Assembly (NCBI GenBank): GCA_025917655.1
Contig: CP084610.1
Location: 124,001-188,000, forward strand
Length of the DNA stretch: 64,000 nt
Reading direction: 5' to 3'
Source: Chlorella sorokiniana
Taxonomy: Eukaryota; Chlorophyta; Trebouxiophyceae; Chlorellales; Chlorellaceae
The notes beneath the pieces were generated by a model. It made no database searches and was not told where the DNA came from. It saw nothing but the letters and a program-made list of their open reading frames with translations. Positions 1 through 64,000 of the stretch are shown here, piece after piece. Made by a program: the position numbers and the translations under genes. Position 1 is the first letter of the stretch. Each line of letters starts with the position of its first letter.

Positions 1-3000
1 AGCCCTGAGTGCACACGGCAGCGCTGCGCTCCTGGCACATCAAGCTGTGTGATGCCGCATTCCGCGGCTCCCATCACTTGAACTCGCCCACTTGTCGCGA
101 GGCGGTTGCAGTGCAGCTCCGGGCCGGCTCCGGCTCCAGTGCCCGCCATCTGCATCCCCATCCACACCACCGCCAGCACCTCATTCACCCCCACGTGTGG
201 TGCTGCAGATCCTCACTCCCGGGTGCACGGTGACGCTCTTTACCGACCCTGGCTTCGCGGAGCTTCTCTGGTGCTCACCGAGAGCACCTTTGACCTTGGA
301 GGGCTGTCGTTCAGCGATGTGACGTCCTCGATCACGGTGGAGTGCAATCCGCCGCCGCCCAACCCCCTCCGCCCGCGCCGCCATCGCCTCGTCCACTCCC
401 GCCTCGCCCGCCGCCGCCAAGGCCCCACCCTCCACCTTCACCCCCACCCAGCCCTCCTCCCCGAGCCCGCCCCCGCCCTCTCCACCGCCGCCCTCTCCAC
501 TGCCGCCCTCTCCTCCGCCGCCCTCTCCACCGCCGCCCTCTCCTCCGCCGCCCTCTCCACCGCCGCCCTCTCCTCCGCCGCCCTCTCCCCCCTCCAAGCC
601 CACCCCCTGCTGTCACCGGCGCCGTGCTGTACAACGGCGTTGAGTACTCGGGCACCTCCGAGGTGTCCCTTGGGCCTGGGGACTACCCTCGCTGCTGGAC
701 GTCGGCATGCCCGACAAGGAAGTGCGGTCTGTGTCCATCCCCACCCCCGGCTGCACCCTCACGCTGTACGAGGAGCTGGATTTCTTGGGGGCACCTTTGT
801 GGTGGCCGCCAACACGATCGACCTGGTCGAAGCAGGCGGCACCGCCTACGCCAGCGCCAAGCTGGCCTGCATCCCCGATCCGGTGCTGATTTTGTACTCA
901 AGCTTCTACTTCAACGGCCAATCTGCCGCGTTTGGCGTGGGCGACGTGAACAACATTGCCGCCGCCAGCGGCTTTCCCGACAACGAGCTGACTTCCCTGC
1001 GGTTCTTACGGCAAAACTGCGAAGCGCGGCTGTTCGACGTCTTGGATTTCGCCACTGAAGGCGAGGGCGACAACCGCATCGTCAGTGCGGACAACTTCGA
1101 CCTGTCGTCATCTGATTTCAACGACCTGGCGTCCTCGATGAGCGTGGCGTGCACCGATCCGCCCGCCGCCACCAACCAGCCGGTGACAATGAGCCTGTCA
1201 GGTGAGGCGGCCTTGCCTGAGGAAGCTGTTTTTGCACCATGAGTACGCTTCTGTTGCCGTTGAACGGGCCTGCGCTCTGGTGCGTGCTGGAGGTTCAGCA
1301 GACCTCCTTTCGTCGCCTTGTTGCTGTCTTGACAGCCCAGAAGGTCTTCCTGGGTGGGGCTCCCGCCCGCGCTGCATCAGGCTCCCCCAGCCTCTGCTCC
1401 ACCCGACCCGCCTTCTCGTTCCCTGCCTGCAGCCTATGACAGCGTTCAGGAAGCCTACATGGACGCCTCGCAGTTCCAGATGTTCAAGGCGGACGACTTC
1501 AAGACGGTGTGTGTCAGGGCTTCGCAGCTTGCATGCCTGGCATCGCTGGTATGCAACACATTAGGAGTCGGCTGATCAGGGCCACCCACCACCCGGGATG
1601 GGGTCACACGATGCACGTGATTGCACAGACGACCCCTCTTTGGTACCCTTCCATCCTCGTTCCGACTAATTCGTTGGCACTCGCAATGCGTGCTCCCCCT
1701 CGCTCGCAGGCCATTGGAAACGTACTGGGCCAGGCTCCTACCACCGTGACCATCACCAGCGTGGAGGACCTTCCCCACAGGGTTTCTATGACCAGCCCAG
1801 CTTCCGCGTGGCCTACCTGGTGGCTACCAGCGACCCTGCCGCCGTTGTGTCGGGCCTGACGGAAGCTGCCTTTGGCGAGTCCCTGGCCACCGAGTTCAGC
1901 GCTGTGGACATCAGCTACGTGTCGTACAGCAGTGAGTGCCGCGCCGCGGAGGGCCGCCTGCGGTGTGGCTGGCTCAGGCTGCTTCAAGCGTGCTTTCGCC
2001 ACCTTTGCATCCCCCACGCACTCCCACGTCGTTCACACCTGCTCCAGCCACATATGCCTTTGGCACCCCATTTATCTGCACATGCGCATACATGACACTT
2101 CCCACCTGCTTGCTCCCGCCACGCACAGTCGGCTTTGGCGACCCGCCCCCACCTACCAGCAAGTGGACATGGTGGTGCAAGGTGAGCGCAGGGTGCTGCT
2201 GCAGCTGGTTGGCGCTTGCAAGCGCCAGCGCACAGGCCCTGCCCGCGCGTGCCGACCTGCACAGTGCAGCATCCCCAAAACCTGTCAGCGTTGCCCTGGC
2301 CCCCGCACCCTGTTCTGCCAACTCACCCGCCTGCGGCGACTGCGCGCGCGTTCCTCTGCAGCGCCCGAGTTTGACTTTTTCAACACCCCGTCTGACTTCA
2401 TGAACTCCTACAGGCGCCCCTTCTTCCAATATGTGAGATGCTGCCGCAGGGTGGATGTAGCAGAGAGAACCAGGGAACTGCGCTTCTGCTGGCGGGTGGG
2501 GCGGCAAAGGGGACCCGGCACCCGTCACTTTACCGCCGTTGTTTTGCACCCATCGGCTTGCAGGCTCTCTGGGTCATCACCGGCACACCTGTCAACTGGG
2601 TGGATGCAACGGCCACTGAAGAGCCGGTGCCGATGGAGTTCCAGGGGCAAGGCGGCAACCCGCCCTACTGGGTGCGCACGCGCGTGTACAGCGCGGATCC
2701 TGCTGCGGTACGCTCCGCAGTGGAGGCAGCTGACGCGGCTGGCACCCTTGCGGAGGGGCTGCTGGCAAAGCCGCAAGTGATCCTGGCGACTGGCTCGGTG
2801 TCCTTCGGCGGCGGCGCCCCGCCCCGCACCGGCGCCGGCTCCGACGCCCGAACCCACTCCCCCGAGCTACCGGCGCCGCCTCCGGCCCCACCACTGCCTC
2901 CGCGGCCACCGCCCCCGCCTCCTGCTCCGCCGGCAATCGAGGGAGCAGGCGGTGATGGAGCGCTGATCACGCTGAGCTGCTCTCCGCCGCAAGAGATTCG

Positions 3001-6000
3001 GGTGCTATCGGTGTACTACGGTGAGCGGCGGTACAGCTTCCACCCAGCGTCCTGCAAGCTTCCTGCACGGAGCTTGGGCACAGCGGCTGCCCGGGCGGCT
3101 CCAACCCACCCACCCCTCACAATGTCCCCCCCCCACACCCCCCAACCCCCACGCCACCCCCTGCCCTGCCTGCAGGCTCCGCCAGCACGCCGGGGTGCAC
3201 CTGCCCGGAAGCTGACACCATCAGCGTTTCAAACACCTGCGACGGGCGCACCACCTGCACCATTCGGGCCTGGCCAGGAGACAACGAGTTCGCATTTTCA
3301 TGGTATCCTCTGCAAGACCCCAGCCAAGCCTACGCGTGCCGCACGGACCCGTGCAGGAACGTGCTGAAGGACGCGTTGGTGCAGTACAGGTGGGGCCCGC
3401 TGCCGCCGCTGCGGCACGGCACCGCCCGCTCAGCTCAGCGCGCCTGCTCTGACAGCCCTGCAAGGACGGTGTGGGTGCCACGTGGTCGGGACGTGCATCC
3501 ACGCCACGCGCAGCGTGCTTCGATCGTCCTTGCTGCTGGCTGCTGCCTTTTCTCCTGCGCCCTGTCTGGCCCTGCCTTTGCCTGCCCCTGGCCCCTTGAC
3601 AAACCGTCTCCCAAAACATCTCAGTGCTCCCCCCACCCACCAACCCACCCACCCACCCTGCCACCCCTCCAAAAACATCAACTGCAGCTGCATTCTGCCC
3701 GGGCAGCCCACGGTGGCTCTTGCTGACCAGTCCACCGCCCAGCTGGCCTGTCCCGATTCTCAGCGCATCTCCGTCGAAAAGGCCACCTACGGTGAGCGTC
3801 GGAGCCGGGGTCGTCCCTTGGAACTGCCTGAGGGCCCATGCTGGCTTCCCAGGCAGTGCGCGCCACGCTGCCGGCTGGGCCAAGCCCAGGCTGAAGGGCG
3901 GGCCTGGGCTTGCATCAAGAGTTGCGCTCAGCACACAAGAGTTGCACCCAACCCCCCGCCACCCCCGCTGCGACACCCCTTGCCTTCATGCAACAGCCAA
4001 GGCTGAAGCCCCAAAGGGCTTTCGCCTATTTGGTCAACCCCCTGTTGCCCCACTCTGCTCCGCGCAGGCTCCTCCGACATTGCGCGATGCTCCAACGCCG
4101 GCGAAGGCTGGTGCACGGAGGAGGGCGCGGCGTCGGTGGCGGAAAAGTGCAACGGCCTCGCCTCCTGCACCGTCATCGCCTTCCCCGCCGACAACCCCGC
4201 CGCAGCCGAATTGTTCCCCTCTGGCGGCGACCCGGGCAACGCCTTCCTCTGCTCGTTCGACCCGTGCAGCTTTGTCCCCAAGGGCGGTACCGTGCAGTAC
4301 AGGTGGGTGCAGCAGTACGGTACAAGCACAGCGAGGTGCCGCGCAAGCTGAACCCAGCTGCGGGCAGGCACAACCCGCTGGCTGGCCGCCCCGTCACTCA
4401 ACCCACTCCCACGCGCCCACCGGTTCCCCTGCTGCAGCTGCGTCGCCCCGCCGCCGCCTGCCAGACGGCGCCGCAGCCTGCTGACCGCGGACCCAGAGGC
4501 AGGCCGCCTTCGGCCAGACAGCGGTGGCGAGCAGGGCGACACATCGCGGGATCCGCAGCAGCAGCAGCAGCAGCAGCAGCGCCTGCGGCCGTCGCTGCAG
4601 CGCTCCTTCGCGCCTGCTGCGCCTGCCCCCGCCCCGGAACGCCCAGGGAGCTCACCCCCTCTGAGCTCAACTCGCTCATGCACGAGTCCTACCGCTCCCA
4701 GGCACAGCAGGCCCGCCGCCGCCGCACCCTGCTGCAGCAGGAGCAAGGGCCCGCGCCCTCGCCTGGGGGGCCCGCCCTCGCCGCCCCCGCCCCCCCCGCC
4801 GCCGCCCATCCTGAGCCAGGAGCAGCTGAGCACGGTGGACAGCACGGGCGGCTCCATCTACGTTGTTACCACCACGGGCCTGGAGTTCAACCAGAGCGCG
4901 GCGGGTGGGTGGTCGGGGCAGGAGGGTGGGGCCCTGCTGCAGGGGCCAGGGCAGCAGCCATGAAGCCCTCCTGCCTGCAGCCCACTCCACGACACACACA
5001 CCCCGCGCCAGCCACTCTCTGGGTTTGCTGGCGCTGCCCATGCTGGGCAGGCGCTGGCCGTTCCCACGCCTGCCAGTGTTGGACGTTTGTTTGTTGCAAA
5101 AGCTGAACCCCAGAGAATGTGCGGGCGTCTCCCTGCCGCCCGGCAAGCACCAACATCCAGCCTGCCTGGTTGCCCTGCTGTCCGGCCCTCCCAACCGCAG
5201 TGGCCACCGTGCTTCCCGAGGCGCTGGCGCGACAGGTTGAGGGCATCATCAACCAGCTGCGCTCGGTGATCAGCATCGGCGGCTCGACGCTGGACAGCCT
5301 GTGGAACACGCTGTTCTGGGTGTGCGTCGGCCTGGCTGGCACGCTGGCGCTGCACGCCGCCGCCCGCGCCCTCATCATCTGGCGGAAGAAGAAGATGAAC
5401 CAGTTCTTCGAGTGGCCGCGGCCCGAGCTGTGGCTCATGTGGTGTGTGCTGCCCATCCTGGCGGCGCAGGGCGCACGTGAGTGGGGGTTCAGGGCGAGGG
5501 GCGGCACATCTGTTTCTTGTTTGTCTCTGCCGCCGCCTCTGAACAGCCCAGTCGCTGCCCACCTTCTTGCGCGGCCGCTCTTTCTAGAAAACAAGCTCCT
5601 CACTGTCACAACAAACCCCTGCAGAGTTCATCGTGGCGGATGGCGCCGGCGCGGTGGCTGCCGGCGTCATTTTCGGCATCCTGCTGCCCTTGGCCCTGCT
5701 GGTGCTTTCTTTCTACCTGGTCATCAAGCACCTCACCATGGTGGTGAGCTGGGGGGCTGGCGCTGCCTGTGTTGGGCATCATTTGTTGGGCTCAAGCTGC
5801 TGTGCTGCGCTGCCTGGGGTGCTCTGGGCTGACGCCATCCCCTGCCATGCACCACGCACCACCGGTACCGCAGATTCCGCTGCGCCGCGCCGCCTACTTC
5901 CTGCCGGACGAGGAAGCCGAGCGGTTCAAGCGGGAACAGCGCCAGCTGGCGGAGGCGTCAGCTGACAGCCCGTCGCCGCCACCAGGGCCTGAGCCCGGCC

Positions 6001-8440
6001 CGGGCTCCAACGCTGCCGCCGCAGCTTCCACAGACAGCCCAGGCCCAGCGGGCGGCGACCCGGCCCTTCCACCAGTGCCGCCGCCGCTGAGCTGCCAGCC
6101 GCTGAGCTGGCACGTGCCAGCGCGGGCGCCGCCTCCGACGCCTCCCGCTCCTCGGGTTCGGGCTCGGCGGCCGGGGCCACTCTCTTGCGGCCGCCCAGGC
6201 GGCCAGTGGGCCGGCAGCAGCGGGGCTGGGTGCGGGCGCGGGCAAGGGCACCCGCCTCGCCCGTACCAAGCGCTGGCTCATGAAGTGGATCTTCGGCCCC
6301 GTGTTTGGCTTCCACCCCTCCAAGCAAGGGGAGTGGGTGCCGCCGGATGGCTACGACGCCAGGTGCGCAGACGTGCTGGCCTGCCGACCGCCGCCGGTTG
6401 AATCGCGACCAGCGCAGGCACAACGGCTGCCGTCAATCTCGATGAGGCTGGTTGGTTGCTGGATGGCCTCTTTTCACTGACAAGTACTGTGCTGCTTCGC
6501 TTGCCCCCGCTGCAGCTTTGTGGCCAAGTACGGAGTGCTGTTTGAAACCGCGAGGGGGCCTGACGTCGAGTACCGCCCGGGCACCTGGGAGGTGGACCCC
6601 GCACCGGCAGGGTGGACCGCGGGGAGCTGGTCCCGCTGGCCAGCACACGAGCGCTGCGGGCCCGGGAGGTGGCACGGGTGAGCTGGAGCAGACGTCGTGC
6701 TTTCTTTCGTCATAGTTTGGCAGCGGAAGCATGCCGGCATGTCTGAGCTTGAACATAGAGAATTGCACCCGCTCGTGCTGAACTTGCTTCTTCCCTCTCC
6801 TGCAGACGCTGGGCGTCACGGTGCAGCTGACCAAGCTGGTGCTCTTTGCCCAGCTGGCCGCCGTGTTTGGCGCCTCTGAGGCCGTCAGCCCGCTGTGGCA
6901 GGTCGTGCCGCTGCTGGTGCTCATTGTCGTGTACTGGGCCTACTTCCGCTTTTTTGTGCCCATGGCCTCCTTTGAGGACATGGTTACAGAGGTGAGGCCG
7001 CGATGAGGATGAAACTCAATTCATTCATCCCCTTTTTCTGTGCTTGCTTGTGTTGCGTGCTCGTGTGGCGCCGCTGGTGTGGCGGCAATCATCCTCCTAA
7101 GTATAGGGCGGGGAGAGGGAACAGCAGGAAAGCTCCAGCCCGCACCGTCTGCCCTGCAGCCTCCACCCACCGCCCTTGCTTCCATCACTGCGCAGATCCT
7201 GGGCTGCGCCTGCGACCTGGGCACCTTTGTGTGCGGCGTGATCGTGGCCGTTGTGCCCGTCACCAGCTATCAAATCATGTGAGCTTTCCAGCCAGCACCG
7301 GTTCCACACACCAGTGCGGGAGGCTGGAAGGCTGCTGAGGGGGCCGCCTATGCATGGCGGTCGTGCAGCCCCGCACAGCGCAAACTCCGTCTTCTGTTGG
7401 CATGGAGCGCCTGGTCACTCCCCTCAAGCCCCTCAGGGCCAGCTGTGCTGCCTCCGCCGCCATGCCCATGAAAGCATCTTCCGCGTGCCTCCCGTCGCCT
7501 GCAGCAACCGGACCGGCTTGGCCATGCTGGTCTTCCAAACCGTCAACATGGTTGCCACCATAATGCCCGGGGTGGTGACGTTTTTCGGTGCTGGGCTGCC
7601 AGTGGGTCTGGCGCCGCTTCCACCCGCCAGCCGACGAGAAGTTTGCTGCGGTGGTGCGGGCGGTGATGTCTCGCGAGCCCACCATCCTGGCCCGCAAGTA
7701 CGCCGACCGCTGGCTGCTGCGGGTGCACGGCCGCGGGCTGAACGAGCGCGCGCTGTGCCACCACGAAAAGGCGCAGCAGCTGCTGCCCTTCGACCTGCGC
7801 GCGCTCAGGTGAGGCGGCTGCCCGGCGGCGCCGCTGTTTGCGAGCCGCTGGCCTCTCGTGCCCCCTGACTGCCCAGAGGTTGCTATCTGCCCACACGCGG
7901 TGCCCACAGAGCACCCCCCACCTGCTGTCAGCCCTCTGCACCTTGTGTTTGTAAAGTGAATAAACCGTCTTCTCACGTTGGCACCGTGCACTGCTCCCCT
8001 CTCGCAGGCCCCTGGTGCGCCTGCGGGCCTTTGGCGGACGGGAGCAGACGGCCGCGGCTGCAGCCGCCGCGGTTGCCGAGACCGCCGCAGCCGGCGGCGG
8101 CGGCGACGAGGGCGGCATGCTGTCCCGCCTGTCGCAGCGCTTGCGCAGCCCGGCTGGCGCAGCCCCCGCCGCCCGCGCCTCTCCCCTCTTGCCGGTCTCC
8201 CGCGCTCAAAGCCTGGACCCAGCCGACAGCCTGTCCCCCACCCCGCGCCCAGCCAGCCGCCTGCCCCCACCCCGGGTCGCGGCCAGCAGGGCGGGTCCGC
8301 GGTCCAGGCCGCCACCCTCTGCGGGGCCGCCCCCGGCCAGCCCGGGCACCTTTCCCACCCGCGCCGACTCGCCGGCGGCTGGCGGCAGCGCGGGGCCCTC
8401 CAGGGCAGGCAGCCTGCCGCCGCCATCTCCCCAAACCTGA
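1..8440 (+). CDS. Multi-exon membrane protein 1: beta/gamma-crystallin and SUEL lectin ectodomain on a TRP-like membrane base (5' partial)
   Basis: The gene enters from the left edge and stops at 8440. Its first visible part (about 120-1200) holds two to three beta/gamma-crystallin-like repeats (for example GVEYSGTSEVSLGPGDYP and LTLYEELDFLG) separated by a Pro/Ser-rich stretch at 350-600. Exons at about 1433-3020 carry two related SEA-like segments (VTITSVEDLP; WVITGTPVNW). Exons at 2950-3390 and 3670-4300 encode two SUEL galactose-binding lectin-type domains, each with the YYG/TYG turn, spaced cysteines, a DPC motif and a final VQYR. A Q8 run (4555-4580) and a Pro-rich linker follow. The membrane half has hydrophobic segments at 5290-5370, 5430-5470, 5640-5730, 6830-6980, 7196-7278 and 7504-7600, with an FVAKYGVLFE motif near 6520. 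The last exon (8009-8440) is a low-complexity cytoplasmic tail. The TRP-like assignment rests on the general pattern of algal homologues and is tentative. Several exons change frame at homopolymers. A surface receptor or channel role is inferred. Confidence 0.72.
6521..7278 (+). repeat. Arm 1 of an inverted gene duplication
   Basis: This segment, from the FVAKYGVLFE exon to the VPVTSYQIM exon, matches the reverse complement of 10249-10990. The intron between the two exons near 6680-6804 aligns almost base for base with its counterpart, including a shared stretch reading CAGACGTCGTGCTTTCTTTC. Intron conservation implies recent duplication or gene conversion. A further matching block is 7620-7812 against about 9790-9970. 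Confidence 0.85.
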
Positions 8441-9474
8441 CCAGTGACTGACCCCCCCCACCTTGCGCCAGCTCAAGCCTCAAGCCTTGCATTGTGTTTT
8501 TGTTCCGCGCACCTTGCTGACTGCTTGCTGCAGACTCCTTTTCACTCGGGCTCTGGCGAGCCTGGCTCCTCCGTTCCTTTGCGAGGACAAACGCACGCCT
8601 CAATGCATGCCCACCCCACTGCCCGCCTCTGCACATCCGAACTGTTGCCGCTCAGTTTCCCAGTCTGCTCCCCGTGCATCAAGCTCCCTTCCAAACCGCA
8701 ATTCTGCATGCCCCCGTCCCGTGGCAGACCTGCCCTCAGCATCCAAGTAGCGAAACCATGCCGCTCGCCGGCCCCTGCCTCCACGTTGTTGCCACGAGCA
8801 GGGGCCCCGGGGTGTGCTTGCATCATCGCATATTTCTTTGACTCGTTTCCTATTTCGAAGGCCGTTACCTTCATCTGACAGCTGTGACCCAAGACAAACC
8901 TTGCACCGGCAAGCAGGCTGGAGTTGGCTGGGTGGCCACCGCAAGGCATGCTGGGCCATTATGGCAAGAATTGCAAACAGGGTCCCTGGATGCAGCATGA
9001 GCAGGGTACCACCGGTGTGGCAGGCAACAATCGTGGCATCAATGCAGCGCTGCCGGAACCCCTATCAGACAGGTCGTTCGAATGGGGTGTTGGCTTGCAC
9101 GCAGGCAAAAAAGAGCAGGCAACAGAAAAGGTGTCAGCAACAATTCATTGAAGAGAAGTCAAACAAGGCACAGTTGAAAGGACGCGGCTCACGGAAAGGA
9201 CTGAAAAGAACAGAAAGTAATGCCGACGCCACTTTGAGACATCGGCATCTCGCAACAGTGAAGCCTTAAGAGGGTAAGCAGGAAGCGAGCTCTCCCGCAG
9301 GGGTGCATGGCAGCGCTTCTCCGTGCCCACGTGGAATGGACAGGGCAGCGTCCTGCACAGGACACCCGCTCGACAGGTAGGGGACTGGAAGAAAACTGTG
9401 GATGGGAAAACACGGGAAAATCGGGCCAGCCTGGAAAACGATGGCCTAGCTGCGTGACCAACCTGCCGTCACAG
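8441..9474. other. Convergent 3' intergenic region between the two membrane-protein genes
   Basis: This stretch lies between the stop of membrane protein 1 and the stop of its inverted paralogue. I see no conserved coding sequence, tRNA or repeat. It should hold both 3' UTRs. No clear TGTAA polyadenylation signal was found on either strand. Confidence 0.6.
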
Positions 9475-12400
9475 CTAGCAGGAGCTGCTGGGCGGGCTGG
9501 CAGCGCCAGGAGGGTGCTGCTGTGCAGCCTGGCTGGCATCTGTGGCGGCGGCGGCAGCAGCATCCGCGTCGGGCTGCAGGGACGCAGCCGTCGATGCGGC
9601 CCGGCGCAGTTCGCGCCGCGCCTTGCTGGCTCTCAGGCGGCCAGACATGGAAGCTAGCAGGCCGGGCCGGCCCTGCCCCTGGGCCTGAGCTGCTGCAGCG
9701 GTGGCCGCAACAGCCTCTTGGGCGGCGTCTGTGGCCGCCTGGCGGCGGTTGCCGCCGCCAAAGGCGCGCATGCGGGTGAGGGTGGGCCGCAGCGCCCGCA
9801 GGTCGAAGGGCAGCAGCTGCTGCGCCTTTCGTGGTGGCACAGCGCGCGCTCGTTCAGCCCGCGGCCGTGCACCCGCAGCAGCCAGCGGTCGGCGTACTTG
9901 CGGCCCAAGATGCTTTGGTTCTGGGACATCACCGCCCGCACCACCGCCGCAAAGCGGTCTGCGGGGGCGGGAAGAACTTGTGCCACGCCCACCGCCAGGC
10001 CATCGCCAGCAGCTCAATCACCGGTGGGCAGAAGTTGAGGAGGAGCGAGGCGGTCTGGAACACGAGCATGGCGATGCCGCAGTTGTTGCTGCAACGCAGG
10101 CAAGAGACACGGAGGGCGAGAGTAAACAGGGGTCAGGCTCGTGGCCGCTCCCAGCCGGCAGAGACGAGTGCTGCAGCATGTCCTGTCAACTCTTGTGCAG
10201 CGCAGCGGCAGCAGGCGGACGACGCAGATGGGCAGTACATGATGCTCACATTGTGATGTACCGCGTGTTGGGCGTCACCGCCACAATGATACCGCACACA
10301 AAGGTGCCCAGGTCGCAGGCGCAGCCCAGGATCTGCGGCGGGGTGGTGGGGGTGGTGGGGGAGTTGGGGGGTTCGGGGGAGGTGCAGCGCGGGGCTGGTT
10401 TGGCGGGCCTGCCAGGCATCGGGCGCATTGAGAGGCGCAAAACACGGCTCTATGGAACGGAGCAGGTGCAGCAAAAGAACAGTCGTATCGCCTGTGCACC
10501 CTGCCCGCCTCACCTCCGCCGCCATGTCGCAAAACGAAGCCATGGGCACAAAGAGGCGCACATAGGCCCAGTAGACGACAATGAGCACCAGCAGCGGCAC
10601 GACCTGCCACAGCGGGCTGATGGCCTCAGAGGCGCCAAACACGGCGGCCAGCTGGGCAAAGAGCACCAGCTTGGTCAGCTGCACCGTCACGCCCAGCGTC
10701 TGCGGGAGAGGAAAGAAGCGATTTCAGCATAAGCGGGTGCAGTTTTCTTTGTTCAGCTTAGACATGCTGCTATGCCTCCGCTGCCAAACTATGACGAAAG
10801 AAAGCACGACGTCTGTTCCACCTCACCCGTGCCACCTCCCGGGCCCGCAGCGCTCGTGTGCTGGCCAGCGGGACCAGCTCCCCGCGGTCCACCCTGCCGG
10901 TGCGGGGTCCACCTCCCAGGTGCCCGGGCGGTACTCGACTTCCGGGCCGCGGGACGTCTCGAACAGCACGCCGTACTTGGCCACAAAGCTGCAGCCAGAG
11001 TGGGACAGCGAGGGGGTGAACCCTGAAAATCGTTCTTGCCGTGACGCGATGACGCAAGGCTGCTCATGCTGTAGTGGCCACACTCAGCAACGGGGCTGTG
11101 CATGCACGGGGGTGCCGGGCGCAAGTCGCAGGATGAGCGGCTCCAAGGCGGGGCGGGCGAGCTTGGCTGTGGAGGGGGCCCACCTGGCGCTGAATCCGTC
11201 CGGCGGGGCCCACTCCCCCTGCAGGGAAGGATCGTAGCCGAAGAGCGGCCGCACAACGAAGCGGTGCAGCCAGCGCTGCAGCCGCTGCTGGAAGGGCTCG
11301 GCCGGCGGAGGGGGCCGCCGTCGGCTGCGGCGGCTCCGGCTGCGGCTGCCTCCGCCGAAGCGCTGCTCACCTGGCGGGTGAACCAGCCGGCCAAGCTGGC
11401 ACCGAGCGGCGCTCGCTTCGAAGCAGAAGCAGCGGGGCTGCGGGCTTTGCGTGGCGGGTTCAGAAGCGCGGCCCGGCCGTCGAGCCCGACCCCGAGGAAC
11501 GGGAGGCGTCGGAGGCGGCGCCCGCGCTGCTCCTCGCCAGCTCAGCAGCTGCCGGCTGCGCCGGCTCGGCGGCTGCAGGCTCGGCGCCAGCCTTGCCGGC
11601 GGCATCGCTGGGAAGCGGCACGGGTATGGCTGTGCTGCTGAGGGTGCGCCCGCTGCTGATGCGCTGCAGGTGGTGCTGGCCCTGCTGGCGGCGCCGCTCG
11701 GCGGCAGCGACTGGCACGTAGTAGGCGCTGCTCCGCAGCCCCGACTGCAAGGACGTGAAATCGAACCCACGAACCTCAAGAGGGCAGGGAACGTTCATGA
11801 GAGTGCGCATGGTGGTTGCAGGAAAAGGCTCCGAACGCAAATCACAAAAGGCGTGATGGCGGCTCAGCAGCGTCCGAGCGAGTGCGGGCAGCAAGGACTA
11901 CGGACGGCGCCAGCCCCCCAGCTCACCACCAAGGTGAGGTGCTTGATGACCAGGTAGAAAGCAAGCGCCAGCAGGGCCGTCGGCAGCAGGATGCCGAACA
12001 CGACGCCGGCAGCCACCGCGCCACCGTCGTCGGCCGCAAGGCACACTGCAAAGCGGGGCAGGACAAGCAGTTCTTTCATGCAGGCTTGCGAGCAGGCCCA
12101 GACACACGCTGTATCCGACGTGCGCCGAACCCGACAGATTCAAAGCATTGCCGCTGAAGCAAGTGTGCTGAGAGGAGCAGGTGGTTGCAGCGCATTCCAG
12201 CGAGCCCCCACCTGCGCCCTGCGCCGCCAGGATGGGCAGCACACACCACATGAGCCACAGCTCGGGCGCGGCCACTCGAAGAACTGGCGCATGCGCCAGC
12301 CGCGCCAGATGATGAGGGCGCGGGCGGCGGCGTGCAGCGCCAGCGTGGCCGCCAGGCCGACGGAAACCCAGAACAGAGTGTTCCAAAGTGAGGCCAGCGA

Positions 12401-15400
12401 ATCACCACCCTGCGCAGTGGCAGGCGGAGCGGGTTGACTGGTTCACGTCACAGTCGCGTAAGCAGTTGCAACCACGCTCGCAAGCGTCTGCCGCACAAGG
12501 GCGCTGCGTTGATGCTTTGGCCGGAGCATCAGCGGCAGCAGGCCTGCAGCAGCGTCAGCTGCTGCAGGCGGCCGCGCAGCCAACCCAAGGCCCGGCCGCA
12601 GCTGCTCCCGCTCCCTGCTCCCGCTGAGGCGGCGCCCAGCGCAAGCAGAAGCACACGGAGTTAAGCGAGCAGGAAGGGTGCAGCAGAAAGGGAGGCGCAC
12701 CGAGATGCCGAGGGACGCCTCCAAAGCCGACACCATGCCTTGCACCTGCCGCGCCACGCCGTCGGGCAGCACCGTGCCTGCGCTCAGTGGGGGCGTGTGT
12801 GTGTGTGTGTATTGGTGGGGAGGGGAGGAGGGGAGGAGCGAGCGTATGTGTGTGTGTCGTGAGGAGGGGGAGGGGGAAGGTGTGTGTGTGTCGCGAGGAG
12901 GGGTGGGGAGGAGGTGTGTGTGTGTGTGTGTGTGTGGTGCTGTGGGGGGAGAGAGGGGCCACACAGCAGAGCGGCGGCAGCAGCGGCAGTGCAGCAGCAG
13001 CGGTGGGGGAAAACAGAAAGAACGGGGAACGAGCTGCTGGCTGGGGCATCGGCCAGCATCAGGCCAAACGGAGGCAGCGTTCCCCCGGAGTTCCTCTGCT
13101 GTGGCTGCCGGCTGCCAACTGTGCACAGCACAAGCACATCATCAAAGAGTAAACACCCTGCCTTGAGCCATGCAGCGAGTGGCAGCGCACCTGCGACGCT
13201 GTCGTTCAGCTGCAGGCCGGTGCTGGTCACCACATACAGGGAGCCTCCGGCGCCGTCCAGGCTGTCCATGCCTGCCGCAGCGCCTGCTCCCCCGGCAGCC
13301 GGCGACGGCGCGGAGGCTGTTGCCGCAGCCTGCGCAAGTGCGCGGCCTCCAGCCTGCTGCCTCACAGCGGCCGAGCGGTACGCTGCGTGCATCAGCGAGT
13401 TGAGTTCCGTGCTGCTCAGCCGCCGCCCTCGGCCGCCGACAAGCTGGCGTGGTGCGACGGAAGCATCCGCGGGCAGGGGCTGCCGAGGCCGCGCAGTCGG
13501 CGCTGGTGCGAGGGTTGCTGCGGCGCCAGCTGCGCCCCTGGCGGCGTGCCGCCGAGCGCCTCAGTCGCTTGCCGAAGCATCCGGGCAGGAGCTGGGCCCT
13601 GCCCAACCGCCAACCCCTGATTGGCCTTTGAGGCGGTTGGAGGGGGTGGTTTTGGTTTGGGAGGCGGCGGGCGCGGCTTGGGCTTGGGCGGCGGCGGGCG
13701 GGGCTTTGGCTTGGGCGGCGGAGGGCGTGGCTTGGGCTTGGGCGGAGGAGGGCGTGGCTTGGGGCGGGGCAAAGGCGGCCGAGAGCCCTCGACGGCGGCG
13801 TTGCCGCCGCTTGCCACTGCATCAGCTCCCTGCAAGCAGCGGCACATGAGGGGCATGAAGCCCTGTCAGCAGCAGCAGCAGTCAGGATGCAGCTGCAGCA
13901 AAGCTGCCTGCCAGCCTTGCTGTGGGCTGAGAGTGCACAGCAACAGGGCGGGGGGTGCTTGCAACTGCAAAAGAGGCAGGGCAGGCCGCCTCAACGACCT
14001 CCCAGCTGCCAGCTCACCACGCAAGTGCAAGTGCCGGCCATGCAGGCGCAGCCGCCGCGCGGGCAGTCGCCGCAGCCGGTGCAGACATCCAGCTGCTGCG
14101 GGGCGGCAGGGGGCTGGGGAGGCACGTCGGCGGGCGGGCAGCAGCAAGCAAGGAGGGAGACAGGACGGAGGGATGGAGGGGGAGGGGGCGCGGCGGGCGG
14201 TTGGGTGGTTGGGGTGTGTGTGGGGGGTCCAGCGCAAAACTGGTTTGTTCGTGGCACTCACGCTGTCGCCCCCACACTGCTCGGGGTGGAGAGAGCCGCT
14301 AGCGAGAGGGAGGCTGCGGCCGCAAGCAGCGGCTTGTCCGGCGGAGGCGCTGAGCGGCGGCGGCGGCGGCAAAGGAGGCGGCGCCGGCGCTGCAGGCCAC
14401 AATCAGGGTTGCCGCCGAGTTGCCAAAGCCCAGGGCTGCCAGGTCGGGCACGTCTTGCGCCAGCGCCAGCTGCTGCCCGTTGTTGCGCACAAGGGTGGCG
14501 GTGCAGCCTGCCTGCACCCGCAGGCTCTTCAGGGTGCCAGAGGGGAAGCCGAGCGAGGGCAGCGGGGTGTGCTCGCCGACTGCAAAGCCAATGGAAGCGC
14601 CGCCGTAGTTCACGTCTTTAAAAAGGATCACGGCAGCGACGGGCGTGCCCTGCACTGCCGGCGGAGGTGGGCTGGGGCTGGGGCTGGGGCTGGGGGTGGC
14701 GGTGATGGTTGAGGGCTGGGCGGTGGCGGCAGTGGGTTGGGGCTGGGCGGCGGTGGGCTGGGCGGCGGTGGGGTGTCGGGAGGAGGAAAGGGTGGAGAAG
14801 GGCTGGGTGGCGGTGGGCTGGGCGGCGGTGGGGTGGGGGAGGAGGAAAGGGAGGAGGGGGCTGGGAGGGAGCGGGCTGGGTGGCAGAGAGGGCGGCGGCG
14901 GAAGCTCTGAAGGGGGTACTCATTGCTGGGTGGCTGAGGACTGGGGGCTCCAGCGCTGGAGCATATGGCGGGGTGGCTGCTGCGAAGCTGGCGGCTCAGT
15001 GCTCGGCGGCGGCGGCTGAGCCTCCACACTCGGGCTGGGAGGCGGTGGCAGCAACTCCAGGGCTACCGGCTGCGGCGGCTCGGGGGTGGGTGACGACGGA
15101 GAGGGCAGGGGCAGGCTGGGGGTGGAGGAGAGGGAGGGGGCGGGCTTGGGGGTGGCGGAGAGGGCGGGGGCGGGCTTGACGGTGGCGGGCTGGGAGGGGC
15201 CGGGCTGGGTGGCGGCGTGTTGGGCGCCACTCCACAGCTGACCACCATGCTCATGGCGAGGTCGTTGAATTCATAGCTGCCCAACTCCGAAACGTTGGTT
15301 GTGAGCGTGCGCGAGGCACCTTCAAAGTTGGGTCCGCTGTACAACACCACGGTGCAGCCGTCCCGCAGCTGTACCGCCGAAAGAATGTCGTCTGGGAAGC

Positions 15401-16600
15401 CAGCATCTGACAGGCTGGGGTATGAACCGGGCGGAAACTGTACCCCCAGCCCTTCGTAACCGTAGTGCTCGTACAGCGTGACGGCGGGGGCGGGCGGCGG
15501 CGAGGGCGGAGGCGGGCTGGGTGGGGGCGGGCTGGGTGGGGGCGGGCTGGGAGGTGGAAGAGAGGGGGTGATAGGCTTGGTGGTGGCAGAGAGGGAGGGG
15601 GCGGGCTGGGTGGTGGCGGAGAGGGTGGAGGCGGGCTGGGTGAGGGCGGCATCAAGGATGGCAGGGGGAGGAAGGGCGGAGGCGAGCAGGGAGAGAGCGG
15701 GCTGGGAGGCGGAGGGCTGCTCAATTGTGGCGACGGCGGGGGTGGGAGAGCTCCGGGTATCAACAGCGGCGACGGCGGAACGGCGGCGGGCTGGGGCGGC
15801 ATGGTTGTCGTTGGGAGGGGCGGCGGGGGCAACAGGATTGTCGCTGGGAAGGGCGGCGGAGGCGGCAGGAGGGGAGGGGTGGTGGTGGGCTGGGAGGCGC
15901 CGCTGAGCGGCAGGAGGGCTGAGAGGGGGAAGGCTGGGGGCTGGCAGCGCGGGGGGGTCCATCCAGCCCGGGGTTGCGGCGAGGGTGGAGGCGGAGAGGG
16001 CGGCAGCGGCGGAAGAGGCGCTGGCGACGGCGGCGGGACCCTCGGTCGGTGAGGGCACCGGCTGCGGCTGCCCTTCCAGCGGCGGGCTGGGAGGCTGCGG
16101 TTGAACAGCCAGCGGCGAGCTGGGCGGCTGCGGTTGAACAGCCAGCGGCGGGCTTGGCGGCTGCGGCTGCCCAGCCAGCGGCGGGCTGGGCGGCGGGGCA
16201 GCAGGGCCCCGCCCGCCAACGGGGGCGATGGCGCATCGTCGGCGGCGGCGGGGCTCAGAGCTGCGTATGGGATGGGGGCAGAGGATCTGCTGGAGAGCAA
16301 CCAAGCCAGGGCGCTGGCGCCCGCAGGGGCACCCCACCAGCTGCTGCAGCTGCTGCTGGCCCCGCCCGAAAAACACAATGCGCAAGCATGCGGCTGCTGG
16401 CAACTCTTGGGTGGGGCAGCAGGGCGCGCTTGGTGGGCAGGGAGAGAGGAAGAGGAACAGATGCGAACGCGCAACTATGTTGCTGCAAGCGGTTTGCAGC
16501 TGATGCCGGGCACCCCGGGCAGGGAACTGTGCATGCCTGCCGGCACACATCACTGCACATGCAGAGAAGTGGCTGCCCAGCGCCGGCAGCGGCCATGCAG
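9475..16600 (-). CDS. Membrane protein 2: crystallin-type ectodomain, Pro-rich linkers and TRP-like membrane base (inverted paralogue of membrane protein 1)
   Basis: Read from 16600 down to the stop at 9475. A Pro-rich exon (about 16400-15100) contains PPLAVQPQPPSPP-type repeats and then a beta/gamma-crystallin domain at 15480-15230 (YGYEGLGVQFPPGSYPSL). After a PPPSPPP linker comes a second crystallin-like domain at 14650-14310 (VNYGGASIGFAVGEH). A small Cys cluster follows at 14090-14020 (CTGCGDCPRGGCACMAGTC), then a KPKPRPPPP repeat. ELNSLMHAAYRS and GGSLYVVTSTGL near 13390-13200 match gene 1's ELNSLMHESYRS and GGSIYVVTTTGL. The membrane half (12.4-9.8 kb) is collinear with gene 1: LASLWNTLFWVSVGLA, FVAKYGVLFE, TLGVTVQLTKLVLFAQLAAV, ILGCACDLGTFVCG and KYADRWLLRVHGRGLNE. 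It lacks gene 1's lectin domains. It is probably the C-terminal part of one gene whose N-terminus is the 16632-21812 module. No signal peptide is seen at its own upstream end. Confidence 0.72.
10249..10990 (-). repeat. Arm 2 of an inverted gene duplication
   Basis: This is the minus-strand counterpart of 6521-7278. Exons for FVAKYGVLFE, TLGVTVQLTKLVLF and ILGCACDLGTFVCG and the intron between the first two keep high identity to the plus-strand copy. The next introns (7000-7195 against 10520-10332) are less alike, so the similarity is patchy. Confidence 0.85.
12787..12940. repeat. GT/GTGA-rich simple repeat in an intron of membrane protein 2
   Basis: Runs of GT dinucleotides (for example 12794-12810 and 12914-12937) alternate with GGGAGG blocks. 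On the coding strand this is an AC/CCTCC-rich intron stretch just downstream of the VLPDGVARQVQG exon. Confidence 0.85.
13650..13770 (-). repeat. 27-bp tandem repeat encoding KPKPRPPPP
   Basis: About four copies of a 27-base unit encode a KPKPRPPPP-type nine-residue repeat. It forms a basic, proline-rich linker before the ELNSLMHAAYRS segment of membrane protein 2. Such linkers are common in chlorophyte extracellular-matrix and surface proteins. Confidence 0.85.
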
Positions 16601-16631
16601 AGGGCACAGGCGGCGGCGGCAGGCGGCGGCG

Positions 16632-19600
16632 CTACGAGGAGCAGCGCCCAGGGGAGACGGCGCGGGGGCGGGGGCGTTGGCGTGTCTTGGGACGGGGTGG
16701 GTGAGAGGGTGGGAGAGGGGGTGGGTGAAGGGGTGGGTGAAGGGGTGGGCGAGGACAAGCTTGGCGGCGGGGAGGGCGGGGCGGTGCCGGGGATGGGGTG
16801 GGCGAAGGGGTGGGGGACGGGGTGGGGGAGGGAGGGCCAGGGCTGGCAGGGCTGGGGGTCGGCGACGGTTCAGGGCTGGCAGGGCTGGGGCTGGGAGAGG
16901 GTTCAGGGCTGGCAGGGCTGGGGGTCGGCGACGGTTCAGGGCTGGCAGGGCTGGGGCTGGGAGAGGGTTCAGGGCTGGCAGGGCTGGAGGAAGGGCTGGG
17001 GGTGGGGTCGGGGCCGGGCGAGGGGGAGGCCGGGATGGGGCTGAGGCCGGGGCTCGGAGCAGGTGTAGCTGCCGGGCTGGGCACATTTTGCAAGGGGGAG
17101 GCCAGGAGACACCTCTGTGCTGGGGGACAGCCCGGGAGACAGCTGCGGGCTGGGAAACGGCTCCGGGCTGAACTCCGGGCTGGGCTCCGGGCTGGGCTCA
17201 GGGCTGGGCGGCAGCGCTGGGCTGAGGGGGGCGGGAGACCAGTAGCCGCCGGCTCGGGCGGCAGAGTGCTGTCCGGCGGCTGCGGGGGCCCAGCGCCGCC
17301 CTCCGCCTCTGGTGCATCGCCGCTGGCATCGGCAGCGGGGCTGTCCACGGACTGGCTGGCAGCCTCCTGAGACCCTGCAGGCCGGGAGGAAAGCAGGGAA
17401 GGAAGCAAGAAAGCAGCTTGGGCGGTGCTTCAACATGAGCGTGAGGCAGGGCAGCGAGCCTCCTGCCACAAGACCGCCCTCGCTACAAGCAGGCCTAGGC
17501 GGCGGTGAAGCCATGGGCTGGGCGCTACCTCGGGGGATGCGCAGCGCTGCCGCACTGTCCGGGAATCTGTGAGGGCAAGCAGCCCCAGCCGCAACCCACC
17601 CGTGAACGGAGAGGAGGCCAGGCCGCCCGCCCCCTCCTCCTCTGGCAGGCTGAACTGCACCACGCGCCCCCGCAAGCACCAGCACGCCGACAGGCGCAGG
17701 CGCAAAGCTCACGTCTCCTGCGGGACAGCAGGGCAGTACTGGTGGGTTGTGGTGTGGGTGGGGGGTGGGTGGGTGGGTGGGCTGTGAGGGTTGGGGCGGA
17801 TGCCAGCGTCGCGAGCGCAGCTGTTGCCTGACAGCGGGCAAGCAGCAGGCGGCCCTAGGCGGGCAAGCCGGCCAGCCCGCAAGGCTCGCAGCGGGGTTGC
17901 GGGCACCGCGAACGCCAGGCAGCAGGCTGCGCGGCGGCGCACCGCTGAGCAGGGCGGACAGCGCTGCTCGGTCCGCCGCCTCCTTCTGAGACTCGCCGCC
18001 GTCGCCGCCGCTGCTTGACCCCGGGCGGCTGCAGGCAACATGCCGGGAGGTGCAGAAGCTGGGTTGGAAGGTGGTGCAGCAGGGGGCCTGGCGGGGAGGT
18101 GGGCGCCACGGGCAGCATGCGGCGGTCGGGAGCACAGCAGAGGAAGCGGCGAGTGAAAAGCCAGTGGCGTCACCGAGGCAGGACAGATAGCAGATGGATA
18201 ACTGGCATTTGGTCGATGGGCATCGACAGAGGAGCATCAAACGGCACACGCAGCAAAGCGGGGCGGCTGTGGGCTCACGGCCAGTCCATCTTGATGAAGG
18301 CGAGCTGCGCGGCAGCTGCCCGGAAGTTGGCGGGGAGCGACGGCACGCTGAGCTGGCCGGCCTGCAGGCGCAGCACGCTCAGCAGGCTCAGCATGAGAAA
18401 GCGTGTGCGCTGCCGACGTCGAGGCGCTGGGTCGGCGGCGGAGGGCCTCTCCCAAACCAAGCCAACCCCACAAGGGTCCACACGCAGGAAGCAGGGCGAG
18501 TCTGCATGCAAAGCGCTGCGTCGGCCACGCACCAGGTACACCGTCTGTACTCCGCCTGTCATCTGTCCCAGAGCATTGCCGGTGGGGACTGTGGCAGGGG
18601 GTGGGCGGGTGGTGCAAGTAAGTGCGTGGTGCAAGGTGGAAGGCAAGCGTATGGGCGTGAGCACACAGGGGGTTTGGGTGGGCGGAGCCGGCAGCCAGCG
18701 GCGGCCAAGGCACGTCGAGCAAGGCGCAGGGCGGCGGCGGCTGCAACAGGCAGGCAGAAGGACGAGGTGGAGCAGCAGCGGCAGCCAGCGCTGTTGGCAG
18801 GGCGGCGGCGGCTCACAGGCGGCGCCCGGCACCAGGCAGTTCACTGCCAGTGAGCCCGCCACAAAAGCCAGGCTGGACGAAGCAAACGTGTTGCTGCAAC
18901 GAGGGGGCGGGGGGTGGGGGTGGGGGTGGGGGGCAATGTGTACGTCAAGCGTAAGCAGGACGTATGGGGAGGAGGGGGAGGAGGGGGAGGGAGGAGGAAG
19001 CACGGTGACACGTCATGTGCAAGCAGACAGCGGTGGGGTGGGGGTGGGGTGGCGTATCCTTGCGGGCAGCTCGCCGCGGGAGCTTGGCAGGAGTCTGCCA
19101 GGCTGGCACAGGCATGGGAGCCAGGTTGCGGCCAGCCAGCAATTCCAGGCTGCAGGGAGCACAGCAGCAGCGGTGCGACGCAGCAGCAGTGGCGGCCTGC
19201 CAACTCACGCCATGGCAGCGCCCAGCGCCGCTGCGCCGCCGCTGGGGGCAGGTAGACGATGGTGAAGCTGGCGGCTGCGAGCAGCAGAGGCAGAAGCAGA
19301 AACAACGAGGCTTGAAGTTGCCCGGGAGGGGGTGCGGGGCGGGCCGCGCGCCACCCTGGCGCACCATGGCAGGCGGATACAGCACCACAACCAAGTGCAA
19401 GCAGCGGCTGCAGCCCAGGAGCCGCCGCTCACCGAGGTTTGGCTGGCCCAGCACGTCGGTGGTCACCCCGCCGGGATCTCCACTGCAGGAAACAAAGGAG
19501 TTGGGGGTGGTGGTGAGAAGGGGTGGCGGCGCAGCATTTCAGCGCGGGGGCCGGTTGTGCTGACGGAGAGAGCAGGGCAGCAAGTGCGCAAGCGGGAAGC

Positions 19601-21812
19601 GGCACGGCTGCTGCAGCAGGGCAGAAGTGCAGCGTCGAGCAGTTGCATTGCAAGGGAACGTGCAACCACTCTACAGGCACGTGAGAAGGGCAGCCAGGGG
19701 AGACGAGGGGGTGGGGCAGCGGCGGACTCACTTGTCACTACCGTGGGCTCTGCTGGGTTGCTGACGTTGCCGATCACAAATAGCTGGCCCCCAAGCACGT
19801 CGTACAGAACATCCATCCTGCGGGCAACAGGAACAGACAACAAAGCAAACCGTGAGGACATGTGGGAAGTGAGGACACGCATCGGTGCCTCGCGATGGGC
19901 CACAGGCCCTGGATCGACGAGAGGGATCGGGAGCAGATGCTGGCAGGCGGCACCGACGGGCGGCACCCACCCCAGGCTGTGACAGATACTCAACAATTTA
20001 TTCAACTGGGTATACAGGACAACTGGGTATGCAGGAATCAGAGTGGGAAGGTGGTGGTTGCCCACTGGAGCTTGCCCACCACAGCCCCCCCCCACACACA
20101 CCTGCCCATGCCGCTGACTGTGAAGAGGCGCAGCGGGTTGAGCGTCAGCACGCTCGCCAAAGGAGGCGTGCAGCGTCAGCCGCTGCTGGTCTGTAGTGCC
20201 GTACTTCAGCCCCACCGCTTGGATGGTGGGCGCCGGCGCCTGCGTGTCCCACACCGCCACCAGGCTGTTGCTGCCTGCCGTGGCCTCCCCGCACGGTCTG
20301 CAGGCGCAGGGAAGGAGAGGGGGTAGCGGAGGCAGGGTGACGAGTGTGCTGCTGTCTCAACTGCCTTGCAGGCGTGGTGGCAAGGGGGACCCAGGGGTGG
20401 CGACGGACGCCCCCAGAGAGCAGGACTGATGTTTCCCAGACCTGCTGGCAGCGACCCTTCCTCTTGTCCCCCTTCCCCTTGCAGTATCGCCGGACCAGCT
20501 GCACCTCTGCAGCCCCTCACCCCCACCACCCCCACCCTCGCAACACCCCACACTCACCACCCCGCCCCCTTCCCCACCCAGCCAGGCCACCCCAATCCTG
20601 GATGGGTGAGCTGAAGCAGTGCTGGCCGCAGTGCCGAGGGTGTGCAGCAGCGGTGCAGTGCCCCTCACCTGCCAGTTTCCGGGCGGTACACGCAGCGTGC
20701 ACGGCGCGTTAGGCTCGCTGATCGCCACCTCAGCCTCAAAGACCTGAAACAGCCCCGCCCGGTATGGCGGCCGCACGCGCAGCACCGCGCAGCCATCCGC
20801 TTGAATATCTGACGCCGTCAGGGTGCCCACCAGCGCATTCACGCGCACCTGCGGCAGCAGCGGGATGGAGACGGTTCAAGAGGAGGGGCGCAAGCGAGCG
20901 CGAGTGCGCACCAGCCTGCCACCTGGGTTGGTGGCGGCTGCAGCAACTGCAGGCGCCAGCCTGGCACACAGGGTGCAGCTTGGGCAGCGCCGTCGCCCGG
21001 GCCTGCCAGCGGGGTGACCACTCCTCTTCCCATGGCCAGCAGGATGCAGCAGAAAACACAAAACGCACCTCAACCAGCAGCGTCTGGATGCGCGTGGCGA
21101 CCACGGTGGTGGAGGCCAGGCAGCCGCTCAGGTCCAGCAAGGGTCGGGCGCCGCCGCTGGCGCCGGGCGTGTAGCCATCAGCGTAGCGGATGCAGCGCGT
21201 GGTGTTGACCCCTGCTGCATCGATGATGCGCCCTGAGCTGGCGTTCACCGCCACGGCCTGGCTGCCGGGGCGACGGCCAGGATCACCGGGACACTGCGCG
21301 TCGCCGCCGCCGCGCCGCCGGCGCTCGAGGCGGAAGCATCTCCAGCAACAGCGCCGCTGCGGCTGCCGTCCTGCGCCTGCAGCAGGCGGCGCAGGTGGGC
21401 TGGCGGGGGCACGCCGCCGGGGGCGATGCCGCCGGTGCTGGGCAGGCTGCGGGCATGGCTGGGATGCGGCGGCGGCAGCAACACCTGCACGGGTCACATC
21501 GGGTGTTGGCAGCTGTGCGGCAACGACCGTCAGCAGCCGCGCTGCTGGACTGCATCCTGACCACCTTTACAAACTGGCAGGCTGTTTCCTGGCACGGGCC
21601 AGCTGACAAACGGCGCAGCGAAGCCCCCGCTCGCCCTGCACGCCACCGCCTGCGACGCTGCCGTCGTCAGCAGGGGCAAAGGCCGCAGCGGGCCGACGTA
21701 ACGGTGTGCGCACCTGAACCGCCTCCACTGAGGCCTCCTGATGGGTTACCGAAGCCCGCGGGGCCAGCAGGGCGATGAGCACCCACAGCAGCAGTGGGGA
21801 GGCTTCAGACAT
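16632..21812 (-). CDS. Signal peptide and N-terminal ectodomain module, probably the start of membrane protein 2
   Basis: ATG at 21812-21810 opens a clear signal peptide ([20 protein letters not shown]), spliced near 21714. Later exons encode [19 protein letters not shown] and a Cys-bearing beta-rich stretch to about 21070. Further exons lie at 20848-20670, 20296-20103, 19817-19730 ([21 protein letters not shown], which resembles an LVIVD beta-propeller motif), 19483-19435, 19300-19205, 18897-18840 and 18590-18275 ([20 protein letters not shown]). The 17.7-17.5 kb exon carries [20 protein letters not shown]. The module ends in a long SPASPEPSP repeat exon (17372 to about 16650) that reaches a stop at 16632 if unspliced. 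Whether it splices onward into the crystallin exons at 16.4 kb or is a separate secreted protein cannot be settled by eye. I favour one gene because the downstream part has no signal peptide. One frame change near 21270 looks like an indel. Confidence 0.55.
16854..16986 (-). repeat. 33-bp tandem repeat with 66-bp higher-order period
   Basis: Two 33-base variants alternate to give an exact 66-base period (starts at 16854 and 16920). On the minus strand they encode alternating [11 protein letters not shown] and [11 protein letters not shown] eleven-residue repeats. These lie in the Pro/Ser-rich stalk of the ectodomain module. Confidence 0.9.
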
Positions 21813-22894
21813 GCGTTCAAGCGTGTTCACCCCATCCCATCTGCATCTTTGATAAACTTGCATGATAAGTTGACGCGGAAGATAGTCAGGGCGGCTACCA
21901 TTGCGTCGGGGTGGCTTTCCACCGCCCAAAATGTGGCTTCAGCTTCCGGAAGTGGCGCAGTCTTGCTTGCATAGATCGATGCATGCATCGCTATATCTCA
22001 ATAGCACTGTTTTCAGTTTTAGAAGAGGCGCAATCGGCCCCGGCACCCAAATCTCCTAGAGCATGCAGACGGGAGCGGGTGCCCCGCGCAGCAGTGCAGC
22101 CATAGACCCGCCAAGGAACCCACGTGTGGGTTGTGAGGGCATCCGCAGCCCTTTGTGATCGTCCTACCCAAGAGAGCCAGCTGCGGCTGCGAAGCCGCTT
22201 TGCCCACAGCTGAATCAATAGGCAGACTGCTTGGGTTTCTGCACATTGACAGGTGATGGGGTCGCTCATGACGCTGGGCAGTCCATATGCTGTAGTTTCA
22301 TCGCTGCCGAGGCGCAGCAGGGGTTTTGGCTGGCCTGCAGGCCTCAAGCAGCTTGCTGGCGTCGCAGCGGTAGCGCCCGCACTCGCTGAGTTGGGTGCAG
22401 GTTTCAGCAGCCACATGCAATCGCACGGGACGTGCCAAGGCTTAACATGCGTGCACGATCTCAGTCAGTTGGCTTTCCAATTCGAACAGGGCTGAACAGG
22501 GGGCAGAGGTATGTGGGTTTGGGCTTGTGGGCGCGGGCCGCAGGCCTGCCTGAGGCGTCGGCCACTGCGGACTGCTAGCCTGGCACAGATCAGCGGCTGG
22601 CACATGTCCAAACGTACTCTAGAAGATACGGGGCCTCTCAAACGTGCCGAACGATACCTGAGCTAGCATAGGAAACTCAGTCGTCAGGGTGGGTCTGAGG
22701 GCGGCGGCTCCTGAGGTGGCGCTGCCACTGCCAGTCACCAGCACCTGTCGGCCACGACTGCATCGCTCCTACCATCAAGCTCGAGGATTTGATCCCTTCA
22801 ATTGATGCGTAACTCATTGATCAACCCTCTGTCTGGCTTGAACCTTCAGTTTCGGAAACTTGACTGCGCTTGAAATGCCGCTCCGGCTGACGAG
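21813..22894. other. Divergent intergenic region with likely promoters
   Basis: This region separates the start of the minus-strand membrane-protein gene from the plus-strand gene beginning near 22.9 kb. It is less GC-rich than its surroundings. Apart from a 14-bp palindrome at 21977-21990, I see no gene, RNA or repeat. It is presumably a bidirectional promoter region. Confidence 0.5.
21977..21990. promoter_or_regulatory. Perfect 14-bp palindrome upstream of membrane protein 2
   Basis: CGATGCATGCATCG equals its own reverse complement and lies about 165 bases upstream of the signal-peptide ATG at 21812. A dimeric transcription-factor site is possible. No specific factor is recognised. Confidence 0.3.
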
Positions 22895-25253
22895 TTGGGC
22901 GCCGGGGGCGTCTTAAAGAAGACAAAATTAGCGCGGCAGGCCGGGAGCAGTGGCAGCCCCAAGCGGCTGCTGCTCCAGACAGCTCCCCGCCGCTGTCGCT
23001 GCCGGCCCCCCAGCCCCACCCGCCGCGCCTTGCAGCCGCCTGCTCTGCCTCCATGGCAGCGCCTGCAGCGTGCGCTGTCCCCGGACCCTCTTGCGTACTT
23101 GAAGGCACTGGGCCCGCTGGCACCCACCGCCCGCCCCTCGAGCCTGCAGCCGCTGCAGCGGCGCGGCGGGCTGCATGCACCGTCGTCGCTCTGCCGCCCC
23201 CAGCTTGCTGCCTGCGGCACGCGCTTGCAAGGCCTGCCCACCGACCGCGCGGGTCAGCTGCTGCCTACGGATGCAGCGCAGTGCCTGTTGACCCTGGGAA
23301 CAGTCAAGCGGGTGCCCGGGGCGGGGCTGCCCCACCGCCAGCCATGCCGCCACGTGGCCCGAGCCTGCCTCTACGACGGCGCTCGCTTCCGCGGCAACGT
23401 GCAAGCCGTGGCGCCCAAGCACGTCAATGGCGGCAGGCACGGAGACACGTGGGCCTTCGGCGTCGAGCCGCTGCTGGTGCGATGCCCGCGGGAGCGGCTG
23501 GGCGGCATGCAGGTGGGGGAGGGGGTGGGGGCACGCAGGCGGGGAACAGCTGGCACAGCGCTGCTGCTGCCGCTGCACCGCCTGGATTTCTCCCGTTCCC
23601 AATGATGCAAACATGCCCCCCCCACACCCCCCCAGCTGCTCATTGAGCTGTGTGTTAGCCACGAGCTGACGCCCGAAGAGGCTGCGCGGCTGCCGATGCT
23701 CCCGGCCGCGGCGGCGGCAACTGTGGACGAGGTCTGTGTGGCCTGGGCCCTGCTGCCGCTCTCCACGCTCCCCAGCCTACAAAGCGCACGCAAGCTGCGG
23801 CTGCCGCTGCGTGGCGGCAGCCTCACGCGGCGGCTGACGCTGCAGCAGTGTGGGCAGGCGGGGGCTGCCACCGCTCTGCGGCCGGGGCCCCCAGCCACCA
23901 GAGGCCTGTGCAAACGGCTCCGGCAGCTGCAGCAGCTGCTTGGGGACGGCGTTGCCGGTCAAGCTGGCGCCCGTGCCGTCCGCCAATGCCGCCGCGCCGC
24001 TGCTGCCAGCGGCAGCGGTGGCCACCCAGCCGGTGGCCCAGGCGGCGGCGTTGTACCGCCAGCTGTTGGCTGAAGCAGTGGTCACTGCCCAGGTGTGTGT
24101 GTTTGGACGATCGTGCTTGGCGCCGCATCCATTAGGGGGCAGCCGCACATAACCAAAGCTGCCCACCAATCGCGCTAACACTGGAGAGCGCACTGGCCCC
24201 TGAATGGCTCTCCTCCTGTGCTGCGGCAGCTGCAGGGCACCGCCTCTCTGGCGCCGGCGACAGACCCCGCGCTGGCCGCGCTGCCCGCCATCCTGGACGA
24301 TGCTGACCTGGCGGCCGCTTTCTTCAGGTGCGCGCCTGAAAGTTTGTGTGTGTGTGTTTTGGGGGTCGGCGGTGGGGATAGGGGGCAGCTTCTTAACGTC
24401 ATTTGCTGGTTGCGGCAAGCAAGGGAGGTGTAAGCAAGCAGCAGGGAAGTGTGTATTGGAGCGCCGGGGTGGGGGAGATCTGGTTCCCCCTTGGGCATTT
24501 CCAGGGACAGCCCTCCTCCTCCACGGCTCATACCTCAGACTGAAGGCGGGTGGACAGGATCTCCGGCTGTTTTGCGGGACTGAATTGTACCGCTTGTCTG
24601 TCCTGCCTGTCTCCGAGGCGCAGGCTGTGGGGAGCAGCGGGCCGCCGCCGCCGCCGCCGCGCACCAGCTGCGCGCCAGCTTCCAGCTGTGCGCGGCCGCG
24701 GTGGGCGCGCGGCGCCCGCGCGGCAGCGGTGCCGCCATGTACCGCCGCCAACCACGCCGACCGCGGCAGGGAGCGACGGGCGGCGCTGGGCCGCTTCCTG
24801 GGGCAGCACCCAAGTGAGCTGACCTGGCGCTCCGTCACTGCTTGCTGCTGTGACAGCAACCAGAGGAATGGAATCCTTTGCCTTGCATTGGTCAGGCTGC
24901 TGCGGCGGAGGCTGCTGCTGCAGCGGCTGCTGGGCGGCAGCAAGCCGCTGGCCATGCCCCCGCTAACCCCCTTCCCACGCACTCGCACCTCGCCTCCTCC
25001 CCTCCCGCCAGGCGTTGCTCTGGGCGCTGAGGCCCACGCCTGGCTGCACCGCCCCTTTGAGGCAGCAGAGCTGTGCTGCGGGCGCTGCAGCAGCTGGGGC
25101 CGACGGTGTGACCGCTGACGGGGGCAGCAGCCGCTGGCGGTGGCGAAAGCAGCGCAGGCGGCTGCTAGGTGCTGAACTCCTGGCGGCGCCTGCAGCGAGA
25201 GGGAGATGATGCGCTTCTGACTGACCCATTTGCGAGCGACATGTTGTGCTGAT
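22895..25253 (+). CDS. Multi-exon protein of unknown function
   Basis: I do not recognise this gene. Exon 1 reads through about 23516 with ARACLYDGARFRGNVQAV, then DTWAFGVEPLLVRC and a GTG donor. The next exon begins near 23633 (LLIELCVSHELTPEEAARLP). Later coding blocks are at about 24010-24090 (QAAALYRQLLAEAVVTAQ), 24233-24327 (ALAALPAILDDADLAAAFFR) and 24620-24821 (ALGRFLGQHP). A final part at 25011-25253 gives AVLRALQQLGPTV and, in another frame, VLNSWRRLQREGDDALLTDP ending at a TGA. The YDGARFxGN pattern has a weak C2-like look, but I would not name a family. Several frame changes are needed, so exact limits are uncertain, and the start could lie downstream of 22895. Confidence 0.4.
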
Positions 25254-25365
25254 CAAGCTGCAACAAAAAAGAGATCGGTGTACATCCTGGTGGAAAGGAC
25301 CCGAGCGTGCAGCATGAAGGCGGGCATCAGCCTCCGCCTGCCCAGTCTGCCTTGGACTGCAGTGT

Positions 25366-26097
25366 GTGCGGTGCCCAAGGCTCCACACACAAAACTTTTG
25401 TGGCAGGGGAGCTGCGTCGGAGGCAGCCGGAGGGGCGGGCTCGCGAGCAGCCGGGGCGATGCTCCCAACATGGTGTGAGGGGCAGGTCAGCATCGCCCCA
25501 CGCAAGTGCAGCCGGGATGGCGTGGGCGCAGGCATCCGCCCCACGCCGCCGCCGAGCGTTGAGGAGGCATCGGCGGCGGCGTTGGCAGCTGACAGGGATT
25601 TGAAGGAGGAAAAGGCGTGCGTCGAGCGCCTGTTTAAGGTTGCGCATGCGGCAAAGGAGGCGGCCAAGTGTGTGCATGCGACGCACTGCCGGCTGCTGTG
25701 CTTGGTGGCGCAGATGGAGGCCGCCGCGCTGCAGGCGGAGGAGCGCCTCGACGCCGTGCGTGGGGCGCCACGCAGGCTCCAGGGTGCTGTGGGCAGGGCC
25801 CGCGAGCGGGCGGCGCTGCAAGACCGAGACGCTGCGCTGGCTGCGCTGCGGCAGGCGCAGGAAGAGCTGGACGCCGAGAAGCAGCGGCTTTGTGAGGCCC
25901 TGCACAAAGCTGACGAGGCAATGCGCCCCATCGACGAGGCGCGGCAGCGCTTGACTGCAGCCGGGGCATGCACTTCTGCCGCCGTGAACACCCTGCTCGT
26001 GGCGCAAGCGGCTCGGCAGGCAGCCCAGCAAGGGCGACCTCGTGCGGAGTCGCCAGCAGCAGACGAAGACCCCTCGGAAGCGGGCAGCGGCAGCTAA
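25366..26097 (+). CDS. Coiled-coil protein of unknown function
   Basis: An open frame of up to 243 codons ends in TAA at 26095-26097. The likely coding core starts around 25540 with VEEASAAALAADRDLKEEKA and runs as an almost continuous alpha-helical coiled coil (AALQAEERLDAVRGAPRRLQ; QEELDAEKQRLCEALHKADE). It ends in an acidic Ser/Glu tail (PAADEDPSEAGSGS). Later in-frame ATGs, such as 25459, are equally plausible starts. It begins just after the unrecognised gene and could be its distal part if a splice joins them. The coiled coil suggests a structural or scaffolding role, which is inference. Confidence 0.45.
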   Translation: MRCPRLHTQNFCGRGAASEAAGGAGSRAAGAMLPTWCEGQVSIAPRKCSRDGVGAGIRPTPPPSVEEASAAALAADRDLKEEKACVERLFKVAHAAKEAAKCVHATHCRLLCLVAQMEAAALQAEERLDAVRGAPRRLQGAVGRARERAALQDRDAALAALRQAQEELDAEKQRLCEALHKADEAMRPIDEARQRLTAAGACTSAAVNTLLVAQAARQAAQQGRPRAESPAADEDPSEAGSGS

Positions 26098-26706
26098 CTG
26101 CACTAACAGCAGGTGCATCCGCTGCTCAGCTGCCTGCTGGGGCTGCTTGCTGGGCGCACACGGGACGGCAGCGCCAGGCCTGACCATGCAGCTACCAGGC
26201 TTGTGCATGCAGCCAGTGGCTCATGCTGCATCGCTGCTCGCGCAACCTGCTGCACCGCCCCTCCAACCCTCCTCTGCAGGTGCCCAGCATGAGGGGAGCG
26301 CGCGACGCCGACCTTGCAGCAACGGGCGGCGGCCGCAGCCGGCGGTGCAAGAAACTCACCCCCTGCCTTAGGCTCAGCCCTGTGGGCAGCATGTGCGCCC
26401 GAGCGAAGCGAGAGGCTCCCTGGTGCCTCGCCTGCCAGGCCTCAGCACAACCACCACACTCGGCCCCGCTCCCAGTTGTGTTTCTAAAAGGTGGTTGTCA
26501 TTCTTGTGGTGTCAAACGGCAGGGTGCACAGATGGAGGAAGAGAGCCAATACGAAAGAGCACGCAGTGGGACAAAGACAGGGGTAGCAGCAAAAGAAAAC
26601 AGGGCGAGGGCAGGCGCGAGGCAGGCCAGCATAGCGCACGCGCGTCGCGTCGTCACGGCTGTCACCGCGCCGCCCTCGCCACGGGGTCCTGCCGCCACTG
26701 CAGCAA
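26098..26706. other. Convergent 3' region
   Basis: This lies between the stop of the coiled-coil gene and the stop of the helicase gene on the opposite strand. No coding sequence, RNA gene or clear polyadenylation signal is visible. Confidence 0.5.
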
Positions 26707-30935
<4,229 letters not shown>

Positions 30936-31400
30936 GGTTCTGCTGCTGTTGAGTGCTGCTCCCTGTTGTCGCGGGAACGGTGGAGCGGGGTCGACAAGTC
31001 AGACAGCGGTCAGGAGAAGCAGAAAGGACGAGCAAACTGGTGCAAACCAGGAAGGAAGCGCTGTTTGGCGGCCCTCTGGAAAGGGAGATCTTTCTTTCGA
31101 GGAAAATGCTCGCTAGAGAGTCTTTCCGCCTATTCTAGAGACCAATTACACATGTTGACTGACAATAGAGACGATTTGGTCAGCACACGTCCCCTCCGAC
31201 GCTCAAGTCAACGCCTTCAGTCGGAAGCGCTGTTTTGTGGTTTGGGGCCTCCACTGATGGCGTCAGTCCTCTATTCAGGGGATGCGGAAGGTCAGCAGCA
31301 ACCAGGACGCGGCCTGAGTGCCGTGTTCAACAGGTGCGCCTGACGGCGGCAGTGGCAGTGAAGTTCTCGTGCTTGCGGCACGTCGCTTGCCTGCCCTGAG
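30936..31400. other. Divergent promoter region between UAP56 and a coiled-coil gene
   Basis: This AT-richer spacer separates two divergent starts (30935 on - and about 31401 on +). It probably contains both promoters and the 5' UTR of the helicase. No RNA gene or repeat is seen. Confidence 0.5.
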
Positions 31401-32039
31401 ATGCGACCCTGTCCCGACGACAGGAGGAAGGACAAGTCCAGCAGTTTGCTGAGTGCTGAGCAGGCAGGCGACGCCCTGGATGCATTCAGTCTGGACTCGG
31501 GCTTGATAGCTGCTGAGCCGGCACAGCTGCAGCCCCCACCGTCGGCTGCTCCGTTAGCCAGAAGACTGTCAGCAGCAGCGCAGCAGCGCGGCACGCAGTC
31601 CCTGAGCGGGCTTCAGCCGCGGCAGCAGCGGCGGTCGAGGAGAATGCAGAGGAGCTGCGGCACCTGCGTGGCGAGTGCCGCCAGCAGGCACTGGACTTGC
31701 AGGCCTTGCGGCGACAGCTGGACGAAAGCACCAGCCAGCTGGAGACAGCACAAGCAGATGCACGCCACGCGCAAGCCGTTGAGCGACGGCTGCATGAAAC
31801 GCTCAACATGCAGCGGTTCAAGTACGAACTCCTCCTAGACCTGGTAAAGCAGGCCGCCCCCTTCAGGCCAGCGCAGAGGAGCCGCCGGGCGCACCTGCAC
31901 ATCGAGGAGGGCGGGTGGCTGGGACATTATCTTGTCGAACCATAAGTTCTCTTTCTCTGCCTTGCAGTGGTGCATGCGGGTGCTGGACAATGAGGAGCTC
32001 GGCCAGCAGGGCGGCGACGCGTCTGCTGGGCGCAGATGA
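31401..32039 (+). CDS. Small coiled-coil protein of unknown function
   Basis: ATG at 31401 opens MRPCPDDRRKDKSSSLLSAE and a low-complexity N-terminus. After about 31600 the protein-like frame shifts to VEENAEELRHLRGECRQQ and a heptad-rich coiled coil (LQALRRQLDESTSQLETAQA; RLHETLNMQRFKYELLLDL). A GTAAAG donor near 31840 and an acceptor at about 31966 join it to WCMRVLDNEELGQQ, ending at TGA 32037-32039. The frame change is either a short intron or a single-base error. I do not recognise the family. It sits head to head with the UAP56 gene. Confidence 0.5.
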
Positions 32040-32490
32040 GCAGCTGGCGCGGAGTGGCGACGCCCGCAGCGCCGCGCGTAAGGCGCTAGCCTGTAGCGAC
32101 CGTGTTGGGCACACTGGCGAGTGTTCTGCATGCAAGCCATGCTAGCAGTGGGGAGACATGCAGGTGGTGCCACAGGCGGTCCTTGCGCACCCGCTTGTGT
32201 CGTGCTCGTGATGGGGACCACACGGGCTCTAGTCCTCTGGCCTGGCAGAAATGCACACATATACTTCAATTCTGCATTTTTGTTGAGAATTGAATTGCCT
32301 TTCCTTTTTCAAAAAAGCCTCCTTGCCTCTGGTTGCGGCCGGGCAGTGACCGCCCCTGCCACGGTGGACGAGTGCATTCCAGGCAGACCGAAGGGCCTAC
32401 TGAAAGCTCTGATCCCGGTAGACTTTAGAATTATTCGGAAACTGTATCACCTTTAGCACGTTAGAGCTCTTAAGCTTTGGGGTTAGCGCG
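32040..32490. other. Intergenic spacer, partly AT-rich
   Basis: No coding signal. The 32240-32320 part is unusually AT-rich for this window, with T and A runs. The stretch probably holds the 3' UTR of the coiled-coil gene and the promoter of the p32 gene. Confidence 0.5.
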
Positions 32491-34981
32491 ATGGCCATGC
32501 GGCGAGCATCTTCCAGGCTTCTGTCTCGCCTGTCGGTGGCTGTTTCAGCGGCCGGGGTGGCTGGCCAGCAGGCCGAGATTGCCCTACTGCCCCGTCTGGC
32601 AGCGGCAGCAGCAGCAGCAGGGCGGCAGCACCCTTCTGCTGCCGTCTCCCTGCGCTCTTTCAGGAGTAGCGCTGCCGCTTACCAGTCGACATTGGTGGAA
32701 GCCCTGGGGTGCGTTCACCCTGCTGGGGGAAAGGGAGCTGCCGACAGCAGGTCGCCGCTGTCGCCGCCGCCACCCTCGCCCAGCTGCCCGAGCTTGTGAG
32801 CCTACCCTATGCGAGTTACATTTGCTCTTACTGCCTGCAGGGAGGAGCTGCATTACGAGAAGGAGCAGTACTCTCGCCCTGAGGTGAGCACACAGGCCTC
32901 TGTCTGCTGGTGCAGTGCCCGTTAGACATGCAACCTGACATCGCTGCTTGGGGCACGCTTGGGCGCCGTTTCGGCCCTTTTCTGCCCGTACACGTCCCTG
33001 TCTGTCTCTCAGCTGTTCCAGGCGCACAGCACGCGTGCCTGGTCGTGCATGTTGCATCCCTGGCGGGCATTCTCTCTCTTCGCTTCACCACTGCCCCCGA
33101 CCCGCCCCTTATGGCGCGCTGCCTGTTCCTTTGCAGGAGCTCGCCGGCGGCCCCCGCCGGCTTTGAGCTTGTGGAGGCCGAGGGCGACACGCTGCTGACG
33201 CTGACCAAGCAGCAGGGCGGGGAGGTGGTGCGGGTGGATGTGATGGTGAACGACCAGGTGGGTGGGGGCTTGGCTTGGTGTGGTGGTGGCGGTGATGGTG
33301 GTGTGGCAGAATGGGCAGCGGCAGCGAGTGACTGCATCCTTTGTGAGGAGGCCTCGATGCCCCTTGGGGTGCACGACAGGGCTGGGGGCGCTCGTCATGC
33401 CAATGGACGGCATTCTTCCATCAAGCACACGGCAACATTCACCAACCTCAAAACCCAACTCCCAAAGTGCATGCGCTCACACACCAGCCCACCCTTCCCC
33501 CGCGGTGTAGCCTGAGGAGGAGCTGGTGGAGGGGGAGGAGGGTGAGCTGGACGCCGACGTCGGCGCCTCCTTCACCGCAAGCGTGACCAAGGGCGACACC
33601 AGCCTCGTGTGAGCCCCGCTCCCTGCCGCATGCATGCGCTCGTGGGGCAGAGGGCACCTGCCCACGCCGCCTGGGTCGCAAACGGCAGCGCCAGCCTCGT
33701 GTGGGCCCTGGGTACATGGGCTCGGTGGCCACTCCGGCCCGCTTCGGAAACCATCATGGTCGCTGCATGGGGGTGTGTAGGGGGTCAGGCCGGGCCAGGC
33801 CGGGCCGGGCTGTGCCGGGTTGGGACCTGCCGCCTGGCTCACGCTGGGCCCGCTGGCTCGCTGCGGCATGAGCCGCCTCCCTTGCGCTTGCTGGATGCCT
33901 GCTGGGAGGCCCCGTCCCTGCCCCCCTCTCTGCTTCGCACCCTCCCTCACACACCTCATCCCGTCCCGTCCCCAGGTTTGAGTGCAAGAGCGACGGCGAG
34001 TACTTCACTGTACTGCACGCGTCCCTGGAGCCAGCCGACGGCGATGTGGAGGACTCTGCGTACACCGGCCCGGTGAGGCGGGTGGCTGGATGGAGGGCAT
34101 CAGCCGCCCGAGCGACAGCAGCTGCAGCTGGCAGGCTGCCGCTCGTGCGGTTGCTGCCGCTTCGGAAAGGCCGGGCGTGGCTGCCGCTGATGCCGCGCCG
34201 GGGCACGCCACAGCGTGCCGCCGCTGCGGTTGACCTGCGCGCCCGGTTTGTCGGGAGCGGTGTGGTGCCGCCTGCGAGCCGCTGCACCGGCAGGTTCCGC
34301 TGTTGTGCTGGGGCCGTGCTGCAGACATCCGCTCGCTCTGTGTTCCTGCAGGTGTATGAGGAGCTGGATGAGAAGCTGCAGGCCAGCTTCCAGCAGTACC
34401 TGGCCGAGGTGATCCGCGGCTCGTAACCCCCTGCCCTGCCTGCCGGCCGATGATGCCGCCCTTTGCCTCTGACCCCCAGTACCTCCCCACATGCTACACC
34501 ACCACCACAACACACGCGCAGCCGCACTCATCACCCCACCATTCCGACCACAGCCCCTTGGTTTTGGGTGCAGCGCGGCGTGGACGAAGCTCTGGGCGCC
34601 TACGTGCTGCCCCTCATCCACGACAAGGAGCAGCGGTGAGCGGCAGTGGTGGCGGCGTGTGGGGAGAGCGTATGTCTGTGTTTGCGGGACTGAGGTGGTG
34701 CGTTTGATTGTTTGTTTTTTTGTTCTTGTTTTTCTTTTTTGGGGGAAGATTATGGGGGCGGCACGTGGGGCAAGAAATTATGCAGCAGCGGCGAGAAGGC
34801 TTGAGTATCGGGCCATGCACGAGCTCATCAGGGCCGTGCTTCCGCGAGGTCGTCAAAACCGCATCAATGCCGGGTTGTTGAGCGCCGGGGCTGACCGCAG
34901 GCCGCGCTACACCCGCTGCACCCCCTCTGCAGGGAGTACGTGCGTTGGCTGGCCAACGTGCAGGCCTTTTTGAGGAAGTGA
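32491..34981 (+). CDS. MAM33: Mitochondrial p32/MAM33-like (C1QBP family) acidic matrix protein
   Basis: This family forms acidic trimeric rings in the mitochondrial matrix and supports mitochondrial ribosomes and respiration. Eight exons are visible: 32491-32708, 32841-32883, 33137-33257, 33511-33608, 33976-34072, 34352-34408, 34574-34635 and 34933-34981. Exon 1 encodes an Arg/Ser/Ala-rich presequence (MAMRRASSRLLSRLSVAVSA), a good mitochondrial targeting peptide. Family landmarks follow: EELHYEKEQYSRPE, FELVEAEGDTLLTLTK, VVRVDVMVNDQ, the acidic PEEELVEGEEGELDADVG, FECKSDGEYFTVLHASLEP, YEELDEKLQASFQQYLAERG and the closing REYVRWLANVQAFLRK. Exon 3 enters out of frame because of five C residues at 33151-33155. 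Four C would restore the expected EELAGGPAGFEL, so I treat this as a likely sequence error rather than a pseudogene. Confidence 0.92.
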
Positions 34982-35370
34982 GGCAGCGGGGCTGCTTGGG
35001 AGGATGCTGCACGGGGCCCCAGCTCGGCGACCAGCCACGTCGGCCGACCTTCACTTGCGCTGCTGCCCCGCAGCACTGCGTGCGGGTGGCGCGCTGTATG
35101 GCTGCTCGCCTGCATTTTGGAATCGCAGCCTCCCACCATATTTCTATGTCTTGACCGGTAATGCACCGGGCATCTGCTTCAGGCAGCAGCCGGCGGCCAA
35201 GCAGCTGCGGCCGCAGCAGGCCGCAGCAGGCCGCAGCACAAGGGTGCAAATGAGTAAGGTGCAGTCGCACACGGTGTTACAATATTATCATTTAAAAAGC
35301 TGGAGCAGCTCTATTTTGGAGCCAGGGGCAGGTTCTGCAGCCCTGCAACACTTCACCGAGGCGGTGGAGG
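34982..35370. other. Short intergenic spacer between the p32 and CDK genes
   Basis: This holds the 3' end of the p32 gene and the promoter and 5' UTR of the kinase gene, both on +. A direct GCCGCAGCAG-type repeat occurs at 35205-35235. No other feature is seen. Confidence 0.45.
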
Positions 35371-38300
35371 ATGCAGCGTCGCGACCGCTCCAGAGAGCGG
35401 GAACGAGATAGAAGAGACAGCAGAGACCGGTGCGGAGCGCTCGATTGACAAGTCCAGACCTGCTGCCTAAGTCGTTGCCGCCTGGGTCCCTCTAAAGCCG
35501 CCCCTGCGCTCTCATGCAGGCGAGACGACCGCGATCGATGTGATGACAGGGACAGGAGGGACGCCCGCGACCGGGAGCGCCGCGACGACCGCCGCGACAG
35601 CGGCGGCCCACGCAGGCCTTCTGGCAACCTGCCCCCCGCGCCCCCTCCAACCCCCTCATAGCTGAGGCCTTCCGGCTGGCGCGAGAGCGTGCCAAGGCGC
35701 AGGCAGCTGCGGGCAGCGACGGCGAGGAGGAGCCTGTGGAGCGGCCAGGTGGGTGCTGCTGCGTGCTGCCCGCCGCCCGCCTGGCTTCGACCCCATCCCC
35801 GTAGCATCCGCAGCCGCACGCTGAACTGCTGCATGCCCCCTCCCCCTGGGTGCAGCGTCTCGGGGCTGGCGGGCTGCCCTGGAGGACGATGGAGAGCTGC
35901 CGGAGGACGGAGAGCTCCCAGCGTCGCCCGCCCGCGGCGGCACTGACGTTGGCCGCAAGCGCAAGCACGCGCCCATCGTTTGGTCTACGCCTCCCAAGGC
36001 CGCCCCGGCGGGCCTGCCGCAGTCGGGATCCTCCAAGGGGCTGGAGGGGCTGAGCGCCGCCGACCGGGCGATGGAGGAGCTGCGAGCGTTCCAGGAGCAG
36101 CAGGCGGCGGCGGACAGCGGCGGCGAGAGCAGCGGAGGGGGCCGGTCATGAAGCCCTCGCGCCCTCTGTGAGCGGCGGCGAGGAGGAGGAGCAGCAGCTG
36201 GAGGGGCAGGGGGCCATGGAGGAGCAGCAAGGTGCGCAGGGAGGGGATTAGGGGGCCGTTGCCAGCGCCACGTGTGTTCTCGTCGCTTCGCCGCCCGATG
36301 CAGCTGCCGCGCCGGGCGCCCGGCGGGCTGCTTCGGCGGCCTGGCGGGCTGCCATGAAGCTGCGCTGTGGTGGATGCCAGGTTATATGTCTGTTGAGGTG
36401 CTGATTCGCCTCCCTCTGCAGCCGCGGGGCAGGGGGTCTGGCAGCCCTGCGGGGACCCTCATGATGAGGAGCTTGTCCGCCCCAAAAGCGCTTGAACCGG
36501 TGGACCACGGAGGATGTGGCGGCGGCGGAGGGGGCCCAGCAGCAGCCGCAGCAAGGCAGCAGCCCGGTCGGTGCAGCAGAGCCGGAGGCGGACGCCGAGG
36601 CGCAAGCAGCCAGCGGCGGCGGCAGCGGCGAGCCGTCGCCCGCGCGATCCGACCAACGCTCCCCCCCCGCTTTGTGTGAGCGCCCCGCTGCCTCGGCTGC
36701 TCCGCTGCTTGGGCTGCTTGACACATGGCCCCACCCGATGCCCTGCGCGGATGGACCACCCGCCGCCTCTGGGCCTTTCTGGCTGCTTTGTGTTGCTTGG
36801 TCCGCAACCCCCGTTCCCCTCCCTCGCTCAGCGCATCTTCCTTTGCACATCTTCCTTAGCTGTGGACGCCCTTCACACGCACTCCACCTCCATCCCTACT
36901 AGAACAAACCCTCCCCCACCTCCGCCCTGTGCAGCAAGCGCGCGGTAAGCATGCTGGAGGAGTGCCGCTCCGTGGAGTGCTATGAGAAGCTGAACCGCAT
37001 CTCTGAAGGGACCTATGGCGTGGTGTACAGGTGGGGGTTGGCACAGGCGGGCCTGCGCTGCGCAAGCCGTCCACGCTGCGCCCGCTCGCTGCAGCAGCAT
37101 GCTGAGCGCGCTGGGCACGCTTGGGCCCCGCAACGTGCGTCACCTGCTGGCCCCGGGCTGGGCTCGGTGCTGTGGACAAAACAACGCGGCGGGAGTTGCA
37201 GAGCCTGGGGCCTGCCGGTCCCTCTCCCGCACACCCAGCCGACGACACACCTCTGCTTTGCCGTTGCCGCTTGTTGCCGACCCTGCTAACCCTCCTGCCG
37301 CTGCTTGGTGTGCGCCGCTGCTGCCTCAGGGCGCGGGACCGTGAAACCGGCGAGATCTGTGCCCTGAAGAAGGTGAAGCTGGAGAAGGAGCGGGACGGCT
37401 TCCCGCTGACTTCCATCCGCGAGATCAACATCCTGCTCAGGTGGGGCCTGGCGGTACCGTTCGCATGTTGCTCTACTGCCATTGGGGCGCCAGCACGACG
37501 CTGCTGCTGCTCCGATTCTTGGCAGCATTTCAGGGCGGCAGTTAGCTTAGCGGAGGGATCTACGCATCGTCTCGCCGCCTGCACGCGCCGGCACCACTCT
37601 CTGGCTCGTCTGCGCATCCCCGCCTTTGTGCCCCTTAATTTGTGCTTGAACTGTGCGCCAACCAATCTCTCTCAGCCCCTCCCCCAAGCCTGTGGCTCAG
37701 CACCCTGTACCCCTCCTTCCATTGCGTGCACGTTTTGCCCCCCTGTCGCTGCGCCGCACCGCAGACTGCCCCTACACCCCCTCCCCTCCCCTCGCACCGC
37801 CCTGTCCTCCCACGCAACCTGGTACCCTGCATCACCCCCTGCCCCTTCTCCCCCATGCACCCTTTCTCGCACCACGGCCCGCCCCAGAATCCCTCCGCCT
37901 CCCCTCCTCCCGCTGCGCCCCCCTTCTTGCAGCCTGACCCACCTTCCAACCCATCTCCCTCCCCTCCTCCCGGTTGCGCCCCCTTCTTGCAGCCTGGACC
38001 ACCCCCACATCGTGAATGTGAGCGAGGTGGTGGTGGGGCCCTCCCTGGACGCGGTGTTCATGGTGATGGAGTACGCAGACCACGACCTGAAAGCGGGTGC
38101 GCCTGCTGGGGGCGGGGAGTGGAAGAAAGGGGTGTGGGTGTGTGTGTGTGGGGGGGGGGGGGGGATTCGAAGAAATTTGAAGCAATTCTTCTGAAGGGGG
38201 GGGGTGCGATTGTGCCTCTGTTCTTTCCGTCGGCCTGTCTCTCTGTCAGTCGATGTCACTGCATCGTTGCTGCTTGAATTTTACGTGTGATCGGTTTTTG

Positions 38301-40382
38301 CTTGCAGCTTGTGCACCTCGTGCCCCTGCTGAGCGCGCTGTGCTGTGCTCGCTGTGCCCGCGCAGTGATGGATGAACGCATGACGCAGCCCTTCAGCGTG
38401 GCGGAGGTGAAGACGCTGATGCAGCAGCTGCTCAGGTGGGCCGCTGGGCTGGGAGCATGGTGAAGATGATAGTGGGGGTGGGAGGGTGGGCTGGAGAAAG
38501 TGACAAATTGTGGAAGGGACTGACGCTGGGTGGATCGCGACAGTAACCAGCCGCTGCCGCCCTGGGCATCCGCCGCTCCCCGCTGTTCCATTGTGTGGGG
38601 CGGTCTGCCGTCGTGTCCATGACCCCTTCCCCCCCCTGCTTGCCCTTCGTTTCGCTACGGACCCTTCGCCTCTACCCACTCATGAAGCGGTTGTGGGCCC
38701 CCATCCACATTTCCACCCACCCACCACACCCGCCCCGCACAATTTCCCTCTCCTCGTTACACACAACCCAACAACCAACCAAACAATCGTCTGCCCCGTT
38801 CACCCCCCGCAGCGGCATGGCGTACCTGCACGACAGCTGGGTGCTGCACCGGGACCTGAAGACCTCCAACATCCTCTACACCAACAGGGGAGAGCTGAAG
38901 CTGTGCGACTTTGGGCTGGCGCGGCAGGCAAGCGGCACGGCCAAGAGGCGGGACGGGGGCTGGCAAAAAACGCAGGCTGGCGATGAGGCAGCCAAAAGCA
39001 GGGCACGCGGCAAGCCAGGGCCAGCGCCAGCCGCGCTGTCGCCCGCGCCCACCTCCCGCCAATGTTTTGCGCCTTGCTTCTCAGCCTCCTTGACCCGTCA
39101 TTCCACGACTTTCCACCCCGCCGCTCTGCAGTACGGCTCCCCTCTGGCCCCTACACCCACATGGTGGTCACCCTGTGGTATCGCCCCCCGAGCTGCTGCT
39201 GGGCGCCGAGAAGTACTCCACCGCCGTGGATGTCTGGTCCATCGGCTGCATCATGGCGGAACTGCTCAGGTGGGTGGGCGTCATGTTGGATGGGGCGGTG
39301 GGCATGGAGCTGAGGGGGGGGCCGAAGGGCCGAAGGGTTGTTGGCGGCGAAGGGGTGGCGGCGGCGGCTGCACATGAAACCCGGGGGCTGGTGGGGTGGA
39401 GACCTGGTTTGGAGCGCTGTCCTTGTCATCATCATCATCAGCATCATCATGTTTATGCTTTGTTCCGGGCTGCCGGCTCCGATTCGTGCTGGCCCTCCCC
39501 CATGCTTGCTGGTGCAGCAAGGAGGCGCTGTTTCCGGCCAAGAGCGAGATTGAGCTGCTGACCATGATATTGAAGACGTGCGGCTCTCCCACCGAGCAGA
39601 CATGGCCAGGTGTGCCAGCCGAGCTGCGACTGCCGCCACGCGTCCCTCGCTGCCGCTGGCTTGTTGGCGATGCCGCCGCCCACGCACGATGCTGCATTGC
39701 ACAACCATGGCTCACGTCAGGTCATGCGGGCGGCAGCAGCCGGTTGTGCACGCTGTTGCCCTTGGGAAGCGCCACACGGTTTCCCACCCCCATCCGCGCC
39801 CCTGAGCCCCTCTTTGTCCCCCCGTCTATGTGGCAACGCAACCGGCAGGCCTGAGCCAGCTGAAGGGCGCCAAGAAGTTCAACCTGGGCAAGTACCCGGC
39901 CGGCAACCTGCGCCAGCGCTTCCCCCGCGGGCCTCGGCTTCGACGGCCGCCCTCCGCTGAGCGAGGCGGGCTTCGACCTGCTGCGCCGCCTGCTGGAGCT
40001 CTGCCCGGTGAGTGGGCCTGGCGCCTGAGAAGCACCGCCTGTGTGGATGCAGTGGAGCGGCGGCGTTCGGTGGCTGACCCTGCGCCGCCTCTGTACACAC
40101 GACTTGCCTCTGCTCGCATGACTTCAGTGCGCCTCCCCTCCTTCCCGCGCACCCACACGTCAGCCTCTCCTCCCCCACCCACCACGCACCCCCACCCACA
40201 CCCTGCTTGCGCAGGAGAAGCGCATCAGCTGCGCCGAGGCGCTGAGGCACCCCTGGTTCTCGGAGCAGCCGCTGCCCAAGGACACCGCCCTCATGCCCAC
40301 CTTCCCCGCCACCAACGACTCGGTGCAGGCGCGGCACGCAGCGCAGCGCCGCCACGTGGCGGCGGCCGCCGCCGGGCGGTGA
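35371..40382 (+). CDS. CDKG: CDK11/CDKG-type (PITSLRE) cyclin-dependent kinase
   Basis: CDK11 in animals and CDKG in plants phosphorylate splicing and transcription factors in the nucleus. The gene starts at 35371 with an alternating Arg/Asp region ([20 protein letters not shown], then RRDDRDR), the usual CDK11 N-terminus. Low-complexity acidic exons and [13 protein letters not shown] (36490) follow. The kinase domain begins near 36955: [38 protein letters not shown] (the PITSLRE helix as PLTSIRE), then the hinge [10 protein letters not shown]. Catalytic [50 protein letters not shown] and [14 protein letters not shown] come next. All key catalytic residues are present. The stop is at 40380-40382. 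Frame slips occur at homopolymers, including A4 at 36484-36487 and C6 at 39184-39189 just before the PPELLLG motif. Introns are short and G-rich. Confidence 0.93.
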
Positions 40383-41258
40383 GCGGCGGCGGCGCGGGGG
40401 CCAGCCCGCTGCGTTCTTTTTTTCTCTCTTTTACCTGACTTGATCAGAAGTGTGCTGACTTTGACTTGAGTGTGGAGGACAGGGCGTGCGTGCGCATATG
40501 CAATCGACATCAGCTGTCTCTGGAAGGCTGCCATGGCGGCGGCTCGTCAAAGCGCTAGCGCCCTGCATGCCGCAGCCGCTTCACGCCAGCTCTCCGCTTG
40601 ACTATGACTTGATACGAGGTTCAAGCTGTTAATTTTACCAGCCGGCAGTGCGCAGTCGCTGCCTTGCATTCGCCAGGCTAGCTGGACCAGCGCTGCCCTT
40701 CAGCAACACGACGGCAAAGGTCGACCTTGCTTGGTGCTGCCCTTGCTTGGCAGGCGGCTCAGGCTCGTTTGCAGCCTTGTTCACTCTGCCTCTCGCCATT
40801 GCATCTGGCGCTCCTCTCAGTGGGACAGCCGGCATGGGCCATCCCCTGCTGTCGAGGCACCTGTGCTTTCTTCAGTGCTCACCCGCCCTGCTGGCCCACT
40901 CATCTGGGCATGTCCAAGGCTCACTGCACGGCGTGCGTTGAGCTGCAATCAAGAGATCGTTTTGGATCGCACATGCAAGCGAGCTGCTCCTCGATTGCCT
41001 CGGACGGGTGGTGAGGCCCCGACCGTCAGGTTCACGCTCGGAGGCTTGAGCACCTGATCGGCAGCACAGTCCTGCTCCAGAGTGCCTCCACAGCCCACAA
41101 TACGGACGTGCTGCAGGTGCGTTGAGCTGCGCTGGAATGCGTCCGCCGCCGCTGCTGCCAGCAAAGCCGCCGCCGCTCCCGGCGGCACCAGGAGGAGGCC
41201 GCAGCTACTCACACGGATGCCGCACAATTTGAGCGGCCCCGCAGGCTGAAGCTGAAGC
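40383..41258. other. Intergenic spacer between the CDK and GT90 genes
   Basis: Both flanking genes are on +. The spacer should hold the kinase 3' UTR and the glycosyltransferase promoter. No conserved ORF, RNA gene or repeat is visible. Confidence 0.5.
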
Positions 41259-44200
41259 ATGAGCCGTAAGCCGGAGCGGGGCCCGCGGCGGCTGTGCGGG
41301 CCCGGCGTGCCTTGCAACCTCCTCGGCGGCGCCCTCGTGGCGCTCTTCACCTTCAAGGCGAGTTTGTGGTCCATGAACCGCCGCGCTCCGCGTGCTAGCC
41401 AGCCACGCTGTGCGCCCGCCTGGCGTCGCTTGCCCCATTGCCGGGCAGCGGCACGCCGGGCGCTTGACTTTGGAGGAGCCTGCCCCGTGTCTGGCCCCCG
41501 CCTCTGGCCGAAGCCCTCTCGCCGGTGCCTCCCTCCTTCCGTCACGCGCAGCTGTTCACCACCAACCCGTTTGACCCCGTCACCACCCTGCGGCGGGACG
41601 ACCCGCTGGAACGACGGGCCCGGGGCACGTTTGTGGAGGTGCGTACGCATGTGTGTGTGCATGTGTGTGCATGTGTGTGTGTGTGTGTGTGTGTGTGTAT
41701 GAGCATGTGCTTTAGCCGCCTAGCGGCGGCGTGCCTCCACGGCTTCTTCTGCCGCAGCCGCGTCGAAAGCAGGAACAGCAGGGGCCCCAACGCTCGCTTG
41801 AGCCGGGCATCAAGGTCCGCTCCAAATCCAAGCTCCTGTGTCTGATGCTGGCATGCCTGCCCGGCGGCATGCGCCCGCCTGCTCTTGTGCAGGTCAGCAA
41901 GCGCAGCCACGCGTACCTGCAGGGCAGGCTGTGGGACCGCCACCCAGGCAGCTACACCGCCAACGTGTCGGCGCGCTACGAGCCCTCCAGCCCGCAGGAG
42001 GCCCAGCAGGCGCGCCGCCGCCGCTGCCGCGGCTGCCTCGCTTCTTAGAGCCGCCGGCCCTGCTTGCTGGAGCAGCGGGGGGGAGACGAGCGGGCTCCTT
42101 TCCCGCTCGTCTCCCGCACACCTCGGGGTGCCAGCTTCTTGGAAGCTTGAGCCTGCCGCCCTTCTGTCCCCCCCCCCTTCCTGCAGCTCTCGCAAGAGCG
42201 CTCGGTCTACCTCGACCTGATCCGGCAGGACCTGCTGCCGTGGAAGGACAGCGGCATCACGCACGTGAGCACCCCCCTCCCCTCTTGGCCCCCTTCGCCC
42301 CCGCCTGCCGCCACCAGCATTCCGCCATATATACTCCAGATGCCTGCCTGCCTGCCGAGCCGGCCGCCCAGCCAGGCCCCCGTGCACGTCCGCAGCCTGC
42401 CCTGCTGGGCGCGCGCTGGCTCTTCGGAGGGTGTCCTGTACCGCTGGCACCGCACCACACCGTACCGCCTGTTGTCTGTACCGCAGGAGCTGGTGGAGGG
42501 GGCCTCCATTATGTATGACGACTGCGACGGCGACATGCTGCGCTTCCAGGCGAGCCGCCGGGCTGCCTGGATTCAGCATGTGCTGTGTGTGTGTGTCGAT
42601 GTGTGCACATCCTCGTGCTTGCATGCATGCGTGTGTGCGTGCCAGCGCCTGTGTGCCGCAGCAGTCGGCAGGCGCGTGTGTGTGGCCGGGGATAGGGCCA
42701 GAGGAGGGCGCGCCCCTTTGATGTCAGCCGCTGCGGCCCCCTCCCATCGCCAGGTCATCAACGGCTCGCTGTGGGTCCAACACATAACGGAGCGGTGAGG
42801 CTGCCGCCGCTCCGGCCTTTTCAAATGATTCGAAACGCGAGAATGAACGAAAGGAAGGGAGGGTGCGGCACCGCGCTGCTCGCTGCCCGCCGGTGGCTGG
42901 CAGCTGCCCCACCCTCCCCACCCCACCCACGCCGCCTCCACCAACCGCCCTGCAGCCTGGAGGGCGGCTGGTACCCCGCCCCCATTGGTCCTGGCAACGC
43001 CGCGGCCAAGGGACGCATCCCGTTTGCCGTGCTGGCGCTGCTGGAGACGCTGCGCGCCTTCCCAGGCCAGGTGGGGCGGCGGCAGCTGCGGCGGCTTCAG
43101 GGCAGGGAGGCAAGGGAGGCGCCGCTCGGCAGCCTGGCATAGCAGCAAGGGCCTTGCCCAGCGACTACACTGGGCGCTGAGGAACAGCCAACCCTCGTGC
43201 CCTCGCATGTTTTGCTTTGTGGCACAGCCAGCTGAGGCGCCTCGCCGCCGCACGGCGCGGCCGAGCCGCCGCTGCTGACGTTTGCTGCCACTGCCCCGTC
43301 ATCCCTGTCCCATGCGCACCTGACCTGACCTGGCCATGCACATCTGTACATCCCCCTCCCCCCTCACCCCCCACCCGAACACCCACCCACCCACAGACCC
43401 ACACCACATACCGCCCCCGCCGCCGCCATCCCGCCCGCCGCACGCAGGTGCCCGACGTGGATGCCGTGCTGCACACCGCCGACTTCCCCTGCATCCCGAG
43501 CGGCCCCGGCAGGACGGCGCACTCCCGCTGCCCATCCTGGGCCTGCAGGTGGCCGCCGCTGCTGCTGGCCCCTTGTACTGCTGCTGCTGCCGCTGCTGCT
43601 GCTGCTGATGACCCCTTGCACTGCTGCTGCTGGCACTGCTGGCCTGCGGCTGATGACCCCTTGCACTGCTGCTGCTGGCGCTGCTGGCCTGCTGCTGTCG
43701 CCGCTCCGCCGCCCTGTGGCAGCAGGCTGCGCTTGCGTCGTGAACCCGGACTTGATCCCTGCCTTTTAGCCCTGCCCGCCGCCAGGGCTCGCGCCGCCAC
43801 GCCGACATCCCCTTCCCAGACTACACTTACTGGGGCAACGAGCATCAGTACCTGCAGGTACTGTCCGATGGTACAAGCAGTACCAGATGCAGCGCGGCTG
43901 TGGGGGCCGTGCACCGTGCTGTTGCTGCAGCAGGGATGGCTCAACGCATGAGCAGCACTGGCGCCTGGGCCGCCGCTGCCACACATTTCCCTTGAACAAT
44001 AGGGAATGAGGCGACTCTGCACTGCAGCCTGATCCCCGATGGGTCCGCACGTCTTTGCGTCAGCAAGCGGGGGCAGGGCGCCGCTGTTGGCCGTCCCCTG
44101 CCACCACATCTCTCCCTGTGCTGCCGCTCGCTGCGCTTCGCCCAACACAGACCTCCTCCCCCCCACACACACACTGGCACCGCCCCCCTCTGCCTTACGG

Positions 44201-45561
44201 CGAGCCCCTGGGCCGTTCGCCCACTGCTGGCACTCTGCCTGCGGTTTGCCACTGCTGCCCTCCTCCCTCCATCCCGGTCGCTCGCCCCTCGCCCCTCCCC
44301 CTCGCCCCCTCCCTCTTACCACTCACCTGCCCCCCTCACCCCTCCCCCCCACCCTCCCTGCGCCGCCTGCAGGACCCCTGGGGCTCGCCGGTGCAGGGGT
44401 GGGGCAACCAGGCGGAGCTGCTAGCCCGCAAGTACGAAAACGTGAGGCGGCGCGGCGGTGCTTGCATGCGTGTGTGTGTGTGGTGGGGGAGATGCTGCGC
44501 GCGACAGGCGGTTTGTGGCCCAGTCTGTCCCAGCATGGCTCCCACACCCACGAACACACTGTGTGTATGCAGGTGTCCCTGCTGGATCGCATCCCGCAGG
44601 CATCCTGGCGGGGCCGCACCAAGGACGAGCGGTACCCCGAGCGGGACCACATCAGGTGGGGGCCCTGCCTGCTTAGGGGACCACCCGACAAGGCGCGCGG
44701 CCGGGAGGGAAGAAAGGAGAAGAAGGGAGCACGCCCTCGGGTGCCTGCTGGAGGCGCTGCAGCCGCTGGCTGCCGCACATGGCAGACATTGCAAGGAGCT
44801 GGGGCTGGCCGGAGGCAGCTGGCGCAAGCGACGCGTCGGTATGCGTGTGCATCGGCAGCCGCCGGCAGCTGCAGCCAGCCACAGGGGAGGCTGCCAGTCA
44901 GACTGCAGCGGAAGGCACCCCCAACCCCTGCCCCCCATCCCCCACCCCCACTCACACCCATCCCACGCCCCTTGTCCCCCAGGCGTGTGTTTGTGGGCTG
45001 TGTGGAGGAGCTCAAGGGGGCTGGGCGCCCGCCGACGCCGCGCTGCTCAACGTGCTGCAGCCGCCGCTGGCTCTGCAGGACACCTGCGACTACCGGTGAG
45101 CGCAGCTGGGTGGGGGCCGGCAGCGGCGCTGGGAATGCAGCTGCGGGCGGGGCTGCCCCCCGCGGCACGCCGACAAGCGGGCTGTCCCGCTGCGGGCTGC
45201 GCGTTTGCAGCCACCCTGCTGCAGCTGTCTCTCAGCGCCAGCCACACCCCTGCCCTCTCCCTGCCATCGGCCCCGCCGCGGCTTGGGCATGCCCTGCCGC
45301 CCTACACCCACCATGCCCGTGCCCCCCGTCTCCCCTTCTCCCCCTTTCCGTCGTACCGCCCAGCTACTCGGTGTACATCGAGAGCGGTGCCTACGCCTCC
45401 AACCTCAAGCAGAAGCTGGCCTGCGGCTCGTTGCTGCTGGCGCTGCGCATCGACCACTGGGAGTTCTACTCGCGGCTGCTGCGCCCGGGGCTGGAGTATG
45501 TGGAGGTGGATGACGCGGAGGAGGGGCTGTGCGAGCGGGTGAGCGGCTGGCTGGGTGGATG

Positions 45562-45594
<33 letters not shown>

Positions 45595-47398
45595 GGGACA
45601 GAGTCAGGGGCTGTGCGAGCGGGTGAGGGGCTGGCTGGGTGTGTGAGGAGGGATTGTGTGGTTGGTCGAGGGCAGGGGGTGGGGTGTGGGGGGGGACTCG
45701 GGGTGGGCAGACGCGGTCAGCGCGACTGACAACGCCGGAGGATGGTGGCGGTGGTGGGAAGGGTGGCAAAAGGGGCCCTTCCTGGGGGGTAAGTTAGGTG
45801 AGGGAGAGGGAGCAGGGCTGCTGGAAGACGGTTATAGGGGCCTCTCAGGCGTGGTGCACCCAGGGACCCTCGAGAGGCACCGCCCTGCCAGCGTGCTGCT
45901 TCGGCGCCGGCCCCACCCGCTACCCACCCACCCACCCGCCGCCGCCGCCCCTGCCGCAGGTGGTCAACATCACGCGTGACCTGAACGCCGCCTTTGGCTC
46001 CCGGCTGGGCCAGCAGGCCCTGGCTAGCCGCGGCGAGCTGACGCCCACGCTGGCGCTGCAACTGAAGCGCATGCGCCGCGACCCCCTGCTCTCCGCGCTG
46101 CTCGACGGCGCGGGCGTCGCCGCGGGCGGCGCGCCGCCGCGCCGGGAGCAGCTGCCGGCGGCGCCTGTGCCGGGTGCCGGGGGCAACTACTCCTGGGGCA
46201 GCCCCCTGCTGCCGTGGGAGATTGCGGCCAACGGGCAGCGGTTTGTACTGCAGGCGGTACGCATGCGGGACGTGCTGCTGTACATCAGGTGGGCGGCGGC
46301 TCCCGGCTGGATGTGCCGCGATGAACGATGCGAACTGCCGCTGCGCACTTTGTTGCGGGCCAGGGGCAGGGAAGCAACACGTTGCGCTCGGCCGCAGGGT
46401 CAATGCAGACACCCCTGCAGTTCACTGTCGCTCTATCTGCTTCCACTGTTGCCGGTGCTGCCCCCACCACCACCACCACCACACACACTCACGCCCACAC
46501 ACACACACCCCAACCACCCCACCCCGCAGGGACCTCCTGCGCGCCTACTCGGCCCTGCAGCGCCACCCCATCCGCCCCTCTTGGAACCGCCACTCCCGCG
46601 CCGCCTGCTACACCGGCGCCCGCCTGCTGGCCGAGTTTGGCACGCCGCACGGCGAGGACGCCGCCATCATTGAGGCCGCCTACCCATGGCTCCGCCGCCA
46701 CACCGGGGTGAGGCCTGCTGTCTCTGTTTTTGCTTTTTGTTTTGTTGTTTTGTTTGCACTGTGGAGGGGTTGTGAACCCCGGCAGGCATGTGTGGGTCGG
46801 GGGTTGGCATGTGCCAAAGTGCGTGGTGCGGTCTGGGCCTGACAGGCTGCGCGGCGGCAGCTGACAGCTGGCGCATAAGCGTGAGTCTGAGCCGGGCCGG
46901 GCAGCCACAGAGCCGCCGAGAGGGCGCGCTGCCAGCTGGCCGCGTGGACGTGTCTGGACATGGCTGGGTGTTTGGTGACGGGGAGGATGGGCTGTGTCCT
47001 GGCCCCACCCATCTCCCCCACACACAAAACACACGCCCCCAACTGTGCAGGCTGCCAACAGGACCAAGAAGCGGCGGCGGAGGAGCCGCAAAGCCCCTAG
47101 AAGCGTGCCTGGGCGCAGTCGCCTGGCCAGGGCGTGTCGTGGATCACGGCAGACGCGCCGGTTTGGATGGCGTGCCGCCGCCCGGCCCCGCCGTCTTCCA
47201 CCAGCCCTTCCGGCCCCTTCCAGCCCGCCGTTCTCCTGTCGCTGGCTTTTGCTTGGCTTTCTTTTAAAGCTGCTTTTGTTTGCTTGCTGTAGTAAAAAAG
47301 AGCAGTACAGGGCTGCAGGCATCATTCGTGGCAGCATAGAGCTTGTCATTTCTTGCAAGGCCGGAAGGTCGCGGCGTGAGGAAGCTGGGTGCTGTTAG
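41259..47398 (+). CDS. GT90 (CAP10/KDELC/POGLUT-like) O-glycosyltransferase, type II membrane protein
   Basis: Glycosyltransferase family 90 enzymes transfer sugars such as glucose or xylose in the ER/Golgi. The start is followed by a hydrophobic anchor (CNLLGGALVALFTF). Exons include 41259-41357, 41552-41638, 41893 to about 42009, 42187-42264, 42487-42549, 42754-42794, 42956-43070, 43448-43548, 43770-43857, 44373-44441, 44573-44655, 44983-45095, 45364-45538, 45960-46288, 46530-46707 and 47051 onward. Family landmarks are VYLDLIRQDLLPWKDSGITH, MYDDCDGDMLRFQVINGSLW, VPDVDAVLHTADFP, DIPFPDYTYWGNEHQYL, IPQASWRGRTKDERYPERDH, YIESGAYASNLKQKLACGSL and FYSRLLRPGLEYVEV. At least two introns appear to have GC donors. 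The last exon stays open with an Arg/Lys-rich tail to 47398, overlapping a minus-strand gene, so the true stop is uncertain. Small frame slips occur near 43500 and at the G5 run 45016-45020. Confidence 0.88.
41672..41698. repeat. GT dinucleotide microsatellite in a GT90 intron
   Basis: About 13 GT/TG units directly downstream of the TFVE splice donor. Confidence 0.9.
42081..42115. repeat. Perfect 14-bp inverted repeat (hairpin) in a GT90 intron
   Basis: GGGAGACGAGCGGG at 42081-42094 is followed after a 7-base loop by its exact reverse complement at 42102-42115. It lies between the exon ending near 42009 and the exon at 42187. It would form a very stable RNA hairpin. Confidence 0.9.
43605..43694. 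repeat. 45-bp tandem repeat in a GT90 intron
   Basis: Two near-identical 45-base units begin with CTGATGACCCCTTGCACTGC at 43605 and 43650. They sit in a CTG-rich intron between the VPDVDAVLHTADFP and DIPFPDYTYWG exons. Confidence 0.85.
45564..45592. repeat. GT microsatellite in a GT90 intron
   Basis: About 14 GT units follow the splice donor at 45539. Two copies of a donor-containing segment flank it (about 45523-45563 and 45605-45648). Confidence 0.9.
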
Positions 47399-48704
47399 TA
47401 CAGGAAGCTGCTGGCTCAGCAGGCGCTGTTGCCCAGGTGCCCAACCGAGCTGGGGCGAGGCCGCGGGCGGCGGCTGCCGCGCCACGCGCCGCCGCTTGGG
47501 CAGCCGAGCGCCCGCGGCGCGGCCGCCGCCGCCGCCGCTCTCTGCGGGGCGGGCGTCACGCAGGCTCATCCCCATCTCTTCGTTCAGCTCCAGCAGCTCC
47601 TCCACAGTTGGGCAGTCACGCGGCGCGGGCTGCAAGGGGGAGGCGGGGCGGGCGCAGCGGTTGGCAGCCTGGGCACGGCTCGGGATGCACAGAGGTGCTG
47701 CCAGGGGGAAGCGGGGCACCGGGGTGGCGGCAAGCAGGGAGGCTGGCATGGAGGGGGCCAACTGGGGGCCCGGCTGCAGCCAGCTGTGTGTGTGTGTGCA
47801 GCCCCTCCCCCAAAACACCCACGGGCATGATTCTCCGTTGGGGGGCTCGATCGGGGCACCCGTCCGCTCATGCCCCTGCCCACCTTCAGGGGAGCTTCCA
47901 GCAGCTCCAGCGCCCGCTTGACCAGGGCGGAGTGCGGCCGCCGCGGCTTCTCCAGCATGCAGGGCAGCGGCGGCAGCAGGTGCAGCTCGGAGGCTGGCAG
48001 GGAAGCCGCTTCGGCGGCCGGCTCCAGGTGGAGATGGTGCCCCGCCGGCCCAGCCTCGCCAGCTGCCCGCTGCGGGGGCGGGCTGTGCGGCCCGCTTGGC
48101 ATGCTGCTGGGGTCGGAGGCGGGGCGGGGCAGCAGGGGGAGGCTGAGGGGCCTGCGGGCGTGGAGGGCGTCATCGGCTGCGCCGCCGGCGCATGCCGCCC
48201 GCGCCACCTGGCGTCCGCCTCGTGCACGGCCCAGCCGCCGCTGCCGCTCCGCCCGCAGTTCCGTAGCGCCGTCAAAAAGTGGTCGCCGGCGGCGGCAGGC
48301 ACCCACAGGGGGCTGTCCGGCTGCCGCAGGGCTGCCCCCGCCTCCGCCGGCTGGCGCTGCGGCTGCGGGTGCAGCTGCCCAGGGGGCCGCTGCGGTTGCA
48401 TCTGACCACACACTCCGCTGCCACCGTCCGCAGCGCTGTGCTCGCTGCCGGCGCGGTCGCCCCGCGTCTGGTGGGCTGCAGAAAGGGCTGCCTGAGGCAG
48501 GGGCGGGTTCAGGCTGCCTGGGCCGCTACGGCGCCTACCCAAGCTCGGCGAGCTGCCGGCGGCCACAACGCTGTCGGGGCAGGTGTAAGCCGTCAGCGAG
48601 CGGTGACGAGGAGACCGCGGTCTCTCGGTGGGTTCTGAGCCTGGAACGAGGGAGGGGAGTGGGGCCGAAAGGCTGGATGAGCGGCGTAGGAGGGGGAAAC
48701 GCAA
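47264..48704 (-). CDS. Relative of the neighbouring SBP proteins that appears to lack the SBP domain
   Basis: The stop is TAA at 47264-47266. The last exon (about 47640-47264) encodes RDCPTVEELLELNEEMGMSL and a KRRRVARQ basic patch. This matches DLPTVEELLRFNSRLQ in the SBP gene at 51.5-53.7 kb. The preceding exon encodes PHSALVKRALELLEAPLK (near 47930-47885), matching LLVQQALDVLEVPLVG of the same neighbour. Further upstream the Pro/Ala-rich text continues (DHFLTALRN near 48260) to about 48704 with at least one frame change. No CxxC/His zinc-binding array is visible up to 48.9 kb. A true ATG is not clear, since the open frame begins at a TTG. It is either a truncated third SBP paralogue or a protein sharing only the regulatory half. 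Its 3' end overlaps the last exon of the GT90 gene. Confidence 0.5.
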
Positions 48705-51480
48705 GAGGTTCGTAGTCTGCAGTCCGGACCCTTTTCACTGGGTTGGTCGTTCTTGCCGCGCCACCAAATTGTAAAGCAACGAGCAATCATAGCCGTGTTG
48801 GGCTGCAAGCCGCGCAGGGCGGGGCTTACCACTTAAAGTACCGTCAGACCGTCTCACAGGCATAACCGAATAAGACAGCCTTGTCATACAGCGAGAAGAG
48901 AGACGAGCGCCAGAATTGCGGTTGGGGCTGACGAGTGGGTTTATGATGCTGAGTACTGCCAGGCTGGCATAGCCGGCGCCTGCAGTGCAGTTCAGGCATT
49001 GGATGCTTCGCTCCTCTCGCCCTTCTTGGTAGCGGAACACTTTCCAAGTTTGGAGTCTGTGCATATGCTGGAGCTGATCCCAACCAACCGAGGCAGGTCA
49101 GACTGCGGTAGCGGCGGGGAAGCAGCTGCTGGCGGCTCTGCAGAAGTGGGCGGGTGGAAGGAATCTGCGTATGACTTGCCTGGCCCACCCGATATGCCCA
49201 TACCGTTTACCCTCGAATCGCGGGACGCTTTAGCGCTTTCAGCGCTACCTACAGGGGCCCAAGACCCTCGCCGCTCAGGCAGCTTCCCTGCGCTGTGCAG
49301 CCACGCTGTGCTGCCAGCAGGCACTTTGAAAACAATGCTGCTTTCACGTGAAGCAGCATGCTTTCCTCGTGACCTCATCCAGCCGCAGGCCATAGTGACA
49401 TGGAACCCAGACAGGTGGCTGCCCCACACCCACCCGGGGCAATGCAAGCCCCGTGCCTGCTGCAGCTGCCCTGGTGCCGTCGTGCACACCTGCAGCCTCG
49501 GCGCAACCAGCATGCGCCGGTTGGTGCCCCCAGCTGTGCTCTTCAGAGCAGCAAAGCAAGACTTGCTCCTGAAGCCGCCGCAGCTGCGCCAGATGGCCGA
49601 TGGCCGTTGGTGCCCCAGCTGCGCTGTCAAGAGCAGCACAGCAAGAATGCACCCAAGCTGCTGCAGCGGCGCCAGATGGCGCCCCCACCCCAAACCTGCC
49701 TCGCCATCAACCTGCTTTTGCACTTGCTCGCTTTGCCTCGTAACCAGGCAACTTTCCTCTCATCCCCCAGCACACACAGGCCCACTGACACAGCCCGCCA
49801 AACTTGCAAGCACTCCTCGTGCGCTGCTTGCACTGAGTGTACCAGCGCAGCTTGCTAGCTGTTTGAAAGCTTTCAAAGCCCCCGCCCTGCGCACGCCCAA
49901 CCCTCACCCCTCGCCAGCAAGGTAGTATCGCAGCGGAGGAGCCCGCTCAGCGGAATTGACTCCAGCAGCGGCGTCGTCATTGCTTTAGTGCCGGCCAGCA
50001 TGGTATGCAGTACCGCGGTGCGTGGCTTGCAGGCAGAGCAGGCCGCCCGCAGTCACACGCCTATCCACGGTACCTGGGCCAGTCGCCACTCAGCAGCAAC
50101 AGTGCATCAGCATGAGCACCCGCCATGCACCCGCGAAACACCTGTCGGCCGCACTAGGTGACGCATGTATGCGGGCAGGGGCTGCCGCCGCCCAGACGAA
50201 ACCAGGAACGCGGATAGCGGGTGGGCCAGCAGCGTCGACTGCCCAGCAGCCATCATTGAGTTGCCACGCACAAGATCAGCAGCCAGCTGTACAGCATGTC
50301 TGCCGCTCTCTGAATTGAATGGCCTGCCAGCAGCGTGCCGCCGCGCCACGGGCAGCGTGCCGGCCGACCCCTCATCCCTGAGCAACTGAGCAGTTACCGC
50401 GGCCGTCTCCCTCGGCTGGAAGCGCCGCCAGCTTATCGGCGATCAGCACGTGCCCCGACTTTCTGCCGCTGCTGTTGAGTCAGGGTTTCGATCACCTGCG
50501 CCTCTGTCAGTCTGCGCGCGGGAAGCTTAAACGCCGGAAGCTAACGACATTATTGATCTACTTAGCCTCCCGCCCTCCTTTTCGGGCCACGCAGGGGTTG
50601 GCGGGTGGCGGCAGCAGGGCAGCCACCCTGGCACGCTTGTGAGAGGCAAAGCGCAGCCGTCTCCACGCCTCAGCACTGAGTATCTGGCGAGTTTCACATT
50701 CAACCGGCAACAAACTGTTTTCTTTGGCTTGAGGGAAGGCACCGTGGAGATGGGACAGGGACGTAACGCCGATGCTAGGGGTTGGTACGGGTGGGCGCAG
50801 GCGGCAGGAGGAGGGTGGCCCATGGAATGGTGCGTGCTGATGTGTGTTGCAGGCCAGATGCTGGGGATGGACAGGCTTGCGGCTGGGTGGGGGATGGGAT
50901 GGGGGCGGGCCAGGAGGTGGGTGGTACCTGGCGAGAGTGTGTGTTTTGAAGTTTGGGGGTGGCAGCGCGGTGGGCGCACAGGGGCGGCACAAACGTCCGC
51001 CGCCTGCACGGTTTCAGGGGGTGCAGGTGGGAAAAATGCGTCAAAACTATAAAAGGGCAGGAGTATCACACGCAGGGGGCGCCACACTGGCACACTGGTT
51101 CAGGGGTTACGGGGGGCCGCCAAGGGCGGGCACTGTGGGGGCACACTTGCAAGGGGGATTACGCGGCATGCATACGAATTGCGGAAATGTGAAACAGAAG
51201 AAGGGGGAAAGAATTGCAAGGAGTGGGATCCAAAGCAGTCCCGTATCAGTTTGGGGCATGGCGGGAAGGGAGTCGCGAGGAAGCAGCCGCCGGCAGCGCA
51301 GCAGCAGCGCCGCGGCAGGGCCGCCCTCAAGAAACAGCAGTGCGTCCCGTCATCCGGGGCAACCGAGGCCGGATGGGTGCTGGGGCAGAGGCAAGGAAAA
51401 CCGAGGTGCAGGAGAGGAACCGCATTCCAGGGAGAGGGGAGTCAGAGCGATGGAACTTGGTTTTGAAGAAGAGGGGGAGG
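48705..51480. other. Intergenic region with only doubtful ORFs
   Basis: Open frames at 48999-49925 (+, 308 codons) and 48992-49723 (-, 243 codons) overlap each other and have no recognised domain. In GC-rich DNA such frames arise by chance, so I do not call them genes. The stretch 50.4-51.5 kb is G-rich on the plus strand and probably holds the 3' UTR of the SBP gene ending at 51481. Confidence 0.45.
49519..49680. repeat. Imperfect tandem repeat of about 80 bp
   Basis: Two diverged copies share GTTGGTGCCCC(C)AGCTG, a CAGAGCAGCA-like core and a final GCGCCAGATGGC. They start near 49519 and 49608. No function is evident. Confidence 0.6.
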
Positions 51481-53702
51481 CTAAAGGTTTGATTCACTAA
51501 GTTGCGGAAAGGGGCACATGGACTCTTGAGTTGTGCTGCAGAGGCTTGAGGGCAGCACAAGGAGCGAGGGTCTCCAGGGCAGGGGCGGACTTGGACAGAC
51601 CCGGCCGGGCTCACAAGCCGGCTGCTGCGGGGGCCCGGGGAGCATGATGATGAGGTTGCCGGTGCAGCCTCTGGCATCCATGCAGGGCATGACGTAAGTG
51701 GGTGGGGTGGGGCTGAGGCCCAGGGGCGAGCCGCGGCCGGGTGTGACCACCGCGGGGGCAGGGCTCGCCAGCTGCATGGGCTCCTGCAGCGGCACCAGCC
51801 CAGCCAGCAGCGCCGCGCTGGGTGGCGCGCCGCAGGCAGCGCCGCCGCTGCCAGCGGCCGCACGGCAGCGGCGGCGGCTGCCGCTGCGGTGGCGGCGGCC
51901 AGGGCGCCAGGAGGCGGCGGGCCCCAGGCGCAATTCAGCACGCAGCCGGGGCCGGGGTCTGTGCCAGCATCCAGCTGACTGCCGACGAAGACTCGGCGGG
52001 AACAGCGCCCAGCCGTGGCCGCTTGGCGGCGGCGGCAGCGGAGGCAGAGGCGGCTGCTGCTGCCTGGGCACGCACAGCTTGAATCTTTGCCACAGCGGCT
52101 TCCATCTGCTGCCTCGCTGCTGCAGCAGCGGCCTGCGCCGCGAGCAGCTGGGCTTGCAGGCCTAGGTGTGAGGGGGCAGCTGCCACGCTGTGAAGCTGGG
52201 GAGAAGCTGGCGTTGGCGGGCGTGCACAGATGCCTGGCTGTGCAGCTGCGCATCTGCGTAAGCCTGCATCTCGGCCACCAGCGGCGGCGTGACGCGGCCG
52301 GTGGCCGCCGACGCGGCGGTCGCCGCCGCCGCGGGCGCCGCGCTGAGCTGGGGGTGGCGGCGGGCTCAGGGAGCGCGGGCTGGGGGCGGCGGCAGCTGCA
52401 GCCGGCTGTTGAAGCGCAGCAGTTCCTCCACAGTGGGCAAGTCCCAGGCTCCAGCCAGGTCCTGCAGGGGTTTGACGGGGGGGGTCCTTGAGGGGTGACC
52501 GGGCAAGCGGGGAGAGGGCTGCTGCCTGGGCGCCTTTCACCACGGTAGGGGCAGGCGGCGGCACGTGGAGTTGGGAGCGCGCCAGGCCTGCTGCCCAGCG
52601 GCAGCGGCGGCGTCAAGCAGCGGCGGCGCCCACCAGCGGCACCTCCAGCACGTCGAGCGCCTGCTGAACCAGGAGGGGCACGGGGCGGTGCGGCGGCGCA
52701 GAGGGGGAGGAGCGCGGCAGGCTGGGCCCCGCAGCCGCCCCCGCTCCACCGCCGCCGCCTGCGCCTGCTGCGGCTGGCTGGCCGGCTGCCAAGGTTGCGC
52801 CGGCTGCGGAGCATCGGCTGGCAGGCCGGGCTGCTGCAACGCTGCGGCGGCGAAGGGGCTGGCCAGGCAGGGAGAGTGTGGGTGCGTCAGCGGCGCAGCC
52901 AGCTGCAGCGACGAACAAGGCGTGCCGGGCTGCTGCGGTGTGCTTGACAGCGACAATGCGATCGCTGTAGATGGAGCCAGCTGCGACGGCAGCAGCGGCA
53001 CAAGGCTGCAACGGGGGTGGCAGCCGGAGCTGGCGGGTGCCGCCGCCACAGCCGCCGCTGCACTCTCCGCTGGCCGCTTGCGCCCTGCTGCCTGGCCCTG
53101 CTGCTGCTGCGCAACAGCATGTGAAGGCTGCTGCGGCTGCCCAGCGGCAGGAGAGGCGTCGCGGGGCGAGGCGCGGCGTCGGGCGCGCGTGGAGCCGCCA
53201 CGCGCCTGCCGAGCCAACCGAGCTGCCTGGTGCCGCGCCAGGCTCACGCGGCAGCTGGCCCGTCCTGAGTCAAACTCCGCCAAGTCGTGGATCTTGCCGC
53301 ACTGCTGGCAGTAGCGCACAGTGCGGCCGTCCACCTGGAATCGGTCGGCGCGGCTGTGGCGGCGGCAGATGCGGTAGTTCTGCGAGGGCGGCGGCGGCGC
53401 AGAAGCAGCTCAGCTTTGCTGCAGCGCTGCAGCGGATGTGGCGAATGCACTCATAATGACTCAAAGTGGTGAAGATGTTGCAGAGTGCACTGCATATGGG
53501 ACATTATTCTTCAGACGCGGAGGACAGGAAGCTGCAGCTGGGTTCAGGGTAGCTGCGCTTGCTCGGCGAGACCACCGGCCGGCTGCTGCCACCAGCCCCT
53601 CACCTCGCAGTAACCCGAGTCCAGCGGTTCATCACAGCCCGATACGCGGCAGCAGCGCCGTTTGGCTCCGCTGGGAGCGCCTTGGGGCGAAGGAGAGGGC
53701 AT
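51481..53702 (-). CDS. SBP-domain (SQUAMOSA promoter-binding-like) transcription factor, copy A
   Basis: SBP proteins bind GTAC-core DNA through two zinc sites. Exon 1 (53702-53604) starts MPSPSPQGAPSGAKRR and carries CRVSGCDEPLDSGYCE. Exon 2 (from 53379) continues NYRICRRHSRADRFQVDGRT, VRYCQQCGKIHDLAEFDSGR and ASCRVSLARHQAARLARQ. All eight zinc ligands expected for the fold are present, and the intron splits the domain after GYCE. A basic, Ala/Gln-rich region follows (RKRPAES near 53080). Then come LLVQQALDVLEVPLVG (52.65 kb), DLPTVEELLRFNSRLQ (52.43 kb), an Ala-rich KRPRLG segment (52.0 kb) and a conserved C-terminus (PTYVMPCMDARGCTGNL). The stop is at 51481-51483. Several frame changes occur in the Ala/Pro-rich part, so introns there are unresolved. 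Green algal SBP proteins include nutrient and copper regulators, but nothing here says which role applies. Confidence 0.88.
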
Positions 53703-56700
53703 GGTGCTGGGAAGCCACAGCGGCGGCAGTGAACCTCGGGACGGCCACCCCCACAGTCGCGGCGCCGGCTTCTGCAGCTCAGGGACATGTAGGCACATCG
53801 GTTAGGCCTCGAAGGGAGGCAATCCATGAAAGAATACACAGCCAACCCCAGGAAGGCGGCGAGCTTTTGCCTGAAAGTGGGACAGGCGCCGCTGAGGAGG
53901 CCCTGTAGGCCGTGTCTGGACCTTGAAGCGAGCAAGCTACGGTTTATCAAGCGTTCAGGCGATGGGAATGGTCGGTTGCCCAATGGCGAGTTAATTGTCA
54001 AGACGCCACCTCTTAGTCAAGCAAACGACGGAGTTGGGATATTGCAGAGAGCTGATGAACTCAGCAGAAAGCGACGGATAAACGGGACAAAAATGGATCG
54101 ATTAGCGAAGCGGTGCGTCATTTAAGTGCCCCCCGCCCATGGGTGGCGTGCAGCTGCGAAGGAAACAGGCTGATGATCAAAATTGCCCTGCATGAGTCCG
54201 CTTGGGCGTTGTTTGCCTCTGAAATGCGGGTTTAGAGCGCATTTAGTGCATTTCAAAGAGAAGTGCGCCGCCCACCTGCCTCTGCCAGCCTGCGGAACAG
54301 CAAGGGGTCTGATGGTCGCTGGCTGCCGCGCGCGCGCCGGCAGCTGGCACTGGAAGCTGCCGGCTGGTAGCAGCCCTCTGGAGTCTTCCCAAACCAGTCG
54401 GGAGTGGACGCACCTGGGGGCCGCCCTAGCGATTGCCAGTTCACAGGGCACAGACACCACAGCAGGGCGATGGGCATCACCCTGGCAGGGCAAGCTGGGA
54501 GCCCTGCGTTCAGGAGGCACATGCACCATGCGTGTGGCGGGGCCTCGCCCACATGCATGCGCGCCTGGCAGTCCACGCATGCAGCGCCCCAGCCAGCCAT
54601 TGCAGGGGCGACCAGCACTCCCCCAGCCGCCGTAGCTGTGTATTTGAGAGGGACAGTGCACGCTGCGCGCATGGGTGGCGGGGCCGGGGCATGCGCAGCA
54701 GCCTGCACTGTGAATCTGGCGGAACCTTCCTGCACAGACTCCTGATGAGGGGCGCAGCGGCCGCACACAGGCGTGCTACCCCTTCTCTTGCCCCAGCCGC
54801 AAGGCCAGGCGCAGCCAACCCAGCACCTCTGCCGCGGGAAGGCCCACAGTAGCCTTGCAAGCAATTGCTTGTCGGCATGCCCCAGCAGCGCAAGGGGCGC
54901 CAGCTGGTCAGCTGCAGGCTGGGTGTGTGCGACGTCACAACAGCCGCCGCAGAGAGCCTGTTCCTGAGGAGGAGGCACATCCTAGGCCATGCTGGCCGGG
55001 ACCACTCATCAGCCAAGGCGGCTGCGACGTCACCGCCGTTGCGAGTCGCTGCCCGGGACATGCATCGCATTTGCAGGGCTGGCAACCCGACTTTGCCAGG
55101 GGGGCTGTGACGTGGCAGGGGGTGCCACGCGATGTAACATAGCTGTACCCCTCCCCCTCCTGCCAGCCTGCCCTCCACCATTGCGACAGCGCGGCAGGCA
55201 CAGGCAGCGGAGCAGCACAGCCGCCGGCCCCCCTCCACCCCCCCCAAGCAGCGGCCCACACACGGCGCCGACAAGCTGGGTCGGCAGCAGCGCTAAGTGC
55301 CTGGGCTCAGCCACCGGGCCAAGCAAGGGGCACACGGAATTGGCAGCCGCCAGGCTTCGCCATGCATGCTTGCTTAGGAAATGCAAGCAAGCTTGTCTGC
55401 AGCAGTCGCCCCATTGGGGAGGCAGTGGATGGGCGCGAGGTGCGACAGAGGCAGCCAGGACAGCATGGAAAGATTGCAACCGTCGATTCTTGCCACTGCC
55501 AGCATTGCGTGCTGCCTAGGGTGGTCGGCAGCCGACTCTGCCCACCGCTCCTCCCATCGAGGCGCCCTCCCCACCACCGGTGCCGGGGCGGGCGACACAA
55601 TGCATAGCGCTTCTGCACCGCCACCGTCAGCAGTCTGGCGACACATGCGGTCCAACACATGCTGGGCATCGGCCCCCTTGCGCTATGAACAGAAGGGCCG
55701 CAAGAGCGCAAGGGCTGCGGGGCGGCTCCTCGTGGGCCGCAGCCCAGAACCGCCGATAGTGTTGCCGTGTGCTGCCGCGGCTTTGGTTGTATGCCCGCCG
55801 TCGTTTAAGTCGTGAGGCACGAGGGCACCAGACAGCTGCGCCGCAGGCCTGCCACCCTCTGACAGCCCGCCAACCCCGGCGGCAGGGCATGGCAGCACCC
55901 GGCTGGTGATCTTGCTCGCTGTCGCTGCTAATGAAGCAGCGGGTAAGGCAGGGATTCGATCGCCTGCGCCTCAGCTCAGGCTGCCAGCGGCGCGATGAGC
56001 GTTTAGCGTTTACAAAGCACAGCACAGTGACGAGGATACAAACGAAAGCCAAATTAGATGCATGCGAGCTTAAGCTTTGATGTTTGCTCACTTCCCTGGT
56101 GCAAGGGGTTTTGCTTGCTGGCGGCGGCAGCGGGCCCAGCATGCTGCGCCGCAAGCCGCGCAGATGCAAGTTGCCATGCTAGATTACTGCAGCACACTGC
56201 ATACTTTACATTGGTAGCTTAATCACGCAATCATGTTGACAGGAAGCGAACCATACTTGGGTCAAGTGGCTGCTGTGTGTGGGGTGGGGGGTGGGGGGAC
56301 ACGGTGCAGCACGCATGCGCACGGCAGTCGGGCGAGCGATCTGTCGACTGACCCAGGTGCCAACATTCCCCACAGGAGTGTGTGAGTTACGATTGTTTGG
56401 TGTCGGTCCAGTTCGGGAGTGTTGTGCAGGAGGTATGTGGCTTGTTCGGTGAAATGATCGGGCCATTGTGTCCCAGGATGTGTGGGTGTGTTGGGTGGTG
56501 GTGGTGGTGTGTTTGGAGGGCCCGGGGGGGGGGGGGGGGGGGGGGGGGCGCGCGCTCGCTTCACGGAGGCAGTGCATCAGCGAGCCACATTGCTGCACAA
56601 AGGCGGCCGTAGGCTGGAGGGCTACAAGGAGCAGTGGGAGCATAAAGAATTCGGAAGGGGACAAGTGGGGACACGAGCGTGCAACGGTCGCACGCATGAC

Positions 56701-57277
56701 TCATACACACAAGAGTGCTGCTGGAGGAAAACACACGGTGTGCACATGCACCCAGTGCCTGCACGGGGACTGGCAGGGGGACAGACCGCTGTGATGCGAG
56801 TCCTGGAGCAGAAAATGATGAAAGGACAGAGGGGAGGCCAAACAGAGGCATGTTATTGTCAGTTTGATGCGCCGAATGGAGGGAAGGGAACATGGGAGAA
56901 GGGAAGCAGGGGTCGGCGCAGTCGCAGCAAGCGGCCGCCAACATGCAACGGCAGCGTTGCATTCCGCCATCCAAACGGACCGAGGCCAGGCGGGCACAGG
57001 ACGGGGATCAGTCGGCGGGCACAGGGGGAGGCGGCAGGCTGGGAAAACGGGGGCTGGTGCAGCAGATTAAAGGGCATCCCCACAAAGGAAGTTGTTGGAG
57101 TCGTTGAAGTTGTTGGTTTGATTCAGAATAGTCCAAGGGAAGGAGCAGCACAGTTGGGGGCGCCCGAAAGGTGGGAGGGTTGGATCGTCAGTGGCACCTT
57201 GCAAATTTTGGCAAGAGAGCAAGTGGAAGGCGTTCGGAACAGGAGCGCACGTGCCACCGAGGGTGGATGGCGGGGGC
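53703..57277. other. Long intergenic region between the two SBP genes
   Basis: This spacer holds the promoter of SBP copy A and the 3' flank of copy B. ORFs present (for example 53826-54125 +, 54122-54766 - and 56482-57315 +) show no domain and overlap on both strands. TGACGT-type motifs recur at about 54927, 55025 and 55108. A 25-base poly(G) run lies at 56524-56548. No gene is supported. Confidence 0.45.
56524..56548. repeat. Poly(G) run of 25 bases
   Basis: An uninterrupted run of G follows GGAGGGCCC. It is the longest homopolymer in the window and lies about 730 bases downstream of SBP copy B, read on the minus strand. Its true length is uncertain. Confidence 0.85.
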
Positions 57278-59373
57278 TCACATGCCAGCTGCTGCAGCGG
57301 CCCCGGGCAGCATGATGAACAGGTTGCCGGTGCAGCCCGTGGCATCCATGCAGGGCACGACGTAAGTGGATGGGGGTGGGCCCATTCCAGGGGCTGACCC
57401 GCGGCCGGGAGTGATCACAGCAGGGGCAGGGCTCGCCAGCTGCATGGGCGCCTGCAGCGGCACCAGCCCAGCAAGCAGCGCCGCGCTGGGCGGCGCCGGA
57501 TGCAGCGCCGCCGCTGCCAACGGCCGCACCGCAGCGGCAGCGGCCGCAGCTGCGGTGGCGGCGGCCAAGGCACCAGGAGGCGGCGGCCGCCAGGCGCAAT
57601 GCAGCACGCAGCCGGGGCCGGGGTCTGAGGCAGCATCCAGCTGACTGCCGACGAAGACTCGGCGGCGGCAGCGCCCAGCCGTGGCCGCTTGGCGGCGGCG
57701 GCAGCGGAGGCAGAGGCGGCGGCTGGAGCTCCTGCCGCCGCCGTGGCCGGCTGAGGCCATGCCCTGGCGGCTCGCGCATCAAGCCTCGCTAGCGCTGCTG
57801 CTGCGCCCTGGCCTGTGTGCGGCTGGGTTGGCAGGTAGGGGTGAGCGGCGGCGGCCTGGCTGGCCACCTGAAACGCAACTGGCAACGCCGCTCGCTGCTC
57901 CCATTCCCGGCTGTGCAGCTGCGCCACACCAAAGGCCTGCCGGTCGGCAGTCGACGGCGGCAGGCCGCGGCGGGCGGGCGCTGCAGCGGCCGCCTGGCCG
58001 TGCGCCCAGCTGGCTGCGGCGGCGGCGGCGGGCGTGGGGACCTGCTGCTCAAACTGCTGCAGCAGCAGCGGAGTTTCGCAGAGCAGCATCTCTTCCAGGT
58101 TGGTGATGTCCGAATCCTCCAGCTGTGGCGCGGCGGGCAAGGGTATGGGCGAGGATGGGGGCTTTGGGCGGCACGCGGCAAAGAGCCCAGGCGGTACAGA
58201 AAGAAACGAAACCACACAACCAACGGGGCAGCTGGGGCTGAGCAAGGGAGGACGCCGGGCAAGGCTGGTGCCGCAATTGGTTGTCGAGGCTCACCGGCAG
58301 GCTGCCGAAGGGATGCCAGGAGGGGCGCCCATGAACGGGGTTGGGCCAGGAGGGTGGGGGCAGAATCGACGGGCGCCCCGCTGCCTGCGACATCGGCAGC
58401 GGGCCGCGGCCGCCTGCTGCAGCGCCTGGCTGCTCCAGCCGCAGCGCGTGTGCAGCAGCGGCCTGCGGAGCATCGGCTGGCAGGCCAGGCTGCGGCGGCG
58501 CTGCAGCGGCCACAGGGCTGGAAAGGCCGACAGAGTGCTGGTGCGCCAGCGGCGCAGCCAGCTGCAGCTGCGAGCAAGGGGTGCCGGGCTGCTGCGGTGC
58601 CCTAGAGAGCAGCGACGCCACTGCTGATTTCGGCGGCAGCAGTGGCGGCGGCAGTTGCGCCAGGCTACGTGTGGGGTGGCAGTTGGAGCTGGCGGGTGCC
58701 GCCGCCACAGCCGCCGCTGCACTCTCCGCCGGCCGCTTGCGCCCGGCTGCCTGGCCCTGCTGCGGCTGCGCAACAGCGTGTGAAGGCTGCTGCGGCTGCC
58801 CAGCGGCAGGAGAGGCGTCCTGGGGCGAGGCGCGGCGTCGGGCGCGCTTGGAGCCGCCGCCGCCCGCGCCTTCCGAGCCAAACGCGCCGCCTGGTGCCGC
58901 GCCAGGCTCACGCGGCAGCTGGCCCGCCCTAAGTCAAACTCCGCCAAGTCATGGATCTTGCCGCACTGCTGGCAGTAGCGCACGGTGCGGCCGTCCACCT
59001 GGAATCGGTCGGCGCGGCTGTGGCGGCGGCAGATGCGGTAGTTCTGCGAGGGCGGCGGCGGCGGCGGCGCATTAGGCACTGGCAGCACACCGAGCAAGCA
59101 TGGTGTTGTTGGGCCGGCGGCGGCAAGAGAAGCGGGACATGCACGGGAATGCGCTGCAGGAGCAAGCTCTTCAGCACATGCTGACGAGCCAGCAGGAAAG
59201 TGAAGCTGCAAAGGAAAGTGGCGGGGCGGTCTCGCTGGCGCCGCTGCCCCCACCACCCCCGCTCACCTCACAGTAGCCCGACTCCAGCGGCTCGCAGCAG
59301 CCATTCACCCGGCAAGAGCGCCTTTTGGACGCGCTTGATGGTGCTGGCAAGGAGACGGCTGGGCGTGCACGTG
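57278..59373 (-). CDS. SBP-domain transcription factor, copy B (tandem paralogue)
   Basis: Exon 1 ends at 59267 with SASKRRSCRVNGCCEPLESG then YCE. Exon 2 (from 59043) continues NYRICRRHSRADRFQVDGRT and VRYCQQCGKIHDLAEFDLGR, nearly identical to copy A (Leu for Ser in the FDxGR motif). All zinc ligands are kept. Downstream, LEDSDITNLEEMLLCETPLL (58.1 kb) replaces copy A's PTVEELL helix. The Ala-rich KRPRLG segment and the C-terminal STYVVPCMDATGCTGNLFIM then return, ending at TGA 57278-57280. In the SBP frame I find no ATG. The frame opens after a TGA about 115 bases upstream of the SBP cysteines, and the position of copy A's ATG reads differently. The start may lie in an upstream exon, or this copy may have lost it. 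Ala/Pro-rich parts need frame changes as in copy A. Confidence 0.82.
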
Positions 59374-61460
59374 GAGCGGCGGCGCCTTCGGCTGGCTGGC
59401 CTCTGCGGCATCCAGGGGCGGATCGCGATACGCTTCAACAATGTAGAACACATCATGTCCGAGAAGGCATGAACGTACGCATCAAGCGCCGGCTAGGCGT
59501 CGGCGAGAGCAAACTTGGCCTGGGGGCTTCCGCAGTCCCGCTGATCGGCATCAGACACCATACCCACTGCATATCCAATAAGCTTTACAGCTCAGTGCTG
59601 CCTCACCCAAGGGGAGTTGTGGCGGGCTGAGCTCCATCAGCCGTGCGGCTGGAGACCTCAAACAACCATGATGTTCGGATGTCGGAGAGTGATAAGGATG
59701 GATATGGACAGACATCCTTGGTATGTCCTTGTGGCTGTTCACTGTGGTCTCAGCAGTGCCAGATCCCCCACCGCTGCGGCAGCTGCAAAGGAAACAGCCA
59801 CCAAAGGGAAATGTCCTTCATCCTGCCCAGCAATGACATCCCAGGCTGCCAACAGCTTACTAGGGACACTGTGGGGTATGCCATCAGACGGGGCTGCCGC
59901 CTGCATGCCGTCTGGGAGGGTGCGCTGGTGAGGTGCTCGTGTGACGTACTGCCGCACCAGTGCCCGGAAGCCAGCAGCTGCACGATGCAACGGCGGGGTT
60001 CAAGCTGCTGCTCATTGGCAGCAGGCAGCCAAGTGTTCAGTACCATGGACCCATGAGCGTCCCTGCCTCGTCCCTTCTGAACCCTTGCAGCCTGCAAACC
60101 CGCCTCCAGGCATCCCAGCTGCGTGGGCCAGCTCCCTGCTCGCAGCTTCCGGGCTGCTTCCCCCGTCCTTGCCGCCAGCTGCCCTAGTAAGCGCTCCCAC
60201 GTGCAGGAGAGCTGCAGGGGAGCTGCGCAGCCCACCAGCCAGCCGCTGAGCGAGCAGGCAGCGCAGGGGGCGGCAACGAGAGGCAGCGGTGCTGGACCGC
60301 CGGCTCCCAGGCAGCAGCCACAATGCCGGCAGGCGGCTGCTCAGCCGGGAGCGGCCTGCTGCAGCCGAGCAGCCCCCTGCCGCCTGTGGGCAGCGGGCAG
60401 GCACACCAACGGCTGCAGGCCTCACAGCCAGCGCCTTGGCCGGGCATCCGGGAGCGCAGCTCTGAGGCCCCTCCAGCCTGACGGGGCCTCGACAGCCAAG
60501 CAGGGGGCGAGGGTGTAGGGCGGGTTGGGGAGGCGACCGCAGACCTCCAGCGGCTGTGCAGAAAGGGCCAGGGAAAGCCGATGGGCTCCGCCAGGTCGAA
60601 CAGCGGTCAAGTGCTCAAGACATCCATGGCGGGTGTCCTTGTCTACGCTCCAGGGAGCAGCCTCCAGGCACGGCTAGCGGGGTGACAACGCTGCCACCGC
60701 GCCGCCTCACCACCATGCCCGCCCGAGCATCCCAACCAACACCGCGCCTGCTGCGCATGCGGTAAGCAATCCAACCGCGGCGCAGGCCATCGCGCAGGCA
60801 GTGCAGCCGGCAGTGGAGCCTGGCCTGCGTGCCGCTGCTGCCGCTGCTGTTTGACCCGTGGGCGGAAGTCTCCTGAGGCATGCCTGCTCTGCGCGGCGAG
60901 GCAGCGGGCTGAACTGGCTGCGCGTGTGCACGTAAATCCCACCAATGATCATCAGCTGATTGAGGGAGGTGTGACATTCACCCGGCAGGCGGACAGCAAC
61001 CTGCCACCGCCGCAGCGCCACCGCCGCAGCGCTGACAGACTCCTGGACTGGGTGGGCCCGCACGGGCGGACACAGGATGTGCGGGCATCGTCTCCAAGAT
61101 GACTTACGCCGTCGGGTACTTGATGCTGTTAGGATGGCGTGGTTTGCCAAGCGGGCGTCAGCACAAGCCCACCAATGCACAACCTGGCTTGTGGTTATTA
61201 TCTAGCCGTAAAGGAATGATAAAACATAAAACACAGCCAGAAGCCGCTTGCAGAGAGCAAGCCACGCATAGCACAGCAAGCACTACCTTTTGCACCCAAG
61301 GACCCGCTGTTCGTGCATCACCCCAACTCGAAAGACGCACAATCAGCCCGCATTTCGTGCACGTGCCGGAGGTGCATGGTGCACCGCCTCCTCTAGTCTC
61401 CATCGTCGCCAGAGCATCTCTTAAACCCATCCACACGTCATCAGAGAAAGTTCGACACCA
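59374..61460. other. Intergenic region with one doubtful Cys-rich ORF
   Basis: The only frame worth noting is 59643-60056 (+, 137 codons), which has a Cys/His cluster (CPCGCSLWSQQCQIPHRCGS) but no recognised family or splice context. The rest (60.1-61.4 kb) shows no coding signal. The stretch 61190-61240 is AT-rich. The promoter of the STR12-like gene should lie just before 61461. Confidence 0.4.
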
Positions 61461-63333
61461 ATGCTGGCACGCCTGGCGCATCGCTCGGCCGCGGCGACCT
61501 TTAGCGGCGCCCTGCCGCAGCGCGCCCTCCGCACCACACGCCTCGTCTGCCTCGCTGCCAAGCAAGTCGAGGTACGTTTGCGTTGTGTCACACCGAATCC
61601 ATGCCTGCGCATGCACCTCGCTGCTGCGCATGCATATCGGTGCCGCGCAGGCAACACCGCCCAGCAGGGGCTTCCAGGGCTGCACCGTCACGCTCAGAAC
61701 GCTGCACACTCCCGACCCCCACCTCGCGCCCTTCCAAGTGCAGGTGTCCCACATTTTGCTGAGCCCCGAGCAGAAGGGCCTGCTGCCCCAGCTGCGCCAG
61801 CGCGTGGCAGCAGGGGGAGAGCCTGGCGGCGCTGGCGGCGGAGCACAGCCAGTGCCCTAGCCGCAGGTGGGGTCGGGGCTTGGAGTAGGCCTTGGCCTAA
61901 CGCTGTGCTGTGGCTGAGCGGGTGCGCTTCGTCTGCTGTGACTTGCAACAAAGGAACGAACCGCCCGGCCGCTCTTTGTCGCCCAGAATAGCCTTACCAC
62001 GCTGTCGCTGACGCTGCCGCAGCAACGGCGGCAGCATCGGGTGGATTGTGCGCGGCCAGACGGTGCCCGAGTTCGAGGAGGCGGCGTTTGCCTGCGCCCC
62101 CGGCGCCCTCGCGCAGTGCGAGACACGTTTCGGCCTGCACCTGCTCACTGTCACCGCTGAACGGTGGGCACCGCCGCTTGAGCGGCAGCCCGCCAGCCTC
62201 GGTTGCCGCCGTTGCCTGCAGGGCCGCCGCAGCATGACCCTGCCATGCTCGTGCCCCGTGGCTGGTCGACACGCTGCACAGCGTGGCACAGCGCCTGCCC
62301 TGCCTGCGCCTCTCCTGCCGCTGCGCATCTGCCCTGCATCTCGTCTGCCATCGCGCCGGCCCTCCTCCCTCTCCTACTGCCGAGTTTCCAGTGTGCCCTT
62401 CCTTGCTCTCTCCCCTGCACCCTGTCCCAACCTGCCACCACACCACACCTCACTGCCAGCCCCCCCCGCCCCCTTCTCCCGAGAGCAGGAGGCCGCCGAG
62501 GTGCGGCACATGCCTGTGCAGGAGCTGCAGGAGTCGCTGGCGGCGCGCTCCGCTGGCGCCAACGAGGACGTGCAGTACGTGGATGTGCGGGAGGAGCGGG
62601 AAGAGGAGCTCGCCCGCCTGCCCCACTTCCAGCTGCTGCCGCTCAGCCGGTGCGCGCGCAGCGGGCGCCGCTATTCTCTCTCGCATGCGCTGTCTCGCCT
62701 CGCAGCGTTTGTGTGCGTCTGTCTGTAGCTGGCGGGATGCTGTGTGTGGCCGTTGCGGACGGCATGCTTTGCTGACCGCCTGAGGCGTGGCCCAGCCCCT
62801 GGGGCTAGGGTCTGGCAGTGGAGGCCGTGCCCGCTGCCCTCCCCCAGGCGCGCCCTGCGCGCCTGCCCAGCATGCGCCCAGGCCTCCACACGCATGCACG
62901 CCTCGCCGCTGCGCTGCCGCAGCTTTGAGGCCTGGAGCCCGCAGGTGCACGCGCTGCTGGACAAGGAGAAAGAGACGGTGGTGCTCTGCCACCATGGCGT
63001 GCGCAGGTGGGGCCGGGCTGGCCAGGCTGCCGCGTGCGGGGGACAGAGCCCACGCCTGACTGCAGATTTGGGGGTGTTGCGTGGCGGGGCTGGGGGTGCC
63101 GTGCTGCCCTGGAGACCAGACCCATCCCTGTGCAGCCAGCGTGCTGCCGCTGTTGCAAAGTTCAACCAACCTGGATTCCTCTAAAATCCCCCACCCCCAC
63201 ACCCCCGCTCGCCCTCCGCCGCAGCATGCAAGCGGCGCAGTGGCTGCTGCAGCAGGGCTTCACAAACGTGCACAACGTGAGCGGCGGCATTGCGGCGTAC
63301 GCGCGCATCGACCCATCCGTGCCAGAGTACTGA
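61461..63333 (+). CDS. STR12: PpiC-type peptidyl-prolyl isomerase fused to a rhodanese domain, chloroplast type (STR12-like)
   Basis: This matches the plant chloroplast protein with a parvulin domain followed by a rhodanese domain. Six exons are visible: 61461-61571, 61744-61866, 62023-62163, 62489-62649, 62923-63006 and 63225-63333. Exon 1 is an Ala/Arg-rich transit-like peptide (MLARLAHRSAAATFSGALPQ). The parvulin part reads VSHILLSPEQKGLLPQLRQR, AALAAEHSQCPS, then NGGSIGWIVRGQTVPEFEEA and RFGLHLLTVTAER. The rhodanese part reads VQYVDVREEREEELARLPHF, VVLCHHGVRS and AAQWLLQQGFTNVHNVSGGI, ending DPSVPEY. The rhodanese active-site Cys (CHHGVR) is present. A G5 run at 61813-61817 throws exon 2 out of frame; four G would restore AAGESLAALAAEHSQCPS. 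The exon 3/4 junction is also one base out. Sulfurtransferase and isomerase activities are inferred from the family. Confidence 0.94.
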
Positions 63334-63633
63334 GCGGGCCCCAAGTGCTGAGCGGGTGCCATGTTGCTGACCCAGTCGCCACATGTCATCGTCGCCGTGT
63401 TGCTGCTTAGAGCAGCAGGCGGTGCAACGGCTAAATCGAGGAGTTGAGTGGGATTGCCAGTGTTTCCTGTGCACGTGATAGCCGCAGAGGGTGCAGAGCG
63501 CACAGGGCAGCCTGTTTGCTGTGTAGCTGCCCACGCAACCAGCACCGCCGCTGCCGCCCGGTCTCCTCTTGTGCTGTCGGCTGAGAGCCAGCCCCAATCA
63601 AGCGCGAGCAGTTCAAGGTGTCAGAAATTAGAT

Positions 63634-63638
63634 TGTAA
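63634..63638 (+). terminator. Likely TGTAA polyadenylation signal of the STR12-like gene
   Basis: TGTAA, the green-algal counterpart of AATAAA, lies 301 bases after the stop at 63333 and 50 bases before the end of the convergent minus-strand gene. The position is right for a 3' UTR end. No transcript evidence is available here. Confidence 0.45.
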
Positions 63639-63687
63639 CAGCACAGCAGGCAGCGGGGCTGCGCAAACGCCCAGCTGTGCCCACTTG

Positions 63688-63825
63688 TCAGCTCACGGCT
63701 GCGCCGCCGCCGCCCCCTGGCTGCGGCCCGCCTGCAGCCGCCACCAGACGCGCCAGCAGCGCCTGTATCTTGGCGTCTTTGAGCCGCACCAGCTGCTCCA
63801 GCTTGCCGATTTTGGTTTCGAGGAT
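63688..63825 (-). CDS. Last exon of a coiled-coil protein gene (5' part beyond the window or unresolved)
   Basis: After an acceptor (GGGCGCAG) at 63826 the exon encodes ILETKIGKLEQLVRLKDAKI, then QALLARLVAAAGGPQPGGGG and AVS, ending at TGA 63688-63690. The heptad pattern is a clear leucine-zipper-like coiled coil with a Gly-rich tail. Upstream bases to 64000 contain further open frames, but I could not fix an exon. The family is not recognised. It converges on the STR12-like gene. Confidence 0.55.
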   Translation of the reverse strand: MLETKIGKLEQLVRLKDAKIQALLARLVAAAGGPQPGGGGGAAVS

Positions 63826-64000
63826 CTGCGCCCAAGGAGGGAGGTGACGGCGGAGCAGCGGCAGCAGGTTGGCGGTGGACGGCTGCGGATGCGTTGTGCA
63901 TGGGCGCTGCGCCCTCGCTGGGCCGCTCCACAGCTGCCGGTTGCGGACACCCGGCAGCAGGTGGCGGCGAGCACCCGAGGGAAAGGCGGGCAGCCTGCCA

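Follow-up and report, generated by a model that had tools for sequence, protein, structure and literature searches.

The gene at the start of the window, a stretch of 64,000 nucleotides of the Chlorella sorokiniana genome (contig CP084610.1, positions 124,001 to 188,000), may well encode a very large, wall-facing, calcium-dependent multi-pass receptor of the cell surface. Its product, as predicted, would run from a signal peptide and an N-terminal region through Pro/Ser-rich wall-spanning stalks, crystallin arrays, more modules and two SUEL (rhamnose-binding lectin) domains to a seven-segment membrane module and a cytoplasmic tail. What the sequence itself establishes is which domain families are present, that paralogs exist and that there are seven hydrophobic segments; the splice pattern and single-gene status are predicted. 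The union of crystallins and two lectin-type domains with a multi-pass membrane part may represent a new kind of surface sensor; no description of the combination was found in the open-licence PMC literature, among the matches listed.

Gene 1 probably spans contig C9:111935-132440, and ends at position 8440 of the window (Table 1). The first-pass annotation let it start inside the window; this is corrected by a signal-peptide-like start found about 12 kb upstream, at contig position 111935, additional crystallin and stalk sequences of the gene being located between this start and position 1. Signal-peptide-like starts are present at four loci. The gene end originally proposed fits a stop codon at 8438-8440. 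TGTAA, tried as polyadenylation signal, is uninformative as a marker of the gene end, being found at 7950, in the last predicted intron, and missing from the plus strand between 8441 and 10000. That crystallins, SUEL domains and multi-pass part reside in one gene, as had been claimed, is supported on the predicted gene model, a single gene plus splicing; introns were selected beforehand as GT-AG, and their GT-AG ends are no independent proof.

Table 1. Features of gene 1 and of its tail-to-tail neighbour, copy 2 (window positions)
Feature	Positions	Strand	Remarks
Beta/gamma-crystallin domain, second half	209..354	+	first half upstream, contig ~123.8-123.94k; frame jump near 250
Pro/Ser-rich stalk	355..605	+	15-bp repeat 473-588
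Two beta/gamma-crystallin domains	612..1164	+	frame jumps near 690, 790; profile match in joined form
Module A (SEA-like in the first-pass annotation)	1183..1931	+	introns 1202-1432, 1507-1709; frame jump near 1780; no Pfam match
Module B, similar to module A by eye	2150..2812	+	intron 2433-2563; no SEA match
SUEL domain 1	2945..3691	+	introns 3021-3175 (phase 1 at YG^S), 3390-3687 (phase 2 at QY^SC)
SUEL domain 2	3692..4443	+	introns 3792-4067, 4303-4437, positions as in SUEL domain 1
Juxtamembrane linker	4444..4935	+	SELNSLMHESY and GGSIYVVTTTGLEFN; frame jumps near 4640, 4790; no Pfam match
Membrane exon, hydrophobic segments 1-2	5182..5476	+	
Membrane exon, hydrophobic segment 3	5625..5743	+	
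Long loop, partly low complexity	5874..6362	+	contains frame jumps
Loop exon with KYGxLFE	6516..6677	+	one frame jump common to three C9 copies
Membrane exon, hydrophobic segments 4-5	6806..6991	+	
Membrane exon, hydrophobic segment 6	7196..7278	+	
Membrane exon, hydrophobic segment 7 and conserved basic tail	7505..7808	+	frame jump near 7590
C-terminal tail and stop codon	8008..8440	+	
Copy 2, tail-to-tail paralog	9475..21812 (ends approximate)	-	membrane half as gene 1; SUEL not found
Copy 2, weaker crystallin-type domain	14380-14622	-	
Copy 2, crystallin	15234-15482	-	accepted
Copy 2, signal-peptide-like start	21812	-	

Beta/gamma-crystallins had been proposed, and two joined pairs of gene 1 do match PF00030 (curated Pfam cut-off, 25 bits), the pair including the domain at 209..354 with 42.3 bits, the pair at 612..1164 with 29.0 bits. 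Profile support for crystallin and SUEL domains comes from the joined (spliced) forms, as single exon pieces score below the cut-offs (13.2 and 11.7 bits or nothing for crystallins, 14.9 bits or nothing for SUEL). The accepted crystallin of copy 2 scores 36.4 bits, and with 33.9 bits is the sole lone piece above cut-off. The second crystallin-type domain of copy 2 (13.4 bits) and that of copy 0 (12.3 bits) fall under the PF00030 threshold; the two are 55% identical, and the copy 0 domain matches the accepted domain of copy 2 at 9e-13. None of 10 reversed or shuffled controls matches either the SUEL or the crystallin family. The closest solved structure is Myxococcus protein S (5.8e-12). The microbial-type calcium motif is N/D-N/D-X-X-S/T-S, and domains of this type are stated to bind Ca2+ at 4-100 uM (PMC3551895). 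Six strict canonical motifs are spread over four of the nine crystallin-type domains, five domains having none; two of them, DNELTS and NDLASS, reside in the second domain of 612..1164. The motifs are enriched (4 in 371 residues, a count reached by none of 10000 shuffles). Calcium binding is plausible, given these six motifs. The dN/dS ratio of duplicated crystallins is about 0.72, indicating weak constraint. The Pro/Ser-rich stalk, viewed earlier as of algal type, is confirmed in gene 1.

The pair of SUEL domains, called galactose-binding at first pass, is upheld as SUEL by a PF02140 score of 46.2 bits for the spliced form (2945-4443; curated cut-off, 31.4 bits). SUEL domain 2 is bounded by phase-2 introns on both sides. 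The closest solved structures are CSL3 and latrophilins (0.00059, 0.0032). Both domains keep the DPC motif, and the loop-2 lysine corresponding to Lys120 of latrophilin-1 is present in 6/6 rows of the SUEL alignment, four of which are rough hand splices. According to PMC2430599, the Glu adjoining the first Cys is required for sugar binding in latrophilin-1, and Arg65 of the YGR motif is conserved and buried in RBL domains. The first Cys is absent from both gene 1 domains, and Arg65 is replaced by Ser (YGS) in both. At the sugar-critical Glu position the alignment places an Asp in SUEL2; SUEL1 is ambiguous, featuring a Glu at an uncertain place. Of the sugar- or calcium-sensing role formerly envisaged, the calcium part stands as plausible; sugar sensing by the SUEL pair is doubtful, because the first Cys and Arg65 are lost, and SUEL2 has Asp instead of Glu. 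These changes, together with the weak constraint on crystallins and the five domains lacking a calcium motif, count against a receptor.

SUEL domains are found at four other loci of the genome, C2, C3, C7 and C10, which like gene 1 have a Pro-rich stretch close by. Unlike gene 1, the C3 and C10 loci have a carbohydrate-active partner above cut-off, which is PF12708 at C3 (51.1 bits) and GH46 at C10 (55.3 bits). The C2 neighbour is below it (22.0 bits vs. 27), and none was found by profile search at C7. Carbohydrate-active neighbours at two of the four loci point to wall glycans. No membrane part was noticed at any of the four within the 3.1 kb read.

Module A had been described as SEA-like, a label dropped after the Pfam search, in which 0/2 joined, 0/2 rough upstream and 0/1 contiguous pieces gave a match. 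The two motifs of the juxtamembrane linker recur in similar form in both paralogs.

The multi-pass membrane half is confirmed at 5182-7808. Seven hydrophobic segments are found in all five homologs of this genome, two of them abutting in the shortest homolog, and all five carry the loop motif KYGxLFE, the first residue being K or R. Segments 3 and 4 are separated by a loop of 63-132 residues, even in rows shortened there. The dN/dS ratios of membrane pieces between copies are about 0.40, 0.43 and 0.34. No Pfam family matches the membrane half above a displayed cut-off; DUF6251, whose cut-off is not displayed, was hit by two of the five membrane rows (best E 0.001), and by none of rows 1, 2 and 4 singly. 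No PDB chain matches the membrane profile at E up to 10, and when the membrane alignment was run against viral and prokaryote contigs, no relative emerged. The TRP-like base formerly suggested has no profile support, PF06011 being matched by 0/5 membrane rows and 0/6 other sequences; the TRP label was dropped, since exact genome sequences give no profile match. A scan of the genome by exon for PF06011 yielded no matches, as did its positive control. As the module matches nothing known, it may be part of a receptor or of a channel, which likewise counts against the receptor reading.

Gene 1 is flanked by two close paralogs, copy 0 and copy 2, each with crystallin-type domains; SUEL domains were found in neither. 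The independent assembly surmised earlier fits the presence of SUEL in just one of three close paralogs. It is possible, and is proposed here tentatively, that the membrane module represents a seven- to nine-pass family not described before, present at five loci with interchangeable ectodomains. The C9 lineage would have gained crystallins that bind Ca2+ and, in a single copy, SUEL lectins through exon-bounded shuffling, and would form a sensor of the wall or of calcium that has no kinship with the adhesion GPCRs and polycystins of animals.

Frame changes that leave no room for an intron occur in gene 1 near 250, 690, 790 and 1780; the linker, the membrane loop and the KYG exon have more of them, and another lies near 7590. 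Several are one-base shifts. Jumps are present in all three C9 copies, one being common to all, and count against a receptor, decay being possible. If the cluster were decaying, the jumps would be genuine and the three copies pseudogenes; the copies are recent, being similar also across part of one intron. This reading is improbable. Some jumps coincide with homopolymer runs (near 790, 4790 and 7590), others with short runs or none, and third codon positions account for slightly more than half of what differs between copies. An HSP70 gene on C3, from the same assembly, also jumps twice, at G runs, though only 1/41 neighbouring HSP70 match pairs shows a jump. As this gene jumps too, assembly error is likelier than decay, yet not proven.

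Still less probable is that two or more separate genes have been taken as one: the exon joins are predicted, and TGTAA settles nothing, but the predicted spliced frame is open for 404 codons across both SUEL domains (no stops, against five in every other frame of entry), copy 0 has a single open frame for the linker and a crystallin-type domain, and in the stretch read all parts lie on one strand with short gaps. A polycystin/TRP-like cation channel, opened by wall strain or ligand through a giant ectodomain, would suit the multi-pass base, the large ectodomain and the conserved KYGxLFE loop, and two extra moderately hydrophobic stretches ahead of the stalk could make nine passes; it is rather unlikely, PF06011 and other channel families matching 0/5 membrane modules, 0/4 exact N-terminal pieces and 0/2 joined forms, and the membrane profile being without PDB match. 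PKD1L2, a multi-pass polycystin-1-like protein, has a SUEL domain (PMC2430599), as gene 1 does, but the gene 1 pieces searched lack PKD, REJ, PLAT and PKD_channel matches. Fungal TRP-like/Flc proteins (PF06011), presumably similar to gene 1 in signal peptide, multi-pass part and KYGxLFE loop, differ in that the genome letters of gene 1 do not match their profile. An adhesion-GPCR-like seven-pass receptor, in which the latrophilin plan was reached independently, would account for the seven segments of the five homologs and for SUEL in the ectodomain, a feature shared with latrophilins/ADGRL. It is given a low probability, 7tm, GPS and GAIN being unmatched in the membrane rows and linker pieces searched, and the segment 3-4 loop being long. 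Unlike latrophilins, gene 1 lacks an olfactomedin match in the pieces searched, and has crystallins, Pro/Ser stalks and two SUEL domains close to the membrane. Tandem domains of the crystallin family with canonical calcium motifs are also found in Myxococcus protein S, Clostrillin and vibrillin; unlike these, the gene 1 crystallins belong to a protein that is predicted to sit in the membrane and also has stalks and SUEL domains.

For the reading preferred here, a large calcium-dependent receptor, we infer that gene 1 is transcribed and its product located at the surface; the putative calcium role, ligand, signalling and function would be as follows. Ca2+ would stiffen the crystallin array, the membrane-proximal SUEL pair would attach to the wall material or else to a partner protein, and the membrane module would be informed of strain or binding. 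If this is true, the alga built on an unrelated base a lectin-bearing multi-pass receptor plan known from animals, crystallins would serve as calcium-set spacers, and gene 1 would be a concrete candidate for wall or external-calcium sensing in walled green algae.

Once spliced, the two SUEL (rhamnose-binding lectin, PF02140) domains of gene 1 score 46.2 bits (Pfam cut-off 31.4), and two crystallin pairs (beta/gamma-crystallin, PF00030), in joined form, 42.3 and 29.0 bits (cut-off 25), the former pair lying mostly upstream of the window and ending at position 354, the latter at 612-1164. Taken singly, neither SUEL nor crystallin exons of the gene reach the Pfam cut-offs, so the SUEL claim depends on splicing, and the crystallin claim on splicing and on reading across one-base frame jumps. 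None of 10 reversed or shuffled control sequences matched either family. The predicted gene model was built by inspecting three frames by eye and splicing exons at GT-AG sites before the Pfam search; 14 complete introns of 128-298 bp were placed, the GT-AG borders being chosen by selection and thus no independent proof. A predicted intron at window 7809-8007 is seemingly absent at the same place in the paralogs, and hosts the single TGTAA found on the + strand of window 1-10000.

The five predicted SUEL-region exons (see table) join into 404 codons with no stops, each of the other two entry frames having 5. SUEL1 and SUEL2 are both interrupted at a matching place by a phase 1 intron, after YG, and both end at a matching phase-2 intron (QY^SC); SUEL2 would thus be a symmetric unit, as in tandem exon duplication. 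The solved proteins nearest by sequence are, for SUEL, CSL3 (0.00059) and then a latrophilin-like protein (0.0032); for the crystallins, the nearest is Myxococcus protein S (5.8e-12).

In copy 2, the tail-to-tail paralog, a crystallin scores 36.4 bits (Pfam cut-off 25), and its contiguous exon alone 33.9, the sole single exon over cut-off. A second crystallin-type domain of copy 2 (13.4 bits) and that of copy 0, the paralog on the other side of gene 1 (12.3 bits), fall below cut-off; the latter had no match in a further Pfam search, is 55% identical to the former, and resembles the accepted crystallin of copy 2 (9e-13).

The window corresponds to C9:124001-188000 of a genome assembly that spans 38.8 Mb in 15 contigs, with a GC content of ~67%. 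At E <=1e-5 it holds 35 chlorophyll a/b-binding matches, as expected of a photosynthetic eukaryote; together with the Pro/Ser stalks they suggest a green alga. Among the crystallin matches listed, 11 of 11 reside in the three loci of contig C9, and all 4 matches to the SUEL pair in gene 1. Searched by exon, PF00030 lists the copy 2 paralog only, and PF02140 does not list gene 1, which we attribute to introns and frame jumps. PF02140 identified four other SUEL loci, one of the four over cut-off. Three are in the table; the fourth, on contig C7, is by eye similar to those of the PF12708 type, and the piece searched had no Pfam match.

Other SUEL loci, SUEL-region exons and frame jumps of gene 1
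Feature	Position	Strand	Remark
L003, SUEL locus	C3:3847262		SUEL adjoins pectate-lyase-like domain PF12708, 51.1 bits, cut-off 27
L001, SUEL locus	C2:3362746		SUEL adjoins weak PF12708 match, 22.0 bits, below cut-off 27
L004, SUEL locus	C10:834267		SUEL, then chitosanase-family domain GH46, 55.3 bits, cut-off 27
SUEL-region exons, gene 1	2564-3020, 3176-3389, 3688-3791, 4068-4302, 4438-4639	+	predicted splicing
Frame jumps, gene 1	near 250, 690, 790, 1780, 4640, 4790, loop before 6362, KYG exon, near 7590	+	frames by eye

A signal-peptide-like start was found at C9:111935, 12,065 bases upstream of the window, with additional crystallin and stalk sequence in between. Copy 0 holds its crystallin-type domain and a juxtamembrane linker motif within one open frame, and in gene 1 a motif resembling it comes after SUEL2. 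Contig positions 116.6-118k look by eye like a beta-propeller, a candidate reading with no Pfam match. In copy 0 (C9 ~98.0-107k, L034/L006, upstream of the window) ~8 kb of a 13-letter protein repeat precede the crystallin-type domain. Copy 2 features a small Cys-rich stretch (window 13994-14257, - strand) between crystallin-type domains and membrane half, roughly where gene 1 has SUEL.

Searching the genome with the membrane part retrieved the three C9 loci and, more distantly, loci on C8 and C1. The five hand-spliced sequences align with common motifs, such as KYGxLFE (first residue K or R), and each features seven hydrophobic segments (19-residue mean >=1.2), segments 4 and 5 abutting in the C1 row, the shortest. 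Nine passes are possible, because two weaker hydrophobic stretches precede the stalk; both seven and nine would place the C terminus inside, in keeping with a signal peptide, an outer N terminus and extracellular modules. DUF6251 matched 2 of the 5 rows (E 0.001 at best). Pieces of gene 1 and homolog rows matched no channel or receptor family in Pfam, and the membrane part had no match in PDB and no relatives in viral and prokaryote contigs; hence we call it an unclassified membrane module, as predicted from sequence. The first-pass annotation had proposed SUEL and crystallin domains on a TRP-like membrane base: the domains, in joined form, and the multi-pass half hold, the TRP-like identity finds no profile support in the pieces searched.

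Frame jumps fall at homopolymer runs near 790, 4790 and 7590, elsewhere at short runs or none; that in the KYG exon, which carries the KYGxLFE loop, is common to the three C9 copies, the C8 homolog being single-frame there. In a control HSP70 gene (L041, C3:1270900-1271110) two frame jumps sit at G runs and point to indel errors in the assembly, seen in this one gene; jumps occur in 1 of 41 neighbouring pairs from 51 HSP70 matches. The second HSP70 jump, seen by eye, lies within what we take to be the conserved phosphate-binding motif. Slightly more than half of the differences between membrane pieces of the C9 copies are on third codon positions; over 256 codons, the three pairwise comparisons give dN/dS of ~0.40, 0.43 and 0.34. 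The value for the duplicated crystallins, ~0.72 (155 codons), points to little constraint.

The strict calcium motif of microbial crystallins, given as N/D-N/D-X-X-S/T-S in PMC3551895, occurs six times, spread over 4 of the 9 crystallin-type domains; gene 1 contains four within 371 residues, and at least four were reached in none of 10000 shuffles. In latrophilin-1, binding fell sharply or was abolished when Lys120 or the Glu adjacent to the first Cys was substituted; the authors of that study argue for non-sugar ligands of RBL domains carried by receptors (PMC2430599). Relative to latrophilin-1, SUEL1 and SUEL2 both retain the Lys matching Lys120; neither has the first Cys or the conserved Arg65, and SUEL2 has Asp in place of the Glu. 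Of the sugar- or calcium-sensing role suggested earlier, calcium binding is plausible from the motifs, and sugar binding appears less sure. Given the residue pattern and the non-sugar argument, we consider a ligand from the wall, or a protein ligand, likelier than simple sensing of sugars.

Among the papers listed by literature searches, none was on a crystallin, SUEL and multi-pass combination; PMC4053784 gives 11 SUEL proteins for Acanthamoeba, about half of which also have EGF domains. The component parts are of known kinds, while their combination and the membrane base appear new.
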